Part shown: positions 1 to 29,302 of the stretch, piece by piece
Numbering within the stretch: position 1 is the stretch's first letter
Layout: each line of letters starts with the position of its first letter
Source: a virus
Reading direction: 5' to 3' (one strand)
Length of the DNA stretch: 29,302 nucleotides
Virus record (IMG/VR): IMGVR_UViG_3300034104_000589
Location: 1-29,302 of that record
Notes under the pieces: model-generated
The model's input: only the letters and a program-made list of their open reading frames with translations
Databases searched by the model: none
Told to the model about the DNA's origin: nothing
Program-made: the position numbers and the translations under genes

Positions 1-13
1 GTAAGGAATAGAT

Positions 14-295
14 ATGCTTTATCACGCTATACATTTTGATGGCAAGGTCGTTGTACGACCTATGACTGATGGCATCACTGATGCGGAGTGGTTTCACGGA
101 TGCCGTTGTGTAGAACACTCTCTCTCTCATTACAAATTGACCGAGGCTTTGAAAAGCAGGCTGGATGTTCTGACTAAAGAGGAGTGGTCTGAACTCATAA
201 GCTCACTAGATGAGCCTGTCAATGTTCCTAGTAACAGATTCATATCAACCCGTTATGTCGCTGATAAATGGGATGCAGATAGAACTATCTATTGA
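14..295 (+). CDS. hypothetical phage protein, 93 residues
   Basis: I do not recognise this protein. The ATG at 14 follows AAGGA with about seven bases between, a good ribosome binding site. The product is mildly acidic and soluble, with no membrane segment and no catalytic motif I can name. Its middle (TKEEWSELISSL) looks helical. It is the first gene of the + strand early block and is followed 10 bases later by a small Cys-rich gene, so it is probably co-transcribed with it. It could be a host-takeover or accessory protein, but nothing in the sequence shows that. Confidence 0.7.
   Translation: MLYHAIHFDGKVVVRPMTDGITDAEWFHGCRCVEHSLSHYKLTEALKSRLDVLTKEEWSELISSLDEPVNVPSNRFISTRYVADKWDADRTIY
224..235 (+). 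repeat. GTTCCTAGTAAC motif, copy 1
   Basis: Exact copy of a 12-base, near-palindromic motif found six times in the window. Here it reads Val-Pro-Ser-Asn in the first gene. Confidence 0.6.
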
Positions 296-305
296 AAGGT
301 AACCT

Positions 306-521
306 ATGAATGAACGCTATTTACCTATATGTACTCAGTGCTATGCAGTGCGTGTTGAACCACAAAGAGCTAGAGCATTACGTCCAACGTGTGCTGCTTG
401 TGGTGAAGAACTTGCTAGACAAGTTAAGCACACTGTTGTTCCAATGAACAAGAGTAATTACATGCTTGTCACTGACCGTAGTCTATTGACCCAACTCAAT
501 CCTAAGAGAACTACGCCATGA
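306..521 (+). CDS. small putative zinc-ribbon phage protein, 71 residues
   Basis: The protein has two CxxC pairs, CTQC near residue 9 and CAAC near residue 29, spaced as in a small zinc ribbon, followed by a basic tail with the stretch MNKSNYMLVTD. Proteins of this shape are common as conserved hypotheticals in phages; zinc binding is inferred from the cysteines only. The ATG at 306 follows AAAGG. The stop overlaps the next start in an ATGA arrangement at 518-521, which suggests translational coupling. Target and function are unknown. Confidence 0.72.
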   Translation: MNERYLPICTQCYAVRVEPQRARALRPTCAACGEELARQVKHTVVPMNKSNYMLVTDRSLLTQLNPKRTTP

Positions 522-733
522 CCAAGATGAAGAACTTTGAATCAGAGATACGCCAAGAGTTCATGCAATCAGACATTAAGTACTGTGTCTATTGCACTGA
601 GCCTAAGAATGACAAGATGACTTGCTGTGAGGAGTATCACTTTGTTCCTTTCAGCAGTTTGTATCCACAAGACCAAGCCATCCTCATACAAGAACAACTA
701 GATGAGTACAACAAATGGTCAGCTGCTCAATAA
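518..733 (+). CDS. small Cys-rich phage protein, 71 residues
   Basis: The start overlaps the preceding stop (ATGA). The protein carries CVYC near residue 23, then CC at about residues 36-37 and a nearby His in EEYH, which together could form one zinc site. The C-terminal part is helical and ends in EYNKWSAAQ. No membrane segment is seen. It pairs with the upstream zinc-ribbon protein in the same unit and precedes a GC-rich non-coding gap, so it is probably the last gene of a short early operon. I do not recognise a family. Confidence 0.68.
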   Translation: MTKMKNFESEIRQEFMQSDIKYCVYCTEPKNDKMTCCEEYHFVPFSSLYPQDQAILIQEQLDEYNKWSAAQ

Positions 734-882
734 CAACGCTCAGTCTGGCAAGCTGTGCGCCAACTACGTTGGCACTTGCTTGCTTAGCCTTCGCTTGGAT
801 AGATAAGCGGGACTTGCCGCCTGCCCGCCTTGAGCGGGGGCAGATCGGCTTCGCCCTTTGTTTCACTCAATAGGAGTTAGCT
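734..882 (+). other. GC-rich structured intergenic region
   Basis: About 150 bases without a convincing gene, visibly richer in G and C than its surroundings. Several hairpins can be drawn. One has an outer stem GCAAG (748-752) with CTTGC (775-779) and an inner stem GCCAAC (759-764) with GTTGGC (768-773) around a TAC loop. A second has CCCGC (824-828) pairing with GCGGG (834-838). A third is GGC TTC GCC (847-855). None is followed by a T-run, so these are not ordinary terminators. It may be a structured leader or small RNA for the gene at 883, a regulatory site, or imported sequence. Confidence 0.5.
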
Positions 883-1089
883 ATGAATTTAGATAAACAG
901 TTAGATTTAGTTGATGAGATGCAATGGGAAGACAGTGGCAAGGTAGAGATGATCTCATTGGAAGATGCTGGTTTGGAAGAGTCAGCATTAGTTGAAGAGA
1001 CACACATACATGGTCATGTGTTTCGTAACGGCATTCATTCGTACCTTGATTGGTTCTATGACGGGTCAATAGAGAATGACGATTACTAA
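883..1089 (+). CDS. hypothetical acidic protein, 68 residues
   Basis: A very acidic small protein (many Asp and Glu, few basic residues) with a C-terminal aromatic segment YLDWFYDG. The ATG at 883 follows TAGGAG with a good spacer, so translation is likely strong. It sits just after the GC-rich structured gap and overlaps the next small ORF by 14 bases. Acidic phage early proteins often mimic DNA or bind host proteins, but nothing here proves that. The long opposite-strand reading frame across it (881-1246) lacks support. Confidence 0.7.
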   Translation: MNLDKQLDLVDEMQWEDSGKVEMISLEDAGLEESALVEETHIHGHVFRNGIHSYLDWFYDGSIENDDY

Positions 1090-1222
1090 GTACTGGACGA
1101 TAGAAACAAATGACTATGACGATGTACTGGTTGAGGTTATCATCCCCGACCCTTTTGCCAGTACTGAAGACACCCAGGTGTCCCAACTTACTCAACAAAC
1201 TTTGGAGATAGACCATGCCTAA
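1076..1222 (+). CDS. small hypothetical protein, 48 residues
   Basis: A short open frame that starts at ATG 1076 inside the end of the preceding gene and stops at TAA 1220-1222 inside the start of the next one (ATG 1215). It fills exactly the gap between those two genes. The product begins MTITKYWTIETNDYDDVLVE and is acidic with a beta-strand-like pattern. GGG and GTCA lie upstream of the start but no strong ribosome binding site, so translation would depend on coupling to the upstream gene. The snug fit supports a real gene; no family is recognised. Confidence 0.5.
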   Translation: MTITKYWTIETNDYDDVLVEVIIPDPFASTEDTQVSQLTQQTLEIDHA

Positions 1223-1748
1223 TTGGTGTGATAACAAACTAACCATTGGTCATAAAGATCCCTCAATCATTAAACGAGCACGGGATGCTTTTATGAATCG
1301 ACAACTATTGAATGAGTTCATTCCCATTCCACATGAATTGAAGATTGTTTCAGGTCGTGTTGGAGCTGATGATGATCCTAGACAAGTGTTACTAGTAGCA
1401 CAGTATGCAATAAACAAAGCTAAATATGGCTACAAAGACTGGTATGACTTCTCTGTAGGTGAGTGGGGAACTAAGTGGGATGTTGGTTATGACAAAGACC
1501 TAGACAACTCACCATACTATGAGAATCAAGTTGAGTTCACAGTTACTTTTGAATCTGCTTGGAGTCCACCAGTAATTGCATACGACAAACTTTTCTTAGC
1601 TGGGTTTGAAATAGAAGCCTATTACTTTGAAGGTGGTATGGGATTCTGTGGTGAGTTTAAAGATGGTAAAGATACTGAATACAAGATACGAGATGCTCCA
1701 TCTAAGTTTTATGAAATGTTTGGTATAGAACTAGACGATGAAGAATAA
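1215..1748 (+). CDS. MPNWC-type protein, Api92/DUF1281-like ferredoxin-fold, 177 residues
   Basis: The N-terminus MPNWCDNKLTIGH is the signature of a family found in phages and plasmids (YubB/Api92-like, with a ferredoxin-like fold). The family's function is not established. After the signature come a helical segment, an FIPIP motif near residue 36, a central WGTKWDVGY near residue 85 and TFESAWSPP near residue 111, all typical of the family. GGAG stands about seven bases before the ATG. The length fits the family. It ends 69 bases before the three-gene VWA/AAA+ block, from which a hairpin separates it. Confidence 0.82.
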   Translation: MPNWCDNKLTIGHKDPSIIKRARDAFMNRQLLNEFIPIPHELKIVSGRVGADDDPRQVLLVAQYAINKAKYGYKDWYDFSVGEWGTKWDVGYDKDLDNSPYYENQVEFTVTFESAWSPPVIAYDKLFLAGFEIEAYYFEGGMGFCGEFKDGKDTEYKIRDAPSKFYEMFGIELDDEE

Positions 1749-1760
1749 GTTTACTTCTGT

Positions 1761-1784
1761 AGCAAGTTCTAACGAGCTTGCTAT
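1761..1784 (+). other. hairpin between genes
   Basis: TAGCAAG (1761-1767) pairs perfectly with CTTGCTA (1778-1784) around a 10-base loop, just after the stop of the MPNWC gene and about 35 bases before the next start. No T-run follows, so it is not a classic intrinsic terminator. It may be an RNA-processing or stability element separating the early genes from the VWA/AAA+ block. Confidence 0.35.
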
Positions 1785-1817
1785 GGTGGCAATCTTGCCG
1801 TAACTGTGGAGAAACAA

Positions 1818-2255
1818 GTGGAAACTACTTCCTCACCCTTGTATGCTGCTGCAACTGAATCGTTAGTTTCAGATGCTTCAGCTACTAGCACCTTTGAGAA
1901 GATGATACAGGTTGCGTATACGCATAGCACTGTAGACACATTTACAAAGGAATTGAAAGACACTGAGAAGCTGATCAAGAAAGATTTTGAAATAAGTTCT
2001 ATGCCTGGACCTTGGCGATCAGCTAAATCAGTTATCCATACTGCTATGAAGCTCAGTATCAGCTTAGTTGATGATAACGGCAGCTATTGCGGTAAGACTT
2101 ATCTTCAGAACAAGATCAAGGAAGCTAAACCTGACAAAGAAGAAGTCACTAACCAACAGTACATTGACAAAGTTCTCAAGCTTCTTATGGATATTCCAGA
2201 GTATCTGGATGCTAAGACTATCCATGCTGAAGTTAAGAAGATGATCTTCTCTTAA
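1818..2255 (+). CDS. hypothetical protein of the VWA/AAA+ block, 146 residues
   Basis: I do not recognise the family. The sequence is helical and Lys/Glu-rich (for example TKELKDTEKLIKKDFEISS and a C-terminal segment ending HAEVKKMIFS), soluble and without Cys motifs. I place the start at GTG 1818 because GGAGA lies six bases before it; a GTG at 1806 in the same frame would add four residues but has no ribosome binding site. It ends three bases before the VWA gene, so the two are almost certainly co-translated. Position suggests it is a partner, adaptor or substrate of the VWA/AAA+ pair, by context alone. Confidence 0.72.
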   Translation: METTSSPLYAAATESLVSDASATSTFEKMIQVAYTHSTVDTFTKELKDTEKLIKKDFEISSMPGPWRSAKSVIHTAMKLSISLVDDNGSYCGKTYLQNKIKEAKPDKEEVTNQQYIDKVLKLLMDIPEYLDAKTIHAEVKKMIFS

Positions 2256-2258
2256 TCC

Positions 2259-4055
2259 ATGCTAACAAAAGCTATCGAAGTTCAGAAATACATTAGAGCC
2301 AGTGCAGGTAGGGCTGGTATATCTATAGTATTTGAAGACGCTAATGAGCCTAGGCATGATGGCAAGACCATCTATCTACCTAGGATTACTCATAAAACCA
2401 CTGACTTAGAACTACAGCAGTTGATGGCATCTGTTGACCACGAGGTTGCACATGATCGCTTTAGCAGCTTTGAAGTTCTTAAGAACAAAGACCTTAATCC
2501 TAAAGGTATCTTGATGTTTGTATGGAACTTCATGGAAGATTCCCGTATCAATGTCATAGAAGCCAAGGAGTATCAGGGTTTCAGAGAGAACTGGGATGAC
2601 TGTAGTTCAATGCTGGTAGAACAAATCCTTGTTCGTGCTGGTAAGAATACATCAGCCATTGCAAAGCTCACTGTAGCCATGATGTGTTGGGAGTCTGATC
2701 TAACAGCAGCTACTTTTCCAAAGATTGGGCTTGCTGCATTATCAACAACTCCCAACAAAAAGATAATGGATGTTCTTAATAACTTCTCTGATCGTCTTAT
2801 TCATTGTCATTCGATACTGGATAAGAAGATAGGTACGGAAGCTACGTACAAACTAGCAGAAGACATCCTCAAAGAACTAGGTGATGAGTGTCCTAAAGAA
2901 CTACCAATACCAGCTAAACCCAAAGAAGGTAGCGGTGAAGGCAAGATGGAAGGAACAACCACAGAGAAAGCAGATCAAGAAGGAACTGGTGAGGCTGCTG
3001 AAGCTAGTAAGTCCGAAGGTAAAGAATCTACAGATCCAGCTACTGAGTACAAAGTCATTGACATTGTGCTCACACCTGAAGACATAGAGTCCTTCTCAAT
3101 GTCAATGCCTGATGAAGGCTCAGAGATGAGCAAGACAGGTGTTAACTTTGCACCAACTGGTTCTAGAGGTGAGTGGGACATGACCGACTACTCAGAGTTT
3201 ATTGTTGTTGATTACCCACGTAGAAAGGGTGAAGACAAATACTTTGAAGCTGGTAGTTACAGAAGAAACTTCTTGCAAGAATATGAGAAACGGATAACTC
3301 CAAACCTTGTATCACAAGAGAACTTTGCACAGCAAGTACGTAGACTCATTCAGATCAGAGCTAAGTCACAGACTCAATATGGTGTTAAGAAGGGGAAGCT
3401 AGATCAGTCTCGACTATCTCGTATCTGTTTCAATGCACCAGGCTTCAATGAGCGTGTGTTCAAGAACAAGATAGATAACAAGACACTGGATGCTGCTATC
3501 ACAGTATTGGTAGACATGTCTGGTTCAATGGGTGGAGACAAAGTGCTAAACGCTTTAGCTTCTACATTGCTTGTTAACGAAGTTTGTTCAACACTAAACA
3601 TACCTCTTGAGATACTTGGTTTCACTGATGCTAGTGGAGGATTCTCAGAACCTAAACCATTGATGTTTATATACAAAGGCTTCAATGATCTAAGGGTAAA
3701 CGATGATAGCCTCAAAGAATATTTCGCTCTCAGTAGTGGATTTATGGTTGGTAATCCTGATGGTGAGAATATTTTGTGGGCTTATGATCGTTTGAACAAA
3801 CGTAAAGAGAAGAAGAAGCTATTGATTGTGATGTCTGATGGTTCACCAGCAGCATCTAAGTCATCAAGTGGCTTAGAACAATTCACAGAGAAAGTAATCA
3901 AAGAGATAGAAGCATCGAAGTCTGTTGACATATACGGATTAGGTTTGTGTAGTGATGCAGTTACGCACTACTACAAAGCCCACAGTGTTGTCAGAGAACC
4001 AAATGAAATCCCAAGTAAGTTGATTGAGTTAATAGAAAGGAAAATTCTTAAATGA
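2259..4055 (+). CDS. VWA-domain protein with N-terminal HEVAH motif (CobT/DUF2201-like), 598 residues
   Basis: The N-terminal domain holds HEVAH (His61, Glu62, His65), a zincin-type zinc motif, then MEDSRIN around residue 95, which could supply a further ligand. Residues of about 215-255 are a charged, low-complexity linker. The C-terminal part is a von Willebrand A domain with the metal-site motif DMSGS (Asp419, Ser421, Ser423), a later TDAS, and MSDGSP near residue 530. This layout resembles CobT-like and DUF2201-type (metallopeptidase plus VWA) proteins, which act with MoxR-family ATPases as chaperones or metal-insertion machines. The next gene is such an ATPase and overlaps by four bases. 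The phage role is unknown; cobalamin synthesis is unlikely because no other pathway gene is present. Confidence 0.85.
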   Translation: MLTKAIEVQKYIRASAGRAGISIVFEDANEPRHDGKTIYLPRITHKTTDLELQQLMASVDHEVAHDRFSSFEVLKNKDLNPKGILMFVWNFMEDSRINVIEAKEYQGFRENWDDCSSMLVEQILVRAGKNTSAIAKLTVAMMCWESDLTAATFPKIGLAALSTTPNKKIMDVLNNFSDRLIHCHSILDKKIGTEATYKLAEDILKELGDECPKELPIPAKPKEGSGEGKMEGTTTEKADQEGTGEAAEASKSEGKESTDPATEYKVIDIVLTPEDIESFSMSMPDEGSEMSKTGVNFAPTGSRGEWDMTDYSEFIVVDYPRRKGEDKYFEAGSYRRNFLQEYEKRITPNLVSQENFAQQVRRLIQIRAKSQTQYGVKKGKLDQSRLSRICFNAPGFNERVFKNKIDNKTLDAAITVLVDMSGSMGGDKVLNALASTLLVNEVCSTLNIPLEILGFTDASGGFSEPKPLMFIYKGFNDLRVNDDSLKEYFALSSGFMVGNPDGENILWAYDRLNKRKEKKKLLIVMSDGSPAASKSSSGLEQFTEKVIKEIEASKSVDIYGLGLCSDAVTHYYKAHSVVREPNEIPSKLIELIERKILK

Positions 4056-5176
4056 CAACTGTAGTAAAACCACCATCACCGAAGGTGGAAGATCTTGTTA
4101 AGAAAGCTTTGAAAGAAGCTCTTGACAAACGTAAGCCACCAAAAACAACAGAGGCATCGACAGATGTTTCATGTGAAACAACCATTGATGATCCTAAAGA
4201 ACTTATGGCATCTGCACCACACTCAGCCCTCAAACCTAATCAAGTCTACCTCTCTGAGGTTATCGGTCAGCCAGTTGACCACGATTTTGGAATCACTGTG
4301 TTCCAAGAATCTGATTGGGATGAGCGTATAGCTGCATTTGTTCCTAGTATCAATTCAACCTATGTCATTGATACAAAACTTGCATCTGACATTCTTCAAG
4401 CATGGGAGTTAAATGAGAAAGTACTTTGCTACGGTCCTACAGGGGCTGGTAAATCTAGTCTTATTGAGCAGTTGTGTGCTCGTACTTATCGTCCTTTTGT
4501 TCGGGTTAATTGCACTGGGGATATGGATTCCTCAATGATCTTTGGTCAGCTAACAGCTAAGGATGGTTCAACAGTATGGGTAGATGGTGCAGCAACAGAA
4601 GCAGTCAAGTATGGTGCTGTGTTTGCATGGGATGAGTGGGATGTAACTCCTCCAGAGATCTCAATGGGTCTACAGTGGCTCTTAGAAGACGATGGCAAGC
4701 TCTTCTTGAAGGAGATGCCAGGTAGTACCAAGGACAAGCAGATCATTCCTCACAAGGACTTTAGGCTTGTTGCTATTGGTAACACGCAAGGTCAGGGTGA
4801 TGACACAGGTGCTCATGCAGGTACTAACGTACAGAACTCTGCAACTCTAGATAGGTTTGGTACAGCAGTATTCGTTGACTATCTACCAGCAGCAGTGGAA
4901 GAGAAGATCATCACATCTAAGTATCCAACAACAGTCACTGGTAAAGCAGCTAAGGAACTTGTCAAACTTGCTAACCTTATTCGTCAAGGTTACAAGTCAG
5001 GTCAGTTCAGTCTCACTGTTTCACCACGTACCTTGTTTGGTATCTGTAGAAAAGTAAGTGTCGGTGCTACTCTCAAGTCAGCATTCACACTTGTATACCT
5101 CAACAAATTGAACGACACACAACGTAAAGTTGCTGGCGAGCTTTTTGCTAAGGTATATGGAACCTCCGAAAACTAA
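4052..5176 (+). CDS. MoxR/CobS-like AAA+ ATPase, 374 residues
   Basis: An AAA+ ATPase of the MoxR/CobS kind. It has Walker A GPTGAGKS at residues 128-135 (Lys134), Walker B FAWDEWD with Asp194 and Glu195, a sensor-1-like GNTQGQGDD segment near residue 245, and the C-terminal VSPRT segment with an arginine where sensor 2 is expected. The first 60 residues are a Lys- and Pro-rich extension. The start overlaps the stop of the VWA gene (ATGA) and AAAGGA lies upstream. MoxR ATPases normally work with VWA partners to remodel proteins or insert metals, and the adjacent gene supplies that partner. A hairpin follows at 5191, ending the block. Confidence 0.9.
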   Translation: MTTVVKPPSPKVEDLVKKALKEALDKRKPPKTTEASTDVSCETTIDDPKELMASAPHSALKPNQVYLSEVIGQPVDHDFGITVFQESDWDERIAAFVPSINSTYVIDTKLASDILQAWELNEKVLCYGPTGAGKSSLIEQLCARTYRPFVRVNCTGDMDSSMIFGQLTAKDGSTVWVDGAATEAVKYGAVFAWDEWDVTPPEISMGLQWLLEDDGKLFLKEMPGSTKDKQIIPHKDFRLVAIGNTQGQGDDTGAHAGTNVQNSATLDRFGTAVFVDYLPAAVEEKIITSKYPTTVTGKAAKELVKLANLIRQGYKSGQFSLTVSPRTLFGICRKVSVGATLKSAFTLVYLNKLNDTQRKVAGELFAKVYGTSEN

Positions 5177-5190
5177 AACATAAAACCACA

Positions 5191-5224
5191 TAGTCTTCCT
5201 GTAATGGGAAGGCTATCTATTTTG
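5191..5224 (+). terminator. probable intrinsic terminator after the VWA/AAA+ block
   Basis: TAGTCTTCC (5191-5199) pairs with GGAAGGCTA (5207-5215) with one G-U pair, giving a nine-pair stem and a seven-base loop. It is followed by TCTATTTTG, a modest T-rich tract. It lies between the ATPase stop (5176) and the primase start (5241), a reasonable place to separate the chaperone-like block from the replication genes. The T-tract is interrupted, so termination may be partial. Confidence 0.6.
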
Positions 5225-5240
5225 TGCTTTAAAGAAATAA

Positions 5241-6035
5241 ATGATTGATAGAAAACTAATCCTAGCAAATGCTCCTAGTAACATGGGACAGCAGATCCAT
5301 GTGAACCATATTGGATGCTCAGCTGGTGATGACACTAAGCGTAGGTTGTATATCAAGCGTACAGAGAAGGGATTGGTGGCGTATTGCCACCATTGCACTG
5401 AGTCTGGCTTTGCTTCAGACGGACTATCCCAAGACAGATTGTCTACCTGGGTGAACAAGAAAGCAACAACAACTACAGCAGCTACAAAGCCGCGTCTAGC
5501 GGCACTCAGTACCGAAGGTACGGTGTGGCTACGCAGCAACTTCTGCAACGCAGAAGACAGCAACTTCAACGGCATAGAAGGGGAAAGGCACAAAGTAGCC
5601 TTGACCCTCTACAACCCAGAACAACAGCCGATAGGCTGGCAGATACGCAATCTCAAAGCAGAACCAAAGTACATCACGTACTACACCAACAGCAACTCCA
5701 AAGGAGATGCAAGCTGGTTTCATAGCAGCGGTAAAACATTGGTGCTTTGTGAAGATTACCTCAGTGCATACAGAGTACACAAGAACACAAAGCTCAGCTC
5801 TGTAGCGTTACTAAGAACAACTATCTCAGATAGAACACTAGCTCAAATCTATGAGCTTGAGTTCGACACAGTATGTATTTGGCTAGACCCAGATGAAGCA
5901 GGAATGGAGGGAACAACTAAAGCATTTAAGAAACTACAACACTTCTTACCAACAGAAACCAAACTAGCTATGTTTGGCATAGATAAAGAACCAAAAGAAT
6001 GCACACCAGCAGAGCTTGTGAGCATACTAATTTAA
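5241..6035 (+). CDS. DNA primase, zinc-binding plus TOPRIM (T7 gp4 primase half), 264 residues
   Basis: Makes RNA primers for lagging-strand synthesis. The N-terminal zinc motif has His23/Cys26 and Cys49-x2-Cys52 (YCHHC). The TOPRIM domain has the catalytic glutamate in LVLCEDYLSAY (Glu171) and the metal-binding pair in WLDPDEAG (Asp216, Asp218). These match the primase half of T7 gp4, but here the chain stops at residue 264 and the helicase is a separate gene nine bases on. The linker between the zinc and RNA-polymerase parts (about residues 73-83) is Thr/Ala-rich. The ribosome binding site before ATG 5241 is weak. Confidence 0.9.
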   Translation: MIDRKLILANAPSNMGQQIHVNHIGCSAGDDTKRRLYIKRTEKGLVAYCHHCTESGFASDGLSQDRLSTWVNKKATTTTAATKPRLAALSTEGTVWLRSNFCNAEDSNFNGIEGERHKVALTLYNPEQQPIGWQIRNLKAEPKYITYYTNSNSKGDASWFHSSGKTLVLCEDYLSAYRVHKNTKLSSVALLRTTISDRTLAQIYELEFDTVCIWLDPDEAGMEGTTKAFKKLQHFLPTETKLAMFGIDKEPKECTPAELVSILI

Positions 6036-6044
6036 AGGAAATAG

Positions 6045-7307
6045 ATGGACTACGATGTTCTATACCTTTGCGCTAAGAGCAAAGAGAACCTCTCAAAGTA
6101 CAGGCGGTACATCAAACCGCATGTAGTTATGAAAGAAACCAACACCATCCTTGACGGGATGGACAAGTACTACAAAACATTTCCCTCAGTTACAGAGTTT
6201 GCTTGGGACTCATTCACTGCATTCCTAATAGCAGATCAGAGTAAGCGTCTTACAGACGATTCCATTGTGAAGCTACGCATGATGCTTACTAAAGCAAGAG
6301 CGTTTGTTCCACACCATGCACATGAAGAAGTTGTCAAAACTCTCATTGAGCTAGACTACTTGGCTTTGATCATGGAGGAATGCGAGAAAGTCAAAGAAGG
6401 CTCTAGTGACTTGGAGCATGTACACATACTAGCAACCAACGCACTCAAAGATGTAGAAAGGTACATAGAAAAAGATGAGTTATTTGTATCTGCTGACTTG
6501 TCTGCTATTGCTGACAGGATCACTAGCTCTGGTTATGAATGGAGACTGGATGCGCTCAATCGTTCTCTTGGTCCTCTACGTATTGGGAATTTTGTTATTG
6601 TCGCTGCTCGTGTAGAAGTAGGTAAGACTACATTCCTAGCGAGTGAGGTGAGCTACCTAGCACAGCAGTTACCAAAGGACAGACCAGTTGTGTGGGTCAA
6701 CAACGAAGAGGAATCATCAGTTGTATTCTTTAGAATTGTTCAAGCAGCACTAGGGATAGAAAGCAAAACAATTATTGCTGACTCCAAGAAAGCAATGGTT
6801 GACTACGCAGCATTGATGGGTGGTAACAAAGACAAGATCCGTGTTACTAAGGACATGAACAACGTACGTGACCTTGAGACATTGTTCAGAGAAGTTAACC
6901 CAGGACTGATCATCTTTGATCAGCTCGACAAGGTTGATGGCTTCAAGTCAGACGAGCGTGAGGATCTTAAGCTGGGCAAGATATACAAGTGGGCAAGAGA
7001 ACTTGCAAGATCGTATGGTCCAGTTATTGCAGCATCACAATTATCTGCGTCAGCAGTAGAAATGAAAGACCCACCATTCATAGGCTTGGATGCACTGCGT
7101 GGCTCCAAGACTGACAAGCCAGGTGAAGCAGATGTAGTAATAACAATTGGCAAGTACAAAGAACCAAAGAGTCCCGAAGAAGAAATGATACGTACCATCA
7201 ATGTTCCTAAGAACAAACTACCAGGAGGAGGAAGCAAACAAGTCGAGTCAGATAGACACGGACAATTTCTAGTAACCATCGACCCCATCAGGGCTAGATA
7301 CGAGTAA
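6045..7307 (+). CDS. replicative DNA helicase, DnaB-like, 420 residues
   Basis: A RecA-fold hexameric helicase. The N-terminal 150 residues are helical, as in DnaB. The motor has Walker A AARVEVGKT at residues 187-195 (Lys194; DnaB usually has a proline where Val190 stands), the glutamate cluster NNEEES near residue 220, Walker B LIIFDQLDKV with Asp292, and AASQLSAS, the conserved H3-type segment. The FDQLDKV form is typical of T7-like phage helicases. AAAGGA precedes the ATG. With the separate primase it does the job of the fused T7 gp4 at the fork together with the polymerase downstream. Confidence 0.92.
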   Translation: MDYDVLYLCAKSKENLSKYRRYIKPHVVMKETNTILDGMDKYYKTFPSVTEFAWDSFTAFLIADQSKRLTDDSIVKLRMMLTKARAFVPHHAHEEVVKTLIELDYLALIMEECEKVKEGSSDLEHVHILATNALKDVERYIEKDELFVSADLSAIADRITSSGYEWRLDALNRSLGPLRIGNFVIVAARVEVGKTTFLASEVSYLAQQLPKDRPVVWVNNEEESSVVFFRIVQAALGIESKTIIADSKKAMVDYAALMGGNKDKIRVTKDMNNVRDLETLFREVNPGLIIFDQLDKVDGFKSDEREDLKLGKIYKWARELARSYGPVIAASQLSASAVEMKDPPFIGLDALRGSKTDKPGEADVVITIGKYKEPKSPEEEMIRTINVPKNKLPGGGSKQVESDRHGQFLVTIDPIRARYE

Positions 7308-7333
7308 CCTTTTAAGAAAGCTTTTGGAAAACC

Positions 7334-9274
7334 ATGACCAAAACATTTATAGCTATTGACGTTGAGACAACGCTCAATGGCGATGATGACGTAGGACTAG
7401 CTCATCCTATGCACCCAGACAACAGAGCTATAGCCTTTGGGCTATGTGGCAGCAGTGATGTAACCAATACATTCACTACGTATGACCAGGATAAGTTTGA
7501 GTACTTACTACGAGTACAAAGACCAGATGCTTTTATCTGTGGACACAACTTGTCTTTTGATTTGATGTATCTCTACAAGACTAGCACTGACCTACAGTAT
7601 GAACTACAAAGACGTAAGATTTGGGATACACAGTTGGCAGAGTACATCTTAAGTGCTCAACAGACTAAGTTCTCAAGCCTCGATGAGTTGTCAACCAAGT
7701 ATGGCTTGCCTATCAAGGATGATGGGATCAAGAAATACTTTCAAGCAGGTCTTGGCTCTGACAAGATTCCACCTGAAGAACTAATCCCATACCTAGAGCA
7801 AGATGTTCAGAACACTGTGCAGATTGCAATGATGCAATACAAACGAGCGATAGAACAAGATCAGCTACCACTCATACTCTCTCAGATGGAAGCACTCCAT
7901 GCAACAACAGAGATGCAGTTCAATGGCTTGCACATTGACAAAGCAAACCTTGATGAGTACACAGTAGAAGTAGTCAACATGTATGTTGAATGCAAACTTG
8001 ACTTGGAAGAGTTGTCTATCAAACATGCAATCGAAGACATCAACAGTCCTAAGCAGTGGTCACAGTTTTTCTTTGGAGGTAAGAAGAAGATACGTGTGAA
8101 AGAAGAAGTGGGTCTATACAAGAATGGCAAGACGAAGTACAAGCTCATGGATAAAACCATAGATGTAAAGCCATTCATCAGGTACACACCAGACCCAGAC
8201 AAAGTGTCTGCTAAGACAGGACAGATCTCAGTAGATGACTCTGTGTTGAATGACATGCTCAAGCATACGTTCGATCCAGAAGCCATCAAGATCATTGAGA
8301 AACTACTGGAGTATCGTGAGCTATCAAAGCAGCTATCAACCTATGTACAAGGGCTTAGCAAGCACGTTATAGGTGACTTCATACATGGTAAGTTGAATCA
8401 CACAGCAACTGTTACAGGTCGCTTGTCATCAACCAATCCTAATTTACAAAACATCAGCAACAACCCTATCAAACAAATCTTTAATTCAAGGTTTAATGAT
8501 GGTGTGATTGTCGAGGTTGACTTCAATCAACTAGAAGTTGTAGCTCTAGCACATGTTACTAGAGACAAACAACTCATCAAAGATATATCAGGTGGCATTG
8601 ATATACACAGTGCTTTGTACGAAGGTATGTTTGGTAGACCGCCAACAAAGGAGGAACGTAAACCATTCAAGGCAAGAACATTTCAATTGATCTATGGTGC
8701 TGGTGCTAAAGCCATTGCTAAACAAGCAGGATGTAGCCTAGATGAGGCTAAAAAATTTGTAGATGTGTTCTACACACGCTATCCCCAGGTAGGAGAATGG
8801 CACACAAAGTTTGCAGAAGAGGTAGAAAGCAAGTCTACATACGAACTAGATGATGATGGATTCCGAGAGAAAGTAAAGACGTTTGTTTTAAACACTGAGA
8901 CAGGACGCAAGTTTTTGTTTAAGGAATATTTCAACGAGAGTAGTTGGTCTAGTAGGACCTACAATTTCAGCCCAACTGAATTGAAGAACTACCCGATCCA
9001 AGGTCTAGCAACTGGCGATATTGTCCCAATGATGTTGGGAGTTATCTTCAGATGTATAGAAGGCAGAGATAACGTGAAGATGGTTAACACTATTCACGAC
9101 TCTATTATGTTTGATGTCCAAAGCTATGCTGCGGATGATTTTATAAAGGAGATTACAGGAATACTCAAAGACACGCACAAGTACTTTGAGGAAAGATTTA
9201 AAGTGCCGTTGGCTCTGAAGCTCAATGCAGGAGCATCAATCGGTAAAAATTGGTTTGATATGAAAGAACTTTGA
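7334..9274 (+). CDS. DNA polymerase, family A with 3'-5' proofreading exonuclease, 646 residues
   Basis: The replicative polymerase. The exonuclease domain has Exo I DVET (Asp9, Glu11), Exo II GHNLSFD (Asn72, Asp76) and Exo III YLEQD (Tyr153, Asp157), all intact, so proofreading is expected. The polymerase domain has TGRLSSTNPNLQNI near residue 360, motif A VDFNQLEVVALA with Asp396, motif B RTFQLIYGAG, and motif C IHDS (His588, Asp589). Motif C in family A normally reads HDE; here Ser590 replaces the glutamate. Length is somewhat below T7 gp5. GGAAAA precedes the ATG at 7334. It lies between the helicase and the SSB-like gene. Confidence 0.95.
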   Translation: MTKTFIAIDVETTLNGDDDVGLAHPMHPDNRAIAFGLCGSSDVTNTFTTYDQDKFEYLLRVQRPDAFICGHNLSFDLMYLYKTSTDLQYELQRRKIWDTQLAEYILSAQQTKFSSLDELSTKYGLPIKDDGIKKYFQAGLGSDKIPPEELIPYLEQDVQNTVQIAMMQYKRAIEQDQLPLILSQMEALHATTEMQFNGLHIDKANLDEYTVEVVNMYVECKLDLEELSIKHAIEDINSPKQWSQFFFGGKKKIRVKEEVGLYKNGKTKYKLMDKTIDVKPFIRYTPDPDKVSAKTGQISVDDSVLNDMLKHTFDPEAIKIIEKLLEYRELSKQLSTYVQGLSKHVIGDFIHGKLNHTATVTGRLSSTNPNLQNISNNPIKQIFNSRFNDGVIVEVDFNQLEVVALAHVTRDKQLIKDISGGIDIHSALYEGMFGRPPTKEERKPFKARTFQLIYGAGAKAIAKQAGCSLDEAKKFVDVFYTRYPQVGEWHTKFAEEVESKSTYELDDDGFREKVKTFVLNTETGRKFLFKEYFNESSWSSRTYNFSPTELKNYPIQGLATGDIVPMMLGVIFRCIEGRDNVKMVNTIHDSIMFDVQSYAADDFIKEITGILKDTHKYFEERFKVPLALKLNAGASIGKNWFDMKEL

Positions 9275-9275
9275 A

Positions 9276-9791
9276 ATGACAATGATGACAGGCATCGTAG
9301 AGGCTATCTCTACAAAAGACGTAAATACTAAGTTTGGTAGCAAGCCTACTTATTCTCTTAAGGTTAATGGCACATGGGTTAAATGTGGCTTTAAGAACCC
9401 TAACGCAGGTGCGGGAGATGAAGTAGAGTTTGATGGCAACACTGGTACTTATGGTCTTGAAACCAAAGAAGTAAACGTTCTTCGTAAAGGAGCTGGAACA
9501 CCAGCCCCAGCTGCTACTAGTAACAGCACACCTGTTCCCGCAAGGACAGCAGGTAGTGGCTATGCAGCTAAGGTGTTTCCAATCCCTCCTCTACATGGAG
9601 ATCGTGCAATCGTTCGTCAGAACGCACTAGCTCGTGCTACTGACATCTACATTGCTGCTCGTGGTGGCAAGCCTTTTGAGTTAGAAGGAAGCAATCTTGA
9701 CTTTGTTATTTCTCTTGCACGTAAGTTTGAAGCTTACACAGCAGGTGATTTAGACTTAGCAGAAGCTGAAGCAGAATCTGCCGTTGAGTGA
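9276..9791 (+). CDS. probable ssDNA-binding protein, 171 residues
   Basis: The first 70 residues look like an OB-fold with alternating strands (GIVEAISTKDVNTKFG, then WVKCGFKNP). A Pro/Ala/Thr linker follows (about 75-95), then a helical part with RAIVRQNALARATDIY. The C-terminus is strongly acidic (DLDLAEAEAESAVE), as in phage and bacterial SSBs where such a tail binds replication partners. It starts one base after the polymerase stop; there are closely spaced ATG codons at 9276, 9282 and 9285 and the true start could be any. A strong terminator follows at once, making this the last gene of the replication operon. Confidence 0.78.
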   Translation: MTMMTGIVEAISTKDVNTKFGSKPTYSLKVNGTWVKCGFKNPNAGAGDEVEFDGNTGTYGLETKEVNVLRKGAGTPAPAATSNSTPVPARTAGSGYAAKVFPIPPLHGDRAIVRQNALARATDIYIAARGGKPFELEGSNLDFVISLARKFEAYTAGDLDLAEAEAESAVE

Positions 9792-9796
9792 TCTTA

Positions 9797-9826
9797 GGGG
9801 GCGTAGCAATACGCTCCCATTTTTTT
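9797..9826 (+). terminator. intrinsic terminator ending the replication operon
   Basis: GGGGGCGTA (9797-9805) pairs with TACGCTCCC (9810-9818) with one G-U pair, closed by a GCAA (GNRA) tetraloop and followed by seven T residues (9820-9826). It lies just after the SSB-like gene stop at 9791 and 17 bases before the next start. This is the clearest regulatory signal in the window. Confidence 0.92.
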
Positions 9827-9842
9827 AGAAAGAGAGATAGAA

Positions 9843-10016
9843 ATGGAAAATGTATTAGTACCTAAAGAAGTTCTGCAAAAACTTTTAGACTATGTACGTG
9901 TCAATGAAGAAGATGATTACGAAGAATGTGTATTTAACGATTGGTCTAAAGAAGACTTAGAAAAACATATTTTTGTTTCTGTCAAACAACTTCAAGATTG
10001 TGTGGACACCCAATGA
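9843..10016 (+). CDS. small acidic protein, 57 residues
   Basis: Open from ATG 9843 to TGA 10014-10016, beginning MENVLVPKEVLQKLLDYVRV. An AGAGAG ribosome binding site stands about six bases upstream, directly after the strong terminator. The stop overlaps the exonuclease start (ATGA at 10013-10016), so the two are translationally coupled. The protein is acidic and helical, with a central EEDDYEE cluster. I do not recognise it. Its place right after a terminator suggests a promoter or anti-termination is needed for this unit. Confidence 0.72.
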   Translation: MENVLVPKEVLQKLLDYVRVNEEDDYEECVFNDWSKEDLEKHIFVSVKQLQDCVDTQ

Positions 10017-10690
10017 GAGCACTAATTGACGGAGATATTGTTGTCTATCGTGGAGCAGCATCAGCTAACGAAGATGAGCAATGGATAGCTCAAGCAAGAG
10101 CTGACCAAATGATTCAAGACATCTTGGCTGACACAGGAGCAACATCCTACAGCGTTTACCTAACAGGTGGTGGTAACTTCCGTAGGGAGATAGCACCCAG
10201 CTACAAGGCTAACAGACCAGACGAGCGACCAACACACTGGGAAGCAGTACGACAGTTCCTAGTAACACAGCACAAAGCAATCGTCTGTAACGGCTACGAA
10301 GCAGATGATGAGATGGGCATACAACAGGACAAAGAAGCTGGAACAACAGTCATCTGTAGCATAGACAAAGATTTATTACAGATCCCAGGTAAGCATTACA
10401 ACTTTGTAAAGAAAGTTTTTCAGGAGGTAACTCCAGATCAAGGCTTAAAGTTCTTGTACATGCAGAGCCTTATAGGAGATCGTAGTGACAACATCATTGG
10501 CGTAACTGGCATTGGTCCAGTAAAGGCAGAGCGAGCACTAGACGAGCTATTGCCTGAAGAGTGGTACGACAAGTGCCGTGAACTCTATAGCGATGACGAA
10601 CGCTTTCACCTCAACATGAAGCTGCTATACATATGGCAGAAACCCAACGATAGTTGGGAACCACCAATCACACAGGAACAACATGATTAA
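10013..10690 (+). CDS. 5'-3' exonuclease (FEN/T7 gp6-like), 225 residues
   Basis: A flap endonuclease/5'-3' exonuclease that removes RNA primers and degrades DNA ends. Metal-binding acidic residues are visible in order: LIDGD at the N-terminus, NGYEADDEMG near residue 98, SIDKDLLQIPG near residue 120, and LIGDRSDNI near residue 155, followed by the helix-two-turn-helix DNA-binding segment GVTGIGPVKA. The FRREIAPSYKANR segment near residue 57 is also typical. I start at ATG 10013, which overlaps the upstream stop; an in-frame TTG at 9998 would add five residues but is less likely. The gene overlaps the next by eight bases. Confidence 0.92.
   Translation: MRALIDGDIVVYRGAASANEDEQWIAQARADQMIQDILADTGATSYSVYLTGGGNFRREIAPSYKANRPDERPTHWEAVRQFLVTQHKAIVCNGYEADDEMGIQQDKEAGTTVICSIDKDLLQIPGKHYNFVKKVFQEVTPDQGLKFLYMQSLIGDRSDNIIGVTGIGPVKAERALDELLPEEWYDKCRELYSDDERFHLNMKLLYIWQKPNDSWEPPITQEQHD
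10255..10266 (+). repeat. GTTCCTAGTAAC motif, copy 2
   Basis: Exact copy inside the exonuclease gene, in a different codon phase (it spans Phe-Leu-Val-Thr), so a shared amino-acid motif does not explain it. Confidence 0.6.
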
Positions 10691-10886
10691 AGACGTAAAC
10701 ATGCAGCACATGACTATGCGAGAGTATGTCGCTGTAGCAATGCTCACAGAACTTGGCAGCAAAGATGCTGTCTTAAAACTAATTAGTGAGGGAGACATAA
10801 CTTCAGTCAATGTCATAGAGACTTCCTTTGCATGGGCAGATAACTTTATGAAGGTACGTGAAGAGAGGCTCAATGCCAAGACCTAA
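10683..10886 (+). CDS. hypothetical protein, 67 residues
   Basis: A small, mainly helical protein with EYVAVAMLTELGSKDAV in the middle and a basic C-terminus. The ATG at 10683 follows AGGAA and overlaps the exonuclease stop; its own stop overlaps the endonuclease I gene by 14 bases. Being wedged between an exonuclease and a junction resolvase suggests a role in DNA degradation or recombination, or regulation of these nucleases, by context only. No family recognised. Confidence 0.68.
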   Translation: MIKDVNMQHMTMREYVAVAMLTELGSKDAVLKLISEGDITSVNVIETSFAWADNFMKVREERLNAKT

Positions 10887-11274
10887 ACGACATAACCCAG
10901 CAGGGTATCGCAGCGGCTTAGAGTCTAGATTCCAAGCAGCTTGCGAAGCAAAGGGATGGAAGCTAGGGTACGAACAAGACAAGATCAAGTACGTTATCCC
11001 ATCAAGCAACCATACCTACACACCAGACTTCACTGTTACTAATAACGTCTACATAGAAACCAAAGGTCTATGGACTGGATCAGACAGGAAGAAGGCTGTG
11101 CTTATCAAGCAGCAGCACCCTGACATCACCATCCTCTATGTGCTACAGCGCAACCAAGGACTGTCTAAAAAGAGTAGCACCACCTACCTAGACTGGGCAG
11201 CTAAACATGAACTAGATGCTTGTCTGTTCTCAGACACAGCACATTGGCAAGACTACATAATAAGGAACTTATGA
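10873..11274 (+). CDS. endonuclease I, T7 gp3-like Holliday junction resolvase, 133 residues
   Basis: Cleaves branched DNA and helps break host DNA and mature phage concatemers. The active-site pattern matches T7 endonuclease I closely: SGLESRF with Glu17, TPDFTV with Asp52, and IETKG with Glu62 and Lys64. The 17-to-52 and 52-to-62 spacings equal those of T7 residues 20, 55 and 65. Glu34 may correspond to T7 Glu35. The start is ATG 10873, preceded by AGAGAGG; an in-frame GTG at 10858 would add five residues. The stop overlaps the next ATG (ATGA at 11271). Confidence 0.92.
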   Translation: MPRPKRHNPAGYRSGLESRFQAACEAKGWKLGYEQDKIKYVIPSSNHTYTPDFTVTNNVYIETKGLWTGSDRKKAVLIKQQHPDITILYVLQRNQGLSKKSSTTYLDWAAKHELDACLFSDTAHWQDYIIRNL

Positions 11275-11459
11275 TTGAACTAACTGTATTGGAAGCTACA
11301 TTGATAGCATTGAACTTAGGCTTGGCTTACTTCAACTACCAACTAAATGCTGAACTCAAGAAACACAGCACTGCTATGGCAGTGATGCTGTACGGTATCC
11401 ACAAAGGCAAGATAAAGATTGTGGATGTTGGTGATGGATTTAAATTGGAGTCGTTATGA
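11271..11459 (+). CDS. small membrane-associated protein, 62 residues
   Basis: The ATG at 11271 overlaps the endonuclease stop and follows AAGGA. Residues of about 4-22 (LTVLEATLIALNLGLAYF) form a hydrophobic stretch that could cross or lie on a membrane, though Glu6 interrupts it. The rest is mixed, ending VDVGDGFKLESL. The longer in-frame version from 11220 lies inside the endonuclease gene and is not needed. The stop overlaps the next gene (ATGA at 11456). Function unknown. Confidence 0.68.
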   Translation: MIELTVLEATLIALNLGLAYFNYQLNAELKKHSTAMAVMLYGIHKGKIKIVDVGDGFKLESL

Positions 11460-11731
11460 AAATCTCACTAGAAGAAGTAAATAAAAACAAAGAAATAATC
11501 AATGAGGTTAAAACTCGTTGGCAAAAGCATGAGAAGAACATGAACATAAAGTCTCCCCTGGAGTACTTAGATGAAATCAAAGCAACTACTGAAGTCTCTT
11601 TTGAGATAGCTGCGTTTCCCCATGACAGTGCTTTTGATAGAGAAGTCTATAAGACTGGAGATGGTGACACTATGCAAGCTGCTAGACCAGGAGCTATGGA
11701 CCACAAGAAATACAAATCAAAAATCACATGA
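11456..11731 (+). CDS. hypothetical protein, 91 residues
   Basis: The ATG overlaps the preceding stop and GGAG lies upstream. The N-terminal half is Lys/Glu-rich and helical (MKISLEEVNKNKEIINEV), and the C-terminal half has RPGAMDHKKYKSK, basic. No motif is recognised. It is part of the coupled small-gene run after endonuclease I, with the next start 19 bases after its stop. Confidence 0.68.
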   Translation: MKISLEEVNKNKEIINEVKTRWQKHEKNMNIKSPLEYLDEIKATTEVSFEIAAFPHDSAFDREVYKTGDGDTMQAARPGAMDHKKYKSKIT

Positions 11732-11749
11732 TTTATATTGGAGACACAA

Positions 11750-11950
11750 ATGAAATACGATCCAGACAATTCAGAACACACAGAACTAAAAGCTAGAACT
11801 TTCTATGAAAATAGATCTCGTGCAGTACTAAGAGCACATCCAAATTGTAGTGACCCCGACCATCCAGGTTGTGATTTATGTGAGGAGGACGAAGATGATG
11901 ACATTCAAACCTATGCCGATGATAACGATGACATCCAGAAGTATGAGTAA
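11750..11950 (+). CDS. acidic Cys-containing hypothetical protein, 67 residues
   Basis: I use ATG 11750, which follows TTGGAG at a good distance; the in-frame TTG at 11738 would overlap that ribosome binding site. The centre has NCSDPDHPGCDLC, with three Cys and one His that may bind zinc. The C-terminus is very acidic and carries a small internal duplication (DDIQTY and DDIQKY). It could be a DNA mimic or a protein-interaction tail. The stop overlaps the next gene by eight bases. Confidence 0.65.
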   Translation: MKYDPDNSEHTELKARTFYENRSRAVLRAHPNCSDPDHPGCDLCEEDEDDDIQTYADDNDDIQKYE

Positions 11951-12161
11951 CGTTATTAAGAACATCTTTTATGCTTTAGCGGAGTCACTCCGTGCTCCAA
12001 CTGCTGAAGAGATGGCACTTAAAGAGTTGGAAGGTGCAAAGCGTGAGCTTCTCAATATGCTTACCGCCCAAGACTACTCCAAGAGAATGGTGGAATACCA
12101 CCTTGACAGAATCAAACGACTAACAACCTACCTAGCAAAGGCTAACAATGAAGGAATCTAG
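11943..12161 (+). CDS. helical hypothetical phage protein, 72 residues
   Basis: Residues of about 15-65 make long helices with repeated Glu, Arg and Lys (KELEGAKRELLNML, then YHLDRIKRLTTYL). This pattern, with an RI-RL ending, is common in small phage proteins of unknown function. The frame is open further upstream, to ATG 11895 which has GAGGAGG before it, but that extension only reads the acidic codons of the preceding gene out of frame, so ATG 11943 is preferred. The start remains uncertain. It overlaps the next gene by 14 bases. Confidence 0.65.
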   Translation: MSNVIKNIFYALAESLRAPTAEEMALKELEGAKRELLNMLTAQDYSKRMVEYHLDRIKRLTTYLAKANNEGI

Positions 12162-12441
12162 ACACGACAAGATAAGAGTGTTGCTTTTAAACTCTAGTGA
12201 TGGGTTAACAACCAATCAGATAGCTAAGCAGCTAGGTTCTACATACAAAAGTATTCAGAAGACTATGAATAATATCTATGGTGTCTACATAGATCGCTGG
12301 GATGTACCTAAGCGTGGTCAGTTTGCAGCTGTATGGATGTGTGTAGAAGTACCTGATGATGTGCCACATCCTACAGACAGGTACTTACCTAAGCCAACAA
12401 CCTTGTGGCAGAACAATTCACCCTACAAGAAACTCCAATGA
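12148..12441 (+). CDS. winged-helix DNA-binding protein, 97 residues
   Basis: The N-terminal 60 residues read as a winged helix-turn-helix: a first helix KIRVLLLNSS, then GLTTNQIAKQLGST (turn) and YKSIQKTMNNIYG as the recognition helix, followed by a wing with DRWDVPKRGQ. The C-terminus is Pro-rich. AAAGG precedes ATG 12148. It is the only clear DNA-binding regulator in the window and may control middle or late phage transcription or a host gene; the target is unknown. The stop overlaps the next start (ATGA). Confidence 0.75.
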   Translation: MKESRHDKIRVLLLNSSDGLTTNQIAKQLGSTYKSIQKTMNNIYGVYIDRWDVPKRGQFAAVWMCVEVPDDVPHPTDRYLPKPTTLWQNNSPYKKLQ

Positions 12442-12635
12442 CACAAGATGAAATCCTTGAGATGGCTAAATCAATCAACGAAGATTGGTGGCTAGACGAT
12501 ATTGACCTTAAAGCCTTTGCCAAACTGGTAGCAGAGCGTGAGCGTGAGAAGTTTTGCGCGGTATTGCGGCAATTACATGATTCATATTCATTGGCAAGCG
12601 ATTCAAACGCCATCCGAGCAAGGGGGCAAGCATGA
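12438..12635 (+). CDS. hypothetical phage protein with AERERE-C motif, 65 residues
   Basis: I start at ATG 12438, overlapping the previous stop, rather than the in-frame GTG at 12405. The protein has LKAFAKLVAEREREKFCAVL followed by a tail with AIRARGQA. Phages of Gram-negative bacteria often carry short proteins of this ER-x-C…IRARG type with no known function. The next gene shares part of the pattern (AE, E, C, VL, L at equal spacing), so the two may be old duplicates. The stop overlaps the next start (ATGA at 12632). Confidence 0.68.
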   Translation: MTQDEILEMAKSINEDWWLDDIDLKAFAKLVAEREREKFCAVLRQLHDSYSLASDSNAIRARGQA

Positions 12636-12832
12636 AGAAACAAGAGATGATTACCCTGCTACGTAGTGCAGGTGTAGACGAAAATGCTGTCACCTTGGCG
12701 ACTAATGCTTGGGAAATGGGAGCTGAGTGGCAGAAGGAAGAGTGTTGTTTAGTTTTAAATGGTCTAGCTGCTAAGGACAAACTAAGCAACTACTACTTAG
12801 TAGCAGCCAACATCATACGGGAGATGCCATGA
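12632..12832 (+). CDS. hypothetical protein, possible paralogue of the upstream gene, 66 residues
   Basis: A strong AAGGGGG ribosome binding site sits ahead of ATG 12632. The segment AEWQKEECCLVLNGL lines up with AEREREKFCAVLRQL of the preceding protein (seven identities in 15), and both end with an IR motif after a variable stretch. No enzymatic motif is visible. It is coupled by ATGA overlaps on both sides, within the accessory small-gene run. Confidence 0.68.
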   Translation: MKKQEMITLLRSAGVDENAVTLATNAWEMGAEWQKEECCLVLNGLAAKDKLSNYYLVAANIIREMP

Positions 12833-13047
12833 CAGAGAGACACATAGGTATATCAGTGCCACATAGACTTGTTACTAGTACCATTGAAGAGGATGAAGCC
12901 TTCAATGACATAGAACGGATGTCTAGGATCAAACAAGAGATCATCCGTAACCCGTCTAAAGAAGCTCAACTGATAGCTGAAGTAGCCATACTAACCGAAG
13001 CAGTTAGAGTTCTAGCAGACAGGGTTAGGGAACTAGAGTCTAAGTAA
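12829..13047 (+). CDS. coiled-coil hypothetical protein, 72 residues
   Basis: The ATG overlaps the previous stop and follows GGGAGA. Residues of about 40-72 (LIAEVAILTEAVRVLADRV…) show a heptad pattern of hydrophobics ending in ELESK, typical of a short coiled coil. The N-terminal part contains SVPHRLVTSTIEEDEAF. The stop TAA shares one base with the next ATG (13047). Function unknown. Confidence 0.68.
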   Translation: MTERHIGISVPHRLVTSTIEEDEAFNDIERMSRIKQEIIRNPSKEAQLIAEVAILTEAVRVLADRVRELESK

Positions 13048-13145
13048 TGGATGTCTTACTAACTCTCTTTGTTCTACTAGGCATAGGTATTTGTATAGGC
13101 ATAGTAGTTTTTACTGCTATCTACTTCATCAATCTAGAAGACTGA
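13047..13145 (+). CDS. single-span membrane peptide, 32 residues
   Basis: ATG 13047 to TGA 13143-13145, starting on the last base of the previous stop. The product is almost entirely one hydrophobic helix (LLTLFVLLGIGICIGIVVFT) with a short acidic tail LED. It is the last + strand gene and its end overlaps the 3' end of the endolysin gene on the other strand by 12 bases. It may be a small membrane effector such as a lysis regulator or superinfection exclusion peptide; only the membrane segment is actually seen. Confidence 0.55.
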   Translation: MDVLLTLFVLLGIGICIGIVVFTAIYFINLED

Positions 13146-13727
13146 CAAAGCTAGTTGAACATGTTTAATTCGGTCATCTAGACCGATAGTTCCACCATTG
13201 ATTATCTTGGTACATTTAACGTAGTCAAGGGCATCCGCTGGAGCATTGAGGTTGTGGGTAGACCAAAACCATCCACCTGTGAGAGCAGCATACTGGGGAG
13301 TAGAAACAAGATCAGGATTAGCAACAAAGTCCATACCCAACGCTTTACCTGCATGGAAGTACCCACTATGCCCAGTGAGTTGAATAATTCCGCGACCACG
13401 GAAACGATAACCGTCACCAGAATTTTCGTCACGGTTACCCATGCGTAGGCTATAGACAGAATTTGCGATCTTCTTAGGATTTCCAGAAAATTCATTAGCT
13501 TTCTCCATAGTAGGAAAGCGTTTAGGCCACAGCCTCATTAACGTAGCAGCCTTGTAGTTAAGGTTCTCTTCCAGCAATCTAAAGTTACCGCATTCATGGG
13601 AGCACTGTCCTATGAACATAGCCTTCTGGTTATTAGTAACAATGTTAAACCTCTGAAAGGTTTCATTGAGAGCATCAACCCACTGGGGACCGATACCCAA
13701 TCTATGCAGTTGTTCAGCGTTGACCAT
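13134..13727 (-). CDS. endolysin, GH19 chitinase-like lysozyme, 197 residues
   Basis: Cuts the peptidoglycan sugar backbone at the end of infection. The catalytic region is QCSHECGNF with Glu45, followed by EENLNY at 53-58, then the GH19 signature ENSGDGYRFRGRG and QLTG (about residues 100-120). There is no signal peptide or cell-wall-binding domain, so it should need a holin for release, which fits the upstream holin-like gene. The ATG at 13727 follows GGAG and overlaps the Rz stop by 14 bases. The 3' end overlaps the + strand membrane peptide tail to tail. Confidence 0.93.
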   Translation of the reverse strand: MVNAEQLHRLGIGPQWVDALNETFQRFNIVTNNQKAMFIGQCSHECGNFRLLEENLNYKAATLMRLWPKRFPTMEKANEFSGNPKKIANSVYSLRMGNRDENSGDGYRFRGRGIIQLTGHSGYFHAGKALGMDFVANPDLVSTPQYAALTGGWFWSTHNLNAPADALDYVKCTKIINGGTIGLDDRIKHVQLALSVF

Positions 13728-14181
13728 TTACAGTCTCCATTACTTTGTTGTAGGCTGCGATACAGGCGTTGAGTTGCTGGGTGTTCCTGTCCCCTTGGGC
13801 GATGATGGCTGCAATAGCTTCAAGAGTCTGTCTGTCAGATTCGCTTCCCTGGGTGTCCCCACTTCCGTTGGTAGTGGTGGGACCTGGACTGTTTTGTACG
13901 CAACTTGTGGGGGCTTGGATCCGCAAGCTACCAGAGCGAATAAGCTTAGTAATATCAGTTTGTTTTTGAGTGATAGCATTGTTAGCCTCCTGAAGTTTGT
14001 TCGATTGGTCGTTGATTTGTTTAGTTAACTCTTGCTCTTTAGTACGAGCCTCTTCATTCTTAGCAGCAATTTCAGACTGCATCTCTTGATCACGTTCAGC
14101 CCAACCTTTATGGTGTCCATAGCCATAGAACCCACCAAGAGCAAACACAACAGCTAGTATGACCCAGGGATTAGGAATCAT
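13714..14181 (-). CDS. Rz-like inner-membrane spanin, 155 residues
   Basis: The i-spanin joins inner and outer membranes with Rz1 and fuses them as the last lysis step. Residues of about 5-22 (PWVILAVVFALGGFYGYG) form an N-terminal membrane anchor. Residues 30-80 are a Glu/Gln/Lys-rich coiled coil (EEARTKEQELTKQ). The C-terminal half is Gly/Ser/Thr-rich, then helical. The start overlaps the holin-like stop (ATGA) with GGAG upstream. The smaller Rz1 gene lies wholly inside this gene in another frame, the classic embedded Rz/Rz1 layout. Confidence 0.88.
   Translation of the reverse strand: MIPNPWVILAVVFALGGFYGYGHHKGWAERDQEMQSEIAAKNEEARTKEQELTKQINDQSNKLQEANNAITQKQTDITKLIRSGSLRIQAPTSCVQNSPGPTTTNGSGDTQGSESDRQTLEAIAAIIAQGDRNTQQLNACIAAYNKVMETVNGQR
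13740..13979 (-). CDS. Rz1-like outer-membrane spanin lipoprotein, nested in Rz, 79 residues
   Basis: A lipoprotein signal peptide (MLSLKNKLILLSLFALVAC) with lipobox LVAC and acceptor Cys19, then a Pro-rich mature part (VQVPPLPTEVGTP, later PSSPKGTGTP), as in o-spanins. AGGAGG, a near-perfect ribosome binding site, stands six bases before ATG 13979, deep inside the Rz gene. The whole gene lies within Rz in another reading frame. Processing would anchor it to the inner face of the outer membrane to meet Rz. Confidence 0.9.
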   Translation of the reverse strand: MLSLKNKLILLSLFALVACGSKPPQVAYKTVQVPPLPTEVGTPREANLTDRLLKLLQPSSPKGTGTPSNSTPVSQPTTK

Positions 14182-14663
14182 GATTCACTCCTAGCAGCAG
14201 CTCTCTCATGTGCAATCTCTTCTTTAGAAGGATCAATAAAATCTGGAGGTGTTGTAGGAGGAGGAGGTGCTCTCCACTCCTCATCAAGAGGTGGGTTCAC
14301 CCACACAGGCATAGCATTAGATGCAACAGGAGTTTGTACAACTGGAGTAGAAACAGTAGGAGGTGTTGTTGTAGATGAACTTATTTTCTCAGCCAAGGTT
14401 TGCACACCCTTGCGAGACATCACACCACCAATGCCACCAACAATGAGCAGCACAATATCATTGAGCATCTTCAGATACCCTTGGTCAATGGGAGCCATGC
14501 TCTTAATGGGTTGCGTTACAAAGGTAACGCTATACAGCATAAAGAACACAATGCCAGCCAAGATGACAGTCACGATAAGGACAACTAATGCCCAAACCCT
14601 GACCTCTATTTCATCTTGCGTCAGAAGCCGATTGACTTGGAACTTGGGGTGGTTGTTGGACAA
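14178..14663 (-). CDS. holin-like membrane protein, 161 residues, TTG start
   Basis: Two hydrophobic segments, about residues 24-48 (VWALVVLIVTVILAGIVFF) and 64-82 (LNDIVLLIVGGIGGVM), are followed by a long soluble Pro/Thr/Ala-rich C-terminal tail. The position between a lipoprotein and the spanin fits a holin, though two spans plus a long tail is not one of the best-known holin shapes. The start appears to be TTG at 14663, with TTGGAGA just upstream and no ATG available before the first membrane segment. It overlaps the upstream lipoprotein by 53 bases and Rz by four. Confidence 0.72.
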   Translation of the reverse strand: MSNNHPKFQVNRLLTQDEIEVRVWALVVLIVTVILAGIVFFMLYSVTFVTQPIKSMAPIDQGYLKMLNDIVLLIVGGIGGVMSRKGVQTLAEKISSSTTTPPTVSTPVVQTPVASNAMPVWVNPPLDEEWRAPPPPTTPPDFIDPSKEEIAHERAAARSES

Positions 14664-14829
14664 TTTGTTTCTCCAATACAGGTGCTACTAAATAATCGGG
14701 ACAGTCTTGAGTGAACATACAGTCTGGGCGTTGACATTGTTTAGCCGAGAAGTTCTTAGGATTCTGGCAAAAATATCTGTACCTATCGTTACATGCTACT
14801 AGTAACAAAAGCAACAGCACATACTTCAT
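14611..14829 (-). CDS. small lipoprotein of the lysis region, 72 residues
   Basis: MKYVLLLLLLVAC is a short lipoprotein signal with lipobox LVAC and acceptor Cys13. The mature part has four further Cys (in YFCQNP, KQCQRPDC and QDCPDY), which may form disulfides in the periplasm, and ends Gln/Pro-rich. AAGGAT stands before ATG 14829, which overlaps the previous stop (ATGA). It is separate from the nested Rz1, so the cassette holds two lipoproteins. It could be a lysis accessory or exclusion protein. Confidence 0.72.
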   Translation of the reverse strand: MKYVLLLLLLVACNDRYRYFCQNPKNFSAKQCQRPDCMFTQDCPDYLVAPVLEKQIVQQPPQVPSQSASDAR

Positions 14830-15011
14830 TGTTTATCCTTTTGTTGCAGCAGCTGTATCTTTCTATCCAACTGCTTCTCTTTCTTTTCTATACGAATCTC
14901 AGCTTTATGAATCTTGATCCACATCATAATCATTACAGGAGACATAATCAAAACAATTGTCAAGATTAGACAAAGCATTATGAGTATCCCTCGGTAAATG
15001 AATTTATCCAT
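14826..15011 (-). CDS. small membrane protein with coiled-coil tail, 61 residues
   Basis: One long hydrophobic segment (about residues 6-30, ILIMLCLILTIVLIMSPVMIM) is followed by a charged helical tail (EIRIEKKEKQLDRKIQLLQ). This resembles small i-spanin or antiholin-like proteins. I use ATG 15011; in-frame ATG 15020 and TTG 15026 are alternatives, none with a strong ribosome binding site. The gene starts inside the end of the 250-residue gene upstream and its stop overlaps the lipoprotein start. Confidence 0.65.
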   Translation of the reverse strand: MDKFIYRGILIMLCLILTIVLIMSPVMIMMWIKIHKAEIRIEKKEKQLDRKIQLLQQKDKQ

Positions 15012-15730
15012 ACTGCCCATAACCAAAAAACTATGACCAGTGTGAGGAATAATCCTGATACTAGTTCAATCTTTTCTTGTTTAAACCTTTCACGTTTGTA
15101 GTTCTCAATTTGTCGTTTGATACGAATCTGTTCTTTACGTTTCTGTTGTTCGGCTTGGACTTTGGAGTAGATCTGATTGTAGTTATCCCACAATGGTCCT
15201 AGTTGATAAGGAACACCAGCTCCTCTCATCATGCCACTTAACTTAACGTAAGCCTGGTCTAACTCGTTCTTGTATACGCTCAGTTCAAGTATGTCTTCAG
15301 GGTTGGGATCAACACTAGCAAAGACTTCTTCATATTTGAACTCAACGTACTCGGTTAACTCTTTGTGATGCCTAAAGAAAGCACCTAAATGTCCAATGAA
15401 TTGTTGGACTATTTCACTTTCGTTCGGGATGTGCGTGGTGTACTGCTCTTTGCTACTGGCTTTCTTTTTCTCGACAGGCTTTTCTTTGGAGTCTCCACTA
15501 GCACTGGAGGCGGCTCCACTATTGGGCTTGGCTCCGATACCAAAGAGGTTGGAGATGGTTGACCAAATAGTTTTCGCATCATTGACAATAGTTTTTGCAT
15601 CATCTGTAGCTTTCTTTATTTTTTGAACAGCAACTTTGCCTTCTGACAAGGCTTCGCAGCAGTAGGTAATGCCATCATAGGCAGCTTGCATGGCTTTAAA
15701 AGCAAGGCCAATTGTGAATGGATCAAACAC
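14978..15730 (-). CDS. hypothetical membrane-anchored phage protein, 250 residues
   Basis: The N-terminus MFDPFTIGLAFKAM is amphipathic. A Lys/Ala-rich linker lies at about 75-95, the centre is helical, and residues 190-222 are strongly basic and coiled (QQKRKEQIRIKRQIENYKR). The C-terminus has one membrane segment, about 227-243 (LFLTLVIVFWLWAVW). The start codon is GTG at 15730. It lies between a tail fibre gene and the lysis cassette. It may be a virion or tail-associated protein or part of the membrane/lysis set; I do not recognise a family. Confidence 0.75.
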   Translation of the reverse strand: MFDPFTIGLAFKAMQAAYDGITYCCEALSEGKVAVQKIKKATDDAKTIVNDAKTIWSTISNLFGIGAKPNSGAASSASGDSKEKPVEKKKASSKEQYTTHIPNESEIVQQFIGHLGAFFRHHKELTEYVEFKYEEVFASVDPNPEDILELSVYKNELDQAYVKLSGMMRGAGVPYQLGPLWDNYNQIYSKVQAEQQKRKEQIRIKRQIENYKRERFKQEKIELVSGLFLTLVIVFWLWAVWINSFTEGYS

Positions 15731-15739
15731 ATTTGTTAA

Positions 15740-16786
15740 TTATATTTGTTGCACTGTGAGAATGACTGAAGGAATACCTGGGACAGGAGATACAGTTGTG
15801 TTGTGTAACAACTGACAAGCTGTGCTATCTGTAGACCACATTATTTGAAAGTAATCACTAGCAGCCATACTAGTTATATAGTTCCATGCAGCAATAGTCT
15901 CTGCTTGACTACCACTAAGTGCTACCTTACTAGCAGAGTCAGTTATATCTGTACCATTTACTCTAAACCAAATGTATACATATCCCACTGAAGCACTAGT
16001 TTTATGTAATTGTGCAGAGAATTGAAAATTATACACACCAGCGTTACTAGTAACAATACGAGATGTTGGAGAACCTCTAGACACACCGCTAGATAAAGCA
16101 GTTGTATCAAACGTCATGGCATAAGCTGTGTTTATAGCAGCAGCACTCTGAGTAGTTGTGTCGTAGAAAGAACCATACGCTTTAGTAGTTGTAGATGACT
16201 GAGAAATAGTTACAGCACCTGTAGCACCAGATATAGAAATACCCGTGCCAGCAACGATACTAGTAACACCAGAGTTGTTAATAGTAATAGCTGTAGAACC
16301 GTTGTAGGTTGTTCCAGAACTATACGAGATACCTGTACCAGATGTTAAAGAGTTAACAACAGATCCAGCACTACCACTTGTATTTTGATTGAGAGTAGGA
16401 ATGTCAGCAGCAACAACAGCCCTGAATGTAGGAACACCAGCAGATCCATTAGGAGCTGCTAAGAAATAGTTGGCAGTCTTAGAAGCATAGGGATTTAACG
16501 TATCTCCATAACCAGTAGCTGCCCAACTAGGAACACCAGCACTAGTCATTTGCAATAAAGACGTAGACGCAGGAGGAGGTAACCTAGTTAAATTGTTAGT
16601 AGCATTGCTATAGATTATGTCTCCTGTGTTGTAGGTAGTTAAACCAGTACCACCATACTCAGGCTCAATAGGAATATCTAACGTAGCAGCAGTACCAAAG
16701 ACCCTATCACTAAGCCTCTGGAGCCAATCTCTCCAAGCAAAGTTTTCACCAATAGGGTTTGGGGGTATAGGAGTTTGAGTAGCCAT
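15740..16786 (-). CDS. tail fibre-like protein, 348 residues
   Basis: The N-terminal part has EYGGTGLTTYNTGD and PPPASTSLLQMTSAGVPSW, motifs seen in phage tail fibre shafts. Gly/Ser/Thr-rich repeats follow (GTGISY, GVTSIVAGTGISISG). The C-terminal 130 residues look like a jelly-roll head (AGVYNFQFSAQLHKTSA, YVYIWFRVNGTDI, YFQIMWSTD), as in receptor-binding fibre tips. The gene starts on the last base of the stop of the 1259-residue gene (TAATG), with AGGTAG upstream. It probably binds the host surface. Confidence 0.78.
   Translation of the reverse strand: MATQTPIPPNPIGENFAWRDWLQRLSDRVFGTAATLDIPIEPEYGGTGLTTYNTGDIIYSNATNNLTRLPPPASTSLLQMTSAGVPSWAATGYGDTLNPYASKTANYFLAAPNGSAGVPTFRAVVAADIPTLNQNTSGSAGSVVNSLTSGTGISYSSGTTYNGSTAITINNSGVTSIVAGTGISISGATGAVTISQSSTTTKAYGSFYDTTTQSAAAINTAYAMTFDTTALSSGVSRGSPTSRIVTSNAGVYNFQFSAQLHKTSASVGYVYIWFRVNGTDITDSASKVALSGSQAETIAAWNYITSMAASDYFQIMWSTDSTACQLLHNTTVSPVPGIPSVILTVQQI
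16043..16054. repeat. palindromic relative GTTACTAGTAAC, copy A
   Basis: A perfect 12-base palindrome, one base different from the main motif, inside the 348-residue fibre gene. Confidence 0.5.
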
Positions 16787-19700
16787 TATCTACCTGCTTC
16801 CTTTTCTCTTTCACGATAAAGCCTAGCTTTTTCTTTACGTAGTTCTTGTTTTTCTTTTCTAGCAGCTTTCTTCTGTTCTGGTGTTCCACCATAAACAGGA
16901 AGACCCATTGTTCCTAGTAACGCCCTCTTAGCACCTTCTCCTTCAGGAGCTTCCATAGCAGCTTGTGCTTGGAATGGTAGTGCTTGGCTAAGAATAGCTT
17001 TTCCTCTAGCATAAGAAGCATCAAGAGTTTCATTACCAGTTACGATTGCAGGATCAAGTTTTGGTGCTGTTGGTGAAGCATACTCAACACCACCTATCGT
17101 AATGATGGCAGCTTTAGGTATAAATCCAAGTTTATTAGAAAATGTTTTAAGTGGATCTGCAAGCCAATGGTATGGTTCCATAGCGTGTTTCATAGCTTGC
17201 ATAGATGTGCCATCTGGATACTCAACACGAGTTGGATCTTTGTTCTCCCATACAGGACGATCAGCAGTAATCATGTTAATGCCGTTAATTAGTGTGAGAT
17301 AAGTCAATGCAGTTTTAAACTGATACAACCTAGCATAGTCTTGCTTAGTTGTAGGAACCATCATTCCCTTAATTCCTTCTATAGGTTGGAATTTAGCTGG
17401 ATTTAACTGCTTTGGAAGAGCAGAAGTAAAGGCACGAACAGTAGATAAAGTCCAATCAGGAGCAAACAAAAGAACTTGCAAACCTCTACGACCTTCAGGA
17501 CTATAAGCAGCCATAGCCATACGTTTACCAAGCTCTGTGTTGGCACTAGTGGCAGCATCAAACCAATTCAAACCACCAAAGCTATCATTAACAAACCTAG
17601 CTATCTCTTTACGAACAGCAAGTTCATCAAAAGGTCTACCTAATTCTGTAGCTTGTCTACGTGCTTTCTCTAGATAAGCGTTAGCTACCATTAGTTTGCC
17701 ACCAGTATGCAAGTAATTCCATGTGTACTGATCAAAGTATCCCAGGGTATATTTTTCTACAGTACCAAGTGAACTTTCTAGTATGCGAGTTTTAGGACCA
17801 AACTTACTAATTAGTTGGTCAGCAGATTTACCAATAGAAGTTAGTATTCCTCTGTATACGTCCTCTTTCATTTCAAGAACAATGCCATCTCGTCTAATCC
17901 AATTGTCTGTGTCATCTCCGAGCTTACCGTTCTTAAACTGCTCAACAGCTTTAGAGATAGCAGACAACTGAATGTCTCTTCCAGTGATAGCTTTAACACC
18001 CTTCTCTACCAATGGAAGAACAATAGCTTCCTTAAGAGGTGTATAAATAGGTATCTGAGTACTAGACAAAACTTCCATCAAAGACTTGGCATGGAAGAAT
18101 GATCCAATAACGTTGACACGTTTAACTGCATTAGACAGTTGTCCAAGAGCATTCATTATCTGTCCAGGACCTGCATCAAATACAAACTTTAAAGCTGGTT
18201 TTAGATCAGGATGAACAGCATAACCAGAGAACTGAGGACTATCCATCATCTCCCAACCAGGGGGCATAGGATTGTCTTTATTGACTTCTTTGATTAAAGT
18301 CTCACCTTCAACATTGCGTATCTGCTTTAGATTGTCTACTAAGGTTTTATTCTCAATAGCCTTTTCCATAGACAAGGCATACTCTTTGTAGATCTCAGCA
18401 ATGTCTTTTGTTTTGATGTTGAGTCGCCACTCTGACTTACCAGCAGCAGCTATACGAGCGTTGGCTTCGTCTATAAAGACTTGTAAGTCTGCAAAGGTTT
18501 TAAACTTACGTTCTTTAGCAAACTTAGATGTGGTATCCATACCACGCATAGTAGGATCACTTTTAGATGTTCCTAGTAACTTGCTTATAAACTCTTCACG
18601 AATACCTTTTGGAGCACCAGTCCAATCAAGAATGTGGGTTACATAGTCTTCTAACAGTCCTTTGACAACACCTTGCTTTACAGCACGATCACCAATGTCT
18701 TTTACTAAGGCTTCGTATCGCTTAGCAACAACAACTTCTTCTGGTGTAAGACCACTTAAATCACCCCTATCAATAGCTTCAGCAACAGCTTCTCTACGAA
18801 CAGGATCAGGAATATCTTTGATGATTTCTTCTCTTTGGCTTTGGATAATGCGCTCATTAGCATCCTTAGCCCTAAGATTTGCACCTACAAACTTCTCTGT
18901 TTCTTTAATTGGTTCTGCCCAAGTTTTTTCATAGTTTCTATATTCTTCATAGAACTTGACAGCTTCTGCTTCACCACGAGTAGCATAGATCTCTTTAGCA
19001 ATGTCAAACATCTCTTGTTCATCTTTGACATTACGGGGATCTGTTGCGGTGCGATCTACTTTCTGTTCAAGAGGAACAGTTTCAGGAGTAGCAACTGGCT
19101 CTTTAGGAGCAGCTGCTTTCTTTTCAGCAAGCTGTTTTAAAGCTGTTTGATTAACTTGATTCTCATACTGAGCTTTAGTTTGACCTTCTGCTTGAGGAGT
19201 TACAGCATGTTCAGCTTCGTGAGCAACAATAAAGTCTACATAGTCTTGGAATGTTGGAAAAGCATCTTTAGCAATAGGATAGACACCCTCTACCTTTGGT
19301 TTAGTCCAAGGCTTCTCTCCATACTGTTCGTATAAAGTTGATGTGTCTATGGTTATAGTCTTAGTTTCTTTGTTAAAACTAGCTCCAATAGGTCTACCAT
19401 CTGGACGAGTTCTATTAGTAGTCCCTTCTTTAATAGGAACTCCATTGGCTTCTGTTGGTACATCAGCAAGCTTAAAGCGTTCATCACCAGCTATACGCAA
19501 GTCATCACTTCGTAGACCATCCTTAACAGATGATAGAGCTTGTCCTTCTGGTATCTGACCAGCACTCTTAGCTCTGTTCCAAGCTTCTTTACGATTTAGA
19601 AATGTACCAGCCTCATCTACAAACCCTTGTTCAAAGGTATCTTTAGTCTCAGCCTTACGTGCTTCAGGACTCTTAGGACCTAACAGTTCTATTTCACCAG

Positions 19701-20565
19701 TATCTTTGTTTCTAAGAGCAGATTGAACCAAAGGTATCTTGGCATCAGCAATAGCTTTGTCTTTAGTAACTTCTTCAGAAACCTTCTTAACAAATCCAGC
19801 CCTTTGTTCTGGTGTTACAACTTCTTCTTTTAGAGGAACTGTTTGTTCAGAGAGTGGTTTAGTAAAGTCTGGTGTTTTAGGTGTAGACACAGGAGGTGTT
19901 TGTCCCAAAGCAGAGTACCCACGAGCAGTTGGTTTAGTAAAAGCACCAGACACAACATCAGCTGCCATAGACTTAGGATCAAAAATATCTTGGCCTTGAG
20001 CAGCACGAGTACCAACACCTATACCAGTCATTAAACCAGCACCTAAAGCACCCTCTGCAACACTACTGGGCAATCCTGGACGCATCCAAGGATTAAAACC
20101 ACCACCTACTAATTGAGTACCAAAGACTAATCCTGGACGTTCTTCTTCTTGCTTACGTTTAAGACCCATAATGTCTGTCCCAAACATTTTGTCAACTTGT
20201 TCTTCTAGAGAATTAATACCCATAGCAGTAGCAACACTACCAATAAGACCAGTAGCAACCATAGCAGCAGGTTTAACAATTCCCAACCTACCAGGAAGAG
20301 CAGGAATCTTAGACCCAACTTTCCCAGCTAATTTAATACCACCATATGCAGCAGCAGCTGCTTCTGGATAACGAGTAGCAATAGTACCTAAAACAGATGT
20401 TTCATTTTCTTTAGGTGGTGGCACATTGAGTCTTGGTGCAGTAGGTACTGCCACAGATGTAGCAGGAGCAGAAGGAGTTACAACCTCATCATCACCACCC
20501 CAAGAAGACTTAGGAGCATCTACTGACCTAGATACAACCTCATCATTTTGTCCAAAGTCAGCCAT
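16786..20565 (-). CDS. giant internal virion/ejection protein with HEAEH motif, 1259 residues
   Basis: By size and position (after two other internal proteins, before a fibre) this is the large internal protein ejected with DNA, the place T7 gp16 occupies. The first 110 residues are Pro/Ala-rich with Gly-rich hydrophobic patches. DFIVAHEAEHAV places a zincin motif at His449-Glu450…His453, which suggests a metallopeptidase domain rather than the lysozyme-like domain of T7 gp16. The following region is helical; the C-terminal third has LLFAPDWTLSTVRAFTSAL, found in large podovirus proteins, and a very basic end. I see no transglycosylase motif. Confidence 0.8.
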   Translation of the reverse strand: MADFGQNDEVVSRSVDAPKSSWGGDDEVVTPSAPATSVAVPTAPRLNVPPPKENETSVLGTIATRYPEAAAAAYGGIKLAGKVGSKIPALPGRLGIVKPAAMVATGLIGSVATAMGINSLEEQVDKMFGTDIMGLKRKQEEERPGLVFGTQLVGGGFNPWMRPGLPSSVAEGALGAGLMTGIGVGTRAAQGQDIFDPKSMAADVVSGAFTKPTARGYSALGQTPPVSTPKTPDFTKPLSEQTVPLKEEVVTPEQRAGFVKKVSEEVTKDKAIADAKIPLVQSALRNKDTGEIELLGPKSPEARKAETKDTFEQGFVDEAGTFLNRKEAWNRAKSAGQIPEGQALSSVKDGLRSDDLRIAGDERFKLADVPTEANGVPIKEGTTNRTRPDGRPIGASFNKETKTITIDTSTLYEQYGEKPWTKPKVEGVYPIAKDAFPTFQDYVDFIVAHEAEHAVTPQAEGQTKAQYENQVNQTALKQLAEKKAAAPKEPVATPETVPLEQKVDRTATDPRNVKDEQEMFDIAKEIYATRGEAEAVKFYEEYRNYEKTWAEPIKETEKFVGANLRAKDANERIIQSQREEIIKDIPDPVRREAVAEAIDRGDLSGLTPEEVVVAKRYEALVKDIGDRAVKQGVVKGLLEDYVTHILDWTGAPKGIREEFISKLLGTSKSDPTMRGMDTTSKFAKERKFKTFADLQVFIDEANARIAAAGKSEWRLNIKTKDIAEIYKEYALSMEKAIENKTLVDNLKQIRNVEGETLIKEVNKDNPMPPGWEMMDSPQFSGYAVHPDLKPALKFVFDAGPGQIMNALGQLSNAVKRVNVIGSFFHAKSLMEVLSSTQIPIYTPLKEAIVLPLVEKGVKAITGRDIQLSAISKAVEQFKNGKLGDDTDNWIRRDGIVLEMKEDVYRGILTSIGKSADQLISKFGPKTRILESSLGTVEKYTLGYFDQYTWNYLHTGGKLMVANAYLEKARRQATELGRPFDELAVRKEIARFVNDSFGGLNWFDAATSANTELGKRMAMAAYSPEGRRGLQVLLFAPDWTLSTVRAFTSALPKQLNPAKFQPIEGIKGMMVPTTKQDYARLYQFKTALTYLTLINGINMITADRPVWENKDPTRVEYPDGTSMQAMKHAMEPYHWLADPLKTFSNKLGFIPKAAIITIGGVEYASPTAPKLDPAIVTGNETLDASYARGKAILSQALPFQAQAAMEAPEGEGAKRALLGTMGLPVYGGTPEQKKAARKEKQELRKEKARLYREREKEAGR
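16910..16921 (+). repeat. GTTCCTAGTAAC motif, copy 3
   Basis: Exact copy on the + strand across the giant internal protein gene, whose - strand codons read Leu-Leu-Gly-Thr here. Confidence 0.6.
18569..18580 (+). repeat. GTTCCTAGTAAC motif, copy 4
   Basis: Second exact copy inside the giant internal protein gene, again over Leu-Leu-Gly-Thr codons on the - strand. Confidence 0.6.
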
Positions 20566-20567
20566 GA

Positions 20568-21854
20568 TTAGCCCTTCTTACGCTTTAGCACACCATCTTG
20601 CATATAGAAACTATTTGGAGGTAGTTTGTCGTACTCTTCTTTGCTAGTAGGGTTAGCAGGATTTTGTTCTGTATTAGGAGGAGCAACTGGTTTGTTACTA
20701 GGAACATCAGGTTTAGCTGGTGTTGGTGTAGGTGTTGGAGTACCAGCTGGTTTTTCTGCTTTAGGTGGTTCTACTTGTAGAGTTGACAACTGTGAATCAA
20801 TCTTCTTTAGCATGTTACTTTTTATAGATCCAACTTCTGTTGGCAAATTCTCAATAAGACTTCTTTCTTCAAGAAGTTGTTTTTGAGTAAACTTGTCTCG
20901 TTTAATAGATGCTTGTTGCCACTTGTTAAATGAGTCTTCGCTATAAAACTTTGCATCTGTACCTTCTGGTGTGTAAGGACCTGCACCTAAAAAACTAAAA
21001 CCAAGGGTAGTGCTTCTTGTAGCAGCAGTTAATGTTTTATCAACTTCTTCGTCAAGACGTTTAAATTCTGCAACAGTTCTAGGATCATTTTGAATTTTTC
21101 CAAGTTGTGTGTTGACAGTATTCCAAATTTGTACAATCTTTTCATCACCTAGAGTTTTTGCTCTTTCACTAGCAGCTAATCTAAGTCGTGTTTTTTCTAC
21201 ATCAGCAGTAGCACGTATCTGTGCCATTTGAATGCCAGCTAATATCTTTTGTTCTTGTAGTTTTGAGTTAGCAGTTTCAAATAGATTCTGAACAACAGCT
21301 TTCTTTTCTTTAGGAGAGAAGTTATTCCAGTTTGCTGGTCCTACTCTATTAATCACAAGATTTCTAGTTGCTTCTGGAAGACTGTTAAATCTTTCGTTAA
21401 CCTGAGCTTCAGGAATAGTTTCTAGAACACTAGAAGCATCAGCTATTGACTGGCGTTCAATGTCTGCTTTTTTAGATTGATTAACAAGATCTCTAGTAGC
21501 AATTCTTTCAGAGGCTTCCATAAATTTAGCTGAGTCTTCAGCTTTACCTGCTTCTCCATACACACTAGCAAGCTTAAGTGTTTGTTCAGAAGGACTAGCC
21601 TTAGTGTAGCTATCATCCTTTACAAGATTCTGAATCTTACTTCTAATATCAGCATCAGTTTTAACACCTGTATCAGCAACAAGATTAGCTAGTTTAGTTT
21701 TCTCTATGTTCTGTTGTTGCTGTTGCAAGGTATTAGCTTGCTCTTGCATGACATTAGTTTGCGTCTGTTGCACATCAGGTGCAGCAGCCATGTTTCGTTG
21801 TAGTTGTAAAGCGGCATTACTACCAGCTGCTACATCACTCATCAAGAATGCCAT
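20568..21854 (-). CDS. internal virion protein, 428 residues
   Basis: Mainly helical and Gln/Ala-rich at the N-terminus (NTLQQQQQNIEKTKLANLV), with repeated Lys/Glu coiled-coil stretches through the middle. It ends in a Pro/Thr linker (GTPTPTPTPAKP) and a short tail NSFYMQDGVLKRKKG. No enzymatic motif is visible. It lies two bases upstream of the giant internal protein and just after the Gly-rich one, which matches the internal core gene order of podoviruses (gp14/15/16-like roles). GGGGATT precedes ATG 21854. Confidence 0.72.
   Translation of the reverse strand: MAFLMSDVAAGSNAALQLQRNMAAAPDVQQTQTNVMQEQANTLQQQQQNIEKTKLANLVADTGVKTDADIRSKIQNLVKDDSYTKASPSEQTLKLASVYGEAGKAEDSAKFMEASERIATRDLVNQSKKADIERQSIADASSVLETIPEAQVNERFNSLPEATRNLVINRVGPANWNNFSPKEKKAVVQNLFETANSKLQEQKILAGIQMAQIRATADVEKTRLRLAASERAKTLGDEKIVQIWNTVNTQLGKIQNDPRTVAEFKRLDEEVDKTLTAATRSTTLGFSFLGAGPYTPEGTDAKFYSEDSFNKWQQASIKRDKFTQKQLLEERSLIENLPTEVGSIKSNMLKKIDSQLSTLQVEPPKAEKPAGTPTPTPTPAKPDVPSNKPVAPPNTEQNPANPTSKEEYDKLPPNSFYMQDGVLKRKKG
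20694..20705 (-). repeat. GTTCCTAGTAAC motif, copy 5
   Basis: Exact copy on the - strand inside the 428-residue internal protein gene, reading Val-Pro-Ser-Asn. Confidence 0.6.
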
Positions 21855-21856
21855 AT

Positions 21857-23026
21857 TTAATCCCCAATACCAGAAGTACCAGACAAGAGACTACCAACAC
21901 CATAGCCATATTGAGAAGTAGGACTAGCGAAAGAACTATAGATAGAACTTGGGTTGTATGGAACGTTGCCCATAGTGTTAGTACTAGAGCCTGGATATAA
22001 ACCAGCTATACCTTGACCTAAACCACCAAGACCTTGAGAGAAGGCTTGTTGATTAGCCATGTTTTGACTTATTCCTAGACCACCAGCTTGAGCAGGATTA
22101 GAAACAGCACCAGAACCTTGAGCAAGACGATTTAGATAATCAGTCATAAAGCCATAGTAGCCTCTTTGACCAATGTCTTGTAGAGCAGCAGACTCTCTTC
22201 CAGAATACAGTAGACCAGAAGCAGCAGCACTACGCTTAGAAGCCTCCATAGCAGGGTTTAAGACACCAGTTGTGTATTGGCTATACCCAGGCATCTTAGT
22301 TATATCTATGCCAGTCCCAGGTTGTAGAGCACCGCTATACATCTGACCTAAGTTAGCTCTATATGGTGCAAAAGGATCAGCCATCTGCTGAGCTTCAGAA
22401 CCAGACATAGATCCTGGACCACCTAGAAGACTAGATATACCCCCTCCAGTGAGAGAGTTAACACTTGAAGCTATGTTCAAAGCAGAACTAAAATCCGATA
22501 AATTCATACCACCCCCAGCATTATTTAAAACATTACCTACACCACCAGATGTAGTACCACCACCAGCACCAGTACCTGCCATATCACCTAGTGCTGTACC
22601 AGCTCCAATTACGTTACTAGTAACACCACTGTTAGCAAGCCCCGCAAGTTGAGATGCTTCAACAGAACCAGCAGCTGCAACAGCAGCCTGTGCTGGAGTA
22701 AGAGCTGAACTAGCAAGATAAGCACTATCAGCAGCAACTGCTGCATTTGCACTAGATAGTGCAGCTCCTTCAGCACCTGTTGGAATGCCCTGACTAGCTA
22801 AATAAATAGCTGCTGCAACCTTGACTTCTGGTGGTATAGCATCGTCAACTTCTGCCAAAACATCTGAGACATTACCAACTGTGTCGGTAATACCACCTTC
22901 AATTTGTCCAAGTATTCCACCACCACCAGACAAACCTAAGTTTTGGCTTACATCCACAATACCCTGACCGACATCAGAGACTACATCACTAGCCCCTTCA
23001 AGAACATCACTTACAGCACCACCCAT
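21857..23026 (-). CDS. Gly/Ala-rich internal virion or DNA-transfer protein, 389 residues
   Basis: The N-terminal half is Gly-, Ala- and Val-rich with weak amphipathic helices (MGGAVSDVLEGASDVVSDV, later IPPEVKVAAAIYLASQGIP), suited to membrane insertion. The C-terminal half contains ALQDIGQRGYYGFMTDYLN and GLGGLGQGIAGLYPGSS, segments typical of podovirus internal or injection proteins. ATG 23026 follows AAAGGAATG. First of three consecutive internal virion genes, it probably plays a T7 gp14-like part in building the DNA channel. Confidence 0.73.
   Translation of the reverse strand: MGGAVSDVLEGASDVVSDVGQGIVDVSQNLGLSGGGGILGQIEGGITDTVGNVSDVLAEVDDAIPPEVKVAAAIYLASQGIPTGAEGAALSSANAAVAADSAYLASSALTPAQAAVAAAGSVEASQLAGLANSGVTSNVIGAGTALGDMAGTGAGGGTTSGGVGNVLNNAGGGMNLSDFSSALNIASSVNSLTGGGISSLLGGPGSMSGSEAQQMADPFAPYRANLGQMYSGALQPGTGIDITKMPGYSQYTTGVLNPAMEASKRSAAASGLLYSGRESAALQDIGQRGYYGFMTDYLNRLAQGSGAVSNPAQAGGLGISQNMANQQAFSQGLGGLGQGIAGLYPGSSTNTMGNVPYNPSSIYSSFASPTSQYGYGVGSLLSGTSGIGD
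22613..22624. repeat. palindromic relative GTTACTAGTAAC, copy B
   Basis: The same perfect 12-base palindrome in the Gly/Ala-rich internal protein gene, reading Val-Thr-Ser-Asn on the - strand. Confidence 0.5.
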
Positions 23027-23042
23027 ATCATTCCTTTATGTA

Positions 23043-23318
23043 CTATGCTTTTGAAACATAGATGAAAGCCTTTGAACCGTCTAATAGAACTATCTGACAT
23101 TTCTCTAGCCAACCAAATGATCTGGCAAATCTTGCAAGTTTAATGTCATCCTCTCTAACTAAAGCAGCTATAGGCTTGCCAATTAAACTCTGTATAAGAA
23201 CAAAGTCCTTTTGACAATCCTTCTTGACTCTAGCTGACCATCTTTTGATGTCAACATGAATCCACAAGAGATTGTCAAAAAGCTCTAAGTACACTATGTA
23301 ATCCTTTCGAATACACAC
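23043..23318 (-). CDS. small podovirus protein, possibly acetyltransferase-like fold, 91 residues
   Basis: Contains LELFDNLLWIHVDIKRWSAR at the N-terminus and FARSFGWLEKCQIVLLDGSK near the C-terminus. The arrangement faintly recalls GNAT-like small virion-associated proteins of podoviruses, but I cannot confirm it. I choose GTG 23318, which has AAGGGA upstream; the frame is open to TTG 23363 with no ribosome binding site, and that version would overlap the gp10-like gene. It sits between the tail hub gene and the internal virion genes. Confidence 0.65.
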   Translation of the reverse strand: MCIRKDYIVYLELFDNLLWIHVDIKRWSARVKKDCQKDFVLIQSLIGKPIAALVREDDIKLARFARSFGWLEKCQIVLLDGSKAFIYVSKA

Positions 23319-23337
23319 AGGTACTTTTCCCTTTATT

Positions 23338-24807
23338 TTATCGTCTATAGCGTCCACCACCAACTGATTGTTCTTGATCTAGTTCACCTATCCTGAAGTC
23401 TATCTCAGCTGTGTCTAGACGCAAAGGAACATTGCTAGTACACAAGAACTCCCAAGCTCTACGTCTATCAGCACCACTGAGGTATACCTGTGATCTAGAA
23501 GCACTGAGATCTATAGACCTATAGGTAGACCAAGTTTGATAGTCATCACCACTGTGACGAACTTGCATAGTTCCAGCTACCTTGTCACCAACAATTTCTA
23601 GTCTTCCATAGAATTTACGCTTAGTAACACCGTTATCTATGATGTCTGTTACTGTTCTGCTGTAGATGGCTTGACCGTTATCTTGGTAGGTAGTGGTACT
23701 GAGGTAGTAGATAGTGGCTGTGTCATCATCTAAGACAAACGCAATATCATTTAACTCAGCAAAGAATACAGCTCTAAAGTAGGACTCTTGGAAAGTACCT
23801 GGATTAGGCTGGTCACTAGATTGGATAGAGTACTGAGTCCATGTATACCACATCTTCTCATTTATATCGTAAACTAAAGTTTTACTAGTGTTGTGTAGAA
23901 ATAGAACATATAGTGTATGTCCTGAGACTGTATAGCAGTAAGCAGTTACTGTGCTTAGACTATCAGCTTCTATATGTTTATCTATGCTATTAGTAGAAAT
24001 CTTAACAGCTGACACACCATCCATCAGATAGACAGCACGACCATTGGTCTTACTAGTTCCAATCCACAATACAGTGTTATTAGTAGCAACAATGCTATCA
24101 CCAGTAGCACAACCAATCTCAGACGTATAACTCTGGGCTACAGCTAAGGGAGAACCCGTAGCATTAGCAGCGTCATAGAAGAACTGAATACTAGTAGAAC
24201 CAAAGGCTACTAGATAGTTTAAGTGCTTAGCAATACCAACGAGTACGTCAGCAGTCTGCTCAAAGCTAACGTAATCAAGAGCAGTCCAAGTAGTTGGATC
24301 ACCAATATTACAGTTATAGATACGATTGTTAGTAGTACCAATAAATATATAGTTGTTCAAGAACACAGTGCCAGACACATACGGACTTGATGGCAAAGAG
24401 GTCATTGTTACAAACGATCCTGCTTGATTTAACAAGTAGCCTGTAGTCTTGTTGTGAAAGAACAGATACGTATCTAGGAATGTCTTAACAAAATAACTTT
24501 GGTTAGTAGTACTAGAAGTAGAACCAAGATTAGTTACAGCATAACTAGATGCTGGGTTAATGCTATATACCGTGTTATTAATAACAGCAATGAGCTTGCT
24601 ATTAAAAGAAGCTAGTCCTTGACTAGGTGTATGAGCAGGAGGTGTTATAGACACCACTTGTTTAGCTAAGACTAAACCAGGTCTTTTAACAAACTCTCTC
24701 TTCTGATCCCTAGTCTCAAAAAAACAGTTAGAAGAATAGGAGTCCTTAGCAAAGGATCCGCTTCTACTTTCTATTGGCTGAGTAAGTGGTATACGTTCTG
24801 TTGCCAT
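23338..24807 (-). CDS. tail hub / packaged-DNA stabilisation protein, P22 gp10-like, 489 residues
   Basis: Resembles the P22 gp10 family, which plugs the portal and forms the tail hub. The N-terminus QPIESRSGSFAKDSYSSNCF with KRPGL near residue 42 is the family's usual opening. Then follow beta-propeller-like repeats of short strands (NSKLIAVINNTVY; VFLNNYIFIGTTNNRIY; LNYLVAFGSTSIQFFYD) and VYDINEKMWYTWTQ near residue 310. It directly follows the gp4-like gene (two bases apart), the order seen in P22-type tails. This supports a short-tailed virion. Confidence 0.85.
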   Translation of the reverse strand: MATERIPLTQPIESRSGSFAKDSYSSNCFFETRDQKREFVKRPGLVLAKQVVSITPPAHTPSQGLASFNSKLIAVINNTVYSINPASSYAVTNLGSTSSTTNQSYFVKTFLDTYLFFHNKTTGYLLNQAGSFVTMTSLPSSPYVSGTVFLNNYIFIGTTNNRIYNCNIGDPTTWTALDYVSFEQTADVLVGIAKHLNYLVAFGSTSIQFFYDAANATGSPLAVAQSYTSEIGCATGDSIVATNNTVLWIGTSKTNGRAVYLMDGVSAVKISTNSIDKHIEADSLSTVTAYCYTVSGHTLYVLFLHNTSKTLVYDINEKMWYTWTQYSIQSSDQPNPGTFQESYFRAVFFAELNDIAFVLDDDTATIYYLSTTTYQDNGQAIYSRTVTDIIDNGVTKRKFYGRLEIVGDKVAGTMQVRHSGDDYQTWSTYRSIDLSASRSQVYLSGADRRRAWEFLCTSNVPLRLDTAEIDFRIGELDQEQSVGGGRYRR

Positions 24808-24809
24808 GC

Positions 24810-25574
24810 TTACATACCATAAGAGTTAACAGATGTAGATCTAAAGTCAGGACTAAAGAATGTGCTACCAGGCTCTATGTCCCAATCAACCATCTTGTCT
24901 TTGTAGTTTAAAGCACGAAGAGCAATCTCTTGTCTAGTGTTCATAGGAACACCGTACTCAAGAGACAGCTGGTCTGCTAAGTTCCACACCAAACAGTTCA
25001 TCCATTCATTAGGAAAGTCTGGAAGTTCACTAGCTGTAGTTATGTCATTGATAGGCATCTGAGCCACTAGACGTAGCTGTAGATTAGCCTGAGTACTAGC
25101 ATCTGGAGTTAGGTACACATAAAGAATACCATTGAGCCTACGAGCATCATAGAAAATACTATTGGGTGTACCAGTAGAGAACTTAGATCCCAAGACAGTG
25201 TATTCCTGCCTAGATATAACTATCACTGGTGTATCTATGTCTGGAGTAGATGCTGTATTACGATAGAATCCTTGGATAACTTTCAAAGGTTTGTCTGTAA
25301 TAGCTGTGCTAGGAGCTAGGGAGTCATACATCAAGGTAGAGGTAGCACCACCTAGGACATAGCTAGTCTGTCCAGAAGTAAGAGGAATAATAAGTTCTGA
25401 TACTTTCCATAACTTTAAACCATCTGTGTTGAATTGTTTGATCAACAAGTTTAAAGATATGGCAGCATTAGACACAGTGTTAGCGTCAGGTGTATCTCCA
25501 ATCTCAAGCACTCCTAGTTTCCTAAGAGCTAAGGATATGATCTGATCACGAGTAATGCTGTAGTTAGAAGCCAT
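24810..25574 (-). CDS. head-to-tail adaptor, P22 gp4-like, 254 residues
   Basis: The N-terminus SITRDQIISLALRKLGVLE, then ISLNLLIKQFNTDGLKLW, is characteristic of the P22 gp4-like tail accessory family, which extends the portal ring. The C-terminal half has FPNEWMNCLVWNLADQLSLE, another family segment. AGAGAGG lies about ten bases before ATG 25574. Length is larger than P22 gp4 but usual for the version found in podoviruses outside the P22 group. It is followed at once by the gp10-like hub. Confidence 0.82.
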   Translation of the reverse strand: MASNYSITRDQIISLALRKLGVLEIGDTPDANTVSNAAISLNLLIKQFNTDGLKLWKVSELIIPLTSGQTSYVLGGATSTLMYDSLAPSTAITDKPLKVIQGFYRNTASTPDIDTPVIVISRQEYTVLGSKFSTGTPNSIFYDARRLNGILYVYLTPDASTQANLQLRLVAQMPINDITTASELPDFPNEWMNCLVWNLADQLSLEYGVPMNTRQEIALRALNYKDKMVDWDIEPGSTFFSPDFRSTSVNSYGM

Positions 25575-25576
25575 TT

Positions 25577-26119
25577 TTAAGCCTCTCTAGGCCAGTTTTG
25601 AGTAGTGACAACAGCAATGAAAGCAGATACATCAGCAGCACTTTCTATAGCTGCTACAAGCCTTGTACATTCAGTTATAACAGCTACTCTATAAGTAGTA
25701 GTGTTACTAGGAACATCTATGTTTCTCTCTGCCTTACGAATGACCATCCAATCGGTCTGAGCCAATAACTTGTTAGCCGTATCCTTGACTTGTGCAGTCC
25801 AGTTTGACTTCAAGCCCTTGGTGACCAAGCGTTCTGTAGAGTCAACCATTGCTGGCTTGCCATCCACTACGCCAAGAACCTTGACATACATGGGGTTGCC
25901 GTCTTCGTCTGACTCTTCTCTGTCATTCAAGAGTTTAGGATTGTCTACGCCCCAGTAAAACTGATCGTTGTAGGTTGTGGTTACATCTGCAACCTCTGTG
26001 ATGCCGACTGCTTGCTTCTCAGCAAGTGAGGTTAACCTAAGCCAATTCTGTGGGTATGAAGTTCCATTATGTGTAAATGGTGTATCAATATTTAATGGTT
26101 TGCCGTCAAGAAGAAACAT
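25577..26119 (-). CDS. tail-associated protein with XkdW-like C-terminus, 180 residues
   Basis: The N-terminal half starts MFLLDGKPLNIDTPFTHNG and contains SYPQNWLRLTSLAEKQAVG, a form common in short phage tail or fibre-assembly proteins. The C-terminal 65 residues (LLAQTDWMVIRKAERN, then a helix and NWPREA at the end) match the TDWMVIRKAE pattern of XkdW/DUF4376-type tail proteins. Strong AAGGAG and GAGGAA sites precede ATG 26119 and lie inside the end of the HNH gene, with which it overlaps by 28 bases. Confidence 0.75.
   Translation of the reverse strand: MFLLDGKPLNIDTPFTHNGTSYPQNWLRLTSLAEKQAVGITEVADVTTTYNDQFYWGVDNPKLLNDREESDEDGNPMYVKVLGVVDGKPAMVDSTERLVTKGLKSNWTAQVKDTANKLLAQTDWMVIRKAERNIDVPSNTTTYRVAVITECTRLVAAIESAADVSAFIAVVTTQNWPREA
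25703..25714 (-). repeat. GTTCCTAGTAAC motif, copy 6
   Basis: Exact copy on the - strand inside the XkdW-like tail gene, reading Val-Pro-Ser-Asn. Confidence 0.6.
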
Positions 26120-26694
26120 ATTCCTCGCTCCTTAAGTATGTTAGATTTTTTGTTTATTGCTTGTGTTGACTTGTCAGCCCATCTGCAATTTTTTGGTTCA
26201 TAAATACCAAATGGGTTTATTCTGTCAAGACTTGTTCCTTCTGGTCTATTTCCCATATCTGCATAAAAGTTTTCAAACTTCATCCACCTATCACATACAG
26301 ATATACCAGAACCACCATATCTCCAATAACCCCTACCATTTTTGTTGGTGCATCTTTCCTTCATGCTTCTCCAACTTGTATATTCTCTTGTAAAAGTCAT
26401 GTGGTGTTTTTTAGATTTCTTTCCTCTTGCTATGGCGTTTTCTTTTACAAGACACCCGCAACTTTTTGTGTTGCCATTTTTAATTCTTGTTATTCCTATT
26501 TCTTTTTCTGTACCGCAATCACATTTGCACATCCATTTATAACTACCTTTTTTATCTTGTACTGTTGGGTATAAAGCAGTTAGTCTGTTGTATTTATGAT
26601 TTGTAATATCTACAAATCTATGTCCCTTTTTTGCTTCAACATACAAGTTTTCATTCATATCTAAAGCGAAAGGAGTGTCGTTGTGTTTAAACAT
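26092..26694 (-). CDS. HNH-family (homing-type) endonuclease, 200 residues
   Basis: A zinc ribbon (CKCDCG near residue 59 and SCGCL near 78) precedes a catalytic-type domain with SLDRINPFGIYEPKNCRW and QAINK (about 155-185), the signature of phage HNH-related selfish endonucleases. The first His of a classic HNH is not obvious. The gene is more AT-rich than its neighbours and separates two tail genes. AAGGTGA before ATG 26694 overlaps the previous stop. The final residues (ERGICFFLTANH) read the ribosome binding site and start of the next gene out of frame, so its own C-terminus may have been replaced on insertion. Confidence 0.82.
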   Translation of the reverse strand: MFKHNDTPFALDMNENLYVEAKKGHRFVDITNHKYNRLTALYPTVQDKKGSYKWMCKCDCGTEKEIGITRIKNGNTKSCGCLVKENAIARGKKSKKHHMTFTREYTSWRSMKERCTNKNGRGYWRYGGSGISVCDRWMKFENFYADMGNRPEGTSLDRINPFGIYEPKNCRWADKSTQAINKKSNILKERGICFFLTANH

Positions 26695-26697
26695 ATA

Positions 26698-29079
26698 TCA
26701 CCTTGCAAGAGAATTTTTAAATGGGTTTTCGGCAAATGCGGCATAAATGTATGTTTCACCAGAACCAAAACCAGCATCTCTTAATTTAATTCCGTTTGAA
26801 ACAAAATCCATACTGGTTGCTGTTACTTCTGCATCAGATAAATTTGGTCTTAGCAAAGCATTTGATACGTTGTATGAACTTCTAGAACTATCTAATAAAA
26901 ACCAATTAGATGCACCATCCGTCCGTTTGATTAAAACAAATCTTGGTTTAAATCCCATATAGATAAAAGTGTTATCAGTTGTTCCATTGCCACCAAACGA
27001 ACCAAAGGCTGAATACCCTGCTACTGCGGCAAAGCAGTAGGCAACAACCGTAGCACCAGAGGCATTAGCATCAGTTCCAGTTCCCAATGAAAACACGGAA
27101 GAAGTAGGTGCTGTACTATTCCAAAATACAGAGTTTGGTCCTGCTTGACCACTTGTTAAATTAAGGTTAATTACATAAGCGGCACTTGTTAAACCAATAT
27201 GGTAAACAGCCCAAGAAGTTGTAGTGCTTCTTTGTTTAACAATAATCATTGATGGTGCAACACCTAACCCATGACCCACAGTAGCGTTAGCACCCGTACC
27301 CGTATAAGTCACCACGCTAAAGCCTTGCGTAGCACCAGCACTTACAGTTGATGTGATAGAGCCGTTAGTGTTGGTTACGCCTGTTCCATTGGCTTTCCAT
27401 TGCCATCCAATGTATGTCTGCGTATTTTCATTTATTGCGCCATCAGTACCAACGCTAAATCCATCAGAATTAAAAGCAGTTAGTAATTGTGCGGAAGTGT
27501 CTTCTGCATCAGTTCCATTTGATACAAGACGCTTTTGTACTCCACGAACAACATCAAACAAAGCGTGAGCAGAAGTGCTACTGCGCTCCTTTATCCATAC
27601 AAAGTCAGGCTGAAATCCCACGCCAGTTACAGACCTTGCAGACCCAGTACCCGTATAAGTCGTAGCCGCCATATAAGCCGCACCATTCTTGATGGTTGAT
27701 GCGGGTAGGTTATATGTGTTTAGTGCAACAAAGCCTGTTGGGGGTGTGTAGGAGAATGGGCGTTGACCGAAGTTGGCATTAAAAGTTGCCCCAGTACCTC
27801 CTGTATTGCAACCAAACAACCATGTTCCTGTTAATCCAGATGCAACAGGGTTTGTTCCCGTAACTGGATTGCTTGAACCTTGATATACATTGTTTTTTGA
27901 ATAATAAACTTTTCCATTATCAAGGTCTAAAGCGATACCAAGAACATCACCATTTGTGTAAGAGGAGTAAGTTTGTACAACGCTTCCTGACCCGTCATAA
28001 ACATTTCCGTTACCACCATACCAACGATAGTTATTATTAGGGCTTGAATAAAATAATGTTGTTGAACTAAATGGTTGCCAAATGCCAAATGTGGCATCTC
28101 CACTTGCTGTTTGCGTTGCCTCAAAATACCATTTCCCAGAAGAAGTAGGTATTGTAGAAACACCAAGGGAATTTGAACCACTAGCAGTTGCTATTTGCAA
28201 ATTACCATTTGAAAATGTAGTGGCTGCTCCATTTATAGAAAGAAGTGGATTCAGCACAGCATAGTTAGCCGCTGTTGCACTTGTTAGCGTAGGCACATCG
28301 GTCATGCTGTCGTAGGTAGAACCAGCAGTCACGCTAATGTTGTTAGGTGTCCAGTTGTTGCCGTTGCCAGAATAGTCCTTGCCGATAGTGGCGGCTGTGT
28401 TGTTGCTGTTATCGCTGAAGTTCAGTTCAAAGCCATTTGTGCCGTAAGTACCAGAATATGCTTTTGGTTTCCATACGCCTGTGATGGAGTCTGTTTCACC
28501 AAATGAAGATGGTGTTAGTTGTTGACCATCGACAAAGTTAACTTCAGCCATATAACCATCAAAATCACTAGCCGAATCAGAATTATCACGACCTAAATTA
28601 TGAATGGCTGTATTATTAATTTGTAAATTTGCGTTTTGGGCAGGGTAACTTGTGGTTGAAAAAGAAGTTACTTGAACTCCATTTACATAAAGTTTTGCTC
28701 TATTTGAAGATGTTGCTTGAGTTGTATCCATTGCAACGACAATGTGATACCAAGCAGATGGGTCACGAAACACTTGAGTTGTGACCAACATATTTCCAGT
28801 AACATTGTCTTCAACCAATAAACAAAATGGGGCTGAAGACGCTGAGTTTCTAAAACTAAATTGCGTGTAAGTTCCTGCGCTAGGTCGTGAGCCAAAAATT
28901 AAATTTTCATTTGTTAAAGTTCCTCGCTTAACCCAACCACTCCAAGTCCATGTTTGACGATTAGATGCTGATGCGGGAGTCCTACTGAAGTACGCACTAG
29001 CACTTCTACGCAACCGCACACTACGGGCTATGTTGTAGCCACTAGGCCTAGTCAGCAGAGTATCTTTTGATGCAAACAT
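26698..29079 (-). CDS. tail adhesin-like protein with LamG, SPRY and repeated modules, 793 residues
   Basis: Probably a receptor-binding tail or decoration protein. Residues of about 40-205 look like a LamG/concanavalin-like domain (TWTWSGWVKRGTL, AKLYVNGVQVTSFS, GYMAEVNFVDGQQL). Residues of about 290-460 look like a SPRY-type beta-sandwich (GKWYFEATQTASG, GIALDLDNGKVYYSKNN, NFGQRPFSYTPP). Three related modules of roughly 100 residues follow, each with a core such as GFQPDFVWIKER, GVAPSMIIVKQR and GFKPRFVLIKR, and each ending in an aromatic strand. The start shares one base with the previous stop. Confidence 0.8.
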   Translation of the reverse strand: MFASKDTLLTRPSGYNIARSVRLRRSASAYFSRTPASASNRQTWTWSGWVKRGTLTNENLIFGSRPSAGTYTQFSFRNSASSAPFCLLVEDNVTGNMLVTTQVFRDPSAWYHIVVAMDTTQATSSNRAKLYVNGVQVTSFSTTSYPAQNANLQINNTAIHNLGRDNSDSASDFDGYMAEVNFVDGQQLTPSSFGETDSITGVWKPKAYSGTYGTNGFELNFSDNSNNTAATIGKDYSGNGNNWTPNNISVTAGSTYDSMTDVPTLTSATAANYAVLNPLLSINGAATTFSNGNLQIATASGSNSLGVSTIPTSSGKWYFEATQTASGDATFGIWQPFSSTTLFYSSPNNNYRWYGGNGNVYDGSGSVVQTYSSYTNGDVLGIALDLDNGKVYYSKNNVYQGSSNPVTGTNPVASGLTGTWLFGCNTGGTGATFNANFGQRPFSYTPPTGFVALNTYNLPASTIKNGAAYMAATTYTGTGSARSVTGVGFQPDFVWIKERSSTSAHALFDVVRGVQKRLVSNGTDAEDTSAQLLTAFNSDGFSVGTDGAINENTQTYIGWQWKANGTGVTNTNGSITSTVSAGATQGFSVVTYTGTGANATVGHGLGVAPSMIIVKQRSTTTSWAVYHIGLTSAAYVINLNLTSGQAGPNSVFWNSTAPTSSVFSLGTGTDANASGATVVAYCFAAVAGYSAFGSFGGNGTTDNTFIYMGFKPRFVLIKRTDGASNWFLLDSSRSSYNVSNALLRPNLSDAEVTATSMDFVSNGIKLRDAGFGSGETYIYAAFAENPFKNSLAR

Positions 29080-29302
29080 TATGCAAACGCCTGTGCAACA
29101 GTTCCGTACCAGTTAGTGCCATCAGCCACAAAGGTGAAGATGTCTCGTCCTGTGGTTGCCGTAGTGGTCAATGTCGGTGCAGTTCCACCAGCCCACTTCA
29201 CAGATGTGAATGTCGCTGTGCGTGATCCTGTGCCATCTTGCACCGCAATCAGAATGAATGACTTACCAGCCGTAGCAGTCGGCATGGTGAATGTACAGTT
29301 AC
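29079..29302 (-). CDS. tail fibre C-terminal fragment (5' part outside window)
   Basis: The frame is open to the window edge without a stop, so this is the last part of a longer gene whose start lies beyond 29302; the in-frame ATG at 29285 is probably internal. The visible end reads MPTATAGKSFILIAVQDGTG, then VKWAGGTAPTLTTTA and DIFTFVADGTNWYGTV, a beta-rich segment common at the C-termini of phage tail fibres. Its stop overlaps the adhesin start by one base. Confidence 0.7.
   Translation of the reverse strand, partial: NCTFTMPTATAGKSFILIAVQDGTGSRTATFTSVKWAGGTAPTLTTTATTGRDIFTFVADGTNWYGTVAQAFA

Follow-up and report, generated by a model that had tools for sequence, protein, structure and literature searches.

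The locus described here raises the question of what a tailed phage does with a gene pair resembling the CobT and CobS subunits of aerobic cobaltochelatase, to which a small third gene is coupled. It lies in a 29.3-kb window (the whole stretch of viral DNA that was analysed) and comprises three coupled plus-strand genes, here called U, V and A, flanked by two hairpins. Phage CobST proteins and phage pairs of a MoxR ATPase with a vWA-metallopeptidase protein have been published before; the obligate third gene U, the split of an HExxH motif between phage and cellular proteins, and the synteny with replication genes are new. Our main reading, to which we assign a probability of about 0.45, is that V and A form a remodelling machine of the AAA+/vWA type that includes a zincin-like domain and has a replication-linked client, U being a partner specific to one phage clade.

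Organization of the block

The block and the genes downstream of it contain the following features.

1757–1786, + strand: upstream hairpin with a 13-bp stem
1818–2255, + strand: U, 145 amino acids, GTG start, no family assigned
2259–4055, + strand: V, 598 amino acids, CobT-like, with zincin-like N-domain, acidic linker and VWA domain
2439–2453, + strand: HEVAH of V (H61–H65), in helix 49–68
2526–2540, + strand: N90-x-x-E93-D94 of V, in helix 84–104; E93 is the candidate third metal ligand
2913–3053, + strand: acidic, Gly-rich linker of V (about residues 219–265; pLDDT below 50)
3513–3527, + strand: MIDAS motif DxSxS of V (D419, S421, S423)
4052–5176, + strand: A, 374 amino acids, CobS-like MoxR-class AAA+ ATPase
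4433–4456, + strand: Walker A of A, GPTGAGKS (residues 128–135)
4625–4642, + strand: Walker B of A, AWDEWD (residues 192–197)
5190–5216, + strand: downstream hairpin with a T-rich tail
5241–6035, + strand: primase
6045–7307, + strand: DnaB-like helicase
7334–9274, + strand: PolA-type DNA polymerase

U and V are separated by 3 bases and V and A overlap in ATGA, so that the coupling of the three genes in the original prediction agrees exactly with the coordinates of the open reading frames. U could start at a GTG at position 1806 or at one at 1818; its homologues favour the latter, which gives the 145-residue protein. The claim that hairpins bound the block was likewise borne out, since both sides fold better than shuffled sequences. 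For positions 1750–1800 the folding energy is −22.3 kcal/mol (z = −5.8; 0 of 200 shuffles were as good), and the downstream hairpin (z = −3.7) is likely to be the terminator of the block.

Primase, helicase and polymerase were assigned by PHROG and Pfam matches. The order U-V-A-primase-DnaB-PolA is the same throughout a clade of podoviruses of about 45 kb: U-V-A is followed by primase in 75 of the 76 distinct contigs with room for it, the helicase comes next, and the polymerase follows the helicase in all contigs that reach far enough. The window virus is an ICP2-like podovirus. Its polymerase is closest to those of ICP2-kind Vibrio phages (about 34% identity), and the order downstream of the block matches that of ICP2 (Zobellviridae), where gp41 and gp42 represent V and A in the same order 5' of the genes for primase, helicase and PolA. 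From 13.1 kb onwards, the window carries its virion and lysis genes on the strand opposite to that of the block.

V and A are related to CobT and CobS

By sequence comparison, V is homologous over its full length to the cobaltochelatase subunit CobT, and A likewise to CobS. V matches the Pfam family CobT_C (PF11775) with 94.2 bits (gathering cut-off 21), as do all 11 members of alignment A1, which consists of V and ten relatives. Its match to TIGR01651 spans residues 9–589 (E = 1e-30), and A matches the CobS model TIGR01650 (E = 3.4e-37), AAA_5 of Pfam (61 bits, above the cut-off) and the CobS structure 9ujv (E = 5e-36). With 107 bits for V (cut-off 759) and 128 bits for A (cut-off 559), both proteins score far below the equivalog level that NCBI requires of genuine chelatase subunits. 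From the set of families proposed originally for comparison, CobT_C and MoxR-class ATPases were thus recovered, whereas DUF2201 (PF13203) gave no hmmscan match at E values up to 1 for V or its ten relatives, and ViaA was absent among the Pfam and NCBIfam matches.

A shows the features of a MoxR-class AAA+ protein, namely Walker A and B, sensor 1 (N244), an arginine finger (R268), sensor 2 (R326) and an adjacent VWA gene. Among 89 clade ATPases the residues of these motifs are invariant except for G131, A132 and both ends of the Walker B string, which leaves G128, P129, T130, G133, K134 and S135 of Walker A and WDEW of Walker B without variation. The proposal of a MoxR-class ATPase with complete Walker motifs and a VWA co-chaperone is therefore in line with both homology and motifs. 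An ATPase tree separates phage from cellular CobS by one branch with a support of 100/99; it includes several very long phage branches, and its cellular sequences come almost entirely from Alphaproteobacteria and relatives.

The AlphaFold2 model of V (pLDDT 77) consists of the N-domain, the disordered acidic linker and the VWA domain. This arrangement is shared with the aerobic cobaltochelatase (TIGR01651 and TIGR01650; structures 9uka and 9ujv), as are the AAA+ motifs of the partner. The MIDAS residues D419, S421 and S423 are where they had been claimed to be, DxSxS does not vary among 59 sequences from phages and cells, and the solved folds nearest to the modelled VWA domain are that of NorQ-bound NorD and the MIDAS domain of midasin, both of which have AAA+ partners. 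We regard the domain assignment of V and A as firm. NorQ-NorD, RavA-ViaA and midasin are useful working analogues by virtue of a VWA fold and an AAA+ partner, although their clients differ. CobS-like matches in Listeria and Alteromonas were not counted as relatives, since the partner there is a DUF7192 protein without VWA domain or HExxH; single-sequence scans with the CobT proteins of ICP2 and T5S1 found no viral contigs.

A zincin-like motif distinguishes phage V from cellular CobT

HExxH and the downstream NxxED are both present in 80 of 80 distinct full-length V proteins of the clade. Scans whose search patterns lacked the motif recovered HExxH...NxxED in all distinct V proteins found (26 of 26 in the first scan, 71 of 71 in a scan based on U), and its occurrence is thus not a matter of chance; the pattern derived from alignment A1 itself includes HExxH, and scans with it were excluded from these figures. 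An SSU5-type scan yielded HExxH in 26 of 30 proteins, the rest being mostly short or broken frames that lack the N-terminus. The combined motif also occurs in Cobavirinae phage T5S1, in CRP-810, in SSU5-like and Rhizobium phages, in the 'peptidase' of cyanophage S-PM2, in pelagiphage HTVC008M, in Ochrobactrum phage OC, and in Microcystis and Gordonia phages. ICP2 V has kept HExxH in the form HECYH, with valine in place of the glutamate of ED. HExxH has been lost from the V proteins of phages nickie and ANB28, which implies that the associated activity is not always required.

None of 77 cellular CobT proteins contains HExxH, and the aligned stretch there typically resembles ADxxALxxxHD. The original prediction located HEVAH correctly at residues 61–65, and the motif is real; to call it an addition was wrong, as phage members of the family normally have it and cellular CobT does not. 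D60 and E93 are invariant in cellular CobT too, despite the lack of HExxH, so that the presence of E93 does not in itself demonstrate a zinc site.

In the model, two short strands are followed by the HExxH helix 49–68 and then by helix 84–104, which carries Asn90, Glu93 and Asp94. A second model, of the V N-domain with U (pLDDT 94), has the same order of strands and helices; there the two were modelled as one chain by reading through the stop of U, and it is informative on the folds and not on contact. As modelled, the elements appear to follow one another as they would in a small gluzincin whose putative third ligand is Glu93, and an HExxH helix with a downstream glutamate helix, as in gluzincins, is found in both sequence and model. 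Comparison of the N-domain with PDB folds by Foldseek gave no significant match, the most probable one being selecase, a small gluzincin (probability 0.66, E = 3), and in a viral structure library the sole zincin-named matches were phage 'Lethal factor' proteins (E = 0.08 and weaker). It had been stated at the outset that a HEVAH region without conservation or zinc-site fold would speak against the proposal: conservation among phage homologues is clear and the predicted fold plausible, while the match to zincin folds is weak. From motif, conservation and model, zinc binding and proteolysis by V are plausible predictions; a metal-delivery activity, also suggested originally, found no support.

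The case of the cyanophages is instructive here. The label 'peptidase' for the protein of T4-like cyanophages (Kyanoviridae) has been regarded as a mistake (PMC8651126). The S-PM2 protein is CobT-like and has an HExxH of its own, which suggests that the label is not baseless. It contains HEVGH...NVIEDARIE and a MIDAS, is accompanied by a CobS-like ATPase and is surrounded by replication genes. S-PM2 differs from the window virus by its other polymerase system (gp43/44/45/62) and has no gene annotated as, or placed like, U. A literature search found no paper that deals with ICP2 CobT or with when cyanophages express cobS.

U is confined to the clade

Within the clade U and the pair are inseparable. 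U adjoins V in every contig with upstream sequence found by the V-based search, and in the U-based search V lies directly downstream at 80 of 80 U loci and A follows at all 77 that are long enough. An alignment of 28 sequences (A3) revealed the invariant motif MPxxWRSxKS...NGxxxGKxxxQ, and the model of U is almost wholly helical. U has no Pfam, PHROG or PADLOC family match, tblastn searches of phage records with four different members as queries gave no credible match, and an hhalign comparison with all plus-strand open reading frames (60–900 amino acids) of 12 further loci that encode CobT, among them ICP2 gp40 and long CobS N-termini, reached a best probability of 1.8%. Further U-like proteins, from uncultured phages, are present in the viral structure library.

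The expectation that the small gene travels with the pair thus holds inside the clade and fails outside it: U was not found beside the pairs of ICP2 (where the 94-residue gp40 lies directly upstream of gp41-gp42), SSU5-like phages, Rhizobium phages, nickie, ANB28 or Cobavirinae. Given this absence, U is not a general adaptor or target of such pairs; it may be a clade-specific partner, be it adaptor, inhibitor or substrate.

V-A pairs adjoin replication genes

The V-A pair has a gene for a polymerase, primase, ligase or clamp as neighbour in ICP2, T5S1, SSU5, nickie, Rhizobium and Stenotrophomonas phages, S-PM2, HTVC008M and OC. The neighbours are ligase and PolIII alpha genes in SSU5, Rhizobium phages and nickie, and PolIII alpha in ANB28; in the T4-like phages S-PM2, HTVC008M and OC the pair is flanked by gp46/47 on one side and by the clamp and clamp-loader genes gp45/44/62 on the other. 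In the 10.6 kb of CRP-810 that were analysed, no gene is annotated as polymerase, primase or helicase. A vWA/AAA pair of haloarchaeal viruses has been placed in a replication/accessory module (PMC7911831). That such neighbours recur with different polymerase systems suggests a link to replication, with the reservation that common ancestry in this region may connect some of the phage groups and that synteny alone is no proof of a replication client.

Possible functions of the U-V-A block

We propose that V and A are a phage counterpart of the CobT/CobS machine, a protein remodeller of the MoxR-vWA kind. A would assemble into an AAA+ ring, on which V would dock via its MIDAS/VWA domain by analogy with the CobS-CobT and NorQ-NorD pairs. 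V would then present a client to its own N-terminal zincin-like domain, which probably binds zinc via H61, H65 and E93 and may either cut or grip the client. As client, a phage or host protein involved in DNA replication or recombination is most likely, and U may join the machine as adaptor, inhibitor or substrate.

A study of archaeal tailed viruses reported that cobST is widespread in tailed viruses and proposed that the proteins hijack host CobN (PMC8651126); as a true chelatase motor, the pair would then supply cobalamin for ribonucleotide reductase. The homology to CobS and CobT and a PF02867 ribonucleotide reductase in T5S1 and in clade contig G007 are compatible with this model, but G007 is the only one of ten clade records with such an enzyme. 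CobN was found neither in 12 records of the clade, ICP2 and T5S1 nor in 8 SSU5-like records, and ten of these records were searched for CbiX, again without a match. SSU5-like relatives have E. coli as host (one record lists K-12), and a control search of E. coli gave no CobN match; nor did a Xenorhabdus genome carrying an SSU5-like phage. With CobN lacking in the phages tested and in the E. coli host, cobalt insertion is unlikely as a general role of the pair, and the HExxH of phage V, foreign to cellular CobT, also argues against the chelatase model, which we consider quite improbable. CobST without CobN is common in any case, as 10 of 17 CobT-bearing bacterial genomes, several of them incomplete assemblies, had no CobN match. 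If V were instead a pure AAA+/vWA remodeller like cellular CobT, its HExxH domain would be a non-catalytic scaffold. The loss of HExxH in nickie, ANB28 and all cellular CobT sampled, the retention of D60 and E93 in the latter, and the lack of a confident zincin fold match are consistent with that; a mere scaffold, however, needs no HExxH, and its presence in all 80 distinct clade V proteins and in several unrelated phage groups makes this explanation rather unlikely, if worth keeping in mind.

For jumbo phages a MoxR-vWA pair with an N-terminal metallopeptidase was proposed to act in virion assembly (Iyer et al. 2021, PMC7824862). By description, its architecture and gene pairing are the same as those of V and A, and a chaperone-protease for virion assembly or maturation could further be likened to p618/p892 of Acidianus two-tailed virus. 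The present pair belongs to a podovirus clade and has an obligate third gene, and the block sits inside the plus-strand replication cluster, apart from the virion and lysis genes, just as the pairs of T4-like phages sit among replication genes; a role in virion assembly is thus weakly supported and appears unlikely. We are similarly doubtful that the machine serves host takeover or counter-defence by dismantling or degrading a host protein with U conferring specificity. U is conserved and clade-specific, and early expression would be in keeping with its site 5' of the replication genes, but PADLOC detected no defence-family match beyond generic AAA, and gene order and neighbours of the pair are stable in the clade, unlike those of most counter-defence genes.

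Returning to a replication-linked remodelling machine, it is tempting, though speculative, to extend the model: several unrelated tailed-phage groups would share an AAA+-driven metalloprotease, misnamed cobalt chelatase, with the replisome or replisome assembly as its target, to which the present clade added subunit U, and cellular CobT would be a relative that lost the protease site. The phage V-A pair represents a widespread but misnamed phage family, and virome studies frequently list phage cobS and cobT among the auxiliary metabolic genes for vitamin B12. If the pairs are replication-tied AAA+/vWA remodellers with a protease-like domain, many of these B12 gene counts would be wrong, and a common but unstudied step of phage replication would be testable in ICP2 or in SSU5-like phages of E. 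coli.

Two further elements of the window, and one gene from a phage relative that shares its block of three genes (a 145-residue protein, a CobT-like VWA protein and a CobS-like ATPase), are as follows.

Window 734-882: stretch of raised GC content that contains palindromic segments, small ORFs on either side
Window 9797-9818: strong terminator-like hairpin, GGGGGCGTAGCAATACGCTCCC followed by a T run, located 3' of the polymerase gene cluster
G007 (contig of clade member L023) 15663-16832, minus strand: ribonucleotide reductase (PF02867), from the family search

No Rfam match was found for the GC-richer stretch, and a PF02867 ribonucleotide reductase was detected in one of the ten clade members searched, namely G007.

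In the Listeria phage LP-124 (L296) and the Alteromonas phage PT11-V19 (L299), the neighbour of a CobS/NirQ-like ATPase is a DUF7192 protein and not a VWA protein. This is an AAA+ pair distinct from the VWA-partnered one.

A match to CobN, the catalytic cobaltochelatase subunit, was absent from 10 of 17 CobT-encoding bacterial genomes, some of whose assemblies are incomplete (loci L145-L224, genomes G019-G036; SAR11, SAR86, Sphingomonadales and Maricaulis are included, among others). Likewise, CobT was present and CobN was not found in Caulobacter, one of the control genomes. In cells, CobST may serve an additional function.

The CobT proteins of phages nickie (L040) and ANB28 (L041) have lost the HExxH motif, SEISK and REVST, respectively, being found where it is expected, although the remainder of CobT and the neighbouring CobS are retained. 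These two proteins represent a natural experiment on the need for the protease-like site.
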